Below, piece after piece: positions 1 through 64,000 of a stretch of DNA of 64,000 nucleotides. The stretch comes from Colwellia sp. Lineage in GTDB: Bacteria > Pseudomonadota > Gammaproteobacteria > Enterobacterales > Alteromonadaceae. Below the pieces are notes generated by a model that saw only the letters and a list, made by a program, of their open reading frames with translations, did no database searches and was not told the DNA's origin. The DNA lies in assembly GCA_016765685.1 (NCBI GenBank), contig JAESPR010000011.1:1-64000 (forward strand). The letters run 5' to 3'. Each line of letters opens with the position of its first letter. Position 1 is the stretch's first letter. Position numbers and translations under genes: made by a program.

Positions 1-193
1 ATAGTGGTTAGGTTTTCTATAGTCATGATCGCTTTCATCTTATGATCATGAACAAAATTTAAGTCTTTAGCCGCATTTCATGTTAGAAATACGTAATTAG
101 TTCAGACTCATTTCATATTGGACAAGGCTTGCATTTTTATATATCTGCATTACACTAAAAGATAAGGCATATTTTAATATATAAATTAAACGA

Positions 194-1735
194 ATGAGTG
201 ATTTTATTTTTAAAGAAGAACCAGCAGATAGTGAAAAACCAACTATTGTCGCATCCAACAAAAAATGGCGAATTTTGGTGGTTGATGATGATGATTCTGT
301 GCATCAAGTTACTAAATTGGTGCTGGCCGATGCAGAAATTGAAAACCGTCAGTTAGAAATCGTTTCTGTCTATTCTATGGATGAAGCGAAAAAAATACTG
401 TTAAAAGATAATGAATTTTGTATGGCTTTTGTTGATGTGGTGATGGAAACTGATCATGCCGGTTTAGAATTGGTGCAATGGATAAGAGAAGACCTTAAAA
501 ACCAAGCTATACGTTTAGTGCTGCGAACTGGGCAGGCAGGCAGTGCACCAGAAGCAAGAGTCATTAAAGATTACGATATTAATGATTACAAAGAAAAAAC
601 AGACTTTACTTCTAATAAAATGATCACCACGGTTTACGCTAGTATTCGCGCCTATCGTGACATCATGACCATTCAACGTAGCTTAGATGCGTTTAAAAAG
701 TTGATTGAAGCGACGCATGATTTATTAAAAAAGGATCAGCTTAAGTCTTTTGGCTCAGCAGCATTAAATCATTTACTTGCTTTAATGAATGTTGATAGCT
801 CGGCTTTATATATTGCTCGAACACAGGTCGACTTTGAACAGCATTCTACTAGTTTAATCATCGCTTGCACGGGTAAATATGTTTGTGAATCTGATTCACT
901 AGAGTCATCGAATATTTCAGCCGATGTGAAAGAAAAAATTCAGCAAGTTTTTATTAGTAAATCTCACTACAGTGACGAGCATTGCTTTGTTGGTTATTAC
1001 CAAGCATCAGTTAATGCGGCTTCTGTGCTTTATATTGAATTTGAAGATGATAATGAACACTTTAAAGCGAGTTTAGCAGAATTGTTTGCTACCAATGTCG
1101 CGTTAATTTTGGAAAGTTTAACCAAACAAAAAGAAATTGAAAAGACGCAAAAAGAGTTGTTATTTATTGTCGGTGAAGCGGTAGAAGCACGCAGTAAAGA
1201 AACAGGGTTCCATGTTAAACGTGTTGCTATATTGTGTGAATTGTTAGCATTAAAAATAGGGCTTGAAGATGCGTTTGTTCAAGCATTGCGTTTAGCTGCA
1301 CCACTGCATGATTTAGGAAAAATTGCCATACCAGAGCACATTTTGCATAAGCCAGGCAAGCTTGTTGGCGACGAGTGGAAAATAATGCAAAGCCATGCGC
1401 AGATTGGCGGTGATATTCTAGCAAAATCGACCGTTAGTGTGTCAAAACTCGCGTCAAGGCTAGCTCTCTATCACCATGAGAACTGGGATGGTACAGGTTA
1501 TCCTGAAGGTTTAGCAGGAAAAGACATTCCCATTGAAGCAAGAATTATGGCTGTTGCTGATGTATTTGATGCCTTAGGCTCGAAACGATGTTATAAAGAG
1601 CCTTGGTCAGATGATAAAATTAAAGAATTTATGATCGCTGAAAAAAATAAAAAGTTTGATGCCGCTTTGATTGATATAGTCATTGAAAATTTTGATGAGT
1701 TTATTGCCGTTAGAGCACAATTTCCTGATAGTTAG
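194..1735 (+). CDS. Response regulator with DUF3369-like region and HD-GYP domain (putative c-di-GMP phosphodiesterase)
   Basis: N-terminal receiver (ILVVDDDDSVHQVTKLVL, FVDVVMETDHAG), HDLGKIAIPEHILHKPGKL and HHENWDGTGYPEGLAGKDIPIEARIMAVADVFDAL. Confidence 0.93.
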   Translation: MSDFIFKEEPADSEKPTIVASNKKWRILVVDDDDSVHQVTKLVLADAEIENRQLEIVSVYSMDEAKKILLKDNEFCMAFVDVVMETDHAGLELVQWIREDLKNQAIRLVLRTGQAGSAPEARVIKDYDINDYKEKTDFTSNKMITTVYASIRAYRDIMTIQRSLDAFKKLIEATHDLLKKDQLKSFGSAALNHLLALMNVDSSALYIARTQVDFEQHSTSLIIACTGKYVCESDSLESSNISADVKEKIQQVFISKSHYSDEHCFVGYYQASVNAASVLYIEFEDDNEHFKASLAELFATNVALILESLTKQKEIEKTQKELLFIVGEAVEARSKETGFHVKRVAILCELLALKIGLEDAFVQALRLAAPLHDLGKIAIPEHILHKPGKLVGDEWKIMQSHAQIGGDILAKSTVSVSKLASRLALYHHENWDGTGYPEGLAGKDIPIEARIMAVADVFDALGSKRCYKEPWSDDKIKEFMIAEKNKKFDAALIDIVIENFDEFIAVRAQFPDS

Positions 1736-1865
1736 TGGTAAGACAGAAACCATTTAATTCATGTTTTATCATAAAAAATGTAGTTTTAGCGTTTACCGGT
1801 ATTAATTGTGAACGGCGTGTTTGTTGGACAGCCGTTCAAGATAATAACTGCCGTTGATAACTCGT

Positions 1866-2825
1866 CTAAAAATATCCTGATACCCCATCACGCACTGAAA
1901 ACTTAAACTTATGTGCGCAACCTTGTTTATCAATTTTCTTCTTCTTTTTCCAACTTTTACCATCTTTTTTATCAGTTGATAGACAATAACCTTTACCGCC
2001 CTTTTTACCCCAAGTTTTAACTTTTCCGCTCCAATAACCACTAAGTACCGCATAATCAATCCATGCTGCGTCATCCCCATTTGTACTTACACGGACTTCT
2101 GTAATTTTTGTCGATGGAAAGCTCACACCTTTGGCTTTATATTTACAGGAAATGGGTTTTGTTTGTGTGCCGACCTTCGTAGAACCATTGTAAAATTCAA
2201 ATGTGAATTTGCTGCTTGTTTTAGCATTCTTAAAACCTTTAGGGCAATATAAAGACAATTTATAGCTTTCAGTCATTCCTTTAACTCTTTTTGTGATTTT
2301 GCCTTTAGCATTAAAAACAGTACCGCTGATTTCAACTCGTTTAGCATACCCCTGCCAGAAAATTCCAGGATCGGGAAGAGCCTCTCTAATAAGACCAACG
2401 CTTGTCATGGCGGCACCAACAACAACCTCGGCACAAACGGGAGCTATAGCTGCAGCCGCAGTGGAGCACAATGCTACCCCTCCTATGCCAATTGTCGCAG
2501 CAGAAGCGCTAGCGATGAACCAACTGGTTTCATTATTACCATTAGCTTGGATGGTTATATAGTGCGCCTTTTTGCTTTTCAAGCACTTTGTTTCAAATAC
2601 GGCTACTTTTTTTGTTTGAACTAGTGCCTTATCAAATCCTGTAACTCTTCCATTTTTAATTTTAATTTTTTTCGGATCATACCACTTCACTGTTGCAACA
2701 TAGCCAACACCAAACAGTCCAGTGACACACTGTTTGTATGCTTTCGCAGCCAAAACCGTATTGGAAAATGATAAACTGATGAAAACGACTAAAAGCGCAC
2801 TACAAAATTTGAAAAATGTTTTCAT
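1866..2825 (-). CDS. Secreted hypothetical protein with C-terminal WGKKGGKGYCLSTDKKD module
   Basis: 319 aa ORF with signal peptide; C-terminal module shared with the two neighbouring genes. Confidence 0.8.
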   Translation of the reverse strand: MKTFFKFCSALLVVFISLSFSNTVLAAKAYKQCVTGLFGVGYVATVKWYDPKKIKIKNGRVTGFDKALVQTKKVAVFETKCLKSKKAHYITIQANGNNETSWFIASASAATIGIGGVALCSTAAAAIAPVCAEVVVGAAMTSVGLIREALPDPGIFWQGYAKRVEISGTVFNAKGKITKRVKGMTESYKLSLYCPKGFKNAKTSSKFTFEFYNGSTKVGTQTKPISCKYKAKGVSFPSTKITEVRVSTNGDDAAWIDYAVLSGYWSGKVKTWGKKGGKGYCLSTDKKDGKSWKKKKKIDKQGCAHKFKFSVRDGVSGYF

Positions 2826-2848
2826 TTTAATTCCTTTTTATTTTGTGA

Positions 2849-3472
2849 TTACATCAATGGTTCGTATGATTTAGTGTATTTTGACTTTCCTTTTTTATTT
2901 TTCTTGAAGTGAATTGCCGTATAGCAGGCATTCTTTTTGAGAATTCTTTTCCATCCCTTATTGGCATCCTTTTTATCGGTAGATAAACACCATGCACCTG
3001 CGTCATCTTTACCCCAGTATTTACTCGCTTTGCCATCTATCCATAAGCCTAAAGCATCAATTAAAAAACCATCATCACCTTCAGTTTCAATGATAATACT
3101 GTGAGCATAACCATCTAATCGCACATCTATAACTTTACGCCAACGTTGGTTTAAGGGTTTACCTAGTACAATTTGTGGCCCAACATTTCGTGATAAATTC
3201 AGTTTCCCATCGCAGTTCTTATTTTTGACGCCATTGGCACGATATGAACCCAAATTTTTACCACTTTTTGATAAAAACCGAACTTTTATCAAAGATTTCG
3301 TTCCATCGTTGCCAACTTTCGCATGATCGCAATCAATGTAAAGCTTATGTCCATGACTGCCCGCTTGTACCTTTGTGATATTGACTGCTAAACAAGTTAA
3401 CACAGCAAACGGAATGATTTTAAGTGTTTGTAAATAGAATGCTTTTTGTATATTTTGATTGTATATTTTCAT
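2849..3472 (-). CDS. Secreted hypothetical protein, stand-alone copy of the shared C-terminal module
   Basis: 207 aa ORF with signal peptide; LYIDCDHAKV...GDDGFLIDALGLWIDGK..YWGKDDAGAWCLSTDKKDANKGWK aligns with C-terminus of 3626..6946. Confidence 0.82.
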   Translation of the reverse strand: MKIYNQNIQKAFYLQTLKIIPFAVLTCLAVNITKVQAGSHGHKLYIDCDHAKVGNDGTKSLIKVRFLSKSGKNLGSYRANGVKNKNCDGKLNLSRNVGPQIVLGKPLNQRWRKVIDVRLDGYAHSIIIETEGDDGFLIDALGLWIDGKASKYWGKDDAGAWCLSTDKKDANKGWKRILKKNACYTAIHFKKNKKGKSKYTKSYEPLM

Positions 3473-3625
3473 TGTTCATCCTTATGTTTATCGTTCTATT
3501 GAAAATTCACCACAAATGTTAATATGAGTAGAAAAGAATTTAGCTAAAATCTGAGCGGACAAACGCCATTTAAAAACAGATAACGGTTATCTTAAGTCTG
3601 GACTACTGCACATTATCAATCTATT

Positions 3626-6600
3626 TTAATCTTGCCGTAACAACGAATCATAAGATTTAATGAGAGTCGACTTACCGTAACCTTTGTCAGTTTTTTCAAA
3701 ATGGATGGCTTTATAACATGCATTTTTTTTGATGATTTTTTTCCAAGTTTTGTTATTTGCGTCTTTTTTATCAGTTGACAAACAATAAGCGCCTTTACCT
3801 TCTTTACCCCAAAAGTTAGTCAATTTACCGTCAACTTCTATGCCGATAGCATCAATTAAAAAACCATCATTACCATCGGTTTCTACGATAATACTGCGTG
3901 CAGCCCCTTTTAGTTTTACACCTAAAACGCCACTCCAATTTTGGCGTTTTGGTTTTCCAGGGAGAAAATGAGAACCTCCGCAGCCAGATTTGCTTATGCT
4001 TCTGGCTGCTATCGTATAGATACCCAAATTTTCACCATAGTATGAAATAAAATTAACTTTGATTGTTGATTTGGTCCATTCTTTGTCCACGTCTGGATGA
4101 CGACAGTCAATATAGAGGTTATGAAAAATATAGTCAGTAAGTTGTTCCTCATTTACGTCTTCTTCACCATCGTTATTTACGTCTTCATTGCTGTATTCTT
4201 CACTTTGTTCAGCAAGCTTTACGAACTGTAAATGGTATTGATTTTTAAAGTCATGATTCAATGCTTCTTCAGCTCTATCAAACCCTGAATATCCTCCAAG
4301 ACGTCCTGACATAGTAAGTTGTTCATCTAATTCGATTTCGAAAACTCTATATTTCTTATTGAATTCTCTTTGAACAATAATTCGATAAATTGAATTTTTT
4401 TGGAAGGTTTCAACTACATTTTCCTGTGAACCGGGTGATTGTACTCGGTCAGCATCGATTATCCAACGACCCCCACCCTTCATATTGTTCCAAGAGCCAA
4501 TGAGTAAGGTTGGAAAATCAATTCTCTGCCAATTATTCTCTGCGGCGGCTTTTTTCGCTACAGCTAACCTTGCAGCACTTTCCTGATCCAGCCTTAAGCG
4601 CTTCATTTCTCGTTCATCGATCAGACGCTGTTGTTGCACTTCCTCCCTTTGCGCTTTTTCTTTCATCATCATATTATGAGCTGCTATGGTTTCTACAGCA
4701 CCGGGTAATACGTCTCCTAAAATAGCAACTGCAAGCCCTTCAAAATCTTTGTTGTTTTTTCTTTTAGTCTTTGGTTTAGGTTTTTTTAGTGTGGTATTGG
4801 CATATGCTGATTTATTCCCACACTCATTAATAGCCCGTTTCCAATTATTGTGTTTACTGATGCCTCGCTTGTAGCAATCAACAGTTTGTTTTGGATTCTT
4901 AGTCCCCTTGCATAAATTACTTAATTCACTATATGAGTAGGTAGTTGTACCTACTGTATTCAAGAGATCATATTTATCCCTGCTGATTTTCCTTTGCATC
5001 ATATCCTGACAAATTTGTATCAAGGGCCTCTTAACAAGTACCGCATCTTTTGTAAGCATTTTTGCTTTAAACCGCGTTGCCCAGGAATCGTGTTTTGCTT
5101 TAGTACTTCGTTTCATTGTATCTTTACCGATGTCCAACCTATAACCCATGTCTGAGCTATAAATACCGACTAGATCACCGTAATGAACTTCTGCGTTTGG
5201 ATCATTTTTCAACGGTTTAATGCGAAATTTTGTAGTGGAGTCACTTATGTCAATGCTAGTTTTCTTTATTGATTGACCAATATCAAGTCGATATTTACCG
5301 TTCTCAGAAAAAACGCCAAATACATGATTCGATTCCAACCTACCTTCACTCGGACCATCAAGGCGCCGTATTACTAGACGCGTAGCCCATGATTCGTGAT
5401 TTGTTGTAACTAGCTTTTTAGTAGCAGTCGCACCTATATCCAAGCGCCACTCACCGTTTTCAGTCATTATTGCGATAATATCTTTTTGAGTGATCGAGTA
5501 GCTTCGAATAGAATTTTCAGTTGGCGTTGACTTAGTTTGTTCTAATTGATTATTCAATAAACCTTCGGTGTCATTAATACTATGGGCGAGACGAAATCCC
5601 GAGCTCAGGGATCCAATATCTAGAGAACTCCTTCTATTAAGATCCATAGAGGGAAAACGATCAGATGAACGTAACAAACTAGGTTCATTATGAAAACTAC
5701 CTCCGCGGCTTATTGCTCGAGTGCAATTATCATACTTCAATGCAGAGTTGTCCCTAGGCGTGCGTTTATAAGACCTATTATAGCAGTCTTGTACCCATTC
5801 CCTAACGTTGCCATGCATATCATATAATCCCCAAATATTTGGAGAGAATGACTTTACGGGCGCTGTTTTAGTGTTATCCCATTGACTACCGCAACCACTA
5901 CAACTGGCCTTATTTTGACCAATATCATCACCCCAGCTATATTTGGTTACGCTGCCAGCTCTAGCAGCGTACTCCCACTCAGTTTCGGATGGTAGTCGAT
6001 ACACTTTATTTGTTTGCTGATTTAACCAAGGTAGAAAATGATTAGTTACGTCAATCCAACTCACCTGAACAACTGGACGGTTTCCCCTTCCCCATTTATT
6101 ATCATTTCCTTTGCCACATTGGCCTGCATTTATGCATTGTTGGTATAACGCCCACGTCGTTTCCGATTCAGCTATATAAAAAGGTATAATTGATACTTTA
6201 TGGATTGGTTTTGCTTGTTGCTCGCGCTCGCTACTACCCATCATAAAACTTCCACCTGGAATTGACATCATCTTAAATTTTACGCCATTGACGGTTTCGA
6301 CATAAAAGTTTGAACTTTGCGTTGATGTAATCACCGAGGATTTGTTTACTTTCTGGGGTGCGTTAATCAATTGTGAATCACAAGTTAAATTTATGTTTTT
6401 TCCCGATGCCTCGGGTGACAAAGATGCCTGAAATTTTTCACCGTCACAGCTGTAGCTAACCAAAAAATCCTTTGCACAGCCAGGCGTAGGGTCTCCAATT
6501 CTTCTGTGATCTAAAGCGTAACTACATGACACTTTACCATTGCATGCAGACGAAAGGTGGTAGGACGCATTGCCAGTGCCCGCGCCGCAGACTTTACCGT

Positions 6601-6946
6601 ATGTTGCCGATAAAACTTCGATTTTCCGTGCTATCTTAGGCTTTTTTATCTGTTGTGGGGTAGCTTGTGTTACTTTTGATATTGTCTCTGAACTTGCATA
6701 AAAGCATCGCTTGTTGCTCCCCGGAACAAAGCCAAAAATTTCATTTGAGCAATGAATAAAGTCCGACGCATGTTTCTGTGCAAACTTACCATTGACACCG
6801 TAACGAACCGCACGTGTGCCGCTAAATTTACATACTTGACCTTCTCCCGCACAATCGATCCATTCTTTTTCTGCTGAGTGAGTAGATGTAAAAGGAAATA
6901 ATGCCACACACGCAGTCATCAATAATAGGAAACCGAACGACTTCAT
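3626..6946 (-). CDS. Large secreted multidomain protein: SUEL/galactose-binding lectin-like + FGE-sulfatase (SUMF1-like) + threefold repeat + shared C-terminal module
   Basis: Signal peptide; lectin-like IEVLSATYGKVCGAGTGNASYHLSSACNGKVSCSYALD; FGE-like GGSFMMGSS...RLPSETEWEYAARAG...GLYDMHGNVREWVQDCY...RGGSF...GFRLA. Confidence 0.85.
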   Translation of the reverse strand: MKSFGFLLLMTACVALFPFTSTHSAEKEWIDCAGEGQVCKFSGTRAVRYGVNGKFAQKHASDFIHCSNEIFGFVPGSNKRCFYASSETISKVTQATPQQIKKPKIARKIEVLSATYGKVCGAGTGNASYHLSSACNGKVSCSYALDHRRIGDPTPGCAKDFLVSYSCDGEKFQASLSPEASGKNINLTCDSQLINAPQKVNKSSVITSTQSSNFYVETVNGVKFKMMSIPGGSFMMGSSEREQQAKPIHKVSIIPFYIAESETTWALYQQCINAGQCGKGNDNKWGRGNRPVVQVSWIDVTNHFLPWLNQQTNKVYRLPSETEWEYAARAGSVTKYSWGDDIGQNKASCSGCGSQWDNTKTAPVKSFSPNIWGLYDMHGNVREWVQDCYNRSYKRTPRDNSALKYDNCTRAISRGGSFHNEPSLLRSSDRFPSMDLNRRSSLDIGSLSSGFRLAHSINDTEGLLNNQLEQTKSTPTENSIRSYSITQKDIIAIMTENGEWRLDIGATATKKLVTTNHESWATRLVIRRLDGPSEGRLESNHVFGVFSENGKYRLDIGQSIKKTSIDISDSTTKFRIKPLKNDPNAEVHYGDLVGIYSSDMGYRLDIGKDTMKRSTKAKHDSWATRFKAKMLTKDAVLVKRPLIQICQDMMQRKISRDKYDLLNTVGTTTYSYSELSNLCKGTKNPKQTVDCYKRGISKHNNWKRAINECGNKSAYANTTLKKPKPKTKRKNNKDFEGLAVAILGDVLPGAVETIAAHNMMMKEKAQREEVQQQRLIDEREMKRLRLDQESAARLAVAKKAAAENNWQRIDFPTLLIGSWNNMKGGGRWIIDADRVQSPGSQENVVETFQKNSIYRIIVQREFNKKYRVFEIELDEQLTMSGRLGGYSGFDRAEEALNHDFKNQYHLQFVKLAEQSEEYSNEDVNNDGEEDVNEEQLTDYIFHNLYIDCRHPDVDKEWTKSTIKVNFISYYGENLGIYTIAARSISKSGCGGSHFLPGKPKRQNWSGVLGVKLKGAARSIIVETDGNDGFLIDAIGIEVDGKLTNFWGKEGKGAYCLSTDKKDANNKTWKKIIKKNACYKAIHFEKTDKGYGKSTLIKSYDSLLRQD

Positions 6947-7258
6947 TAAATTGTCCTAATCTTATTGTTTTTATCCATACCAAATACTTACGCATTGGGC
7001 GAGTTGTGACAATTTATTATTATGGTTAGAGAATTATCTTTCCACTTTTGTTTATAGCGCCACATTTTGTACTTAGTGTAGATCATTAATACAAAAAGTG
7101 TATAAAACCAGTTATTCAAGAATAGCACTAAACAATTTAGGATGATTAAAGGAAAATTGATTTACAAGTGAAAAGTGGTGGCCCTCAGTGATTTGAATAC
7201 ATTCATATTTCAAAATATTCAGTCATTACAGATAATAGTTCGCCATAATCTAAATTGA

Positions 7259-7861
7259 TTACCCATCCAAATCCGTAAGTTTATCTACTGTAGCAGTACA
7301 AGATTCTAAAAAAATGTTTATAAAATATTCAACTTCTGGCATATCGCGTTTTAATGAGTTGACCTTATTATCCAAGTTGATTTTTACGTGCGCAAACTCC
7401 ACATTATTAAATCGCAATTCGTTGTTTGCTTTAATTAGTGCAGCTAATATATCTGCGGCCTTAACTATATCTTTATAAGCAGGGTCGACCTTATCTTGAA
7501 CGAGTAGCTCTTCAAATTCATCTCTGATATCTTCAGGTATTGTTTGTAAGCATTCCTTCTCGGCTATCTTCTCTAACTTTTTATACTCTTTGGTAAATTC
7601 TGGGTTGTGATACTTTACCTTTGACGAAAGATCTTGAAGTTTGGTCTCTGAAATTTCGTGATATATCGCAATGGTTGCAGCTTTCTCTGCTATGAGATTC
7701 CCACCAAATTTTTTATTCTTTATTACTGTTAGTAAATGAGCAATTACAGCAACTTGATGTGAATGCTCAGATACATTTTCTGGTTGAAAAGTATGCATCA
7801 AGCCCCATCGCTGAATTAATGGCATTCTAGTTGTCCATGCTAAAAAAGTGCTCTGCTTCAT
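7259..7861 (-). CDS. yfbR: 5'-deoxynucleotidase, HD domain (YfbR-like)
   Basis: MPLIQRWGLMHTFQPENVSEHSHQVAVIAHLL and IAIYHEISE HD motifs; near alaA as in E. coli. Confidence 0.88.
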   Translation of the reverse strand: MKQSTFLAWTTRMPLIQRWGLMHTFQPENVSEHSHQVAVIAHLLTVIKNKKFGGNLIAEKAATIAIYHEISETKLQDLSSKVKYHNPEFTKEYKKLEKIAEKECLQTIPEDIRDEFEELLVQDKVDPAYKDIVKAADILAALIKANNELRFNNVEFAHVKINLDNKVNSLKRDMPEVEYFINIFLESCTATVDKLTDLDG

Positions 7862-8079
7862 CGGATTCCCCCTTGAAGCCTACATGAAATTTTGTTGTTC
7901 TGAAATGTGATCATATTCATATAACTCTATAATTTAATTTATATAGTGCCCGCCAATTATCATATCGGCCGAAACATGTCTTTTAGTCTTAGCTGTAGCT
8001 CGCTGTTTTGGAGTTCAAGCCTATCTATTCTTTTTTATTGTTCTTCAATAGTACGTTTCAAATTTACAAATCGAAACTT

Positions 8080-8240
8080 CCGTCTCGCTTCCAGTATTTA
8101 TCCCATGAATATTAAGTCTACTCGTGCCTAACCTATCAACGTCTTGAGAGAGTTTATTAACTTCCATTTGAATATCTGCTTTATTCGGCCTCGATATCGC
8201 TTTAGAAATAACCTTTACTCTAATATCCCACAAATGAAAC
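8080..8240 (-). pseudogene. Possible flagellin-like coding remnant
   Basis: Minus-strand translation RVKVISKAISRPNKADIQMEVNKLSQDVDRLGTS resembles the flagellin stretch with DRxxIQxEVxxLxxEIDRIGxxT; no flanking flagellin context. Confidence 0.35.
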
Positions 8241-8326
8241 AAACGTAGATTCTCGTTACGCATAAATCCATATAGCTTTTCATATAGGTATCCTTTAATC
8301 TCGACCAAGAGAAAGAAGGAAAACCT

Positions 8327-8476
8327 ATGCGAGATTATAAGAGTTTGTCTTATACACGATGGGATTGTAAATACCATATTGTATTTATACCTAAAAAAAG
8401 ACGTAAACTGATATTTGATCAATCTGAAAACATTTAGGTGAAGTGTTCCATGATTTAGCCCGCTAACAAGGTGTCA
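8327..8476 (+). pseudogene. Degenerate IS200/IS605-family TnpA (Y1 transposase) N-terminal fragment
   Basis: Frame 1 reads MRDYKSLSYTRWDCKYHIVFIPKKRRKLIF, then a frameshift continues as LGEVFHDLAR*QGVI; matches the typical TnpA N-terminus but carries a frameshift and stop. Confidence 0.8.
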
Positions 8477-8498
8477 TTAAAAATGATAAGTTTATTTT

Positions 8499-9716
8499 TT
8501 ATACTTGTTTATAAGTTGAAAAGAAATTTTTCAACTTTTCTAAAGTAGGTACTAATTCATCAACATGAGGTAAGAATACTAATCTAAAGTAATTTTGTGC
8601 CTTAATATTAAATGCACTACCATGAACAAGTAATATTTTTTCTTGTTTTAATAAGTCTAAAATCATTTTTTCGTCATTGGTTATATTAAATTTTTTCGCG
8701 TCTACTTTAACAAATAAGTACAAAGCGCCGCTAGCTGACAGGCACGATAAACCCTCTATTTCATTTATCATTTTAGCGGCAACATTGCGCTGCTTTAATA
8801 ATCGACCATCGCCTGAAATAAGTTCATTAATACTCTGATAGCCCCCTAATGCAGTTTGAATAGCATGTTGACTTGGTACGTTAGAGCACATCCGCATTGA
8901 GGAAAGAATATGCAAACCTTCTAAATAGTCTTCAGCATGAATTTTAGGGCCAGATAAAACCATCCAACCTGCTCTAAAACCAGCGATACGGTAGTTTTTA
9001 GATAAACCACCCATGGTAATAATAAAGACATCTTGAGCAAGCGAAGCGGTTGGAATATGTTGAGCTTGATCGTATAAAATTTTGTCGTAAATTTCATCAC
9101 TAAATATCATTAAACTATGTTTTCTGGCGAGTTCAATAATGCCTTGTAAAATTTCCTCTGAGTAAACCGCACCTGTTGGGTTATTGGGATTTATCAAAAC
9201 AATAGCTTTGGTTTTGTTGGTGATTTTACTTGCCATATCCTCAAGATCTGGATACCAAAGGTTTTCATCATCACAGCGGTAGTGGATAGGCTTGCCACCA
9301 GATAATGCTACTGCAGCAGTCCATAAAGGATAATCTGGCGCAGGAATTAACACTTCATCATCATTGTTTAATAGTCCTTGCATTGCCATTACAATGAGTT
9401 CACTTACGCCATTGCCAATGAACACATCATCAACACCCACATCTTTAATACCTTGCTGCTGAAAATACTGCATTACCGCAACGCGGGCAGAATAAATACC
9501 TTGAGATTCACTATAACCTTGCGAGTTAGGCAAATTGTGGATAACGTCCTTTAAAATATCATCGGGCGCTTCAAAACCAAAAGGGGCAGGGTTGCCAATA
9601 TTCAGTTTAAGAATTTTGTGGCCTTCATCTTCCAAACGACGTGCTTCGGCTGCTATTTGACCTCTAATTTCATAACAAACGTTGTTTAATTTAGATGACT
9701 TTTTAATAGCTTTCAT
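8499..9716 (-). CDS. alaA: Alanine aminotransferase AlaA-like (class I/II PLP aminotransferase)
   Basis: KLNIGNPAPFGFEAPDDI, INPNNPTGAVYS, PLP-Lys context GGLSKNYRIAGFRAGWM. Confidence 0.92.
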   Translation of the reverse strand: MKAIKKSSKLNNVCYEIRGQIAAEARRLEDEGHKILKLNIGNPAPFGFEAPDDILKDVIHNLPNSQGYSESQGIYSARVAVMQYFQQQGIKDVGVDDVFIGNGVSELIVMAMQGLLNNDDEVLIPAPDYPLWTAAVALSGGKPIHYRCDDENLWYPDLEDMASKITNKTKAIVLINPNNPTGAVYSEEILQGIIELARKHSLMIFSDEIYDKILYDQAQHIPTASLAQDVFIITMGGLSKNYRIAGFRAGWMVLSGPKIHAEDYLEGLHILSSMRMCSNVPSQHAIQTALGGYQSINELISGDGRLLKQRNVAAKMINEIEGLSCLSASGALYLFVKVDAKKFNITNDEKMILDLLKQEKILLVHGSAFNIKAQNYFRLVFLPHVDELVPTLEKLKNFFSTYKQV

Positions 9717-9892
9717 GATGGCCTTCGTTTTATAAATATAAGTATTTGAATTGGTAATAAGTGCCCATTGTTGCTAATAATGGCGCGTATTGAAACAGTT
9801 AACACTAAGTTTTTAATGATAATTTGCACAAGTTTTTCTGAAAATGGCATATCGAATGGCATTGTTGAAGCAATGAATTTAATTTTAGGCAC

Positions 9893-9916
9893 AAAAAAGG
9901 GGCAACTAGCCCCTGT
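9893..9916 (-). terminator. Intrinsic terminator downstream of proS
   Basis: Minus-strand AGGGGCTAGTTGCCCCTTTTTTG: 6-bp stem followed by T-run. Confidence 0.75.
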
Positions 9917-9931
9917 ATAAAAAGGATTACT

Positions 9932-11641
9932 TTAGTTAAAAAGCGACATAACTTCACTAATAGCTAATAATGATTTTTCACCGGTAAGTCGATTTTTTAC
10001 TTCGACTTGTTGAGCATCTAAATTACGTTCGCCAACAATTAATAATAATGGTGTACCTATTAATTCGTGATCGGCAAACATAACACCAGGGCGCTCTTTA
10101 CGATCGTCAAACAATACTTCAATTCCTGCTTGGTTTAACTGCTCGTATAAAGCTTCTGCGGTTTCTTTCACACGAGCCGATTTAGCCATATTCATCGGCA
10201 CGATAGCCACTTGAAAAGGCGCAATGGCACTTGGCCACTTAATACCATATTTATCATGGTTTTGCTCAATGGCGGCAGCAACAATACGAGAAACACCAAT
10301 GCCATAACAGCCCATGGTTAAGGTTTGGTTCCTGCCACCTTCGTTTAATACCGAGCAATTCATCGCCTCGGCGTATTTTGTTCCTAGTTGGAATATATGG
10401 CCAACTTCAATACCGCGTTTTATAACTATTTTACCTTGGCCACATGGACTCGGATCGCCTGCAACCACATTACGTAAATCTGCAATTTTAATTGCTGAGC
10501 AGTCTCGTTGCCAGTTGACACCACTTAAATGCTGACCATTTTCGTTAGCGCCACAAATAAAGTCACTAAGCTGGGCTGCGCTTCGGTCAACAACGATATC
10601 AATGTTTAAACCAACTGGGCCGATAGAGCCAACATTACAATTGGCGACTGTTAATACTTGCTCATCAGTGGCAAAAGTCAATGGCGAAGAAATTTGCGCT
10701 AAATGTTCTGCTTTTACTTCATTAAGTTGATGATCACCTCTAAGGACTAGCGCAACAATCGGTGTTTCACCTTGCTCATTTTCAATACCGCAAACCAGCA
10801 AGGTTTTAATGGTTGTTTTAATATCAACGTTTAGAAAGCTAACCACATCATTGATGGATTTAACATGAGGTGTCGCAATTTTAGTAAGCGTTTGAGTTGG
10901 CTCTTTACGCTCATTCGTTGGCGCTAACGCTTCTGCTTTTTCCACGTTAGCGGCAAAATTACTAACATCACTAAAAGCAATGTCATCTTCACCTGAATCA
11001 GCTAAAACATGAAACTCATGGCTAGCATCACCACCAATAGAACCCGTATCAGCTAATACTGAGCGATAATTTAAACCTAGGCGATCAAAAATACGACAAT
11101 AAGCATCGAACATTTTCTGATAAGTTTTTGCTAAACATTCTTGTTCTAAATGAAAAGAGTAAGCGTCTTTCATTAAAAATTCACGACCACGCATGACTCC
11201 AAAACGAGGGCGTATTTCATCGCGAAATTTAGTTTGAATTTGGAACAATGATAATGGTAACTGTTTGTAACTACTTAGTTCATTAGCAACGAGTTTAGTG
11301 ATCACTTCTTCATGCGTTGGACCAAGCACAAAAGGGCGCTTATGGCGGTCATTTAGTCGCAACAGCTCTGGACCGTAGTCATTCAAACGGCCTGACTCTT
11401 CCCATAAATCAGCTGGCTGAACCATTGGCATTAATACTTCATTAACACCGGCACGCTGCATTTCCTCACGAACTATGTTTTCTACTTTTTTTAATACACG
11501 TAACCCTGTTGGTAACCAAGTATATAAGCCAGAGGCAAGGTTACGGACAAGTCCGGCACGCAGCATCAATTGATGGCTAATAACTTCAGCACTAGCAGGG
11601 GTTTCTTTTAAGGTTGATAATAAGTATTGGCTGGTACGCAT
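9932..11641 (-). CDS. proS: Prolyl-tRNA synthetase
   Basis: [46 protein letters not shown]; full class II synthetase; start moved from 11701 to the conserved MRTSQ. Confidence 0.97.
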
Positions 11642-11788
11642 GAATAATAACTTCCGAAAAACCCATGCAAGCAAAGTTGTACCTAAGCCACATGGAGACA
11701 AATAAAATTGCCGTTATTCTAGCAGGGTGAATAGCGTTGAAAAAGTAATAAATTATTATTTCATCTTAAATGTTGAAATAGGTTTTGA

Positions 11789-12787
11789 TCATCGGGTCAT
11801 TTTTTTGACAAATACAACAACAAATAAGGCGATGGTAAAACTACCGGTAAAAGCTTCTATTGCAGCAATAGTTCTAGATACACCTACCGGTGTTATGTCT
11901 CCATAACCAAGAGTGGTAAAAGTGACCACCGAAAAGTACAATGAGGATAAAAAAGCTGATAGATTTTCGCTAAAATCCTGTGGAGTAGAGACGCTAATCA
12001 TGTCACCTTGATAGCTTAACCCTGTAAACGAATATAAGATGGCGCAAATGATAATAATACATAAAGATAAACCAATAATACGCAATGGTGCTTCGCCATA
12101 ACCACAGAAAAGATCAACCAGTTTAGATAAAAGCCTCTTAGTGCTATAACGAGGTAATTGTAAGCGCCGCATGGTTAATTCTTTATGAATAAAAAAACCC
12201 GATAAAGTGAAAATACCTTCTTGCTCGGCATGCTTACGCAAATCCCGGTAAATTTCTTCCGCTTGTTGCAAATAATCGTGAGATTCTTGTTTATTACCAA
12301 CTTTAATTGCTTGCTTGGCATCCATTTCTTGGCGTATTTTTTTGCCTATTTTTATATTCTCAAACTTACAACCCTGCCACTTTGCCCCAAGTAAATTGGT
12401 ATTTAGCAAACTAGCACAGTTGAGGTTTGCGCCACGTAAATCAGCTTTCATTATGCTGGCATGGTTAAAGTTTATGTTGAATAAGTGGGCATCTGTTAGC
12501 TCAGCATGATAAAAGTCAGCATGTGAAAAATCATAGCCATTTTTTTTATGGTGATTAACTAAATCAATATTATGCAAGTTGGCTCTCTTTAAATAAATGC
12601 CCCTTAACAGGCCACCATTTTTTGCATAAAGTTCTAACTTTTCTTTAATCTCATCGCCCGTTTTATCCAAGGTTTTATCATGCCAAAAGCAAAAAGTAGA
12701 GTCATTAGCCTCTTCTTGACAACAAAAAGATTGCTGTGGTGAATTCATCGGATCTTTATATTGGCATAGGGGCTTTATTTCGTGCAT
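11789..12787 (-). CDS. Pentapeptide-repeat protein fused to a two-TM K+ channel domain
   Basis: A(D/N)LxxA repeats (ANLHNIDL, ADLRGANLNCASLLNTNLLGA) and selectivity filter TTLGYGDITP. Confidence 0.9.
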   Translation of the reverse strand: MHEIKPLCQYKDPMNSPQQSFCCQEEANDSTFCFWHDKTLDKTGDEIKEKLELYAKNGGLLRGIYLKRANLHNIDLVNHHKKNGYDFSHADFYHAELTDAHLFNINFNHASIMKADLRGANLNCASLLNTNLLGAKWQGCKFENIKIGKKIRQEMDAKQAIKVGNKQESHDYLQQAEEIYRDLRKHAEQEGIFTLSGFFIHKELTMRRLQLPRYSTKRLLSKLVDLFCGYGEAPLRIIGLSLCIIIICAILYSFTGLSYQGDMISVSTPQDFSENLSAFLSSLYFSVVTFTTLGYGDITPVGVSRTIAAIEAFTGSFTIALFVVVFVKKMTR

Positions 12788-12825
12788 AGCTAGAGTATAG
12801 TGCAGACTTTATAAAAGAGGTAAAT

Positions 12826-13311
12826 ATGAAAGTATACTTAATTGAAGCAGACTATAAAAATAAGCAGCATGCTAAAGATTTAATCATGTTATTAAATGCT
12901 TATGCACTTGACCCTATGGGTGGAGGAGAGCCTTTAGCTGTAGAGGTACAACAAAACCTAGTACCTGCGTTAGCTAAACGTAGTGATGTTTTTACTTTGC
13001 TTGCTTATGTTGATGATGAGCCTGCAGGTATTGTTAATTGTGTTGAAGGCTTTTCAACTTTCAACTGTAAGCCGTTAATTAATATTCATGATTGTGGAGT
13101 TTTAACAAAGTTTCGTGGTCTTGGGCTCAGTTTAAAAATGTTTGCTGAAGTAGAAAAAATTGCTATTGAACGTGGTTGCTGTAAGTTAACCTTGGAAGTG
13201 TTGCAAGGAAATGAAATTGCTAAAAATGCTTACAAAAAACTGGGCTTTTCTAATTATGAACTTGATCCAACATTGGGGCATGCGCTATTTTGGGAAAAGA
13301 AGTTGAAGTAA
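12826..13311 (+). CDS. GNAT family N-acetyltransferase
   Basis: DCGVLTKFRGLGLSLKMFAEVEKIAIERGCCKLTLEVLQGNEIAKNAYKKLGF. Confidence 0.9.
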   Translation: MKVYLIEADYKNKQHAKDLIMLLNAYALDPMGGGEPLAVEVQQNLVPALAKRSDVFTLLAYVDDEPAGIVNCVEGFSTFNCKPLINIHDCGVLTKFRGLGLSLKMFAEVEKIAIERGCCKLTLEVLQGNEIAKNAYKKLGFSNYELDPTLGHALFWEKKLK

Positions 13312-13495
13312 ATTCATTGGTATAGCTTGAAGCTTGCCTCGACAAAAGGTTTTAAAATGCTAAATGTCGAGCCTCGCTGCGCTCGTGTTGACCTACAAAG
13401 TAATAAATTTCTTAATTTTACGGTTTTCTTGACTAAAGTGCATAGGCACGTTCTTTTTTATCAAAAGGAAAAAGTAGCAGTGTTCACTTGAACTT

Positions 13496-14449
13496 TTACA
13501 ATACAATGATAACGCTAATATTTCGTAATAGTCCCTTTTTGATAAAATGAGCTAACTTGTTTGAATTCTTCTCCGATAAGGATATTTCAGTTGCTTGATC
13601 TTGCCAAGTTTTATTTGCTTTGATTAATAAAGGATATTCACCAATTAAAGGATGTTCCATGGCAAAGTTAATATTATTAGAAAACAGTGAGACTAATTGA
13701 CCATTATTGATAATATCTTGAGTATTATCGCGACTTGGATAAAGAATGTCACCGTTAGCTTTACGAATTTTTGGCGTTAATGACGGCATAAAGTGAGTAC
13801 CTCTCACATCAATAACAATACCTGAAATATCATTTAATTGAATCTCATTAACTTTATTGGTTGTTAAATGCTTTTCTAACACACTAATACGTTTGTCTAA
13901 CTCCGCTATTTTTTCAACAACCTGTTGAGTATTTGAAGTGTTTAATGTCGCAGCATGAGCCGTACTGATCCAATTAGACCAAAACGAATTTAACAGGCTC
14001 GTTGATAACTCTTCTGAATATAAATTTTGATAAATAGATTTAGAGGTTTTGCCACGAAGAGGTGCTTGCAATTCTATTTTACAGGAGCCATCAAGACGGT
14101 TATTTCGACTTTTAATAATGGCACCTTTTATCGTTCCTTCAACACTCGATTTTATCACGTCACTGGTGAGCATATAATTACTAACCAGTGTGGTTGTTGT
14201 CACCCTAACGCCTTGGAAAGATTCTAACAAGTTACGTTGTGCATCTACTATAGCCGCACGACATGCTAGAAATGGTGCTACGTTGGGGTTTTTATCTGGT
14301 GGTGCAACACCATAACCTATCGCTGATACAGAGGCGTCTGTCCAATTGATCTGGCCACTTGTGCCAACAAACTCAGTAAGGTGCCCATCCTTCGCTAATA
14401 CATTTAATGAGCATAAAATAAAAAGGCTTGCTGTTAATGTTTTGTTCAT
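13496..14449 (-). CDS. Secreted LPP20/FlgP-like domain protein
   Basis: Signal peptide; CRAAIVDAQRNLLESFQGVRVTTTTLVSNYMLTSDVIKSSVEGTIKGAII aligns with ORFs at 20199 and 22638. Confidence 0.75.
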   Translation of the reverse strand: MNKTLTASLFILCSLNVLAKDGHLTEFVGTSGQINWTDASVSAIGYGVAPPDKNPNVAPFLACRAAIVDAQRNLLESFQGVRVTTTTLVSNYMLTSDVIKSSVEGTIKGAIIKSRNNRLDGSCKIELQAPLRGKTSKSIYQNLYSEELSTSLLNSFWSNWISTAHAATLNTSNTQQVVEKIAELDKRISVLEKHLTTNKVNEIQLNDISGIVIDVRGTHFMPSLTPKIRKANGDILYPSRDNTQDIINNGQLVSLFSNNINFAMEHPLIGEYPLLIKANKTWQDQATEISLSEKNSNKLAHFIKKGLLRNISVIIVL

Positions 14450-14463
14450 TTCTTTCTACCTAT

Positions 14464-16347
14464 TTAATTAGCTTTGCTTGCACCGAGGATGGCTTTGACT
14501 GCACTTTTGTCAAAATTCACCTTGTTAGTGATAACAGCAAATGCCGATGAATTTTGAATGTGAAAAGGTTTGTTATTATTAAAATCACAGTTCTCAAGTG
14601 TTAACCTAGAACGTCCTGAAAGTACAATAGCACTGGTAGTACTTCCAGATAACTGACAATGATTTAACTTAACAATGGCATTACCATTGATTGTTAGTGC
14701 TGAATATTTAGCATTGTGGGAATACAAATAGTCAAAATTTGGCTTGCCAGCATTTATTTCAATGCCGATTCCTGCGTTCTCAATTAATAAACCATTAATT
14801 TCAACTGTTTGATTGCCATTCAAAATAAGGAATTTTTTTGCTGGGGATAATAACGATCGATTATTAAATCGAATGTTTTGCGCTGACTTTTTAGTATCAC
14901 CCCAAAAATAAGCTTGGCCATTTACTGTCATGCTAGTTGCTTGCTGAAACTTTACATTAACACCTGGCTCTATCAGTAAAGTAGAGTCATTGGTAAATAG
15001 GGTGCTTTTATTAATGATGTAAGGGCTATTGTCTTTACTCAAAACGTTCACCCCTGAATAACTACCAGCAAGTAAACTGCCAAGTTCTTTAGGGTAAGTA
15101 AGTTTGATAGGGTAAGTTTTTGCTATAATGTTTGTTGGCGTACTTTGGTTATTCGCTCTGTCATTAGCCGTTATGCTAAATTCGAATTTTTCAAACGCTT
15201 TAAACTTTCCTGAAAAGTTAATTTCATTATTGGTAGTTTCTTTTACTATGGGTGCTAAATTATTATTGGGTGATTGCATGCGCACAATGTAAGTAACTTG
15301 TTCTATTTTGTTTGGCTGCCAAGAAAGTTTTATTTCGTTAGTTGTCGCAAAATTAATTTCTAAACCAGTAATATTACTAGGCTCTTGGTTGTCAAAGTTT
15401 ACTAGGCCGGTAGTGCTTAACATATTGCCTATTTGGCCTTTGTTATCAATTAATTTTCCGGTAATAACTTTTTGACTGCCATTCCAACGTTTGTCTACAC
15501 GAATACTGCCTTGATAAAAACCAGCTTCTTTTTCTTCTAAATCAAAAGTACCTATACTTTCTACATCAATAAGCGCTCTTAAACCTGTTTGTCCTTTTAT
15601 GCCAACGGCGAGAGTATCACCATATTTTAGCCATTTATTGGCGCCATCATGAATAACCATATCAATTATTGGTTTGTTACTCCCTCTAAAACCAATAGGC
15701 TCGGGGATGTCTTCAGCAATGGCTCGTCCTAATTCATCCGCCGCAGCAAGTAAGTTTTTGTTTTCTAAATGTAAAGCAGATAATGCTGCATTGAACAATA
15801 ACCCCCATGCAGTGGTTGATATACCTCCGGCTCTAGACGTGATCGTTTGATTTTTTTGCCATAAAATATCACCTTCCTTTGATAGTAGTTTAAGGTCGAC
15901 ACCTAATTTTATGTGTGCATAAATACCTGCATAAAACCTTTCATATTCAGTAACCTCGCCGGTTAAGATGCCATCGACACCTAAATTTTGTGCTAATTGT
16001 TGTGGAGACAAATCATTGTTTGGGTTTTTTAAATCGACTTCTTTGCTGTGCACTAGCTGAAAATTTTTGTTAGACAAATGACTTTGTAAGATAGCTCTAA
16101 GTACAATGGGGGCTTCATTGTCCGTGGTATTGTTGGTTAATTTAGTAATGGCTATAACGTGTGGTATATCCGCGTTATTTAGCTGTTTTTGTTTACCTGA
16201 GGTTATCTCTTCGATTGAGCGGATCGGCTTTGTTATAGCAATAACTCCTTTTTTACTAATCGAACAACTTGTTAATAATACAGCTAACATCACTACCGCT
16301 AATATTTTAGTTTTAATGCTGTTCACGAGCTTCTCCTTTGGGTTCAA
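14464..16347 (-). CDS. Lipoprotein with DUF799/GNA1162-like N-terminus, FN3-like middle and parallel beta-helix-like C-terminus
   Basis: Lipobox LLTSC; IAITKLTNN...LVHSKEVD...LAQNLGVDGILTGEVTEYERFYAGIY; LEINFATTNEIKLSWQPNK; C-terminal short beta-repeat region. Confidence 0.72.
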   Translation of the reverse strand: MNPKEKLVNSIKTKILAVVMLAVLLTSCSISKKGVIAITKPIRSIEEITSGKQKQLNNADIPHVIAITKLTNNTTDNEAPIVLRAILQSHLSNKNFQLVHSKEVDLKNPNNDLSPQQLAQNLGVDGILTGEVTEYERFYAGIYAHIKLGVDLKLLSKEGDILWQKNQTITSRAGGISTTAWGLLFNAALSALHLENKNLLAAADELGRAIAEDIPEPIGFRGSNKPIIDMVIHDGANKWLKYGDTLAVGIKGQTGLRALIDVESIGTFDLEEKEAGFYQGSIRVDKRWNGSQKVITGKLIDNKGQIGNMLSTTGLVNFDNQEPSNITGLEINFATTNEIKLSWQPNKIEQVTYIVRMQSPNNNLAPIVKETTNNEINFSGKFKAFEKFEFSITANDRANNQSTPTNIIAKTYPIKLTYPKELGSLLAGSYSGVNVLSKDNSPYIINKSTLFTNDSTLLIEPGVNVKFQQATSMTVNGQAYFWGDTKKSAQNIRFNNRSLLSPAKKFLILNGNQTVEINGLLIENAGIGIEINAGKPNFDYLYSHNAKYSALTINGNAIVKLNHCQLSGSTTSAIVLSGRSRLTLENCDFNNNKPFHIQNSSAFAVITNKVNFDKSAVKAILGASKAN

Positions 16348-17311
16348 GCTTGAGTAATTCCTGTAATGATTCTTTATTGTAGTAGGGGATGTTTATCTCA
16401 TCACTCACGGCTATTGGTCGATTTTTTTCCCCACCCAGATACCATAAACCTTGTAATTGCTTCGTTAATAATTCAATTTCTAATAAAGTATGATTCATTT
16501 TCTCAAACGTTTCTGGAAGCTTAGTCATGCTTGGTTGTACTTTTTTACTAAGCTGTTGTAACTCTAACATTAACTGATTAGATGACATGATAAGCTCCTT
16601 AGATTCCGTTAACCGTTGTTCTAATAAACTAAATATGGGTGTCGTTTTTTTATCTATATTAGCTAAAAAACTATTAAAATTTGTTAGTGTTGCGGGTAAT
16701 TGCTGAGATGATTGTTTTAATGAGTTTGTTAGTTGATTTGAATTAGATAAAATTTGATTTATGTCGGTTTCTTTGTTGGCTAAATTAGCTGAGATTTTTT
16801 CAAAATTATCAATTACCAATCCTATTTTTTGTGATATTTCTACTAGGTTTAACTCATCGGTAAAATCAGACAGTGTTGTCGGTTCAATGGTAACTATGTT
16901 CGCTCCGTTGGTTAAAAGCTCTTTAGCCTTGCCCGGGCTAAATATTACTCCTTTGCCCACTAATAAAGTATCAAAACCAAATTGTGAATCAATTTTCAAG
17001 GTACTATCTACACGGTATAATTTTTGATATTTTGACGGTAGGCTTATGGTAACCCTTACTTTTCCTGAAATAAGTAATTCAATATTTGTGATTTCACCAA
17101 TAGTTACTCCCGACAGTGTTACGGGTGAGCCAACATTAATGCCATAACTTTGGCTCAGCTCAGTGGTTAAATTAACCTGCTTGCTAAAAGCGGTTAAGTC
17201 ACTTTTAAGCGAGCTTAAATAGATCAATGCTGCAATAGCAAAGATGATAAAAAAACCAACCGCTTTTTCTTGAGGTGATGTTTTAAATGATTGTGGTAAT
17301 GCAAAGCTCAT
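16313..17311 (-). CDS. MCE/MlaD family protein
   Basis: Single N-terminal TM then YGINVGSPVTLSGVTIGEITNIEL, FGFDTLLVGKGVIFSPGKA. Confidence 0.88.
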   Translation of the reverse strand: MSFALPQSFKTSPQEKAVGFFIIFAIAALIYLSSLKSDLTAFSKQVNLTTELSQSYGINVGSPVTLSGVTIGEITNIELLISGKVRVTISLPSKYQKLYRVDSTLKIDSQFGFDTLLVGKGVIFSPGKAKELLTNGANIVTIEPTTLSDFTDELNLVEISQKIGLVIDNFEKISANLANKETDINQILSNSNQLTNSLKQSSQQLPATLTNFNSFLANIDKKTTPIFSLLEQRLTESKELIMSSNQLMLELQQLSKKVQPSMTKLPETFEKMNHTLLEIELLTKQLQGLWYLGGEKNRPIAVSDEINIPYYNKESLQELLKLEPKGEAREQH

Positions 17312-17968
17312 CTAGTAGGCCATTAAGTTTTTATTGAGTATTTGATATCTTTGATCGGCAAAGTCATTACGATCTCCAGCAGTCACGGTCATAATTAAAC
17401 TGCAGTCATTTTTTTCGATATACTCGGCTAACTTTCTCATTAACATATCGCGAATTTGATCTGACATGCCGGACTGTATTTCGTCTAATAATAAAATTTT
17501 GGGTTTGATTACTAATAATCTTAGCAGGTTTGCTAAACGAGACTGAACATCATTGAGTTGAAACGGGTATTTGTTGAGAATATGACTCAGTGAAAACTGT
17601 TCGGCAGCGGCTAGAATTCTATTGGTAATGCTTTCATCATCTAAATTACTGTGAAAAATTAAAGGTAATTTACAATTACCTAATACCGTGTACATAGATA
17701 ATAGGCCTTCACTTTCGAATTGCATGCCTATAAATTTAAACAGATCAGTATTACTAAAATATTTACTAGGTTGATTTTCATATAACAATTCACCACTATT
17801 AGCGGTTAGAGTGCTATTACAAAGTTTTAAAAAACTTGTGCCACCATCAAGTACGCCTGTTTTTATGGTTGTTATTTGTTTTTCGGCAAGGGTGAAGTTT
17901 AAACACTCAAATACTATGGTGTCACCAAAGGTCAAATTGACATTCTTTAGTGTTAATAAGTTGTTCAT
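17312..17968 (-). CDS. ABC transporter ATP-binding-like protein (MlaF position) with degenerate catalytic motifs
   Basis: ABC fold with KILLLDEIQSGM Walker B; Walker A position reads GVLDGGTS; located between MlaE-like and MlaD-like genes. Confidence 0.8.
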   Translation of the reverse strand: MNNLLTLKNVNLTFGDTIVFECLNFTLAEKQITTIKTGVLDGGTSFLKLCNSTLTANSGELLYENQPSKYFSNTDLFKFIGMQFESEGLLSMYTVLGNCKLPLIFHSNLDDESITNRILAAAEQFSLSHILNKYPFQLNDVQSRLANLLRLLVIKPKILLLDEIQSGMSDQIRDMLMRKLAEYIEKNDCSLIMTVTAGDRNDFADQRYQILNKNLMAY

Positions 17969-18762
17969 CGGTAAGCCACCATAGAGAACACTATGTTGAT
18001 GGTAAATAAAATAATTAACTGGCTTGTCGTTGAGCTTGAAATTGATTGAGAGATGCTAGCAAACTTTTTTTCAACAGACATGCCATAGTAGATACAAGCT
18101 AAGCCGATAAAAACTCCAGCTAACAATGCTTTTGAGATACTAATAAGTGCTTCGGTAAAAGAAATTTGCTCTATAATTGATCGAATAAAACTATCTAAAC
18201 TAACGACTTGATTTTGTAATAGTGAAATAAATAACCATGAAGATAACATGCATACTAAATCAAAATAGAAAAACATCAGTAGTAGTGAAAGTGGAAAAGC
18301 ATAAAATACCGGTAACATTAATAAAAATACTGGGTTGATACGCAATGATTGCAATACTTCTAATTGTTGATGTTGGCGTAAGTAACCAATTTCGGCGGTA
18401 ACAGCGCTCGCAGAACGTGCCACTAAAATCACACCAGAGATTAATGGACCAATTTCCCGAATAATTACAATGACAAATAACTTTGCATAATAGTTTATAA
18501 AGTGCTCAGTATCGCCTAAAAGTGAATAAGCAAGCGACATCATTAATATACCGACTAAAATAGCAATGATAGTATTTACATAGATCGCTTTTATGCCAGT
18601 ATTATAGAGTTGTCTTATGAATAGTTGCCAAAATAATGAGAACCTATTTTTTGAAAGCAGTACACGGGAAGTACGAAGTGACTTGGTGAAAAGTCCCAAT
18701 AAGTCAGCAAACATGGTAAAATGTTTAGTCACAACATGACCAAGCTTACCGAGTAATTCCAT
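17965..18762 (-). CDS. MlaE-like ABC permease
   Basis: IVIIREIGPLISGVILVARSASAVTAEIGYLR; multiple TM segments. Confidence 0.88.
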   Translation of the reverse strand: MELLGKLGHVVTKHFTMFADLLGLFTKSLRTSRVLLSKNRFSLFWQLFIRQLYNTGIKAIYVNTIIAILVGILMMSLAYSLLGDTEHFINYYAKLFVIVIIREIGPLISGVILVARSASAVTAEIGYLRQHQQLEVLQSLRINPVFLLMLPVFYAFPLSLLLMFFYFDLVCMLSSWLFISLLQNQVVSLDSFIRSIIEQISFTEALISISKALLAGVFIGLACIYYGMSVEKKFASISQSISSSTTSQLIILFTINIVFSMVAYR

Positions 18763-19498
18763 GCACCTTTCCCCAGTTTATCGCAAATTCAAGTTTGTTG
18801 TTTGCGTTAGCCAAATCATAATAAAGTATTGCTTCATGAAAATAGTTGGAAGCTTTTGAATGGTTTTGATTAGATAAAATAATTTTCGCACTTAAAAGTA
18901 AAACGTCGCCAAGTTTTTGCCAGTTTTTGTTTTGGAGAAAAATTGCTTGGGCTTGATGAAGTAAAGCAATGTCGCTCTCAAGTTTTCCTTTTAAAAACAA
19001 TGCTTGTGCATAGTGCTTTGGATAGTTAATCAACTCACTTAACTGTGGGTTAGTTAATGGTATGTCTTGTAATGTTTTTAAGATAAGTTGCTGAGCTGTG
19101 CTTTTCGCATATCGTTGGCTTTGTTGGAGCCAATATGAGCTTTTATTGAAGGCATAACTAGTGGCTGCCGCTTCAAATAAAATGTCGTCATTATTACTTT
19201 GTTTAGCGCTAGACCACATGAGTGTGCAGTAATTGTTTGGATTATTTATAGTATGCAAACATAACCATTGATAGCCTAAAAAAACCTTTTGCCAATGTTG
19301 TTCTTGTACCAACTGTTTGGTAAGCAAGTGAATTTTACTAGTGTTCATATGAGTGGTGTTCACTAACGTTTGTAGCAATTCTTGTTCAATCGTTGTTGTT
19401 TTATCTGAGACTTGACTGGAGCTACAAGCAGATAAAAAAACACTCAACATATAGCAGAGATGTTTTTTTTTATTTGAATTAACCATTCTTTTTAACAT
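18746..19498 (-). CDS. Lipoprotein, probable helical repeat (TPR-like)
   Basis: Lipobox VFLSAC; alpha-helical repeat-like sequence; overlaps neighbouring genes. Confidence 0.65.
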   Translation of the reverse strand: MLKRMVNSNKKKHLCYMLSVFLSACSSSQVSDKTTTIEQELLQTLVNTTHMNTSKIHLLTKQLVQEQHWQKVFLGYQWLCLHTINNPNNYCTLMWSSAKQSNNDDILFEAAATSYAFNKSSYWLQQSQRYAKSTAQQLILKTLQDIPLTNPQLSELINYPKHYAQALFLKGKLESDIALLHQAQAIFLQNKNWQKLGDVLLLSAKIILSNQNHSKASNYFHEAILYYDLANANNKLEFAINWGKVHGITR

Positions 19499-20189
19499 CT
19501 TGCAAAATCATCCGCTTTAAAATTTGAAAATTATCTTCAGTATTCACATATAAAGATAAAATGTGTATAGCCTCTTCTGTGTTTTTATGTTGCAACATAA
19601 AATTTATACTATTTCTTAGTGGTCTTAAGGCATTATGCGCTATTTGAATTTCGAGCAAATCGGTAAAGTCATCATAGTCTCCTTGTCTAAACAATAGCTT
19701 AGATTTACGAGAAAATCGCCAACCACTAAACTTAATTAAATAGCGATTTAATACAGAGGCGAATAAAAAAGCCAATGCCATCGCGACAAGATCGCCTATT
19801 TTATCGAAAGATATTTCTTTAAATTGCGTGGTGTTTTCACTAACTGATGCCGTATTTGTTGCTCTAATGACTTCAATGTAACTTTTGGCAACAGTGTTTA
19901 AAGGGTTAATGCGTAATGCTTGCCGAAATTTATTTTCGGCTTTAATAATTTGTTTGTTCTCATACAGTGCTTGCCCATATAAAGAAAATAACACATCAGT
20001 ATTAGGATATTGCTTGGTCGCTTGTGCCAAATAAGAAATAGCATCAATAAATTCACCATTGTCGATTTGAATTTGTGCTCTAACAATGGCTACTTTTTGG
20101 CTGTCTATTTTTGCTGCAAGAACTTCTACACTATGACTAAAACTAGTAGTGCAGATAACAACCAATAAGATGGAAATAAAATTTTTCAT
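19479..20189 (-). CDS. TPR protein with signal peptide and an internal TM segment
   Basis: TPR NGEFIDAISYLAQATKQYPNTDVLFSLYGQALYENKQIIKAENKFRQALRINPLN; TM IGDLVAMALAFLFASVLNRYLI. Confidence 0.75.
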   Translation of the reverse strand: MKNFISILLVVICTTSFSHSVEVLAAKIDSQKVAIVRAQIQIDNGEFIDAISYLAQATKQYPNTDVLFSLYGQALYENKQIIKAENKFRQALRINPLNTVAKSYIEVIRATNTASVSENTTQFKEISFDKIGDLVAMALAFLFASVLNRYLIKFSGWRFSRKSKLLFRQGDYDDFTDLLEIQIAHNALRPLRNSINFMLQHKNTEEAIHILSLYVNTEDNFQILKRMILQDVKKNG

Positions 20190-20198
20190 TCGTTATAA

Positions 20199-21266
20199 CT
20201 ATTGAGCAATAACGATCATCACACTAGCTTTATCTAGCGTGTTAGCGAAATAAATATTGTTTTTAATAAATAAAGCGACTTCATCAGAAACAACAAGATC
20301 AGAGTGTCTAGACTTATATGTGCCTATGGCTTTTACAACGTAGGGTGTATAGGCAATACGTTTGTTTTCTATGGCATCATTAACATCAAAATCATAGGAT
20401 ACAGGGCGTTTTCTAAATGCATTGCTAGTGAGCATCTCAGGGGTCGGATAAATTACTTTGCCATCACTTGTGCGTAATCTAGGTATAGTTGCCAATTCAA
20501 ATTGGTCAATAGCTTGAGCATCAATTAATAAACCAGAATATTGCGAGGTGTTTTCAAAACTGGCGATTTTAGCACTAATATATTTTAATGATTCATCCTT
20601 GGAAAGCTGGCTAACTTTACTTTGAATATCTCGTAATATAGAGACGGTTTCTGTCGTTCCAGGGAGTGTTGCCGCGTGTACTTTATTGACCATTAGAGAG
20701 TTGACCATTAGAGAGTTGAACATTAGCGAGTTGATAAAAAATGAGTTTAGTAAGCTTGAAAATTTATTCGCTAGATCAGGATCTAAAAAAATATTGCTTA
20801 GAACGTTATTGTCAGGCAGATGGTTTAAACCAAATTTATTAGCTGCTTTATTTGAGACAGTTTCAATAAAAGAACCATCCATTTTTACCTCGATAATAAC
20901 TTGAGCTATTTCATTTTGATAAATATCTTTGGTGATTAACGCGCCTTTAATGATGGCATTCAACTTAGTGCGTATAATATCTGACGTTGCTTCTAAATCT
21001 TCAACAATTGTTTCTGAATTAATTCTAACACCAGAAATGATTTCGGCTAAATTTCTATAGGCATCTACTTGTGCTGCTCTACGTGCTAACAAGCGTTTTT
21101 TACGATTTGGAGTATTATCTGAAGCAACGCCATAACCACTAGCAAAAACAGTACCTTTTGACCAGTTAATGCCTCCGGTTTCACTGCCTTGAATAACATC
21201 ACCTGCTAATGCAATACTGTTGCCGACGAGTAAAGTTAAAATGAATACCACGAGCTGTTTAAGCAT
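20199..21266 (-). CDS. Secreted LPP20/FlgP-like domain protein
   Basis: LLARRAAQVDAYRNLAEIISGVRINSETIVEDLEATSDIIRTKLNAIIKGALI. Confidence 0.78.
   Translation of the reverse strand: MLKQLVVFILTLLVGNSIALAGDVIQGSETGGINWSKGTVFASGYGVASDNTPNRKKRLLARRAAQVDAYRNLAEIISGVRINSETIVEDLEATSDIIRTKLNAIIKGALITKDIYQNEIAQVIIEVKMDGSFIETVSNKAANKFGLNHLPDNNVLSNIFLDPDLANKFSSLLNSFFINSLMFNSLMVNSLMVNKVHAATLPGTTETVSILRDIQSKVSQLSKDESLKYISAKIASFENTSQYSGLLIDAQAIDQFELATIPRLRTSDGKVIYPTPEMLTSNAFRKRPVSYDFDVNDAIENKRIAYTPYVVKAIGTYKSRHSDLVVSDEVALFIKNNIYFANTLDKASVMIVIAQ
20686..20730. repeat. Three tandem 15-bp units (TTGACCATTAGAGAG) inside a CDS
   Basis: TTGACCATTAGAGAG / TTGACCATTAGAGAG / TTGAACATTAGCGAG; encodes repeats of NSLMV/F on the minus strand. 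Confidence 0.95.
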
Positions 21267-21268
21267 GA

Positions 21269-22663
21269 TTATATTTCCTTTATTGCGTTATCAAAGTGTA
21301 GGTATTTAGCCCGGCGAGCAACTATTTTTTTGAGATAATTTCGGGTTTCTTCTGCGGGCAGGTTAGTAAGTAAAAATTGATAGACTTGTTGGGAAGTCAT
21401 AGTATTAATTTTTTTGGCCGCTTTAGTTAAGTTTTTTTGTCCAGTAAAGGTTTTAGCTAAATTGCCTACGCCAGTATTATAACTTGATACCGCGCAATAA
21501 AAGCGTGAGCGAGGATCTTTGATTTTGCGTAAATAGCGACTTTTTAATAATTTGAAATATGCGGTGCCAAGTTGTAAATTATTAGTTTCGTCAAACAAAT
21601 AATCAGGAGAAACTATTTTCTTTTTACCATACACATAATGATGGGCATCCACACCTGCAGTTTTTGGCACTAATTGCATTAAACCAAAAGCGGGTACCCT
21701 AGAAATAGCTCGGGGGTTGTAGCTCGACTCTGTTTCTATAATGGCTAAAATCACCGAAATAGGCACATCATATTTGATTGAAAATCTCTTAACATCGTCA
21801 AAATTATTCGCTAGCAATACTTTTTGGTAGTTATTAACAAATTTCACTGTCATTTTCAAAACAGAATGATGCGGTTTTTCAATTAATTCCAATTTAATTT
21901 GTGGGTTTGATGAGGCAAGTTTTTCCTCCTTGCTTTCCGTTTTTTTGTCTACTAATGAGTGTGGTTTAGCCAAAGAATTAATTGCAACAACCGTGTTTTC
22001 TTGTGTGGTAACCAAAACTTTACTTGAAGGATGTAAGTTTTTTTGTGTCACTATTGTGGTGACTAAAGCTAGTTCACTTACCTTAGCATTGGTTACTTTT
22101 AATACCTCAACTTTTGGTAATAATTGTTTTAATATATTATTCTTTGCTGTTTTCTTATGCTTAGGTTTAATTCCTTGTTGGCCGAGCTTTTCTTTAAATG
22201 ATTGAGATAAAATATCTAGTTTTTCTATTGACGCGGTAGTTGATGAGCTTATTTGCTCTGCCATAACATTAATTTCTTGTTTAGCCAGATTTAGATTATT
22301 GTTCTCAACTTTGCTTTCAATGACCAACGTCCCTTCTTCAAAATTAACTATTGTACGTGTTTGTAAGTTTTTGCTGTAACCAACCCAGGTGCTTTTGGTG
22401 GGTAATTTCACGCTTTTAGGCCATTGTACTTTTATTTTTTTAGTTACTCCTTTGTAGGCATCATCAATGGCCTTTTCATAAGCATGATACAAACTATCAA
22501 TGTCAGCAGTTTTTTGCTTAAACTGTTGGTCTAACATGCGATCTATATCATCAAAGTTTTGTTCAGACGGCGCTGTAGCAAAGATTGGATTAATCACCAA
22601 TAAAAAATTAACTGTTACTAACAGGGCTAGCCATAAGTTATTGTTTTTCACTGGCGCTTTCAC
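21269..22663 (-). CDS. MltC-like lytic transglycosylase (DUF3393-like N-terminus + SLT domain)
   Basis: SLT motif ILAIIETESSYNPRAISRVPAFGLMQLVPKTAG; N-terminal IKVQWPKSVKLPTKSTWVGYS. Confidence 0.88.
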   Translation of the reverse strand: MKAPVKNNNLWLALLVTVNFLLVINPIFATAPSEQNFDDIDRMLDQQFKQKTADIDSLYHAYEKAIDDAYKGVTKKIKVQWPKSVKLPTKSTWVGYSKNLQTRTIVNFEEGTLVIESKVENNNLNLAKQEINVMAEQISSSTTASIEKLDILSQSFKEKLGQQGIKPKHKKTAKNNILKQLLPKVEVLKVTNAKVSELALVTTIVTQKNLHPSSKVLVTTQENTVVAINSLAKPHSLVDKKTESKEEKLASSNPQIKLELIEKPHHSVLKMTVKFVNNYQKVLLANNFDDVKRFSIKYDVPISVILAIIETESSYNPRAISRVPAFGLMQLVPKTAGVDAHHYVYGKKKIVSPDYLFDETNNLQLGTAYFKLLKSRYLRKIKDPRSRFYCAVSSYNTGVGNLAKTFTGQKNLTKAAKKINTMTSQQVYQFLLTNLPAEETRNYLKKIVARRAKYLHFDNAIKEI

Positions 22664-23090
22664 TTATTCGTTTTATTGAATCTCTATTACGGCAAATTTC
22701 AGACTCATTTGTTAAACAAATCGCTAAAGTCACTTCGGCAACAAAGGTATCATCTTCAGGTTTAATGATTTCTTTTATAACAAAGGCTCCTTTTAACAAA
22801 CCCTTTACTCTCGTGGCAATCACATCACTGGTCACTTCAAAGTCTTCCACTGTTGTTCCTGCACTTATTTGCAAGCCTTTTGTGGTTTCCGCTAACTGCC
22901 TTTGAGCATCAAGTTCAGCTGCGCGTCTTGCCATCATTTTTGCTTGAAAATTGCTTGAGGTATTTTCCATATTAACCGTACCAAAACCTTTGGCGGTTAA
23001 TATGCCTTGCTGATTTTCTGCCTGCGCGGGCATAAGTACAAAGTTCATCAGTAATATGAATACATTAGGGTAAAGAGTTATTTTGCTCAT
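22638..23090 (-). CDS. LPP20/FlgP-like domain protein
   Basis: MMARRAAELDAQRQLAETTKGLQISAGTTVEDFEVTSDVIATRVKGLLKGAFVI. Confidence 0.82.
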   Translation of the reverse strand: MSKITLYPNVFILLMNFVLMPAQAENQQGILTAKGFGTVNMENTSSNFQAKMMARRAAELDAQRQLAETTKGLQISAGTTVEDFEVTSDVIATRVKGLLKGAFVIKEIIKPEDDTFVAEVTLAICLTNESEICRNRDSIKRISESASEKQ

Positions 23091-23253
23091 AAATAGATTT
23101 CCTTATAACTTGAACTTGTTTCGAGAATTAAATTAATTAATATTTTTTAATAACTTGTTTAAATATTATCCTATAATTGAGAAAAGTGTAGAAAATGTAA
23201 CATTTTATTTGATAAACCTAGGGTCAAAAATTTATTGGTTATATTTTCATTAA

Positions 23254-24336
23254 TTGAAAAGGGACGTTATGTTAGAAAAAAATATTCCCATCAGCCAACT
23301 AATCATAGTTGTCTTTTTGGTAACATGCTTTGGTTTAACCAATGTACAAGCGAAAATTGTTACCGCTAAAGGTATCAGTGATGTTGTTGACGGAAAAAAA
23401 GCTAAAACTCGCTCTATCGCATTGAATAGTGCTAAACGAGCCGCCGTTGAACAAGTTGCGGGCGCTTTTGTACAGTCTCGCACGTCAGTTAATGATTTTA
23501 CTTTTGCTCAAGACAAAATTTACAGTACATCGTCAGGAAATATATCTTCTTATACCGTCTTATCGGAAGGGATTAATAATTTCGGTGCTTATGAAGTTGA
23601 AATCGAAGCTGACGTTGATGTTCAAGAATTGTTGATGGACATTAAAAGCATTTTAAAAGTAAATGGTTGGAGCAGAAAGCCTCGCGTTACTGTAGACGTT
23701 CACTCTAACAATGCGAGTATCGGTAATGTTTTAAAATCTTTATTTACCTCCAAATTAAATCGTAACGGTTTCGAAGTGTTTGATGAGTCCAAAAAAGTAC
23801 AGGCAGGTTTTGTATTAGGGATTAATGCTGACTTTCTTACCTCGACCAGCGACTACCAAGGTGTGAGTATCGCCTCAAATAGCCTATCTATCGTAACTAA
23901 TATAACCCGAACCGATGACGGTCAAGTGATTGCGAGCATATCTTTTGAAGACTCAAAAGCAGGCAGCAATTTAGCGAAAGTTAAACAGACTTTAGCTAAA
24001 AAATTAGTGAATAAAGCTTGGCGAAATTTGAAAACTAAAATTTTAGATTTTTGGCAAGAAGAACAATATGTTGCTCGCTCTGTTTATTTAGAGTTAGAAC
24101 AGGTTGAAAATTATCAGCAAGCACAAGCATTCTCTCAGTCTTTAAAACAGAGTGTTTCAGGACTGTTAGATGTTGAATTAATTAAATATAATCAGCAAAA
24201 AAGTCAATTTTTACTAAAATATAAAGGTTGGCCGGAACAACTGCATGACGAAATTTTTGCAGGTCCGCTGAAAATTGACTATAAATTAGAATTAGTTAGC
24301 GTTAATGCAAGCCATGTTATCTTAAAAATAAATTAG
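23254..24336 (+). CDS. FlgT-N/LPP20-like secreted protein
   Basis: Signal peptide; IVTAKGISDVVDGKKAKTRSIALNSAKRAAVEQVAGAFVQSRTSVNDF...GAYEVEIEADVDVQELLMD. Confidence 0.72.
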   Translation: MKRDVMLEKNIPISQLIIVVFLVTCFGLTNVQAKIVTAKGISDVVDGKKAKTRSIALNSAKRAAVEQVAGAFVQSRTSVNDFTFAQDKIYSTSSGNISSYTVLSEGINNFGAYEVEIEADVDVQELLMDIKSILKVNGWSRKPRVTVDVHSNNASIGNVLKSLFTSKLNRNGFEVFDESKKVQAGFVLGINADFLTSTSDYQGVSIASNSLSIVTNITRTDDGQVIASISFEDSKAGSNLAKVKQTLAKKLVNKAWRNLKTKILDFWQEEQYVARSVYLELEQVENYQQAQAFSQSLKQSVSGLLDVELIKYNQQKSQFLLKYKGWPEQLHDEIFAGPLKIDYKLELVSVNASHVILKIN

Positions 24337-24344
24337 GGAAGGTC

Positions 24345-26354
24345 ATGTTAAATAAAAAAGTACTGATTATGTCTATGGCACTCAGCATTCTATCCGCCTG
24401 TGGTAGTACGACTAAAAAAGAGAATAACAATAAAGAATTTGATATTTCTCAGCAATTAATGGCGTCGCATAAGTATACTGAAGCCGTGGCATATTTAGAA
24501 AGAGCGGTAAATAAAAGCCCTCAAAACAAACAATATCAAGCTATGTTAGCAGAAGCGCGCCAAAAATCGGTCACGCAATTAGTGAGTAAAATTAATAAAA
24601 CGTTAACGACTGAAAGTTTAACCAAAGCAACAATTGACAAGGCTAATTTATTGTTAAGTAAGGCTAAAACCATTTTATCTCAACATGCTTCTTATATGGA
24701 CATTGAAGATAAAATAACAACAAAGCAAAATTCCCTGCAAACTAAAGTAAAAGCTTTATATAAAAATACGCAACAAAACATGGCGAGCCAAGAATGGATA
24801 AAAGCTAAGTTTTCTATTAAAAAATTAATTAAAATTTTTCCTAATTATGAAGATACAGCACAACTTACGCAAAAAATAAAAATTGCAGGTGGGCGATTTT
24901 ATCTAAATCAAGCACAAGATGCTTATAAAAGTAATGACTTCTTCAAAACATTAGAGTTTTCTCGCAAAGCGCTCACTATTAATAGTCAAAATAAAAAGGC
25001 AAAAGAGTTAATTGCCCTAACGAATAAAAAAAATAACAAAGAATATTTTATTGGCATTGCACAGGCCGCGGTACCAAAACGAGATTGGTCAACAGTTTAT
25101 AATAGCTGTACAACAGCACTTCATTATGACGCAAAGAATGTTTTTTGTTTAGAGCAACTGATAAAAGCTAAAAGTAACTGGACAGCGGCACTATTAAGTC
25201 AGTCTAGAAAATTAATGAATCAAGGTTATTACGGCAAAAGTGTTGCAACATATAAACAAGCCGTAGTGGTGAATGATGCCGGAAAAAACAATTCACTTGT
25301 TGCATTAAAAACTTCCCTTTCAGAAAAAATTGATGGCAAAGCTGAAGAGTTAACGGAACGAGGAAAGTTTGGCTCTGCTTGGAGTTTATTAACCATGATT
25401 AATGAGTTTAATCCTAATTATGTTGATCTTTTTCAAAAAATTAAAGAACTTGAAGATGCAATAACCGTGAGAATTAGAAAACAAATAGCTGTTTTTGATT
25501 TTAAAAGCCCTTCTTATAGTAAAGATGCCGGTATATTGGTTGCCAATAATTTGATTGCTAATTTATTTAATAGTGCATCTAAAGACATCATTATTCTTGA
25601 ACGTGAAAACCTAAAATCAATTTTAGAGGAAATGAAGCTTGGCCAAATAGGGGTTGTATCAGAATCTAGCGCACAAGAAATGGGACGTCTTTATGGTATA
25701 GATATGGCAATTATGGGTAGTGTGTTGTTGTATAAAGTAGACTCTAGCGAGTCTATTAGTTCTAAAACAGTACGCTACAGCGTTGGTGAAGAAATATCTG
25801 ACAATATTGAATACTTAAATTGGCAAGCGGTAAACCCTAGAGCATCAAAAAAAGAATTAAAACAAGCCCCTCCCGCTAAAATTATGGTGCCTAAATTCGA
25901 AGAAAAAGAATATGTGGTTAAAAATGTGAAAAAAGTTGGTTTTTTTCAACTCTCATTCAGAATTGTAGATTTTGCTACCGGTACTAATACTCGAGTGGAA
26001 ACTATTGAACGTAAAAAAGTTGCGGAAGATAACGCCAATGAAGGAATTAAGGATGCTAATGTTATCTTTGACCCTTTAACTATTCCTACTGATACTGAAC
26101 TATTACAACAAATGACTACCGAAGTAGTAGAAGAGCTCTCACGAGAAGTATTGCAACCGTTACGTAATCTTGAGAAAAAATATTTTGAACAAGGAGAAAC
26201 GTTATTCTTGCGTCGTAAAGAGAACTTAAATGCCGTTGAATCATTTGTTAATGCTATTTTTGATGAAAAATTAAAATCAATTGTCAATTCTCCAATAACA
26301 GTTCAATCAAATAAGTATTTACAAACAATTATGAATAATCACTCTTTTAAATAA
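24345..26354 (+). CDS. Lipoprotein with N-terminal TPR-like repeats and C-terminal CsgG-like domain
   Basis: Lipobox LSAC; IAVFDFKSPSYSKDAGILVANNLIANLF...IIILERENLKSILEEMKLGQIGV...GRLYGIDMAIMGSV. Confidence 0.85.
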   Translation: MLNKKVLIMSMALSILSACGSTTKKENNNKEFDISQQLMASHKYTEAVAYLERAVNKSPQNKQYQAMLAEARQKSVTQLVSKINKTLTTESLTKATIDKANLLLSKAKTILSQHASYMDIEDKITTKQNSLQTKVKALYKNTQQNMASQEWIKAKFSIKKLIKIFPNYEDTAQLTQKIKIAGGRFYLNQAQDAYKSNDFFKTLEFSRKALTINSQNKKAKELIALTNKKNNKEYFIGIAQAAVPKRDWSTVYNSCTTALHYDAKNVFCLEQLIKAKSNWTAALLSQSRKLMNQGYYGKSVATYKQAVVVNDAGKNNSLVALKTSLSEKIDGKAEELTERGKFGSAWSLLTMINEFNPNYVDLFQKIKELEDAITVRIRKQIAVFDFKSPSYSKDAGILVANNLIANLFNSASKDIIILERENLKSILEEMKLGQIGVVSESSAQEMGRLYGIDMAIMGSVLLYKVDSSESISSKTVRYSVGEEISDNIEYLNWQAVNPRASKKELKQAPPAKIMVPKFEEKEYVVKNVKKVGFFQLSFRIVDFATGTNTRVETIERKKVAEDNANEGIKDANVIFDPLTIPTDTELLQQMTTEVVEELSREVLQPLRNLEKKYFEQGETLFLRRKENLNAVESFVNAIFDEKLKSIVNSPITVQSNKYLQTIMNNHSFK

Positions 26355-26370
26355 GAAGCAGGTTTAAGGT

Positions 26371-29190
26371 ATGGCGCTTTTATTAAGAATACTGATTGTT
26401 ATGAGTATACTGTTTTTTATTAATATTTTTGCAACAGCCGGGAATGTAAATTCAATTGCCTTGTTTAATTTAAGGCCCATTAGTATGGATGCCATTGGTG
26501 CCGATGCTGATTTACTTTATTCATTAGAAGTAGAGTTTGAAAAATCATCACAGTTATCGGTAATGTCTCGACGAGATATTGAAGCGGTATTGCATCGTAT
26601 AGGTGGGGCACAAGTGTCTGATACCAACTTAGTCATAGCTTACGGTCAAGAAATGGGGGTTGGCTTTATCTTAACGGGCGATGTTGATAAAACAGGCAGT
26701 TCGATGAAAGTTACCCTTAATTTAGTTGATATCATTGGCGAGCGTGTTGTTAATGTTTGGCATAAAAGCTATACCGGGCGTGGTGACGTATTACAAGGTT
26801 CCAAAGCTTTAGCAAAAGAAATCAAACAATCAATTTTAACTGCAGCACAAGCTAATATATCTTCGGTTAATAAAACGACTAACGAGTCTACCATTGAATA
26901 TTTAGATCATGTAACCGCGGTAGCTAAAGGTTCGGGTGTTTTTCTTAGTTGGACCATTAACGATAAGGTGTCTGTTTTTTATACTAATGTATATCGAGGT
27001 CAATCAGTTGATGGTTTATTTGAATTTGTCGCTAGCGTAGAAGAAACTCAATTTCAAGATGATATTCAAGGGGATGTGTTTTATCGTTTAGATTTAGTGT
27101 TAGATAATGGTAATGAAATTAAGGGTGAGCAAATAGTGAGTGCTAAAGCATCGACAAACCTTATTGATGTTACTTTATTGCCTCCTATCGTCTTAAGCTC
27201 TAAAAACTTGTTGCACGGTATCAAAATTGATTTAGTACCACAATTAAATAATCAAGGTGTGCTTGGTTATAATTTTTACCAAAAAGTAAATGATGATCAA
27301 TGGAAGAAAGTGCATTCAATCAATAAAACCGATCAATTAACATATTCCTTAGTTTTAAATAAAAATTTTATTTCTAATGCAAGTTATCAGCTTTATGTTA
27401 CTGCATATAGCGCATTGGGTGAGAGTGATCGTTCGGATACTTTATTGTTAACTATTCATCCAAGTTTACAGTTAAATGTTAATAAAGATAAAATTTTACG
27501 TAAAGCTGAGTTGTCTTGGAAGAGTGCAAAAACAGGTAAAGGTTATAAAATTTACCGTAGGGAAACAGATGACAGACCATGGCAACTAACTAAGGAAATA
27601 TTAGGTATTGATAGCTTATCATTTACGGATCAAAACAACTTAAAAGATGGCCAAGAGTATCAATACAGTATCACCGCTTTTGATGAGTTTACTGAGACAC
27701 TTAAATCTAAAACAGCTTTTGTAAAAACGAAAGACTTACCTCCGGCTCCAGAAAACCTTAAAGTACAGTCTGGTCTAGTTAAAACGGTGAAACTTACTTG
27801 GCAGGCAAGTGATGATCAAGATGTCAGTGGTTATGTTGTATTTCGCCAAGTAAGCTCTAAAAAATCAGAAGGTTTACTTGAAGAGGTTGCTTTTTTAGAA
27901 GGCTATCAAACACAAGAGTTCATCGATGGTTTAGGTGAAGTACCTTTACAAGATGGTGAAACCTATTTTTATGCTATTGCGGCTAAGAATTTATTTGGTA
28001 GCTTAGGTAAAGTTAGTTTAACTATAGAAACGCAAACCAAGCCCTTACCACAACAGCCTCAAAATTTTAAGGTAAGTAATGGGGAAAACACTATCACGTT
28101 ATCTTGGCAAGCAAACAACGAGATTGATATTGACTATTATGCATTATATCGCCGGTGGAATAGTGAACCTTGGCAGAAAATATCTGAATCAAAAAACACC
28201 CATTATCAAGATGATGACTTAAAGGTTTATGCAAAAACCCAATACAAAATTACGGCGACAGATAAATCAGGATTAATCAGTAAACCTTCTCAGGTAGAGT
28301 CAATAGATAGTCCGCTATCATTAACCTTAAGTGTTCAAAAAGAGTTTATGCCCAGAGCCATTACGCTCGCTTGGAATAAAGTCAAGTATATAAAAGGTTA
28401 TAAACTTTATCGTAAACAGCAAAATCAATCTCAATGGCAACTCATTAAAACTATCAAACAGGCCAAACAAAGTTCATTTAAAGACTTTGACCAGAAAAAA
28501 ATGCGAGAAGGTCAACAATATCAATATAAATTAACCGCGTTTGATAACGTTTTAGAAACAGTGTCATCAAACATAGTCTCTGGAACAACCCAAGCACAAC
28601 CGCTTGCACCTAGAAAGTTTTCGGCTCAAAGTAACCAAGTTAAAATGGTTACTTTAACTTGGGATAAAACGAGTGACTTGAGCGCTAAAGGTTATGTAAT
28701 CTATCAGGAAAATGATCAGGGTATTTACGAGGAAATTGAAAAAATTTCTAAAATAACCACCACAACATTTAAGGATGATGGTAGTTTTTTTTCGAACTTA
28801 AAAGATGGTACTAGCTATTCATATAAAATAACAACGTATAATCAATTTTCTGCAGAGGGACCCTTGTCTGATCTAGCTGAGGCTACAACTAAAGCTATCC
28901 CTAAAACTATTTCAGGTTTATCTATAGAACAAGATGCTAGTGGACTTATGCTTTTTTGGCAGCCGTTAATGGGCAAAGATATAAAACATTATCTAATTCA
29001 CCGTAGTAGTAATAGTTCATGTACAAGTTTGCGCAAGGTTGCCACGGTTAATAGTGCCGAGGATGTGTATTTAGATGCGGAAGTTAAAAGCGGAAAAAGT
29101 TATTGCTATCAAATAAGCGCTGTTGATAATGAGCAACTTGAAGGCAAACTCTCTCAGCGAGTTAATTTTACTATGCCAACCATAGAGTAG
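26371..29190 (+). CDS. Secreted CsgG/FlgO-like N-terminal domain followed by multiple FN3-like repeats
   Basis: SIALFNLRPI...QLSVMSRRDIEAVLHRIGGAQ...YGQEMGVGFILTGDVDK; repeated PPAPENLKVQSG...VKLTWQASDDQDVSGYVVFR. Confidence 0.82.
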   Translation: MALLLRILIVMSILFFINIFATAGNVNSIALFNLRPISMDAIGADADLLYSLEVEFEKSSQLSVMSRRDIEAVLHRIGGAQVSDTNLVIAYGQEMGVGFILTGDVDKTGSSMKVTLNLVDIIGERVVNVWHKSYTGRGDVLQGSKALAKEIKQSILTAAQANISSVNKTTNESTIEYLDHVTAVAKGSGVFLSWTINDKVSVFYTNVYRGQSVDGLFEFVASVEETQFQDDIQGDVFYRLDLVLDNGNEIKGEQIVSAKASTNLIDVTLLPPIVLSSKNLLHGIKIDLVPQLNNQGVLGYNFYQKVNDDQWKKVHSINKTDQLTYSLVLNKNFISNASYQLYVTAYSALGESDRSDTLLLTIHPSLQLNVNKDKILRKAELSWKSAKTGKGYKIYRRETDDRPWQLTKEILGIDSLSFTDQNNLKDGQEYQYSITAFDEFTETLKSKTAFVKTKDLPPAPENLKVQSGLVKTVKLTWQASDDQDVSGYVVFRQVSSKKSEGLLEEVAFLEGYQTQEFIDGLGEVPLQDGETYFYAIAAKNLFGSLGKVSLTIETQTKPLPQQPQNFKVSNGENTITLSWQANNEIDIDYYALYRRWNSEPWQKISESKNTHYQDDDLKVYAKTQYKITATDKSGLISKPSQVESIDSPLSLTLSVQKEFMPRAITLAWNKVKYIKGYKLYRKQQNQSQWQLIKTIKQAKQSSFKDFDQKKMREGQQYQYKLTAFDNVLETVSSNIVSGTTQAQPLAPRKFSAQSNQVKMVTLTWDKTSDLSAKGYVIYQENDQGIYEEIEKISKITTTTFKDDGSFFSNLKDGTSYSYKITTYNQFSAEGPLSDLAEATTKAIPKTISGLSIEQDASGLMLFWQPLMGKDIKHYLIHRSSNSSCTSLRKVATVNSAEDVYLDAEVKSGKSYCYQISAVDNEQLEGKLSQRVNFTMPTIE

Positions 29191-29199
29191 GAAAAATAA

Positions 29200-29559
29200 A
29201 TGAAGTTTATACTGCTGTCACTTTTATTGTTCATAATCACACTGCCTATATTCTCTGCAGAGATTAGTCATGTTAAACAACTCTTTAACACCCCTATTTT
29301 TGACAAAATGAAGTTAAAATATAAACAATGTGTGTTAGTACAAGGAGCACAATTTGCTAAGGTAAGTACCCCCCAAGAGGCGATTAAATTTGCTCCCATT
29401 GCTTGTAAAAGAGAATTACTAGCGATTAAGAAATTTTTTTTAAATAGCGCATTTAAACAAAGTGTAATTCAGGGGCTAATAACATCGATAAAAGAGGGGG
29501 TTGAAATTGATTTAGTTAAGACGGTTTACAACGAAAGGCTAAAATTTTTAAAAAATTGA
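29200..29559 (+). CDS. Small secreted hypothetical protein
   Basis: 119 aa with signal peptide, in line with upstream operon. Confidence 0.6.
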   Translation: MKFILLSLLLFIITLPIFSAEISHVKQLFNTPIFDKMKLKYKQCVLVQGAQFAKVSTPQEAIKFAPIACKRELLAIKKFFLNSAFKQSVIQGLITSIKEGVEIDLVKTVYNERLKFLKN

Positions 29560-29604
29560 TTTTTCAGATCCATAAACTTATAACAAGTTGATTAGGAATA
29601 AAAT

Positions 29605-30219
29605 ATGAGTGAATTTCATACCATGTTAAGTGAATTTTTTTGCTTAAAAGAACAATCAACAAAATCAAAAATTGAAGAGGATATTTGGAAAAAATACGGT
29701 GTTCATGGTTATGTTATGCTCATGGACATGTCTGAATTTTCTTTAGTAACACAAAGGTATGGCATAGTTTATTACCTGTCAATGATTGAAAAAATGAAAG
29801 CCGTCGTGAGACCTATTATAGAGTCAAATTCAGGATCTTTGGTTAAGTATGTTGCTGATAATGTTTATGCTAGGTTTGACAATGCTAGTGATGCTATAGA
29901 TGCAGCGGTAGAAATTAATGAAACTTTAGATGCGATAAATAAATCAACCCCTGCTGAATGGGATATTTGTGTTGCTACAGGCATTGATTACGGTCGGTTT
30001 TTAAAAACAGAAGACGGTGATATTTTTGGTGATGCGGTAAATTGCGCTAGTAAATTTGGTGAAGATATAGCGCAAAGAAATGAAATTATTATCTCTAAAA
30101 GAGCTTTTGAACACATTGACAATCCTGGTAAGTATCAGGCAAAGTTTGTTCGCTTTAAGGTGTCAGGCATTTCTTTAGAGGCATATACTATTAAACCTTT
30201 ATTGGTTAACATTTGCTAA
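29605..30219 (+). CDS. Class III nucleotide (adenylate/guanylate) cyclase domain protein
   Basis: MLMDMSEFSLVTQRYG, LVKYVADNVYARFDNASDAIDAAVEI, DIFGDAVNCASKFGE. Confidence 0.85.
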   Translation: MSEFHTMLSEFFCLKEQSTKSKIEEDIWKKYGVHGYVMLMDMSEFSLVTQRYGIVYYLSMIEKMKAVVRPIIESNSGSLVKYVADNVYARFDNASDAIDAAVEINETLDAINKSTPAEWDICVATGIDYGRFLKTEDGDIFGDAVNCASKFGEDIAQRNEIIISKRAFEHIDNPGKYQAKFVRFKVSGISLEAYTIKPLLVNIC

Positions 30220-30231
30220 AGCACTTTTATC

Positions 30232-30828
30232 CTATTGATAGCGCTGTTCTTCTAGCACATCAAGGCCATGTTGTTTAAGCAGTGTTACCAATTTAATTAA
30301 CGGCAAACCAATTAAGGTATTAGGATCATCACCTTCAAGTTTCTTAAATAAACAAATCCCCAAACCTTCGCTTTTGAAACTACCTGCGCAGTTATAAGGT
30401 TGCTCTGCTGTTAAATAGCTCGCTATTGCCGATGGAGAAAGTTTATTAAAGTGCACAATAAAAGGCTCTACTAATGATTTTGTTGTATCACTGCTACTAT
30501 CATAAACACACAGACCGGTGTAAAAAGTGACACTTTTATTACTAAATTTAGTCAGCTGTTTTACCCCATTGTCAAAATTATGAGGCTTACCTAAAATGTC
30601 ACCATCACATACGGCAACTTGATCTGAGCCAATAATCAAGGCATTGGGAAACTGAGATGCCACGGCTTTTGCTTTTTCAACCGCTAAGCGTTCAACCAGT
30701 GCTTGTGGCATTTCATTTACTAAAGCAGATTCATCAATATTGGGGTTTGCACATGCAAAGGGTAAGTTAAGTTTTTCTAAAATACTTTGTCGAAAAGGGG
30801 AGGTTGAACCTAAAACTAAGGTTTTCAT
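30232..30828 (-). CDS. yceF: Maf/YceF-family nucleotide pyrophosphatase
   Basis: LVLGSTSPFRQSILEKLNLPF, IIGSDQVAVCDGDILGKP, YNCAGSFKSEGLG. Confidence 0.93.
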   Translation of the reverse strand: MKTLVLGSTSPFRQSILEKLNLPFACANPNIDESALVNEMPQALVERLAVEKAKAVASQFPNALIIGSDQVAVCDGDILGKPHNFDNGVKQLTKFSNKSVTFYTGLCVYDSSSDTTKSLVEPFIVHFNKLSPSAIASYLTAEQPYNCAGSFKSEGLGICLFKKLEGDDPNTLIGLPLIKLVTLLKQHGLDVLEEQRYQ

Positions 30829-30949
30829 GAGGATCCTTTAAACGAGGTTGTTTGCTTAGTTTTGATGAACAATTAAGCAATTTTATTTTCAATAGCTGCT
30901 ATTATATAAGCCAATCTTTAGTTTTTAAACGAAATAAGCTAATTTTCTT

Positions 30950-30978
30950 TTGACACTTGCCTCTAGGGGCTTTATTAT
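30950..30978 (+). promoter_or_regulatory. Consensus-like sigma70 promoter for yceD-rpmF-plsX operon
   Basis: TTGACA - 17 nt - TATTAT. Confidence 0.85.
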
Positions 30979-30987
30979 GCGCGCCTT

Positions 30988-31500
30988 ATGCAGAATCTTA
31001 AGCTTCCGATAACAATTAGTCCAACCCGAAGTGCACAACGTAGACTTGTGTGCGAAGGCGTCTTTAAGTTTTCGGAAATGACTAGACTGCTTGCTATTAG
31101 CGAAATGCGTAGTGAGCAAGTTCAAGTTAGTGCTAAGTTTGATGTGGATGAGCGTGGTTTGACCGTAATGTCAGGCACAGCATCGGCATTAGTGGCGTTA
31201 ACTTGTCAGCGATGTAATGAACTTTTTGATAGTAAACTAAAAGTAGAATTTACTTTTAGTCCAGCAAAAAATGAAGAAGCTGCGGAAAACATTCCATCAT
31301 ATTATGATGTAATAGAATTAGATGAAAATGGTGAAGTAAACTTGCGAGAACTAGTGGAGGAAGAGTTAATTCTTATGATCCCATTAATTCCTCGGCATGA
31401 TATCAAAGACTGTTCAGCTGATGCTGATAGTGTTTGGGGTGAATTGCCGGAAGAGCTTGAGAAACCGAATCCATTTGATGTATTAAAACAACTCAAATAG
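30988..31500 (+). CDS. yceD: YceD (DUF177) protein, 23S rRNA accumulation-associated
   Basis: MQNLKLPITISPTRSAQRRLVCEG; ALTCQRCNELFDSKL; adjacent to rpmF. Confidence 0.92.
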   Translation: MQNLKLPITISPTRSAQRRLVCEGVFKFSEMTRLLAISEMRSEQVQVSAKFDVDERGLTVMSGTASALVALTCQRCNELFDSKLKVEFTFSPAKNEEAAENIPSYYDVIELDENGEVNLRELVEEELILMIPLIPRHDIKDCSADADSVWGELPEELEKPNPFDVLKQLK

Positions 31501-31548
31501 TTAAACGCAGAAAGCAATTTAACTAATAACCGATTTTAGGAGTAACTC

Positions 31549-31719
31549 ATGGCAGTTCAAAAAAGCAAAAAGTCTCGTTCAAGACGTGGAATGCGCCGTT
31601 CACATGATGCAGTAACACCAGAAAACTTATCAGTAGATCCAGTATCAGGTGAAACGCATCGTCGTCACCATATAACTGCTGATGGCTTTTACAAAGGTGT
31701 TAAAGTAATCGCTACCTAA
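31549..31719 (+). CDS. rpmF: 50S ribosomal protein L32 (absent from supplied ORF track because it is 56 aa)
   Basis: [56 protein letters not shown]. Confidence 0.98.
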
Positions 31720-31765
31720 GCGATTTTACTTGACCCTTTCTATTTATAGCTAGCAGATATCGAGC

Positions 31766-32815
31766 TTGAATAGTTTAAATAATCTGACCCTCGCGTTAGA
31801 TGTTATGGGGGGCGATCAAGGTCCCTCTGTAACAATACCCTCAGCAATATTGGCAATTAATAATTTGCCTAATTTGCATCTCATTCTCTGTGGTAATGAA
31901 GAAATCATTACCACAGAGCTTGCTCGATTAAATATTTCAAAGCACACGTTATCCCAACATAAACAACTCACTATCTTTCCGACTACAGAAGTCGTCGCCA
32001 TGGATGAAAAACCGGCATTTGCTCTGCGTACCAAGAAAAATTCGTCCATGCGCAAAGCTTTAGATCTAGTGCATGAGGGCAAAGCACAAGCTTGTGTTAG
32101 TGCTGGCAATACCGGTGCATTATTTTCTATGGCGCATTTCGTGTTAAAAACACTACCCGGAGTAGAGCGTCCGGCGCTAATTTCTTCATTACCAACACAT
32201 GATGATGATAAACATGTCTTTATGTTAGATTTAGGGGCAAATGTTTTTTGTGATTCTCATGTATTGTATCAATTTGGTGTGATGGGCTCTGTTATGGCCC
32301 AGCAAGTTGATGGCATCGACAAACCTCGTATCGCCTTACTTAATATGGGCGAAGAAGCTATCAAAGGCAGCGATCATATCAAACAAGCCGCACTTGAACT
32401 AAACGACAACAAAGAGATTAATTACATTGGCTTTATTGAAGGTAGCGACATCTTTGCGAATAAAGCGGATGTGATCGTTTGTGATGGTTTTGTTGGTAAT
32501 GTCGCCTTAAAAACTTGCGAAGGGGTTGCTCGCCTTGTATATGAGAAGTCTAAAACACTTTTTAATCAAAGTATTTTAGTCAAGCTATTGAGCTTTATTG
32601 TTAAGCCGAGTTTAAAAAAGCTTTTTAAATCGATGAACCCCGACCAGTATAACGGTGCAAGTTTGATAGGATTACGCGGTATTGTGGTTAAAAGTCATGG
32701 TAATGCTAATTCTCGTGCTTTTTATTCAGCTATTATAGAAGCTGTTAAAGAAGTTGAGCGACAAGTGCCAGAAAAAATCAAAAACTCTTTAGAACAAGGT
32801 TTATCTCCACAATAG
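31766..32815 (+). CDS. plsX: Phosphate acyltransferase PlsX
   Basis: [48 protein letters not shown]. Confidence 0.97.
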
Positions 32816-32853
32816 CAACCGTTTTAAATAAGCAAAATAGAGTAATTAATAAT

Positions 32854-33837
32854 ATGCAAAATATATCGTTACAAGGCAATGTCGCTTTAGGCAATTCAGC
32901 TTTAGGCAATTTAGCTTTCATATTCCCCGGTCAGGGCTCCCAAGCTGTCGCTATGCTCAGTGACTTTGGTGAAAATGAGATTGTACAAAATACGTTTAAA
33001 GAAGCCTCTAACGCCTTGGGTTATGACTTGTGGCAATTAGTTGCTCAAGGGCCAGTAGAGCAGCTTAATCAAACCAATTTCACCCAACCGGCCTTATTAA
33101 CTGCCAGTGTCGCGTTATGGCGTGTTTGGCAGGAAGAAGCCGACGTTATACCGACAATATTGGCTGGCCATAGTTTAGGTGAGTATTCAGCACTGGTGTG
33201 TGCTGGGGTTCTCTCTCTAACTGACGGGGTGAAACTAGTGGAAAAAAGAGGCGAGTATATGCAGGCTTGTGTGCCTGCAGGTATTGGTGCCATGGCGGCT
33301 GTTATTGGTTTAGACGATCAAACCACTATTGATGTATGCTCGCAAGCGCAAGTAGATGACGTTGTAGCTGCCGTTAATTTTAACTCTCCTGGCCAAGTGG
33401 TTATTGCAGGTCACAAAGCTGCTGTTGAACGTGCTAGTGAGTTATGTAAAGCAGCAGGGGCTAAACGCGTATTACCCTTACCTGTTAGTGTTCCTTCTCA
33501 CTGCGCTTTAATGATTGAAGCTGCGGATAAACTTGCGACAGAACTCGAAAATATTACCTTTAATACGCCAAATATTAAGGTTGTTAATAATGTCGACGTT
33601 GCAGTTGAAACTAGCAGCAAAGCCATAAAAGCAGCCTTGATTAAGCAGTTGTACAGCCCCGTGCGTTGGAGTGAAACTGTTACCTATTTGGGTGAACAAG
33701 GTATAACGAAGATGGTTGAAGTAGGCCCAGGTAAAGTATTACAAGGTTTAGCTAAACGTATTAATAAAGACATTAGCTGCGTATCTTTTAATACGGAAGA
33801 TTCATTAGTCAAAGCAAAAGAGCTGATACAACAATAG
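32854..33837 (+). CDS. fabD: Malonyl CoA-ACP transacylase FabD
   Basis: FIFPGQGSQAVAML, LAGHSLGEYSALVCAG. Confidence 0.97.
   Translation: MQNISLQGNVALGNSALGNLAFIFPGQGSQAVAMLSDFGENEIVQNTFKEASNALGYDLWQLVAQGPVEQLNQTNFTQPALLTASVALWRVWQEEADVIPTILAGHSLGEYSALVCAGVLSLTDGVKLVEKRGEYMQACVPAGIGAMAAVIGLDDQTTIDVCSQAQVDDVVAAVNFNSPGQVVIAGHKAAVERASELCKAAGAKRVLPLPVSVPSHCALMIEAADKLATELENITFNTPNIKVVNNVDVAVETSSKAIKAALIKQLYSPVRWSETVTYLGEQGITKMVEVGPGKVLQGLAKRINKDISCVSFNTEDSLVKAKELIQQ
32874..32918. repeat. Three tandem 15-bp units at the 5' end of fabD
   Basis: AGGCAATGTCGCTTT / AGGCAATTCAGCTTT / AGGCAATTTAGCTTT. Confidence 0.95.
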
Positions 33838-33845
33838 GAAATAAT

Positions 33846-34604
33846 ATGTTTTCATTAACAGGAAAAATAGCACTGGTAACAGGTGCTAGTCGTGGTATTG
33901 GTAAAGCTATTGCCATACAATTACAAGCATTAGGCGCTATCGTAGTGGGTACGGCAACATCAGAGCATGGCGCGGCAAAAATTGCAGAATACTTAAATTC
34001 AGGAGCGGGCGAAGACTCTTCAAAAGGCATGGGCTTAGTATTAAATGTTACCAATGATGATTCTATTGCCGCATTATTTGCTGCGATTAAAGAAGCGCAT
34101 GGCGGCATTGATATTTTAGTTAATAATGCCGGTATAACCCGTGATAACTTGTTTATGCGGATGAAAGATGACGAATGGCAAGATATTATAGATACGAATT
34201 TAACCTCGGTATTTAAAGTGAGTAAAGCGGTTATTCGTTCTATGATGAAAAAACGCGCTGGGCGCATTATCAATATAGGCTCAGTTGTAGGTTCAATGGG
34301 TAATGCAGGCCAAGTGAATTATGCAACAGCTAAGGCAGGTTTGTTAGGTTTTACTAAATCTCTTGCACGAGAAATAGCATCCCGTGGTATCACCGTTAAT
34401 ACTATTGCACCTGGCTTTATTGATACCGACATGACACAAACGTTAACTGACGCGCAAAAAGAGGGCATTTTCTCGCAAGTGCCTGCTAATCGTTTAGGAA
34501 AACCTGAAGAAATTGCCAGCACTGTTGCCTTTTTAGCCTCAGATGCTGCCGCTTATATTACCGGTGAAACCATTCACGTAAATGGTGGCATGTATATGGT
34601 GTAA
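33846..34604 (+). CDS. fabG: 3-oxoacyl-ACP reductase FabG
   Basis: VTGASRGIGKAIA, VNNAGITRDNLFMRM, YATAKAG. Confidence 0.97.
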   Translation: MFSLTGKIALVTGASRGIGKAIAIQLQALGAIVVGTATSEHGAAKIAEYLNSGAGEDSSKGMGLVLNVTNDDSIAALFAAIKEAHGGIDILVNNAGITRDNLFMRMKDDEWQDIIDTNLTSVFKVSKAVIRSMMKKRAGRIINIGSVVGSMGNAGQVNYATAKAGLLGFTKSLAREIASRGITVNTIAPGFIDTDMTQTLTDAQKEGIFSQVPANRLGKPEEIASTVAFLASDAAAYITGETIHVNGGMYMV

Positions 34605-34754
34605 GCCTTTAAATTAAAGGTTTTGCTGAATCTTTTTGCTTTAATATCAAGCAAATTAATATAAGTCAACAGGTTAGACCACGTAAAAAAAAGCACTTGA
34701 AGCTTGCAAGGCGAGCTTTTGGCGAATAAACTACACGCAATTTGAAAAAATGCA

Positions 34755-34784
34755 CTTTCAGTAACTTTCAGCAACTTTCAGCAA
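34755..34784. repeat. Three tandem 10-nt units in acpP 5'UTR
   Basis: CTTTCAGTAA / CTTTCAGCAA / CTTTCAGCAA. Confidence 0.95.
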
Positions 34785-34804
34785 ATAAAGAAAAAGGAAA
34801 AAAA

Positions 34805-35038
34805 ATGAGTACTATCGAAGAACGCGTAAAAAAAATCACTATTGAACAATTAGGTGTTAGTGAAGCAGAAGTTAAAATAGATTCATCGTTTGTGGATGAC
34901 TTAGGTGCTGATTCATTAGATACAGTAGAATTAGTAATGGCGTTGGAAGAAGAATTTGATACTGAAATTCCTGACGAAGAAGCTGAAAAAATTACTACAG
35001 TTCAAGCTGCTATTGACTACGTTACTGCTAACCAGTAA
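34805..35038 (+). CDS. acpP: Acyl carrier protein
   Basis: [20 protein letters not shown]...[21 protein letters not shown]; start moved to the conserved MSTIEER. Confidence 0.98.
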
Positions 35039-35080
35039 TAGTTGATTACGTTTAACGACGTAACTTGAATTCGTAAATAG

Positions 35081-35124
35081 AAAAAGGCGGTATACTTATC
35101 ATATAAGTGTCCGCTTTTTTTATT
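35081..35124 (+). terminator. Intrinsic terminator between acpP and fabF
   Basis: GCGG-TA-TACTTAT-CAT-ATAAGTG-T-CCGC followed by TTTTTTT. Confidence 0.75.
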
Positions 35125-35157
35125 TTCACTATTAATTTTTTAAGAGGCAGTTCAGCT

Positions 35158-36393
35158 ATGAGACGTGTTGTAGTTACTGGTCTTGGTATGCTTAGCCCAT
35201 TAGGCAATACTCCTGAAGCAACGTGGGAAAATTTACTGCTTGGAAAAAGTGGTATCAGCAATATTGAGCATTTTGATACATCTGAATATACCACTAAGTT
35301 TGCTGGTTTGGTCAAAGATTTTGATGCGCAAAACTATATGGAAAGAAAAGAAGCCAAAAAAATGGATCTTTTTATTCAATATGGTGTTGCTGCCGGTGCA
35401 CAAGCGATCAAAGATTCAGGTATTGTTGTCAGTGAAAAAAATGCACCACGTATTGGTGTAGCCGTTGGCTCTGGTATTGGTGGTTTAGGTTTGATTGAAC
35501 AAAATCACGAAAAAATGTTAAAAAATGGCAGCCCTAAAAAATTATCTCCTTTTTTTGTGCCATCAACTATTATCAATATGATTTCTGGCCATCTATCTAT
35601 CATGTTTGGTCTTCAGGGACCTAATATTTCTATTACTACCGCTTGCACTAGTGGTGTTCATAATATCGGCCATGCCGCTCGTATGATTGCTTACGGCGAT
35701 GCTGATGTTATGGTGGCGGGTGGTGCTGAAAAAGCTTCAACTACCTTAGGTATGGGGGGCTTTGGATCCGCACGTGCGTTATCAAGGCGAAATGACTCAC
35801 CCCAAACCGCTTCTCGTCCTTGGGACAAAGACCGTGATGGATTTGTCTTAGGTGATGGTGCGGGTGTTATTGTTGTTGAAGAATATGAGCATGCGAAAGC
35901 TCGTGGTGCTAAAATTTATGCAGAGTTAATCGGCTTTGGCATGAGTGGAGATGCTTATCATATGACTTCACCACCAGCCGATGGTGCAGGCGCAGCTCGT
36001 GCAATGGTTAATGCACTTAATGATGCAAAACTAAATGCTAATCAAATTGGTTATATTAATGCCCACGGTACTTCGACACCAGCCGGCGATATTGCTGAAA
36101 CGAATGCAGTTAAATCTGTTTTTGGTGCTGATGCCTATAAAGTGTTTATGGGCTCAACTAAGTCAATGACTGGGCATCTTCTGGGTGCTGCGGGGGCAAT
36201 TGAGGCTATTTTTAGTATTCAAGCTTTAATGCACAGTGCCGTACCACCAACGATTAATTTAGATAACCCCGATGAAGGTTGTGATCTAGATTACATCCCT
36301 GGCGCTGCCCGTGATATCAATTTAGATTATGTACTGTGTAATTCATTTGGTTTTGGTGGCACTAACGGTTCATTGATCTTTAAGAAAGTATAA
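35158..36393 (+). CDS. fabF: 3-oxoacyl-ACP synthase II
   Basis: [46 protein letters not shown]; start moved to the conserved MRRVVVTG. Confidence 0.97.
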
Positions 36394-36539
36394 TTTTACT
36401 GAATTAATTTGCTATTTTATGAGATTAAAGCCTCACCTACGAGAGAGTATCTTTTGTAGGTGAGCATTCATGCTTTCAAACAAAGTGCACGAGGCGTTTT
36501 TTATTCAACTTTTATTTCTAACATCATACTGACACCCCT

Positions 36540-37340
36540 ATGAAATTTTGCTTGGTTAATGGCATACAACAAAATCATATAACTATTGAAAACCGCGGTT
36601 TAGCATATGGCGATGGTTTATTTACCACGGCTAAAATTCTCAATGGTAATGTTCAATACTTAACTGCGCATATTGAGCGGTTATTGTCGGGCTGTAAAAA
36701 GTTAGGGTTTACCCCGCCAGTTAGAAATGAATTAATCAAACAACTTAACGCTGTGGCGAAAAATCATGCGTTAGCTGTACTCAAAGTTATCATTATCGCC
36801 AGTAATGGCGGGCGAGGTTATGCGAGGCCGGTAGACCATAGTCATGATTTGATCATTATGGTGTATGACTACCCGACATCTTTTAACGAGCTTGCTAACA
36901 CCGGAATAAAATTAGGGGTTAGTGAACAACAACTGGGCCTTAACCCTATGCTTGGCGGTTTAAAACACTTGAACAGGCTTGAGCAAGTATTATTAAGGCA
37001 AGAGCTCTCAACAAGATCAGAAGATGACTTGTTAGTCACTAATATTAATGATGAAGTGATTGAAGCTACTAGCGCTAATTTATTTTTCTTTGTAGACGGT
37101 AAACTGTTTACCCCAGATGTCAGTCAAAGTGGCGTTGATGGCATTATGCGTCAAACCATATTACAACATTACCCAACCACAATTGTTAAAGCAGTAACGC
37201 TAGCTGAACTAGCGAAAGCACAAGAAATATTTTTATGTAACTGTGTGATGGGAATTATGCCGGTCGCTACTTTTAACAATAAGGCTTTAGCCACTAAATT
37301 AGTCGACACAGTAAGTGAAAATATGAAGCAAATAACATGA
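36540..37340 (+). CDS. pabC: Aminodeoxychorismate lyase
   Basis: [49 protein letters not shown]. Confidence 0.93.
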
Positions 37341-38350
37341 TTAAGTTTGTTATAAAAAAAATATTAGTGGCTGGTTTGGTGGCCTTTACCCTAGCCCTAA
37401 TTGCTTTTTTTCTATTGTTAGAGAAAAAAATGCAACAGCCTTTATCACTTAGTCAAACACAATTGTTGACGGTTGAGCAGGGCAGTTCTATTAACTTTTT
37501 TGCTAAAAACTTAGAACAACAAGGTTGGATAGAAAACCGTTTTTGGTTACGCGCTTATGCGCGCCTATATCCCAATAGAGTTCAAATTAAAGCAGGCACT
37601 TATCAGATTTTACCCAAGGCAACTTTACAGAGTTTACTCACCCTTGTTACCAGTGGAAAAGAGCATCAATTTACACTGACTTTTGTTGAAGGAACAAGCT
37701 TTAAACAATGGTTAGCACAATTACAAAAACAACCGCAGTTAACACATAGTTTGCATTCTTTAACGGTAGCGCAAATATCACAGCGATTAGGGATAGAACA
37801 AAATAATCCAGAAGGTTGGTTTTTTCCCGAAACTTACGCTTTTACGCAGAATACTAAAGATATTGAGCTGTTAAAACGAGCTCACCTTGCCATGCAAACA
37901 GCATTAACACAGCTTTGGCAACAAAGAGCGTTAGGTTTACCTTACACAGATCCCTATCAAGCCTTGATTATGGCGTCAATTATTGAAAAAGAAACCAGTT
38001 ATTTACCTGAGCAACCCCTTATTGCATCGGTGTTTATTAATCGTTTGGCGAAAAAAATGCGTTTACAAACTGATCCAACAGTCATTTATGGCTTGGGAGA
38101 ACGCTATCAAGGAGATATTACTCGTGCACACTTACGGGAAAAGACTGCTTATAATACTTATAGAATTAATGGTTTTCCGCCAACACCCATCGCCATGCCG
38201 GGCATGTCTGCACTAAAAGCTGCCCTTAACCCAGCTACAAGTGATTATTTTTATTTTGTTAGTGGCGGCAATGGTAAACATGTATTCAGTAAAACATTGG
38301 CTGAGCATAATGCTGCGGTGAGAGATTTTTTGACAAAGCAAAAGCTCTAA
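37337..38350 (+). CDS. mltG: Endolytic transglycosylase MltG (YceG)
   Basis: [46 protein letters not shown]. Confidence 0.96.
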
Positions 38351-38392
38351 GTAATTGATATTAATGTAGTTATAAATGGGGTATCAATAATG

Positions 38393-39133
38393 TTATGGTA
38401 GCTGATATTTTTTATATATCGCTTCTATTTCACCTTGATCAATAAGCTCCTGTAAACCCTTGTTGATGTCTTTGAGTATATACGCTTTACTGGGATGAAT
38501 TCTAAGTTTTACGTTGACATGACTCACCACATTGCCAATAACAAGATCTTGGTACTGCGGATTTTGCTGCATAAAGTATTTGATAGTACGATAACCAATA
38601 AATATATATTTTATTCGTTCAACTTGTAGTTGTTTTAATAATAATTTTTCAGAACGGTTATGTGATTTTACAATCAAGTTTTTTTTAAATGCATCGTCGA
38701 ATAATGGGTAGGAGTAACCGCGAACAATGCCGATAGTTTTACCATAAAGATCTTGAGGGCTCTCCAAGTTAATGAAGTTATTCTTTTTAAACACAATAAC
38801 TTCTTTAGACGTTTCATAAACTATTGAATATTCGCCACTCACTTTAACGTTTTGCCGCCAAATTTCATTTATCCCTGGCTCAATATCTACCCGTCCAAGA
38901 TCAAACTCTTTTAAAGCTCGGGCAGCCGGATACTTTTTAAAAATAAAAGTATAGGGGGTAACTTGCGAAAGTTTATCAAAAATATCAATAAAAATACCAC
39001 TGTATTGGCCATCTTTAACTATGGTGTAAGGTGGATTTGCATCTTGAAAAAGCATTACCGTTAACGTTTCGGCAGAGCTTAATGTGCAAAAAAGGGTATT
39101 AATAATCAGCCCAAAGAATTGTTTTGTATTCAT
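38393..39133 (-). CDS. Periplasmic amino-acid-binding-like protein (SBP_bac_3 family)
   Basis: Signal peptide; NPPYTIVKDGQYSGIFIDIFDKLSQVTPYTFIFKKYPAARALKEFDLGRVDIEPG. Confidence 0.85.
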   Translation of the reverse strand: MNTKQFFGLIINTLFCTLSSAETLTVMLFQDANPPYTIVKDGQYSGIFIDIFDKLSQVTPYTFIFKKYPAARALKEFDLGRVDIEPGINEIWRQNVKVSGEYSIVYETSKEVIVFKKNNFINLESPQDLYGKTIGIVRGYSYPLFDDAFKKNLIVKSHNRSEKLLLKQLQVERIKYIFIGYRTIKYFMQQNPQYQDLVIGNVVSHVNVKLRIHPSKAYILKDINKGLQELIDQGEIEAIYKKYQLP

Positions 39134-39354
39134 GCGTTATGACGGGTACTTGAACAGCAATAACTACAGTATAGTTATACTTATTTAACTTAGCCAACGT
39201 GATAAATTAATTTTAATTCTTTGAATTTGCGGTCATTGCTATCCTAAAATTGGGGCTATTTACCAAATAAGCCAGTTCGCACTTTATCTTAATGGGGCTT
39301 GAGTATATCATTGCGGGTGTGTGCGACTACATATTAGAAATAAATGGGAGAGAT

Positions 39355-39990
39355 ATGAATAAAGGTTTTATGGTTGTTTTCGATGGTAGCAATGGCGCGG
39401 GAAAAACAACAGTAATTAAAAGCGTTGAAAAATATCTTTCTTCAAAAGGCTTTGATGTTTTATTAACAAGAGAGCCGGGTGGCACACCAATAGGCGAAAA
39501 AATCAGAGAAGTTATTTTAGATCCCTCTACCCCTGAAATGTCATTTATGACTGAATTAATGTTATTTGGCGCTGGGCGTGCACAACATATTCAAGAAAAA
39601 ATAAAACCCGCGCTAGCGCAAGGGAAGATCGTAATATCAGATAGATTCGATGCCGCAACGTTTAGTTTTCAACATTTCGCTAGAGGCATAGCATTAGATA
39701 CCATCACTAAAATTAATGATTTAGCTTTAGCCGGTTTTAGTCCTAATATGAATGTTATTTTAGATTTAGAGCCCAGTGAAGGGTTAAAAAGAGTGCATAG
39801 CCGCGGTGAAGGTCTAGATCGTTTAGAAGATGAAAAGTCAGAGTTTTTAATAAAAGCAAGAAATGGCTATTTAACACAGGCACAGCAAGCACCTGAAAAA
39901 TTTGTCGTTATTGATGCATCTCAATCGAAACAAAAAGTACTAACAGATGTTATTAAGGTTATTGATTCATTACTTGATAAGCACGGTTAA
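39355..39990 (+). CDS. tmk: Thymidylate kinase
   Basis: VFDGSNGAGKTTVIKSVEKYL, LLTREPGGTPIGEKIREVIL, SDRFDAATFSFQ. Confidence 0.96.
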   Translation: MNKGFMVVFDGSNGAGKTTVIKSVEKYLSSKGFDVLLTREPGGTPIGEKIREVILDPSTPEMSFMTELMLFGAGRAQHIQEKIKPALAQGKIVISDRFDAATFSFQHFARGIALDTITKINDLALAGFSPNMNVILDLEPSEGLKRVHSRGEGLDRLEDEKSEFLIKARNGYLTQAQQAPEKFVVIDASQSKQKVLTDVIKVIDSLLDKHG

Positions 39991-39991
39991 T

Positions 39992-40981
39992 ATGAGTGCT
40001 AGTATGAAATCATGGCTAATTGAACATCAACAGTTACTTAGTCAACAATTTAGCCGTAATATTTTGCCCCATGCCATTTTAGTCAGTGGTGTTACCGGCG
40101 CAGGTAAGTTAGAACTTGCCCAGTGGTTAGTGCACTTGTTGAGCTGTCAGCAGCCACAATCTATTAATAATACGGTAACAAAACACTTACAAAGTTGTGG
40201 TCATTGTAAGTCATGTTTATTGCTAAAAAGTAAAACTTACCCTGATCATCTTAATCTTGTTGCGGAAAAAAACAGTTTAGGGGTGGATAGCATTCGTCAC
40301 GCCAGTGCTTTTTTACAAAAAACAGCTCATTTAGGTAAATTCAAAACCATATTAATTGCACATGCGCAAACTATGACACTTGCAGCGGCCAATGCCTTGT
40401 TAAAAACCTTAGAAGAGCCAAGTGATGATAGTGTTATTATATTATTAACTAATGATATAGAAATGTTATTGCCTACTATTGTCAGTCGGTGTCGAGTGCT
40501 TAATATTAGGCCTAATGTTGGTCAAACATTATTGACGGATATATCAGCTCAAAAATTTAGTGGTGAAGCTCACACGGTAATGAATAACGGTTTTGTTAAC
40601 CTTACCCAGTTACCTGAGCTTACCGATAAAACGATTAATAAAGCATTCCAAGATTTTAAAACTTGTTATATTAACTACCTTCATGGTCAGCCGGTTGAGT
40701 CGCAACTATTACAACAGTTGTTAAATAATGATCATGCATTGCGCTGGTTAGAGCAAATTACCGTAAATTTACAACGTGAGCAGTTTGTAACGCTTGAGAA
40801 AGCCTCTAGCCAATCGATATTAAGTGCTGAGCTGCTAAATAAGCTCTATAAAGTTATCATTAATGGGTGTAAAGTAATAAAATCTTATACACAGGCAAAT
40901 AAACAATTTGTTTGTCAGCAGCTTATTATGACGATAAGTGATGTTATCGAAGCAAGTCAAATTAACAAGCAGGAGTGCTAG
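39992..40981 (+). CDS. holB: DNA polymerase III subunit delta'
   Basis: HAILVSGVTGAGKLELAQWLVHLL, CGHCKSCLLL, ANALLKTLEEP. Confidence 0.94.
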   Translation: MSASMKSWLIEHQQLLSQQFSRNILPHAILVSGVTGAGKLELAQWLVHLLSCQQPQSINNTVTKHLQSCGHCKSCLLLKSKTYPDHLNLVAEKNSLGVDSIRHASAFLQKTAHLGKFKTILIAHAQTMTLAAANALLKTLEEPSDDSVIILLTNDIEMLLPTIVSRCRVLNIRPNVGQTLLTDISAQKFSGEAHTVMNNGFVNLTQLPELTDKTINKAFQDFKTCYINYLHGQPVESQLLQQLLNNDHALRWLEQITVNLQREQFVTLEKASSQSILSAELLNKLYKVIINGCKVIKSYTQANKQFVCQQLIMTISDVIEASQINKQEC

Positions 40982-40982
40982 T

Positions 40983-41309
40983 TTGATCCCAATTAATATT
41001 GAATTTAATTCAGAGCATGACTTATATGTTTCCTATATGCCTTTTTTAAAAGAAGGTGGTTTATTTATTCGTACCGCAGAGCCTTATGAGTTAGGCTCAG
41101 AAGTTGAATTAAACATATTATTACCAGACTCATTAGAGCCGTCTTTGATTAAAGGCGAGGTCTGTTGGTTAACACCCACAGGAGCACAAAATGGTACGCC
41201 AGCAGGAATCGGCGTTAGTTTTACTGATGATCCTGATAAAATACGTCATCAAATTGAACAGGCTATTGCTCGGCAGTTAAGCTCATCAGAGCCAACATTA
41301 ACCATGTAA
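40983..41309 (+). CDS. PilZ domain protein (probable TTG start)
   Basis: MPFLKEGGLFIRTAEPYELGSEVELNILLPDSLEP...GIGVSF; conserved holB-pilZ-tatD order. Confidence 0.88.
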   Translation: MIPINIEFNSEHDLYVSYMPFLKEGGLFIRTAEPYELGSEVELNILLPDSLEPSLIKGEVCWLTPTGAQNGTPAGIGVSFTDDPDKIRHQIEQAIARQLSSSEPTLTM

Positions 41310-41419
41310 ACTACTTATTGATTATCTATCTTTACTCTTTTTATCTCACCCAAGCCTTTTTGCCTCTATTAGGGCTTTTTAATCTTTCATTTTAACCTTT
41401 TTATTGTTGGAGTTTTCCT

Positions 41420-42187
41420 TTGTTTATTGATTCACATTGCCATTTAGATCGTCTGAACTTATCACTTTATGATGATAATTTAGCGAATGTTGTGCAAGCG
41501 GCAAATGATGCAGACGTGAATAAACTTCTGTGTGTTAGTGTTACTTTAAAAGATTTTCCTGCGATGGCAGAAAAAACCAAAAATTTTGATAATGTGTTAC
41601 TTTCTTGTGGCATGCACCCGCTTAATCAAGAGGATGAAGTTGATATAGAACAGCTGTATAATCTTGCTCAAAACTCTAGAGTGATCGCTATTGGTGAAAC
41701 TGGTTTAGATTATTTTTATGCGCCAGAAACTAAAGCGCTGCAATTAGACTCATTTAAAAAGCATATAAGCGTTGCTAAAGCGCTTAATAAACCATTAATC
41801 ATTCATACCCGCGATGCCCAACAAGACACTTTAGATATGTTGCGCATTGAGGAAGCTGATAGCGTTGGCGGAATTCTACACTGCTTTACTGAAACTTGGG
41901 ATATGGCTAAACAAGCACTAGATTTAGGATTTTATATTTCTTTTTCTGGCATTGTAACCTTTAAAAATGCTAGTGCATTAAGAGAAGTTGCCAAGCTTGT
42001 TCCTGATGACAAATTTTTAATTGAAACAGACGCGCCATATTTAGCACCAGTTCCACATCGAGGCAAAGAAAATCAGCCCGCTTATGTTGTTGAAGTAGCA
42101 AAACATTTAGCCAGTATTCGCGGTCAATCAGTGGAGACCATTGCTAAGTTATCAACGGATAATTTTAATCGTCTTTTTAATTTGTAA
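41420..42187 (+). CDS. TatD family deoxyribonuclease/hydrolase
   Basis: FIDSHCHLDRL, IGETGLDYFYAPETK, IIHTRDA, ETDAPYLAPVPHRGKENQPAYV. Confidence 0.95.
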   Translation: MFIDSHCHLDRLNLSLYDDNLANVVQAANDADVNKLLCVSVTLKDFPAMAEKTKNFDNVLLSCGMHPLNQEDEVDIEQLYNLAQNSRVIAIGETGLDYFYAPETKALQLDSFKKHISVAKALNKPLIIHTRDAQQDTLDMLRIEEADSVGGILHCFTETWDMAKQALDLGFYISFSGIVTFKNASALREVAKLVPDDKFLIETDAPYLAPVPHRGKENQPAYVVEVAKHLASIRGQSVETIAKLSTDNFNRLFNL

Positions 42188-42230
42188 GGCTAGAGTCTAA
42201 CGCAAAGGAAGTTTTATTTTACTTAGATTT

Positions 42231-42267
42231 AAACAAAAAAAAGCCCAAACCTTGTTAGTTTGGGCTT
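42231..42267 (-). terminator. Intrinsic terminator (minus strand)
   Basis: AAGCCCAAAC (42241-42250) / GTTTGGGCTT (42258-42267), 10-bp stem; minus-strand T-run from the adjacent A-tract. Confidence 0.8.
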
Positions 42268-42561
42268 AAGGGAATGGCTCAAAGGGGTTTGAGCCGTGCG
42301 CTAATTAACTTTTACAAAACACATATAACCAAAACACATATAACCAAAAAACATGTAAATTAGAAGTTAGGTAAACGCAGAGCATTTACCTAAATTGCTG
42401 CGAGCATTTTCTACATTACTATAAGAAGAAATACAGTGCTTAACTTGGTATATCACAGCACTGTGCGCTTCTTGTACTAATTAAGTGTAGTGCAAGATTT
42501 TATTAATGCGAATTATTTTTATGATATTTTATCTTGTTGATTTTAAATGTGTTAATGGTGT

Positions 42562-42606
42562 CCTTTGAACCTGAACAGAAAATCAGGGTGGATTTCAAAG
42601 GTTTTT
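42562..42606 (+). terminator. Stem-loop with T-run, possible plus-strand terminator
   Basis: CCTTTGAA-CCTGA-ACAGAAAA-TCAGG-GTGGAT-TTCAAAGG-TTTTT. Confidence 0.55.
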
Positions 42607-42674
42607 ACTAACAGATTTTTCACGGCTTACAAAGTGTTTAATCACAAGATATGCACAGGCATGATTTTTACATA

Positions 42675-44249
42675 TTATTTAATTTTAGTTTCAATTAGTG
42701 CCATACTTTCGTCAGCAAAACCAACACCAGCTTCGTTATAAAAATTAAATACTTTATCAATGCCAAATTCTTCTAGTTTAGTGCGTTCATCATCATAACG
42801 CGCAATGGCGGCTATTTTTCCTTGATAACCCGCAATTCTTAATTGTTCGGTTATATTCATATTGTCAATAACATGAGGTAGGGCTAGCAAAACCAGCTCA
42901 AGGCGAGACAAGTTAATTCGCTCCCAGAAAAAAGCATCTTCAGCATCGCCATAATAAGCCTGCACCCCTTGTTGTGTTAACCGAGTAACTTTTTCTGGAT
43001 CTGCATCTAAACCCCAAACTAATTTATTACTGTGCTCACAAATAGCGCGGTAAGCACCCATACCAACACGCCCCATGCCTATAACAACAATAGGTGCTTG
43101 CTTTGGTTGGCAAAAAATATCTTCAGTTAAGCATGTTTTACGTTCAAAGCGATGAAAAAATTCTTTGTGTTGAGTAAAAAAACTATGAGCAAAGCGGTAT
43201 AAGATGTTAGTAATAACAAAAGAAATAGCAACGCTTAGCGCTAAAATGACTAACCAGTCGTTGCTTAACCAACCATTGGTAACACTAATAGCGGCTACTA
43301 TTAGGCCAAATTCACTAAAGTTACTTAAGGCTAAAGCACTTAAAAAGGCGGTTCGACAACGTATTTTTAATAGACTTAATAGTCCAAAAAACAAGGCAAA
43401 CTTAACAGGAAGAATAACCACTAGCAGTATAGCTAGCCCTAACATTTCTAAAGTAGGGATTGCGCTAAAACCAATAGATAAAAAGAAACCAATAAGAAAC
43501 AGGTCTTTAAAGCTTAATAACGATTTGTTTATTTCGGTGGCTTTGGAGTGAGAGGCTAAAAACATTCCCATTAATAGTGCGCCTAAGTCACCTTTAATAT
43601 TAACAAGTTCAAATAACTCATAACTACCTAAAGCAATAAAAAAACCCATTAAAGGGATTAATTCACCATGACCTACATGGTCAACAATTTTGTTGATTAG
43701 GGGTCTAATAAAAAACAACAGTAATAACGCAAAAGCCCAAATTGAGGGGGTTTCTCCAGTAGCGAACACTAAAAAACCTACGGCAACTATGTCTTGAATA
43801 ACCAGTATTGCGACTGCTAATTTTCCGTGTCGGGTGCGCATTTCGCCACTTTCTTCTAACAGCTTGATGACACACACTGTGCTGCTAAAACTTAAAGCAA
43901 AGGCGATAAGTGTCGCGGTGATGAGATCTAACTGAGTAAAATAGTTAATTGCTAGCAAGGCAAATATTTTGATGACAACAACCGTTAACAGCATCCAAAT
44001 AATGGTATGTAAAGAGCTTGTTAGCCATACTTCGCTTTTAAATAAGCTTTTAACATTAAGTTTTAAGCCAATGGTAAATAACATTAAGGTAATGCCTAAA
44101 TTACTTAAAATAGTGAGACTATCGTCGGCTTGATAACCCAGAAAATTTAAAGCAAAACCGGCAATGAGAAAACCAATGGAAGGGGGCAGCTTTACGGTTT
44201 TAGCTGCGAAGCCGCAAATAAAGGCGAAAAATATCCAAATAAAATCCAT
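42675..44249 (-). CDS. Monovalent cation:proton antiporter-2 (Kef/YbaL-type) with TrkA-N domain
   Basis: PPSIGFLIAGFALNFLG, LVIQDIVAVGFLV, VVIGMGRVGMGAYRAI. Confidence 0.92.
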   Translation of the reverse strand: MDFIWIFFAFICGFAAKTVKLPPSIGFLIAGFALNFLGYQADDSLTILSNLGITLMLFTIGLKLNVKSLFKSEVWLTSSLHTIIWMLLTVVVIKIFALLAINYFTQLDLITATLIAFALSFSSTVCVIKLLEESGEMRTRHGKLAVAILVIQDIVAVGFLVFATGETPSIWAFALLLLFFIRPLINKIVDHVGHGELIPLMGFFIALGSYELFELVNIKGDLGALLMGMFLASHSKATEINKSLLSFKDLFLIGFFLSIGFSAIPTLEMLGLAILLVVILPVKFALFFGLLSLLKIRCRTAFLSALALSNFSEFGLIVAAISVTNGWLSNDWLVILALSVAISFVITNILYRFAHSFFTQHKEFFHRFERKTCLTEDIFCQPKQAPIVVIGMGRVGMGAYRAICEHSNKLVWGLDADPEKVTRLTQQGVQAYYGDAEDAFFWERINLSRLELVLLALPHVIDNMNITEQLRIAGYQGKIAAIARYDDERTKLEEFGIDKVFNFYNEAGVGFADESMALIETKIK

Positions 44250-44280
44250 AATAATACTTTTTCCTATAGTTAATGATTAA

Positions 44281-44934
44281 CTAGGGTGTTATCAATACAT
44301 TCAGTTGTTGTTTCATAAATTCAACGATGAGCGGTTGTGCGGTAATATTAGGGTGTATGCCATCGGCCTGCATTAGTTCGGGTTTTATGGCGATAGGCTC
44401 CATAAAAAACGGTACTAAAGTAATATCACTTTGCTTAGCTACTTGAGTAAAGGTTTGATTAAACAGCTTATTATAACGTGCGCCATAGTTAGGGGGAATT
44501 TTTATATCCATCAATAACACTTTGATACCTTGTTGTTTGGCTAAATTAATTATTTGTAACAAGTTATTTTTAATAAGCTGAGGAGGAAAGCCTCTTAGGC
44601 CGTCATTGCCGCCTAATTCTATTAACAAATAATCAATGTGTTGTTTAGCTAAAATCCTCGGTAAGCGAGTTAATCCGCCACTTGTAGTCTCACCACTAAT
44701 GCTAGCATTGACTAAGGTGTAAGGGGCTTTTTTCTGCTGCAAAATTTGGTTAAGCTGATACACCCAGCCTTGGTTTTCTTTCATACCAAAACTTGCACTT
44801 AGGCTATCGCCTAGTATTAAAATAGAGCTAACTTTATTACTATGGTTTTCTTGGGCTTGGCTTGTGTTAGTGAACAATAGCCCCAAGTTAGTAATTATTA
44901 ATAGCGAAACATAAAAGAAAGTACTTTTTATCAT
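44281..44934 (-). CDS. tesA: Arylesterase / acyl-CoA thioesterase I (SGNH hydrolase)
   Basis: ILILGDSLSASFGM, ELGGNDGLRG, ADGIHPN; divergent to ybbA. Confidence 0.94.
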   Translation of the reverse strand: MIKSTFFYVSLLIITNLGLLFTNTSQAQENHSNKVSSILILGDSLSASFGMKENQGWVYQLNQILQQKKAPYTLVNASISGETTSGGLTRLPRILAKQHIDYLLIELGGNDGLRGFPPQLIKNNLLQIINLAKQQGIKVLLMDIKIPPNYGARYNKLFNQTFTQVAKQSDITLVPFFMEPIAIKPELMQADGIHPNITAQPLIVEFMKQQLNVLITP

Positions 44935-45661
44935 GAAATCAAATCCCGAAATTATTCTTAAAACTCAGTCGCTTGCTAAGATTGTAACATTAGAAGACAA
45001 ACAACTGAACCTGTTGCACGATGTTAATTTAACGGTAACCGCAGGGCAAACTATTGCTATTGTTGGCTCATCTGGCTCAGGAAAAACCACCTTGTTATCA
45101 ATTTTAGCGGGCTTAGATTTACCCTCTAGTGGTGAAGTTTATCTTAAAAACAAGGCGATGCACCAGTTAAATGAAGAGCAGCGCAGTCAAGTGAGAGCAG
45201 ATCACGTTGGTTTTATCTTTCAGCAATTTTTATTGATAAATAGTTTAACAGCGTTAGAGAATGTAATGTTGCCAGCGGAGCTTGCCCATAATGACGATGC
45301 TAAAAAACTAGCATTATCGTTATTAGCACAAGTAGGCTTGAGTGCACGTGTTAACCATTTTCCCGCACAACTTTCTGGTGGTGAGCAGCAACGTGTTGCC
45401 ATTGCAAGGGCCTTTATCACCAAGCCAGATATTTTATTTGCTGATGAACCTACCGGTAATTTAGATAAACAAACATCTGAGCATATTGCTGATTTATTAT
45501 TTGATCTAAATAAACAGTTTGGCACTACTTTAGTGCTAGTTAGTCATGATTTAACGCTAGCCCAACGCTGTCAACGACAAGTTGAAATGCGTGATGGTAA
45601 ATTGATTGATACGCAATCTTCAGTAAAAGAAACCTCTGTTCAAACTGAGCAAATAGCATGA
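44933..45661 (+). CDS. ybbA: ABC transporter ATP-binding protein YbbA-like
   Basis: [51 protein letters not shown]. Confidence 0.93.
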
Positions 45662-48294
45662 GTTTACTCAAAAAAAACTGGGTTAAACAGGCCTTACGCT
45701 TATTAAGACATGAGCTTAAGCGTGGTGAGCTGACTATCGTTGTATTAGCTATAGTGCTTGGTGTTGCCAGCGTATTTTCGTTAGCCGGTTTTTCAGGAAA
45801 AATCAAACAAGCATTGATCAATGAAAGTACCAGCTTTATCGCCTCTGATCGCGTTTTACAAACTAGCCGACCAATATTGTTTGAACAAAAGCCATTAGAA
45901 CAAAAGTTAGCTGAGCAAAAATCAAGTGAAAATAATCTGCTAACCCGAAATAGCATGGATAAAAAAAGTCAGCAGTTAGACATCAAACAAGCACAACAGG
46001 TATTAATGTCATCAATGGTATTTGCCGGTGACAATATGCAGCTTGTTGAAATTCAAGCGGTGTCGAGTGGTTATCCATTACGTGGGGAACTACGGGTTAG
46101 TTTTGATAACAATTTAGCAACTAACGAAAGTGTACATGCACCTAAGTTAGGTACTGTTTTCATTGAAGAAAAACTCTTATCTTTGCTTAAGGTAAAGCTT
46201 GGCGATACCTTAGATATTGGTGAAGCGAGTTTTATTATTGCAGGAATAGCCACACAAATTCCTGATGCCTCGTTTAGTGTTTTTACCTCGGGTGTTAAAG
46301 TGCTAGTAAATATTGATGACATTGGCGCAACTCAATTAATTCAACCGGGCAGTAGGCTAACCTATAAATATTTATTTTCTGGAGATGAAAGAGATATTAA
46401 ATCCCTTGATGATTGGTTTAAGCCACAAGTTAATGATAGCCAGCGTTGGTATGATATTCAGTCAAAACAGTCACCTTTAGCTAGTGCGCTCAATAAAGCA
46501 GAAAAGTACCTTTCTTTAGCGAGTTTACTGGGTATTATTTTAGCGGCGGTTGCGGTTGCGGTTGCAAGTAGGCGTTATGCAGAAAAACATCAAAGCAGTG
46601 TCGCGGTTTATAAAGCGATGGGCGCTTCTTCAACGTACATTAAAAAGCTGTATTATTTGCATTGGACTTTGTTAAGTGCCTTAAGTATTAGCTTAGGGTT
46701 ACTCTTAGGCTATTTACTGGCGCAATTGGGTTTATATGCCATACAAGACTATCTGCCGGTTAATGTTGCTATAAAAGACAGTGCTACTTCCTTCCTTACC
46801 ACGCTATTAACACCGCTTGGGTTTTATCCTTTAATTATGGCAATTCTTACAGGCGTGATTTGCTCATTGGCTTTTGCTATTACGCCATTAAAAGAACTTG
46901 TTGCCACCTCGCCTTTAGCTGTTATTCGTGCGGCAAATCTTGGTGGGTCAGGGGCAAGTCTATCAACCAAAGCCTTTTATTTTTTACCTCAGCTTATTGC
47001 TTTGTTTTTATTATTATTATTATTTAGTCAAGAATTAATGTTAAGTTTCACCTTGTTGATTGGTGGCATTTTAGTGTCTGCGCTATTACTCATTTTTGGC
47101 CGTATATTAATGAAAGTAAGTCGCTCGGTTGGTACTAAATCAGGCGCCGCATGGCATTTAGCGTTAGCTAATTTGCAGCGTCGCGCAAAAGCGAATAGTG
47201 TACAACTGGTTAGTTTTACCTTGGCAATAAAACTGTTATTAATGATTATTGTGATAAAAAGTTCTCTGCTGAGTGAATGGCAAGCACAGTTACCAGAGCA
47301 AGCACCCAATTTGTTTTTAGTTAATATTGCGCAAACACAAGTTGACAAGGTTGAACAGTTTATTGATGAACAGAATATTGTTGCCAGCGATCTTTACGCC
47401 GTCATTCGAGGGCGATTAACCGCAATTAATGATGATAAAATTGTCAAAGAAGCTTCCAAAGAAGAAAACGATGGTAGTGATAATGGTCGCCAAGGAGTCG
47501 GGCGAGAATTAAGCTTAACTTGGCGAAGTCATTTGCCTAATGAAAATATTATAGAGCAAGGCACTTGGTGGACTGATGCCAAACCACAGGTTTCTATTGA
47601 GCAAGGTATAGCGAAACGTTTAAAGGTTAAGTTAGGCGACAACTTAACCTTTCAGTTAGGTAGTGAAGTTATCACCGTGCCTGTTACTAGCATTCGAAAA
47701 GTTAATTGGCAATCAATGCAGCCTAACTTTTATATGATTTTCAGCCCGCAAGTTTTGGCTGATTTTCCTGCCAGTTATATTTCATCCTTGCATGTTACAC
47801 CACCGCAAAAAATCTTAATACAACGTTTTTTAAGTACATATCCAACCATCAGTGTTATTGATGTTGACGCCATGATTGCTCAATTAAGAAAGGTAATTGG
47901 TCAAGTTTCTATCGCGGTAGAGTTTATTTTAGTGTTAGTGGTTTTTGCCGGCTGTTTAGTGCTTATTGCGCAAGTGCAAGCAAGCATGGAAGAGCGTGAA
48001 CGAGAAATAGCTATATTGCGTACTATTGGTGCTAAGGGTTCTTTACTGCGTAATAGTGTGTTATTAGAATTTGTTGCTTTAGGTGCTATTGCAGGGCTTA
48101 TGGCGAGTGTTGCTATGGAGCTAACCGTTTATTTGTTGCAAAATTATTTATTCAAAATGGAAACTAGCTTCCATTTTGAGTTTTGGCTATTGGGTATTTT
48201 AGCCGGTGCAGGTTTTGTTGGTTTAATTGGCTTACTCAGTTGTTGGCGATTATTAACAATGTCTAGTGTTACCTTGATCCGCAGAACTATGTAG
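45658..48294 (+). CDS. ybbP: ABC transporter permease YbbP-like (FtsX domains)
   Basis: 878 aa multi-TM; EREREIAILRTIGAKGSLLRNSVLLEF; follows ybbA. Confidence 0.9.
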   Translation: MSLLKKNWVKQALRLLRHELKRGELTIVVLAIVLGVASVFSLAGFSGKIKQALINESTSFIASDRVLQTSRPILFEQKPLEQKLAEQKSSENNLLTRNSMDKKSQQLDIKQAQQVLMSSMVFAGDNMQLVEIQAVSSGYPLRGELRVSFDNNLATNESVHAPKLGTVFIEEKLLSLLKVKLGDTLDIGEASFIIAGIATQIPDASFSVFTSGVKVLVNIDDIGATQLIQPGSRLTYKYLFSGDERDIKSLDDWFKPQVNDSQRWYDIQSKQSPLASALNKAEKYLSLASLLGIILAAVAVAVASRRYAEKHQSSVAVYKAMGASSTYIKKLYYLHWTLLSALSISLGLLLGYLLAQLGLYAIQDYLPVNVAIKDSATSFLTTLLTPLGFYPLIMAILTGVICSLAFAITPLKELVATSPLAVIRAANLGGSGASLSTKAFYFLPQLIALFLLLLLFSQELMLSFTLLIGGILVSALLLIFGRILMKVSRSVGTKSGAAWHLALANLQRRAKANSVQLVSFTLAIKLLLMIIVIKSSLLSEWQAQLPEQAPNLFLVNIAQTQVDKVEQFIDEQNIVASDLYAVIRGRLTAINDDKIVKEASKEENDGSDNGRQGVGRELSLTWRSHLPNENIIEQGTWWTDAKPQVSIEQGIAKRLKVKLGDNLTFQLGSEVITVPVTSIRKVNWQSMQPNFYMIFSPQVLADFPASYISSLHVTPPQKILIQRFLSTYPTISVIDVDAMIAQLRKVIGQVSIAVEFILVLVVFAGCLVLIAQVQASMEEREREIAILRTIGAKGSLLRNSVLLEFVALGAIAGLMASVAMELTVYLLQNYLFKMETSFHFEFWLLGILAGAGFVGLIGLLSCWRLLTMSSVTLIRRTM

Positions 48295-48297
48295 TAT

Positions 48298-48359
48298 TAG
48301 CATGGCTATACCCATGATAATTCCAGCTGAATCCTGCATCTTGAGGTAGCATGGCTATA
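48298..48359. repeat. Candidate dispersed intergenic repeat bounded by 13-nt direct repeats
   Basis: TAGCATGGCTATA at 48298-48310 and 48347-48359 flanking CCCATGATAATTCCAGCTGAATCCTGCATCTTGAGG. Confidence 0.6.
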
Positions 48360-48428
48360 AACATTGTTGTTGTATTTTTAAAGTGAATACTTGAGAATAA
48401 GTGTTTAATCATTAAGGACTTATCATTT

Positions 48429-49496
48429 ATGGATGTTTCTCCAAAACAAGCGAGCATTGTTAAGGTATTTGTAACTATTGCGGCTGTTTTTATTATTCTT
48501 GCTGGCATTAAAGCTGCGGCGAGTATTTTAGTGCCTTTTTTACTCTCTTTATTTATCGCGATTATCTGTAACCCATTAGTGACAAAAGCCAGTGAGTTTA
48601 AAGTACCTAAAGCTGTTTCAGTTATTATTGTTATTGGCATTTTTGTCACTATTGCTTTGTCGTTAGCTGGTTTGGTGGGCAAGTCGATAAATGAATTGTC
48701 GCAGCTTATTCCACATTACCGCATACAATTACAAGAGCAATTTATTTGGCTAACCGATTTTTTATCGGGTTATAACATTCAAATATCTTCAGCGATTTTA
48801 TTACAGTACTTCGACCCTGCTGTGGCAATGGGTATGGCGGCCAATATGCTGAGTGGTTTTGGCTCAGTAATGGCAAACCTTTTTTTAATCATACTGACCA
48901 TTGTTTTTATGCTCTTTGAAGCCTCATCATTTCCGTTAAAATTGCACTTTGCTTTAGATGATCCCGAAATGCGTTTAAAGCAAATTGAGCGTTTTTTGGC
49001 CTCGGTAAATCACTATATTGCCATTAAAACACTGGTCAGTATTGCTACGGGCATTATTGTGTCATTTATGCTTTGGGCTTTTGGTTTAGACTTTTACTTA
49101 TTGTGGGGCGTGTTAGCCTTTTTATTTAATTATATTCCTAATATTGGTAGTATCATTGCAGCAGTGCCAGCAGTGACATTAGCCGCTTTGCAGCTAGGGT
49201 TAGGAGAGGCTGGTTTTATCGGGCTGGGTTATATTGCCATTAACATGGTGATGGGTAATATGATCGAACCAAGGTATTTAGGCAAAGGTTTAGGTTTATC
49301 AACATTAGTCGTGTTTTTATCATTAATTTTCTGGGGTTGGTTATTGGGTACTGTGGGTATGTTGCTCAGCGTACCCTTAACCATGATTTTAAAAATTGGT
49401 TTTGAAAATTCGCCAGAGGGACGTTGGTTAGCTGTTTTATTAAGTGATGAAGACAGTGTTGTTAAAGAGTTAGAACAAGCACAGCCAAGTGAATAA
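48429..49496 (+). CDS. AI-2E family transporter
   Basis: Multi-TM; WGVLAFLFNYIPNIGSIIAAVPAVTLA, NMIEPRYLGKGLGLSTLVVFLSLIFWGWLLG. Confidence 0.92.
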   Translation: MDVSPKQASIVKVFVTIAAVFIILAGIKAAASILVPFLLSLFIAIICNPLVTKASEFKVPKAVSVIIVIGIFVTIALSLAGLVGKSINELSQLIPHYRIQLQEQFIWLTDFLSGYNIQISSAILLQYFDPAVAMGMAANMLSGFGSVMANLFLIILTIVFMLFEASSFPLKLHFALDDPEMRLKQIERFLASVNHYIAIKTLVSIATGIIVSFMLWAFGLDFYLLWGVLAFLFNYIPNIGSIIAAVPAVTLAALQLGLGEAGFIGLGYIAINMVMGNMIEPRYLGKGLGLSTLVVFLSLIFWGWLLGTVGMLLSVPLTMILKIGFENSPEGRWLAVLLSDEDSVVKELEQAQPSE

Positions 49497-49510
49497 ACAA
49501 AAAAGTGACA

Positions 49511-49915
49511 TTATTTTACGCTTTCTAGCTCATTAATACGGCTTTGAGTCACGGACACATAGCATTTTTTGTAAGCTATTCCTGCTCCTTTTTCTGGCGA
49601 AATAGCAAGGTATTGCCAACGACAATCGTTATCACGAAAAGTAATGAAATTGCTTTGTGAACGTTTGAACATTTTCAAGGCAGAATAACGGCCGGTAACG
49701 AGAGCTTTTTCTTCCAAATTAAAAACATGATGATTTACCCACGTTTGTAATTCACGATCAAGCACATCTTTTACCGCATCTAGACAACGTGATTGCTGTG
49801 CTGTGGCGTGTTCAGCCTTTTCACAGTCAGCCAATGTTTTTTGAGCAAAAGCAGTGATTGGATGTAAAAATTGAATCAAGATGAAAACACTTAAGGTGAA
49901 AGCTTTTTTTGTCAT
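49511..49915 (-). CDS. DUF1311/LprI-like secreted protein
   Basis: Signal peptide; FRDNDCRWQYLAISPEKGAGIAYKKCYVSVTQSRINELES. Confidence 0.7.
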   Translation of the reverse strand: MTKKAFTLSVFILIQFLHPITAFAQKTLADCEKAEHATAQQSRCLDAVKDVLDRELQTWVNHHVFNLEEKALVTGRYSALKMFKRSQSNFITFRDNDCRWQYLAISPEKGAGIAYKKCYVSVTQSRINELESVK

Positions 49916-50003
49916 ATTTTTTAATAATTTTAAGAGCGACTAACATTTTTAACTATTAACAGCTTAGTTGAAGATGTGAGGTTAAAAAAGTAAGCGACTA
50001 GTA

Positions 50004-50306
50004 TTAATTAGGTAATACTTTTTTGTATGGTTTAACGGTAACTTTTTTATAAACACCGGCCGTTATGTAGGGATCAGCATCTGCCCATGTTTGAGCCTGT
50101 ATTAAGCTTTCAAACTCAGCAATAATTAATGAACCAGTAAAGCCTGCATCACCGGGATCGTCACTATCTATAGCAGGACAAGGGCCGGCAACCAATAAAC
50201 GACCTTCATTTTGTAAAGTGCTTAAACGAGCTAAATGGTGCTCTCTTACCGATAATCTTTTCTCTAAACTATTGGCGACATCTTCACTATAAATTAAGTA
50301 GAACAT
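50004..50306 (-). CDS. yciI: YciI family protein
   Basis: [48 protein letters not shown]. Confidence 0.93.
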
Positions 50307-50314
50307 GAACTCCC

Positions 50315-50953
50315 CTATATTTTGTCATTGTCTTTATTGTGTTGAGGTTTACTTACCACATTTGACGTTATTTCAACGCTGTCTTCAATAGCATTGGTAA
50401 TGTCTTCACTTTCATCGGGCATGTATTTATGTACAAATAAAATAGTGATAATAGAGAAAACAAACATTAAGCCAGTTAAACCAAATACTTTAAAATCAAC
50501 CCACGTTTCTAAATCAAAATTATAGGCCACATATAAATTAAGTGCAGCAATGCTGGCGAAAAAAACAGCCCAAGCAAGGTTTAATTTACTCCAAACATTG
50601 TCAGGTAACGTCAATGACTCAGCTAAAAATTGTTTGATAATATTTTTGTTGAAAATATGATTACTAACAATTAAAGCAATAGCGAAAAACAAATTGATGA
50701 TAGTGACTTTCCATTTAATAAAAGCATCATTTTGTAAATAAATAGTTAGACCACCAAAGACAAGTACTAAGGCAAATATGATCCAATGCCGGGTTGGTAT
50801 TTTTTCTTTTTTAAATCGGTAATAACCTAATTGAATTGCGGTGGTTACAATTAATGATCCTGTTGCCCAGTAAAAATCGGCAAATTTAGTAAGAATAAAA
50901 AAAATAATTAACGGAAGGTATTCAAAAAATAGATGCATATTAAAACAGTTCAA
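50315..50953 (-). CDS. yciB: Inner membrane-spanning protein YciB / septation protein A
   Basis: [62 protein letters not shown]. Confidence 0.94.
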
Positions 50954-51162
50954 ATAATTATGATGAGACCAAAAACTGATTCTAACGAAACTCTCCGTAC
51001 TTTAACAGTTAAAGTTTAGGGATATTAACTGGTTTTTACTCGTTATTTTCACTTAGCCAGAATGACAATAAATATAATGCTCCGTTAGTGCCTTTTAGAC
51101 AAATTAATCTATAGTCTATTTATTCAATAAGTTTTTTTGCCTTAGTGGAAGATGAAAAAAAC

Positions 51163-51597
51163 ATGACAAAATTAGCGCAATTTGAACGTATGGGCGGTCG
51201 GGACAGTCTGATTAAAATTAATAAAGTTTTTTACGACAAAGTTTACCAACATGCTTGGCTAAAAGAATATTTTATTAAAATACCGCAGCAACATATTGAA
51301 GACCAACAAATAGATTTTATGCAAAAAGTACTCGGTGGTAACAATGTTTATGTTGGGAAAACCCCGCCAGCCACCCATAATCACATGTTTATTCCTGATG
51401 AATTGTTTAATATTCGAAAGCAGTTATTAATTGAAGCATTTGAAGAAACTCAGGCCGATGCAATATTAATTGAAAAATGGCTTGCGTTAGATGAATCTTT
51501 TCGACGGTTAATTGTCAATAAATCGCCTAATGAATGTAGCCCTCGTTTTACAACTGATCCTATTTTAAACTTTCCTAAACCTCTTTTAAAAAAATAA
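51163..51597 (+). CDS. Truncated hemoglobin-like protein
   Basis: FERMGGRDSLIKINKVFYDKVYQHAWLKEYF...ATHNHMFIPDELFNIRKQLLIEAF. Confidence 0.82.
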   Translation: MTKLAQFERMGGRDSLIKINKVFYDKVYQHAWLKEYFIKIPQQHIEDQQIDFMQKVLGGNNVYVGKTPPATHNHMFIPDELFNIRKQLLIEAFEETQADAILIEKWLALDESFRRLIVNKSPNECSPRFTTDPILNFPKPLLKK

Positions 51598-51598
51598 A

Positions 51599-51620
51599 CG
51601 CAACTTCCCCTTGCGCTTTT
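51599..51620 (+). terminator. Weak intrinsic terminator after truncated hemoglobin gene
   Basis: CGCAA-CTTCCCC-TTGCG-CTTTT. Confidence 0.5.
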
Positions 51621-51854
51621 AAAGTTCTGTGCTAGCAAAAAAATACAATAGCTCCTTTTTTTAAAGTGATTTTTTTAATTGTTATCTATAATAAATTCAT
51701 ATTGTTACAAGTTAAAATTGTTTTTTTGTCTCATTTCTTGATTTAATAGAAATCTAACATATAGTTAAAATCGATAATAAAATTTAGTTATTAGTTAGTT
51801 GGTCTCTAACGTAACTAATTTGTAGACAGAATTAAAAATGAAAAGGATAGCTCA

Positions 51855-52133
51855 ATGATCAAATTTCCCAGCGAATTAACCATCGCTCAAGTAGATGAAT
51901 ATCGCTTAGTAATACAACCCATTATTGATGAAAACGAAACAATATTAATTGATGACAGCAACTTATCACGCATTGATACCATTGGTGTGCAGTTCATTTT
52001 AGCCGTTGTTAGCTATATTTTGGCTCAAGGAAAAACGCTTGAATGGCAATCTACGTCAAGCATTCTCCATGAAAGTATTCAGCAACTAGGTATTAATGAA
52101 GCCATTTTGAATGAATATTTGTCTAAGGGGTAG
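51855..52133 (+). CDS. STAS domain protein
   Basis: ILIDDSNLSRIDTIGVQFILAVVSYILAQGKTLEW. Confidence 0.85.
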   Translation: MIKFPSELTIAQVDEYRLVIQPIIDENETILIDDSNLSRIDTIGVQFILAVVSYILAQGKTLEWQSTSSILHESIQQLGINEAILNEYLSKG

Positions 52134-52222
52134 ATATTGGATTACCGGTGCTGTGCAAAGAATTGTTCAATACCAAGAACTAAATAAATAGTTTAATAAG
52201 TAGAATAAAAGAGGAAAAAGTT

Positions 52223-52585
52223 ATGGCAAACGTACTGGTTGTTGATGACTCTAATTCAATTAGAGACATGGTCAGTTTTACGCTAAAAAGTGCAGGTTAT
52301 CAAACCGTTGAGGCCAAAGATGGCCAAGAAGGCTTGAGTAAAGCACAATCTGGTAGTTTTGATCTGGTGATTTCTGATGTCAATATGCCCATTATGGACG
52401 GCATCACTTTATGCAGCGAGTTACGCAAACTATCTAACTTTAAATTTACTCCTATATTGATGTTAACAACAGAAAGTTCAACTGATATGAAAATGCGCGG
52501 CAAGGCAGCAGGAGCAACGGGTTGGTTAGTAAAACCTTTCAATCCTGATAAGTTATTAGCAACTATCAAAAGAGTGGTTCGCTAA
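52223..52585 (+). CDS. cheY: CheY-like response regulator
   Basis: VLVVDDSNSIRDMVSFTL, LVISDVNMPIMDGITL, MLTTESS, GWLVKPFNP. Confidence 0.95.
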   Translation: MANVLVVDDSNSIRDMVSFTLKSAGYQTVEAKDGQEGLSKAQSGSFDLVISDVNMPIMDGITLCSELRKLSNFKFTPILMLTTESSTDMKMRGKAAGATGWLVKPFNPDKLLATIKRVVR

Positions 52586-52616
52586 ACTCCTCAAGCAACC
52601 ATAAAGGCACGTAATT

Positions 52617-54755
52617 ATGACCGTTGATTTATCACAATTTATTCCAAGCTTTTTAGAAGAAAGCTTTGAAGGTTTAGAGCTAATGGAATCTAGCTTGTTA
52701 AATTTAGAAGCAGGCGATAATGAAACTATTCACTCTATTTTCAGAGCAGCCCATTCGATAAAAGGCGGGGCTGGTACTTTTGGCTTTGATGTTGTCACTG
52801 AATTTACCCATTTAGTTGAAACTTTATTAGATGAAATGCGCGACGGTCGTAGAGAGGTTTCTCCTAAAGACATTGAAATACTATTAACGTCTGTTGACTG
52901 TATGCGAATACTTATTGAAGCAGCGCGAGATGAAGCGGACTATGATAAAGAAAAAATAGCACAAACAACGGCACAACTAAGTGAGACCTTAGCTAATAAA
53001 GACACGAGTGATAACGTTAATACGGAACAAGTCCCTCAAAACTCGAATAACTTAATTGATAAGTCTGGCAGTAATAATTTATCCATCTATAAAATTCATT
53101 TTGTGCCAGAGCATAACTTAGCAAAAACAGGCAATGATCCTCTGTTCTTATTCAATGCTTTAGCAGACCTTGGTGAATTAACAATCGTCGCTAATACTAG
53201 TGAATTACCTGCGCTAACTGATATTGATCCACAAGAATTGTATTTAAGTTGGGATATAAGTTTAAAAACGAGTGCTAGTGTCGAAGACATCCATGAAGTT
53301 TTTGAATGGGTGGAAGATGAATGTTTATTAGAGATCACTCAAACGACAATTCAAAGTCAAGCAGAGCCAGAACAAACGCCAGATTTAGAACAAACACAAG
53401 CGAGCACAACAGCAGAAAATAAAGAAATTATTGCTGTTCAGCCAGCAATTACTCAAGAGCCCCCCGCTGTAGTTGCAGAAGAAACAGCAACAAACAAGCC
53501 TAAAGGCAAAGCAAAAGCAAAAGCAGAAGTTAGCTCAATTCGAGTTGGCGTGGACAAGGTTGATAATTTAATCAATTTAGTAGGCGAACTGGTTATTACT
53601 CAATCTATGTTATCTGAGTTAGGTAGCGATTTTCAAATGGACAAAATTGAGCGCTTAACCAATGGTCTAGAGCAACTGCTGCAAAACACAAAAGAACTTC
53701 AAGAAAGTGTTATGCGCATTCGCATGTTACCGATAAGTTTTGCTTTTAATCGTTTTCCACGCTTAGTACATGATTTAGCCAATAAAACTGGCAAAGAAAT
53801 AGAATTGATCATTAAAGGAGAGCAAACAGAGTTAGATAAAACAGTTATGGAACAAATAGGCGACCCGCTTGTTCACTTAGTAAGAAATGCAGTTGATCAT
53901 GGTATTGAACAGGCTGAGGTTCGAGTCGCTAATGGTAAACCTGAAAAAGGCACAATTTCTCTTGATGCCTATCATCAAGGTGGCAACATTGTTATTAAAA
54001 TCTCTGATGATGGCGGCGGTATTAACCGGGAAAAAGTTTTTGCTAAAGCGGTCGAAAAAGGCATTGTGGAGCCTAATTCAACCCTTACCGATGCTCAAGT
54101 ATTTGATTTATTATTTGAGCCCGGTTTTTCAACGGCTGATCAAGTGACTGACATTTCTGGTCGCGGTGTCGGCATGGATGTTGTAAAGCGTAATATTCAG
54201 TCATTGGGTGGTCGAATTCAGGTTGAATCAACGGTTGGCAAAGGAAGCTGTTTTAAAGTTAACTTACCCTTAACCCTAGCCATTTTAGATGGTCAGTTAG
54301 TTAAAGTAGGCACAGAAACTTACATTATTCCATTAATTTCTATTGTTGAATCACTGCAAGTTGATAATGATCTAATCAATAAAGTTTCCGGTGATATGAC
54401 ACTTTATCGGCTCCGTGATGAAAATGTGCCTATTCTGCCTGTTTACCAGTTGTTTGGTTTAAAGAGTGAATTTACCAAAATAGACAACGCGTTATTGGTA
54501 GTAGTAGAAGCAGATGGTCAAAAAGTAGGTCTGATGGTTGATCATTTACTTGCCCAGCAACAAGTGGTTATAAAAAGTTTAAAAGATAATTATCAACAGG
54601 TTATTGGTATTTCAGGGGCTACTATTTTAGGTGATGGCTCTGTTGCCATGATTTTAGATATCCCAGGAATGATTCAAATAGCACTCACCTATGCCCAACA
54701 TAAGCAACAGCATAGAAGTGCAGCAAGTCACTATGAAATAGGAGCGCCTTGTTAA
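52617..54755 (+). CDS. cheA: Chemotaxis histidine kinase CheA
   Basis: IFRAAHSIKGGAGTFG, VRNAVDHGIEQ, FEPGFSTADQVTDISGRGVGMDVVKRNI. Confidence 0.97.
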   Translation: MTVDLSQFIPSFLEESFEGLELMESSLLNLEAGDNETIHSIFRAAHSIKGGAGTFGFDVVTEFTHLVETLLDEMRDGRREVSPKDIEILLTSVDCMRILIEAARDEADYDKEKIAQTTAQLSETLANKDTSDNVNTEQVPQNSNNLIDKSGSNNLSIYKIHFVPEHNLAKTGNDPLFLFNALADLGELTIVANTSELPALTDIDPQELYLSWDISLKTSASVEDIHEVFEWVEDECLLEITQTTIQSQAEPEQTPDLEQTQASTTAENKEIIAVQPAITQEPPAVVAEETATNKPKGKAKAKAEVSSIRVGVDKVDNLINLVGELVITQSMLSELGSDFQMDKIERLTNGLEQLLQNTKELQESVMRIRMLPISFAFNRFPRLVHDLANKTGKEIELIIKGEQTELDKTVMEQIGDPLVHLVRNAVDHGIEQAEVRVANGKPEKGTISLDAYHQGGNIVIKISDDGGGINREKVFAKAVEKGIVEPNSTLTDAQVFDLLFEPGFSTADQVTDISGRGVGMDVVKRNIQSLGGRIQVESTVGKGSCFKVNLPLTLAILDGQLVKVGTETYIIPLISIVESLQVDNDLINKVSGDMTLYRLRDENVPILPVYQLFGLKSEFTKIDNALLVVVEADGQKVGLMVDHLLAQQQVVIKSLKDNYQQVIGISGATILGDGSVAMILDIPGMIQIALTYAQHKQQHRSAASHYEIGAPC

Positions 54756-55288
54756 TGGATATTCAAGAGTTAGCCGGTAATATTCCCGTAGAAGGTGAGT
54801 ATTCCCTTGAAGGAATCGATTTCATCACCAGCGGTGAGCAATACTTAACTTTTTTACTGGCCAATGAGCAATATGCGGTAGATATTCTTTGTGTGGAAGA
54901 AATTAGAAGCTGGGAGCAACCAACAAAAATTCCCAATGCGCCAAGTTATATCAAAGGGGTGATTAACATGCGTGGGATCATTGTCCCCATTGTTGATTTA
55001 CGTCTAAAGTTTAATGTCGGCAAAGCAAGTTACCATGATACTACCGTAGTGATTGTGTTGACTTATCACCGAGAGGAAAGCTCTAGAACTATTGGTTTTG
55101 TTGTTGACGCGGTTTCAGATGTTTTAAATGTTGAAACTCAAGATATTCAAAGTTCTCCTGCCTTTGGTGGTTGTGTTCAGCCTCAATATATAGAAGGTTT
55201 GATTAATGTTGGCAAAAACGTGGTTACGTTATTAAATGTTGAACATTTACAAGAAGTTGAAAAGCACGCCTTCAACGCTAACTTTTAG
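54749..55288 (+). CDS. cheW: CheW coupling protein (first copy)
   Basis: YLTFLLANEQYAVDILCVEEIRSWEQPTKIPNAPSYIKGVINMRGIIVPIVDLR. Confidence 0.95.
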   Translation: MLMDIQELAGNIPVEGEYSLEGIDFITSGEQYLTFLLANEQYAVDILCVEEIRSWEQPTKIPNAPSYIKGVINMRGIIVPIVDLRLKFNVGKASYHDTTVVIVLTYHREESSRTIGFVVDAVSDVLNVETQDIQSSPAFGGCVQPQYIEGLINVGKNVVTLLNVEHLQEVEKHAFNANF

Positions 55289-55299
55289 GGAGAAATAAG

Positions 55300-55851
55300 A
55301 TGGCTGAAATTGAACAAGAATATCTTACCTTCATGTTGCAAGGTGAAGAGTATGGTGTTGACATTTTATGTGTACAAGAAATTAGAGTTTGGAGCTCAGT
55401 AACAGAACTACCCAATAAACCTAGTTACATCAAAGGTGTTATTAATTTACGCGGTGTAATAATACCGATTATTGATTTACGGCTTCGTTTTGGTAAAGAG
55501 TCTCTTGAGTACAATGAACAAACCGTCACCATCATTTTACGACATCAGTCAAATGAGCGCACTATGGTTGTTGGTGTTGTTGTTGATGCCGTTTCAGAAG
55601 TTTATAAATTTGATAATCAAGCCATAAGAAAAGCGCCTGCTTTTGGCAGTAATATAGATAGTTGTTTTTTAAAAGGTTTAGCATCAGTAGAAGAAAAATT
55701 GATTATTTTGCTTGATAGCAAAGTATTACTTAATGAAGATGATTTATATTGCATTGACAAGTCAGAGGCTAATCCAAACACCATAAAAGAGCAGTCGATA
55801 TTAAAAGCAAAAGCAGATAAAGCGAATGAAAAGAGTGTTGAAAATGTATAG
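55300..55851 (+). CDS. cheW: CheW coupling protein (second copy)
   Basis: YLTFMLQGEEYGVDILCVQEIRVWSSVTELPNKPSYIKGVINLRGVIIPIIDLR. Confidence 0.95.
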   Translation: MAEIEQEYLTFMLQGEEYGVDILCVQEIRVWSSVTELPNKPSYIKGVINLRGVIIPIIDLRLRFGKESLEYNEQTVTIILRHQSNERTMVVGVVVDAVSEVYKFDNQAIRKAPAFGSNIDSCFLKGLASVEEKLIILLDSKVLLNEDDLYCIDKSEANPNTIKEQSILKAKADKANEKSVENV

Positions 55852-55917
55852 GTTTAATAGCGACCAACAATTACTCCCTTTAGTCGTTAATACCATTAAC
55901 AAAATTCAGGAAAATTT

Positions 55918-58320
55918 ATGACCCCAAAACAAGTAAGTTTAGTTCAATCAAGTTGGCAGAAAGTATTACCAATAGCCCCACAAGCAGCGGTTATATTTTA
56001 TGACACCTTATTTGAAATGGACCCTTCATTAAAGCCTTTATTTCCTAATGATATGACGGAGCAAGGAGAAAAACTAATGGCCATGCTTGATACCGCTGTC
56101 AAGCTACTCAATGAGCCAGATAAATTAATTCCTGCAGTACAAAAGCTAGGCATCAGACATGTTAAGTACGGCACTAAGGTCGAACATTACGATACCGTTG
56201 GTGCTGCATTACTTAAAACCTTAGCAACAGGTTTAGGTAAAGATTTTACTGCACCAGTAAAAAAAGCTTGGACAGTAATATACCAAACGTTAGCAACTAC
56301 CATGATTGATGCTGCTGAAGAGGCGGCAAATAACAATACAGACAAGAGGTTTACTATGGATATGAAAACCACTCAAGCTAAACAAGCCGATGATTTAGCT
56401 AATCAACTAAAAGGTGCATTAGATCAATCGGCTACCGCTTTTATTATGATCAACAGAGACTTTACTATCACTTATGCTAATGCAGCAACGTTAGCTTTAT
56501 TAAAACAACATGAGACGACGTTTGCTCAAAATTGGCCTGGATTTACAGCCGACCCTGAGGTGATCCTTGGTACCAATATCGATAGCTTCCATAAAAATCC
56601 CGCACATCAGCGTAAAATGCTTGATGATCCCAATAACTTACCTTACAGCACTGATATTCATATTAAGCACTTAACCTTTAAACTCAATGTTAGTGCCATT
56701 ATGGATGACAGCGGAAAATACATCGGTAATGCATTAGAATGGCAAGATGTAACTGAAATAAGAGCAAAGTCGATAGAAGTAGGGCGTTTATCTTCTGCAG
56801 TTGAAGGCATGACAACGAATTTAATGATGGCAGACAAAGAAGGCAATATTGTTTATGCTAATCCTTCTGTTTGCGCGATGTTACGCCGCAGAGAAGCGAA
56901 ATTACAGACCGTTCTACCTTCTTTTAGAGTTGATACGATGGTCGGTACTAATTTTGATACCTTTCACAAAAATCCAGCCCATCAGCAAAACTTATTAGGC
57001 AATCCTGCCAACTTGCCCTACAACACTGAAATATCAGTGGCGGGTTTAACTTTTCAATTAATTGCTATTGCATTAAAAGATGAAGAAGGAAATCATGTTG
57101 GAACGGCGGTACAGTGGCTTGATTTAACTGAAGAAAAAGATGCACAAAGCCAAATAGACAGTTTAATTACCGATGCGACCGACGGTACTTTAGATAGCCG
57201 TATAGATACCGCTGAGTATCAAGGTTTTATGAAAGACCTAGGCGAAAATATCAATGGCTTAATGAATGCGATAGTTGCGCCTATAAGTGACGCAATAAAT
57301 GTCGCACAAGCACTAGCTGATGGCGATTTAACCCAAAACATGCGCAGTGATTACGGTGGTGAATTTTTAGCGTTAGCTAATGCCATGAATGGCTCTATTA
57401 ATAATTTAAGCAATATGGTTGAAGAAATTCGCAATGCTTCCACTAATGTTTTTGATTCTGCACGAGAAATTGCACAAGGCAACAATGAACTAAGCCATAG
57501 AACCGAATCACAAGCATCTAGCCTTGAAGAAACAGCATCGGCAATGGAAGAGTTAACGAGTACCGTGCAGCAAAATGCTGAAAACTCGACCGAAGCAAGT
57601 AAATTGTCTAATTCGGTTATGGTGAAAGCAACCAATGGTGGATCGGTAGTACGCAACGCAATTACCGCCATGAGTGACATCAATAAATCCAGTAAAAAAA
57701 TCGCGGATATTATCAGTGTTATTGATGAAATTGCCTTTCAGACCAATTTACTTGCGTTAAATGCTGCAGTAGAAGCGGCTAGGGCAGGAGAGCAAGGCAG
57801 GGGGTTTGCGGTAGTTGCCGCCGAGGTAAGAAACTTAGCCCAACGCTCAGCAGGCGCCGCTAAAGAAATAAAAGGTTTAATTAATGATAGTGTTGAAGCA
57901 GTTGGACAAGGCACTAAATTAGTAGATGAAACCGGACAAACTTTTAGTGAATTAGTGACTGCTATTGAAGAGGTCAGCAGTATGATTAGCGATATTGATA
58001 GTGCCGGTAAAGAGCAATCTGCGGGCATTGGCGAGGTCAGTGCCGCGGTAAGTCAAATGGATGAAATGACCCAGCAAAATGCAGCCTTAGTTGAAGAAGC
58101 CGCAGCGTCAAGTAAATCAATGGAAGAACAGTCACAAGCATTGCTAGAGCAAGTAGCCTTTTTCAATAACGGCGACAATGAAGCCCCACAAGCAGCTACT
58201 CCAGTTAGAAGTAGAGAGCGAGGTCGAGGCCGAGCACCAGTACAACGACCTAGAAATGTTAAAACTCGCTCTGCGCCAAGGATCCAAACCGCAAGCGATC
58301 AAGAATGGGAAGAGTTTTAA
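55918..58320 (+). CDS. Soluble globin-PAS-PAS methyl-accepting chemotaxis protein
   Basis: N-terminal globin ([33 protein letters not shown]...[23 protein letters not shown]), two PAS with [11 protein letters not shown] hairpin [44 protein letters not shown]; no TM. Confidence 0.95.
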
Positions 58321-58326
58321 ATACCA

Positions 58327-59187
58327 ATGGCTAGAGATGCTCGTGATAGTTCGATGCGACTAACAAACGAAGACTTTACTTTTATATGTGAATTTGTTTA
58401 TCAGTCCACGGGCATTGTACTTAATGATAATAAACGTGAAATGGTTTACCGCCGGCTCACTAGAATTGTCAGAGAACGTAAGCTTAATTCCTTTGGTGAT
58501 TACTGTCAGTTATTGCGAGATCAAGGTGCTCAAGAAAAGGATTATTTTATCAATGCGATTACCACCAATTTGACTAGCTTTTTTAGAGAAAAGCATCATT
58601 TTGATTATTTAGCAAATGAAGAGTTACCAAGGTTAATGGCAAATAAAAGCGCACAAGCCAATGGCAAAAAACGTTTGCGCATCTGGTCTTGTGCAAGCTC
58701 TACCGGTGAGGAACCTTATAGTATTGCTATAACCGTAAGAGAAACCATGAAATCGGTAATGTCGGCTTGGGATGTAAAGGTTCTGGCCACCGATATCGAC
58801 TCAAATGTATTGGCAACGGGTAAAGAAGGGGTTTATGAATATCGTAAAATTGAAAATATTGATGAGAAGTTTAAACATAAATACTTTAAACGCGGTTGTA
58901 AAGAAAATGAACATAATGTTCGAGTGAATAAAGAGCTACGTAATTTAATTACTTTTAAACAAATGAACTTGTTACATGAATGGCCAATGAAAGGACCTTT
59001 TGATGTGATTTTTTGTCGTAATGTCATTATATATTTTGACAAACCGACTCAGCTTGAATTATTTGCTCGTTATTATGAAATGCTTGCGCCCGGTGGTTTG
59101 TTAATGTTGGGGCATAGCGAAAACTTAGGTGCCTATCAGCAACATTTTGACAATGTAGGTCGTACAATTTTTAGAAGACCATTGTAA
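58327..59187 (+). CDS. cheR: Chemotaxis protein methyltransferase CheR
   Basis: LRIWSCASSTGEEPYSIAI, VLATDIDSNVL, FDVIFCRNVIIYFD. Confidence 0.97.
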   Translation: MARDARDSSMRLTNEDFTFICEFVYQSTGIVLNDNKREMVYRRLTRIVRERKLNSFGDYCQLLRDQGAQEKDYFINAITTNLTSFFREKHHFDYLANEELPRLMANKSAQANGKKRLRIWSCASSTGEEPYSIAITVRETMKSVMSAWDVKVLATDIDSNVLATGKEGVYEYRKIENIDEKFKHKYFKRGCKENEHNVRVNKELRNLITFKQMNLLHEWPMKGPFDVIFCRNVIIYFDKPTQLELFARYYEMLAPGGLLMLGHSENLGAYQQHFDNVGRTIFRRPL

Positions 59188-59239
59188 CGGATTGAGTAGC
59201 TTAGGCTAAGGTCTACAATTTATTAAAAAAGGGGCCAGT

Positions 59240-59899
59240 GTGAGTCGAGATAAACACCCAATGGTACAAGCCTGTATGGCAAAGTGTTTACCTGAGTTCT
59301 CCCATATCAATCATTACTGGGATAAACAACGAAATATTGTTGTAGCAAAAATTTTGCCGGGAGAATTTTACATGACTACGGGCAATGTCGCTATAGCGAC
59401 AACACTTGGATCTTGTATTTCAGCATGTATTTGGGATAGCCGAATAAATATAGGTGGCATGAACCATTTCATGTTGCCGGCAACAGACAAAGAAGCTCAT
59501 GAAATTAACTGGGGCAGCAGAGATAAAATTGCAGATGCAACCCGTTACGGCAATTTTGCCATGGAACACTTAATTAATGAAATATTAAAAAGTGGTGGTA
59601 GACGTGCCAATTTAAAGGCTAAATTGTTTGGTGGCGGCAAAATATTGAAAAAAATGTCGAATATTGGCCAACGTAATATTGATTTCGTTTTTAATTATTT
59701 AGCGCAAGAGGGCATTAAAATAGAAGGGACAGATGTTGGGGACATATACCCAAGAAAGGTGTTGTTTGTACCTCACAACGGGCGAGCATTTGTTAAACGT
59801 TTAGATAACCTACATAACGATACTATTGTCAAACGTGAAACCGATTATAGTAGTGAAATCAAGAAGAAAGACGTCGATGGAGATGTGGAGTTGTTCTAG
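59240..59899 (+). CDS. cheD: Chemoreceptor glutamine deamidase CheD (GTG start)
   Basis: TTLGSCISACIWDSRINIGGMNHFMLP, LKAKLFGGGKIL. Confidence 0.95.
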   Translation: MSRDKHPMVQACMAKCLPEFSHINHYWDKQRNIVVAKILPGEFYMTTGNVAIATTLGSCISACIWDSRINIGGMNHFMLPATDKEAHEINWGSRDKIADATRYGNFAMEHLINEILKSGGRRANLKAKLFGGGKILKKMSNIGQRNIDFVFNYLAQEGIKIEGTDVGDIYPRKVLFVPHNGRAFVKRLDNLHNDTIVKRETDYSSEIKKKDVDGDVELF

Positions 59900-59940
59900 G
59901 ATGTTTTCGCTTTATACCAGTAAGTTGGTGATCATATATT

Positions 59941-59962
59941 TATTGGTATTGGTATTGGTATT
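59941..59962. repeat. Hexanucleotide SSR (TATTGG)3TATT
   Basis: tattggtattggtattggtatt between cheD and cheB. Confidence 0.95.
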
Positions 59963-60032
59963 ACATGCCCATGTCAGACTAGGGCAATGCATATAGTTGC
60001 TAATGATATAGTTACGGTGAAAGGATGTAAAT

Positions 60033-61127
60033 ATGAGTACTATAAAGGTGTTAGTAATTGATGATTCATCGGTTATTCGTAACATAGTAAAAGATGCTTT
60101 GAGCCAAGCGCCCAACATTGAGGTAGTAGGTGAAGCGGAAGACCCTATTGTCGCACGAGAATTAATCAAGAAATTACATCCCGATATTTTAACTCTTGAT
60201 GTTGAAATGCCTAAAATGGACGGTATTACTTTTTTGGCTAACCTGATGCGTTTACGCCCTATGCCGGTCATTATGTTATCAACGTTAACCACAAAAGGTG
60301 CCGATATCACCTTACAAGCGCTTGAATTAGGAGCAATAGATTTTATTGCTAAACCTAGTGTGCAAGAGTTATTGGCAACCAAAGACAGCTTCAAAGAAGT
60401 ACTAATCGATAAAATAAGCCAAGCAGTGTTGGTTGATCAAAAGAATTTCAAATTAAGTGATAACTTAACTAAAAAAAGTACCGAAAGTAGTAATGTTTTA
60501 TCATTTGAAGGCGCTAGCCGAAGTAATCATATTGTTGCTATTGGTGCTTCAACCGGAGGCACTGAAGCACTCAAAAAACTTTTACAAAACTTGCCTGATA
60601 ATTCTCCTCCCATAGTTATTGCTCAACATATACCTAAAAGTTTTAGTTTAAGCTTTGCTAAACGACTAGATGAGTTGTGTCCCATGCAAGTGCATGAAGC
60701 AAGTCATGGTCAAAAAATTAAACAAGGGCATGTGTATATTGCTCCGGGGGATTTACATTTACAAGTTGCTCATAAAAATGGGGCGCTCTTTTGCACTTTA
60801 GTTGACACACCTGAAGTGAATCGGCATAAACCGGCTGTTGATGTTTTATTTGATTCTTTATTAAATATTGCTGGAAATGTGCAAGCCGTTTTATTAACAG
60901 GTATGGGACAAGATGGCGCGGCAGCAATGCTTCGATTAAAACAAAAAGGAGCTAGAACTATTGTTCAAGATAAAAACACCAGCCTCATTTGGGGGATGCC
61001 GGGTAAAGCCCATGCTATTGATGCTCATTGTTTAGCTTTGCCCTTAACGGATATTAGTAAGTCAATTTTAGATTATGCGGTGTTAAACCGAGAGGGCATG
61101 AAAGAGGTTTTACATGGCTATCAGTGA
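60033..61127 (+). CDS. cheB: Chemotaxis response regulator protein-glutamate methylesterase CheB
   Basis: VLVIDDSSVIRNIV, ILTLDVEMPKMDGITF, IGASTGGTEAL, LLTGMGQDGAAAM. Confidence 0.97.
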   Translation: MSTIKVLVIDDSSVIRNIVKDALSQAPNIEVVGEAEDPIVARELIKKLHPDILTLDVEMPKMDGITFLANLMRLRPMPVIMLSTLTTKGADITLQALELGAIDFIAKPSVQELLATKDSFKEVLIDKISQAVLVDQKNFKLSDNLTKKSTESSNVLSFEGASRSNHIVAIGASTGGTEALKKLLQNLPDNSPPIVIAQHIPKSFSLSFAKRLDELCPMQVHEASHGQKIKQGHVYIAPGDLHLQVAHKNGALFCTLVDTPEVNRHKPAVDVLFDSLLNIAGNVQAVLLTGMGQDGAAAMLRLKQKGARTIVQDKNTSLIWGMPGKAHAIDAHCLALPLTDISKSILDYAVLNREGMKEVLHGYQ

Positions 61128-61968
61128 TAAACCGCTATGGGCGACTGGGGGATTATATATTTTATTATTAATCAATCACCTTTGGTTTGGTAGTAATGTG
61201 TATTTTTATTTGATTTTCTTAGCTTTATTAAGTTTGTTGGTTTTTATTTTTAAAAAACAACAAGCTTTGTCTAAACAGATTAGCCTTAATAACAGCAAAT
61301 CTAAGGAAATGCCAGAGGTAGATAATGCTTTAATTCATGAAGTGGTGTTTGAATTACAGCAGTTTCTTCATCAAGAAATTAATATTATTGAAAACGAGCT
61401 AAACCGAACCAAATCATTAGTAGAAGGAGCCGTTACAGGTATTTCAGATAGTTTTAAAAATTTACGTTCTTTATCAGTTGGTTCAACGAAATTGAATGAA
61501 GATATTCGTAATGCAATTAATAATACCAACGAAATCATTGCAAAATTATGTGACTCAGTTGAGCAAATAGCATCGGCAGATATGACTTCAACGTTAGAAG
61601 CAAAAGAGAAAATGTCAGTAATGATGAGTCATGTTGAAAAAGCGAACCAGCATATCTTTTTAAGTGTCGAAGCATTAGCAGACTTAGCACCAAAAATTAA
61701 TGATGCAGTAGCGTTAGGAGTGCGTTCACTACAATTTGAAGATTTAACAAGGCAATCTTTAGAGTCATTGCAAGAAAATGTGCAAAGTATTCATGAAATA
61801 AGTGATGTGCTGATAAGTTTTGAAAAACACAAACAAACACCGGTACACCAACAATTAATAGCATTAAAAGATAAATGCCAAGATGTTTATTATCAAACCA
61901 AACTAGCTGAAAATGCAAGAAGCGTTAAACAAATGTCGATGGATGAAGGAGAAGTAGATTTATTCTAG
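61114..61968 (+). CDS. Two-TM membrane protein with helical CheZ-like/MCP-like region
   Basis: Two N-terminal TM segments, long helical region with LGVRSLQFEDLTRQSLESL; operonic with che genes; overlaps cheB. Confidence 0.7.
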   Translation: MAISDKPLWATGGLYILLLINHLWFGSNVYFYLIFLALLSLLVFIFKKQQALSKQISLNNSKSKEMPEVDNALIHEVVFELQQFLHQEINIIENELNRTKSLVEGAVTGISDSFKNLRSLSVGSTKLNEDIRNAINNTNEIIAKLCDSVEQIASADMTSTLEAKEKMSVMMSHVEKANQHIFLSVEALADLAPKINDAVALGVRSLQFEDLTRQSLESLQENVQSIHEISDVLISFEKHKQTPVHQQLIALKDKCQDVYYQTKLAENARSVKQMSMDEGEVDLF

Positions 61969-62040
61969 GGAATACTTTAGCAAAGTAATAATTTTTAAAA
62001 GGTAACTATTTTTTAAGAGACATTTTTCAGGAGAACATTT

Positions 62041-62349
62041 ATGTCTGTCAATTGTAATATTTCACAAGAGAATAATCAGGTAATTATTAGTGTCAATGCA
62101 CGTTTTGATTTTTCGCTGCATCAGCATTTTCGAGATGCCTATAGCCAATGTGTCGATCAAAATATAAATTATGTTTTGGACTTAAGTCATACCGACTATA
62201 TGGACAGCTCCGCTTTGGGAATGATTTTACTGTTAAAAGATCATGTTGATTTACATGCCAGTAAGCTGGTTATTAGCAAACCCAGCGATACGGTCAATAA
62301 AATTTTAGAAATTGCCCAATTTCACCGATTAATGACCATAGAGCACTAA
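62041..62349 (+). CDS. STAS-domain anti-anti-sigma-like protein (HsbA-like)
   Basis: YVLDLSHTDYMDSSALGMILLLKDHVD. Confidence 0.87.
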   Translation: MSVNCNISQENNQVIISVNARFDFSLHQHFRDAYSQCVDQNINYVLDLSHTDYMDSSALGMILLLKDHVDLHASKLVISKPSDTVNKILEIAQFHRLMTIEH

Positions 62350-62355
62350 GCTAAT

Positions 62356-64000
62356 ATGCATATAAAAACACAAGCTAAGTTAGCATTAGTTGTTGATGAC
62401 TCAATGACACAATGCATGATGTTATCAGCACTTTTAAAAGAGGAGGGCTATCAGGTTGTTGTTGCCAATGATGGTGCTTGTGGTGTAGATAAGTATGTTG
62501 AACACCAACCTGATCTGGTATTGATGGATATTAATATGCCGGTGATGGATGGTTATGAAGCCACTAGACGAATAAAAAAAGTTTCCAGAGAAAATTTAGC
62601 ACCACTTATTTTTATCACCAGCATGGATACCGATCAAGCTTATATAGATAGTGTGGAAGCTGGCGGTGATGGTATTTTAGTTAGACCGTTTTCTCCGCAG
62701 GTTTTTAAAGCCAAAATAAAATCGATTCAACGCATTAGTGATTTATACCAGCAAGTTAAAAACTTACAACAAGAGCAGCAAAAAGACGCTGAACTAGCTA
62801 AAATAATGATGTCAGATGTCATTGAATCTAGAAATTTCGCACTGAATAAAGTGGGGGTTATCAAACAAGCCGCGACCATGTTTAGTGGTGATATGCAGTT
62901 AACCGCGTTATGTCCAAATGGTGATCTACATGTGTTATTAGGTGATTTTACTGGTCATGGTTTAAGAGCCTCTATTGGTGCAATACCGGTAACAGAAACC
63001 TTTAGAGCGATGACTAAAAAAGGTTTTTCAATACTCGACATCGTGGCTCAAATAAACAAGCAGTTATGTGATTTGCTCCCTAAAGATTTATTTTTTGCTG
63101 CTTGTTTTATTGCTATTTCAGAACACGACAAGTCGGCTTACATTTTTAATGCCGGCTTGCCAGATGGTTATCTTTTTAGTGAAGACGCTGAAATAAAACA
63201 TCATTTTCCGTCAGTTCATCCGCCACTCGGAATATTACCTAAACTCATCAGTGACGCTAAACTTACGGTAGTGTCAGTAGGCAGTAGTGACCGGTTTGTA
63301 TTAATAACAGACGGTATTATTGAGGCGAGAAATGAACAAGGGCATGAGTATGGTGTGGCGCAGTTTGAGTATGCAGCTAAAAAAGGAGTATTAATCAATG
63401 ATATAGCAAATAATGTTGTAGCGAGTCTGGAGATTTTTTGTCAGAACATGCCCCAAGAAGACGATATATCTCTCGTCGATGTTCCTTGCTCCGCTTGGCA
63501 AGAAGATAATTCTGCCGATCAAACTAATCAACCGCATATACCTGAAACTTTTATAGTAGAAGATATTTTCTATGATGCTTCGCCCAGTTGGTCATGGCGA
63601 TTAGAATTAACCGACAACCTGCTTGCTAGTGTTAATCCGGTACCAATCATTATGAATCAAATTAATGAAATAGAAGGGGCAGGTGAGCACTGGCAAAGTT
63701 TGTATACCATCATAACAGAGCTCTTTATTAACGCATTAGATCACGGTGTGCTGGGAATGGACTCATCACTGAAAGATTCGGCAGAAGGTTTTAGCTACTA
63801 TTTTAAAGAGCGAACTAAACGTTTAGAGCAGTTAAAGTCGGGTTTTATACGAATAGAACTTTGTTATTTCCCCTTTGAATATGGAGGGAAAATGTTCATT
63901 AGCATTAAAGATAGTGGTTTAGGTTTTGATATTTTTAACGTATTAAAAAGTAATAGTTGTGCCCAAAGTGAGGGCATAAATTTGAGTGGTCGAGGCGTAG
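62356..64000 (+). CDS. Response regulator-PP2C(SpoIIE)-HATPase fusion (HsbR-like), truncated by window end; absent from ORF track
   Basis: ATG at 62356; LALVVDDSMTQCMMLSALLKEEGY...LVLMDINMPVMDGYEATRR; LGDFTGHG; ELFINALDHGV; KDSGLGFD...LSGRGV; open to 63999. Confidence 0.9.
   Translation, partial: MHIKTQAKLALVVDDSMTQCMMLSALLKEEGYQVVVANDGACGVDKYVEHQPDLVLMDINMPVMDGYEATRRIKKVSRENLAPLIFITSMDTDQAYIDSVEAGGDGILVRPFSPQVFKAKIKSIQRISDLYQQVKNLQQEQQKDAELAKIMMSDVIESRNFALNKVGVIKQAATMFSGDMQLTALCPNGDLHVLLGDFTGHGLRASIGAIPVTETFRAMTKKGFSILDIVAQINKQLCDLLPKDLFFAACFIAISEHDKSAYIFNAGLPDGYLFSEDAEIKHHFPSVHPPLGILPKLISDAKLTVVSVGSSDRFVLITDGIIEARNEQGHEYGVAQFEYAAKKGVLINDIANNVVASLEIFCQNMPQEDDISLVDVPCSAWQEDNSADQTNQPHIPETFIVEDIFYDASPSWSWRLELTDNLLASVNPVPIIMNQINEIEGAGEHWQSLYTIITELFINALDHGVLGMDSSLKDSAEGFSYYFKERTKRLEQLKSGFIRIELCYFPFEYGGKMFISIKDSGLGFDIFNVLKSNSCAQSEGINLSGRGV

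Follow-up and report, generated by a model that had tools for sequence, protein, structure and literature searches.

What becomes of a lipid transporter of the Mla kind when its ATPase subunit lacks almost all the residues that ATP hydrolysis requires? ATP hydrolysis by MlaF is regarded as essential for Mla transport. The question is raised by an operon in the window, a stretch of 64,000 nucleotides from a Colwellia sp. genome, in which the gene at the mlaF position encodes a protein without most of the usual catalytic motifs. A sequence-only reading had taken this protein for an adapted pseudo-ATPase rather than the product of a decaying gene.

The protein, here called pseudo-MlaF, is a true ABC ATPase domain of the MlaF type whose fold is retained. 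As had been read from the letters, its reading frame is intact: 218 amino acids follow from an ATG start with no interruption. It matches Pfam ABC_tran at 6.5e-9 (PF00005 is matched by all seven proteins of the family described below), and its profile matches among solved structures are headed by Acinetobacter MlaF (7d06). The AlphaFold model (pLDDT 88, pTM 0.85) finds E. coli MlaF (6xgy) as its best Foldseek match, at 1e-17. Against the NCBIfam equivalog for MlaF, PRK11831, the protein scores 59 bits and thus falls below the cut-off of 441 for MlaF orthologues. The family members are also shorter, with 217-224 residues as opposed to 243-295 in 30 canonical MlaF proteins. What is absent is the C-terminal extension of the dimer handshake, pseudo-MlaF ending about 25-75 residues before canonical MlaF does.

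The motif register was established by an ungapped alignment of KITAIMGPSGIGKTTLLRL with QITTIKTGVLDGGTSFLKL, that is, of pseudo-MlaF with the MlaF of the same genome; it scored 32, with the runner-up register at 6. In this register the Walker lysine position is occupied by Gly43 (codon GGC, 17840-17842, minus strand). The earlier reading had replaced the invariant lysine by threonine (codon ACA, 17837-17839, minus strand) and was one residue off, as this codon encodes Thr44, at the Mg-binding Thr/Ser position of GK[ST]. Its other statements on the motifs are borne out: the canonical Walker A is lost, with TGVLDGGT in its place and no GxxxxGK[ST], hence no canonical P-loop, anywhere in the whole sequence; the signature is degenerate (QLNDVQSRL); the H-loop segment (MTVTAGD) is without His; and Walker B survives (ILLLDE). 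The residues it had listed as lost were only part of the total, since the Q-loop Gln (now Glu85) and the D-loop Asp (now Ser169) are gone too. The H-loop His aligns with Val195, the least certain part of the register, yet no His is present in the segment.

Table 1. Features of the locus, with positions in the window
Feature	Position	Strand	Basis or remark
LPP20-like protein, extended cluster	13496..14449	-	sub-threshold Pfam match
Probable lipoprotein, GNA1162-like with beta-helix region, extended cluster	14464..16347	-	GNA1162 match sub-threshold
MCE (MlaD-like) protein: one TM helix, one MCE domain, long C-terminal helices	16313..17311	-	PF02470, 6.1e-10
Pseudo-MlaF: ABC ATPase domain without Walker A Lys, Q-loop Gln, signature GG, D-loop Asp and H-loop His	17312..17968	-	
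H-loop region TVTA, no His	17378..17389	-	alignment
Walker B LLLDE kept, Asp162 and Glu163	17480..17494	-	alignment
Degenerate signature LNDVQS (MlaF: LSGGMA)	17540..17557	-	alignment
Glu85 at the Q-loop Gln position	17714..17716	-	alignment
Degenerate Walker A, residues 37-44, TGVLDGGT	17837..17860	-	ungapped alignment to own MlaF
MlaE-like permease	17965..18762	-	PF02405, 4.5e-37
TPR-like lipoprotein, fourth gene of the conserved core	18746..19498	-	lipobox SACSS read from sequence
TPR protein, probably membrane-anchored, extended cluster	19479..20189	-	
LPP20-like protein, extended cluster	20199..21266	-	sub-threshold Pfam match
MltC-like lytic transglycosylase, extended cluster	21269..22663	-	
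LPP20-like protein, extended cluster	22638..23090	-	sub-threshold Pfam match
FlgT_N-like protein, extended cluster, divergent	23254..24336	+	sub-threshold
TPR and CsgG-domain lipoprotein, extended cluster, divergent	24345..26354	+	

Whether such losses belong to one strain or to a family is decided by the relatives. When 84,980 species genomes were scanned with the permease, orthologous clusters turned up in two, the gammaproteobacterial MAG NORP105 (permease 73% and ATPase 55% identical to those of the window) and the isolate genome of Pseudoalteromonas denitrificans DSM 6059 (69% and 55%). Four more members, G730, G473, G613 and G662, came from three families in a class-wide sample of 369 genomes. 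The pseudo-MlaF family therefore comprises the window protein and six relatives in other Gammaproteobacteria, 23-55% identical to it; the bacteria that carry it are few, and come from marine and other environmental sources. Five weaker NBD matches (L058-L062, about 1e-29) were rejected as members: four have an intact Walker A and LSGGM, while L061 has an intact Walker A and ISGGQ.

None of the seven family members has the intact motifs, and the losses are common to all of them. The Walker lysine position holds Gly in five, Ala in one and Ser in one; the Q-loop position holds Glu in five and Arg in two; and the D-loop Asp is Ser or Pro throughout. The signature reads LNDVQ, LNDTQ, LNVTQ, LNIAQ or LSDVE, never with GG. 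At the aligned H-loop position His is missing from every member, although G473 and G613 carry one about three residues downstream. By comparison, GxxxxGK[ST] and LSGGM are both present in every one of the 30 MlaF proteins whose genes lie next to a canonical mlaE in the loci retrieved. What the family does retain is the Walker A Thr/Ser and the Walker B Asp (7/7), as well as the catalytic Glu in five members, Ala replacing it in G473 and G613.

Two explanations draw on these retained residues. In the first, pseudo-MlaF would still be an active ATPase with displaced catalytic residues and a lysine supplied from elsewhere. Walker B with its catalytic Glu in five members would suit it, but there is no conserved substitute Lys near the P-loop (residue 36 is K, E, K, T, N, N and K across the seven) and several other motif residues are missing as well, so that we regard it as very improbable. 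In the second, the protein would be a nucleotide sensor which binds nucleotide without hydrolysing it and gates the permease, in the manner of degenerate sites in other ABC proteins. Because the Thr/Ser and Asp are kept in all seven members and the Glu in most, binding of nucleotide by pseudo-MlaF is conceivable. However, the entire P-loop pattern GxxGxGK is lost and an Asp lies within the loop in five members, neither half of the nucleotide sandwich is intact with the signature GG and the Q-loop Gln gone, and two members have lost even the catalytic Glu. A sensor is accordingly unlikely in our judgement.

A more mundane explanation is that the gene is decaying, or that the window reflects a sequencing or binning error in one MAG. 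In favour of this, the window comes from a draft genome of 77% completeness, and 36 genomes of the same genus yielded no orthologue. Against this stand the identical losses in the P. denitrificans isolate genome and in five other assemblies, together with the fact that all frames are intact. For the closest pair, L044 and L045, the dN/dS of pseudo-MlaF is 0.085 at a dS of 1.46, next to 0.084 for the MCE gene and 0.051 for the permease gene; most other pairs were saturated at synonymous sites. Moreover, the best-kept part of the protein among its three closest members (window, NORP105 and P. denitrificans) is precisely the altered catalytic segments: 62 of the 72 residues in the five motif segments are invariant (86%) as against 37 of the other 146 (25%), and when the mask was rotated through all 218 positions only the true one attained 62/72. 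This concentration of invariance and the low dN/dS of about 0.09 argue for selection, strongly purifying in the altered segments, rather than decay, and the view of the protein as an adapted pseudo-ATPase has thus gained from the comparison; decay or error is extremely unlikely. We infer from the sequences that the protein is catalytically inert, and the pattern of conservation suggests that the altered surface may have taken on a new role, e.g. in a nucleotide-free dimer or in contact with the permease.

In a maximum-likelihood tree, all seven pseudo-MlaF proteins fall on one side of a branch with 100/100 support, for which the tool gave a long-branch warning; the topology would be compatible with a single origin. 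The distribution is sparse and patchy, since no member was found in the 36 same-genus genomes and none besides the window in samples of 395 genomes of the order and 399 of the phylum. Horizontal transfer could account for it, as could repeated loss. No relative was found among the viral contigs searched, and on the plasmids searched the sole matches were distant, canonical MlaE proteins with about 25-29% identity. A probable IS4-type transposase gene, read from sequence, adjoins the cluster in NORP105 (L033:15599-16894), which would fit a mobile cluster.

Pseudo-MlaF is encoded within an operon. Its gene abuts that of the MCE protein and shares four bases with the permease gene, and a TPR-like lipoprotein lies upstream of the permease in six of the seven genomes; these six have the order lipoprotein, permease, pseudo-MlaF, MCE. 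In the seventh, G662, pseudo-MlaF and MCE are adjacent with the permease on a separate contig (L042:4906-5691 and L064:2734-3387). No NBD gene lies alongside the permease of G662, whose permease, pseudo-MlaF and MCE genes are all intact. One operon thus holds an MlaE-family permease, an MCE protein and an MlaF-like NBD, as in MlaEFD-type systems. It is not of the PqiABC/LetAB type, which is marked by a PqiA/LetA protein and no NBD; here the permease is of the MlaE family and an NBD gene is present. The permease is better conserved than pseudo-MlaF and retains its coupling segment. Its sequence HQQLEVL had been held to depart from a usual EEIDAL, but at that site most of the canonical MlaE proteins in these genomes have TEQLSSL; EEIDAL is not what is usual here, and the argument from the permease is therefore weak. 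The predicted needle of the MCE protein rests on secondary structure and homology, as the AlphaFold model is of low confidence outside the MCE domain, including the helical part. A conserved LTxxLxxHWLLGG-like motif stands at the end of the family's MCE proteins; in the window protein it reads LWYLGG (within residues about 282-293).

Could the missing catalysis be supplied by another protein? An active ATPase such as canonical MlaF might pair with pseudo-MlaF or power the permease in trans, as MceG does for several Mce systems. ABC exporters commonly pair a degenerate with an active NBD, and candidates for such a partner are at hand: an intact mlaFEDC operon lies on a different contig of the window genome (L001), and canonical MlaF, 61-68% identical to that of the window genome, was found in four of the six other genomes (P. 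denitrificans, G730, G473 and G613). However, the canonical MlaF of the window genome is encoded next to its own mlaE, and each composite site of a hybrid dimer would miss either the Walker A or the signature half. Pseudo-MlaF also has no C-terminal extension, which is required for the function of E. coli MlaF (PMC7367683). Furthermore, the assemblies of G662 (90% complete) and NORP105 show no canonical MlaF, their best matches being below 38% identity and PstB-like in G662. A trans-acting MlaF would be possible for this permease but not general, and subunit exchange of either kind seems to us distinctly improbable.

On balance we favour, as probable though by no means certain, a paralogous MCE lipid transporter of the MlaEFD type in which the MlaF subunit has turned into a conserved structural pseudo-ATPase, and which works without ATP hydrolysis or is driven in some other way. 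In E. coli, neither the K47A nor the E170Q variant of MlaF complements (PMC7367683), and for this reason we would not expect ATP-driven transport of the Mla kind from pseudo-MlaF. The protein would still use its Q-loop and helical region to dock on the MlaE-like permease, which it would hold as a scaffold without hydrolysing ATP. Lipid would then pass, passively or by an outside force, through the MCE ring and along the long helical needle across the periplasm, in the ATP-free manner proposed for the Pqi and Let bridges, which function without an ATPase domain (PMC12436622). The TPR lipoprotein may form or place the outer-membrane end. One caution comes from M. tuberculosis, where the Mce complexes lose stability when MceG carries Walker B mutations (PMC9947336), so that an NBD with a purely structural part to play should not be taken for granted in the superfamily. 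A bolder proposal, which we advance tentatively and would not yet call probable, is that of an ABC-derived lipid transporter family with no ATP hydrolysis at all, in which the whole NBD dimer would clamp the permease as a fixed structural element and which would represent an evolutionary step between Mla and Pqi/Let.

Twelve genes (13496-26354) are collinear in the window, NORP105 and P. denitrificans, and in the lineage of the window their LPP20-, CsgG- and MltC-like products may also help to form or place the outer-membrane end. The cluster is similar to portions of the outer-membrane assemblies FlgO/P/T and CsgG. A search for the TPR-CsgG partner across 248 genomes of the order found it in the window only. 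Adjoining the cluster, 26371-29190 encodes a secreted protein of 939 residues with several fn3 domains and an N-terminal part that is CsgG-like by eye. A small protein with an adenylate/guanylate cyclase domain (29605-30219; PF00211, 4.7e-5) lies at the cluster edge, and 11789-12787 encodes a pentapeptide-repeat protein fused with an ion-channel domain.

How does this system compare with those already described? With Mla (MlaFEDB(C/A) of E. coli and relatives) it has in common an MlaE-like permease, an NBD of MlaF fold and an MCE protein in one operon. It differs in the loss of the ATPase motifs and of the MlaF C-terminal extension, in showing no MlaB- or MlaC-like gene in the window cluster, and in its long helical MCE protein and TPR lipoprotein. 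The simplified core of permease, NBD and long helical MCE protein is reminiscent of the minimal MlaEFD of Veillonella with its long MlaD (PMC10665443) and of Brucella Mpc (PMC12436622), and Mpc likewise includes an outer-membrane lipoprotein, although MpcA is PqiC-like rather than TPR-like. In both of these, however, the NBD is described as conserved, whereas here it is degenerate. PqiABC and LetAB (YebST) are MCE conduits too, in which the inner-membrane part lacks an ATPase domain (PMC12436622), and the working mode proposed here is the same, but their membrane protein is PqiA/LetA rather than MlaE-like and they have no NBD whatever. Mycobacterial Mce1 and Mce4 combine MlaE-like permeases with needle-forming MCE proteins and an NBD that is not necessarily dedicated; their shared MceG has canonical motifs (PMC9947336), in contrast to the dedicated degenerate NBD of this operon. 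In ABC exporters such as TAP, MRP1 and CFTR, which have one degenerate site, an NBD likewise lacks catalytic residues in a conserved way, but there one site stays active, while the only NBD of this operon has lost both site halves. No earlier report of a degenerate MlaF was found in the open-licence papers searched. Judged from its genes, this is an operon of the MlaEFD type with a conserved, predicted pseudo-ATPase as its sole NBD.

The direction of lipid flow through MCE systems is under debate. A natural transporter of the Mla type with a conserved loss of its motor would make it testable whether an MlaE-type permease and an MCE tunnel can move lipid without ATP. The same system also poses the question of what an NBD does beyond hydrolysis, and it would link ATP-driven Mla to the ATPase-free Pqi and Let bridges.
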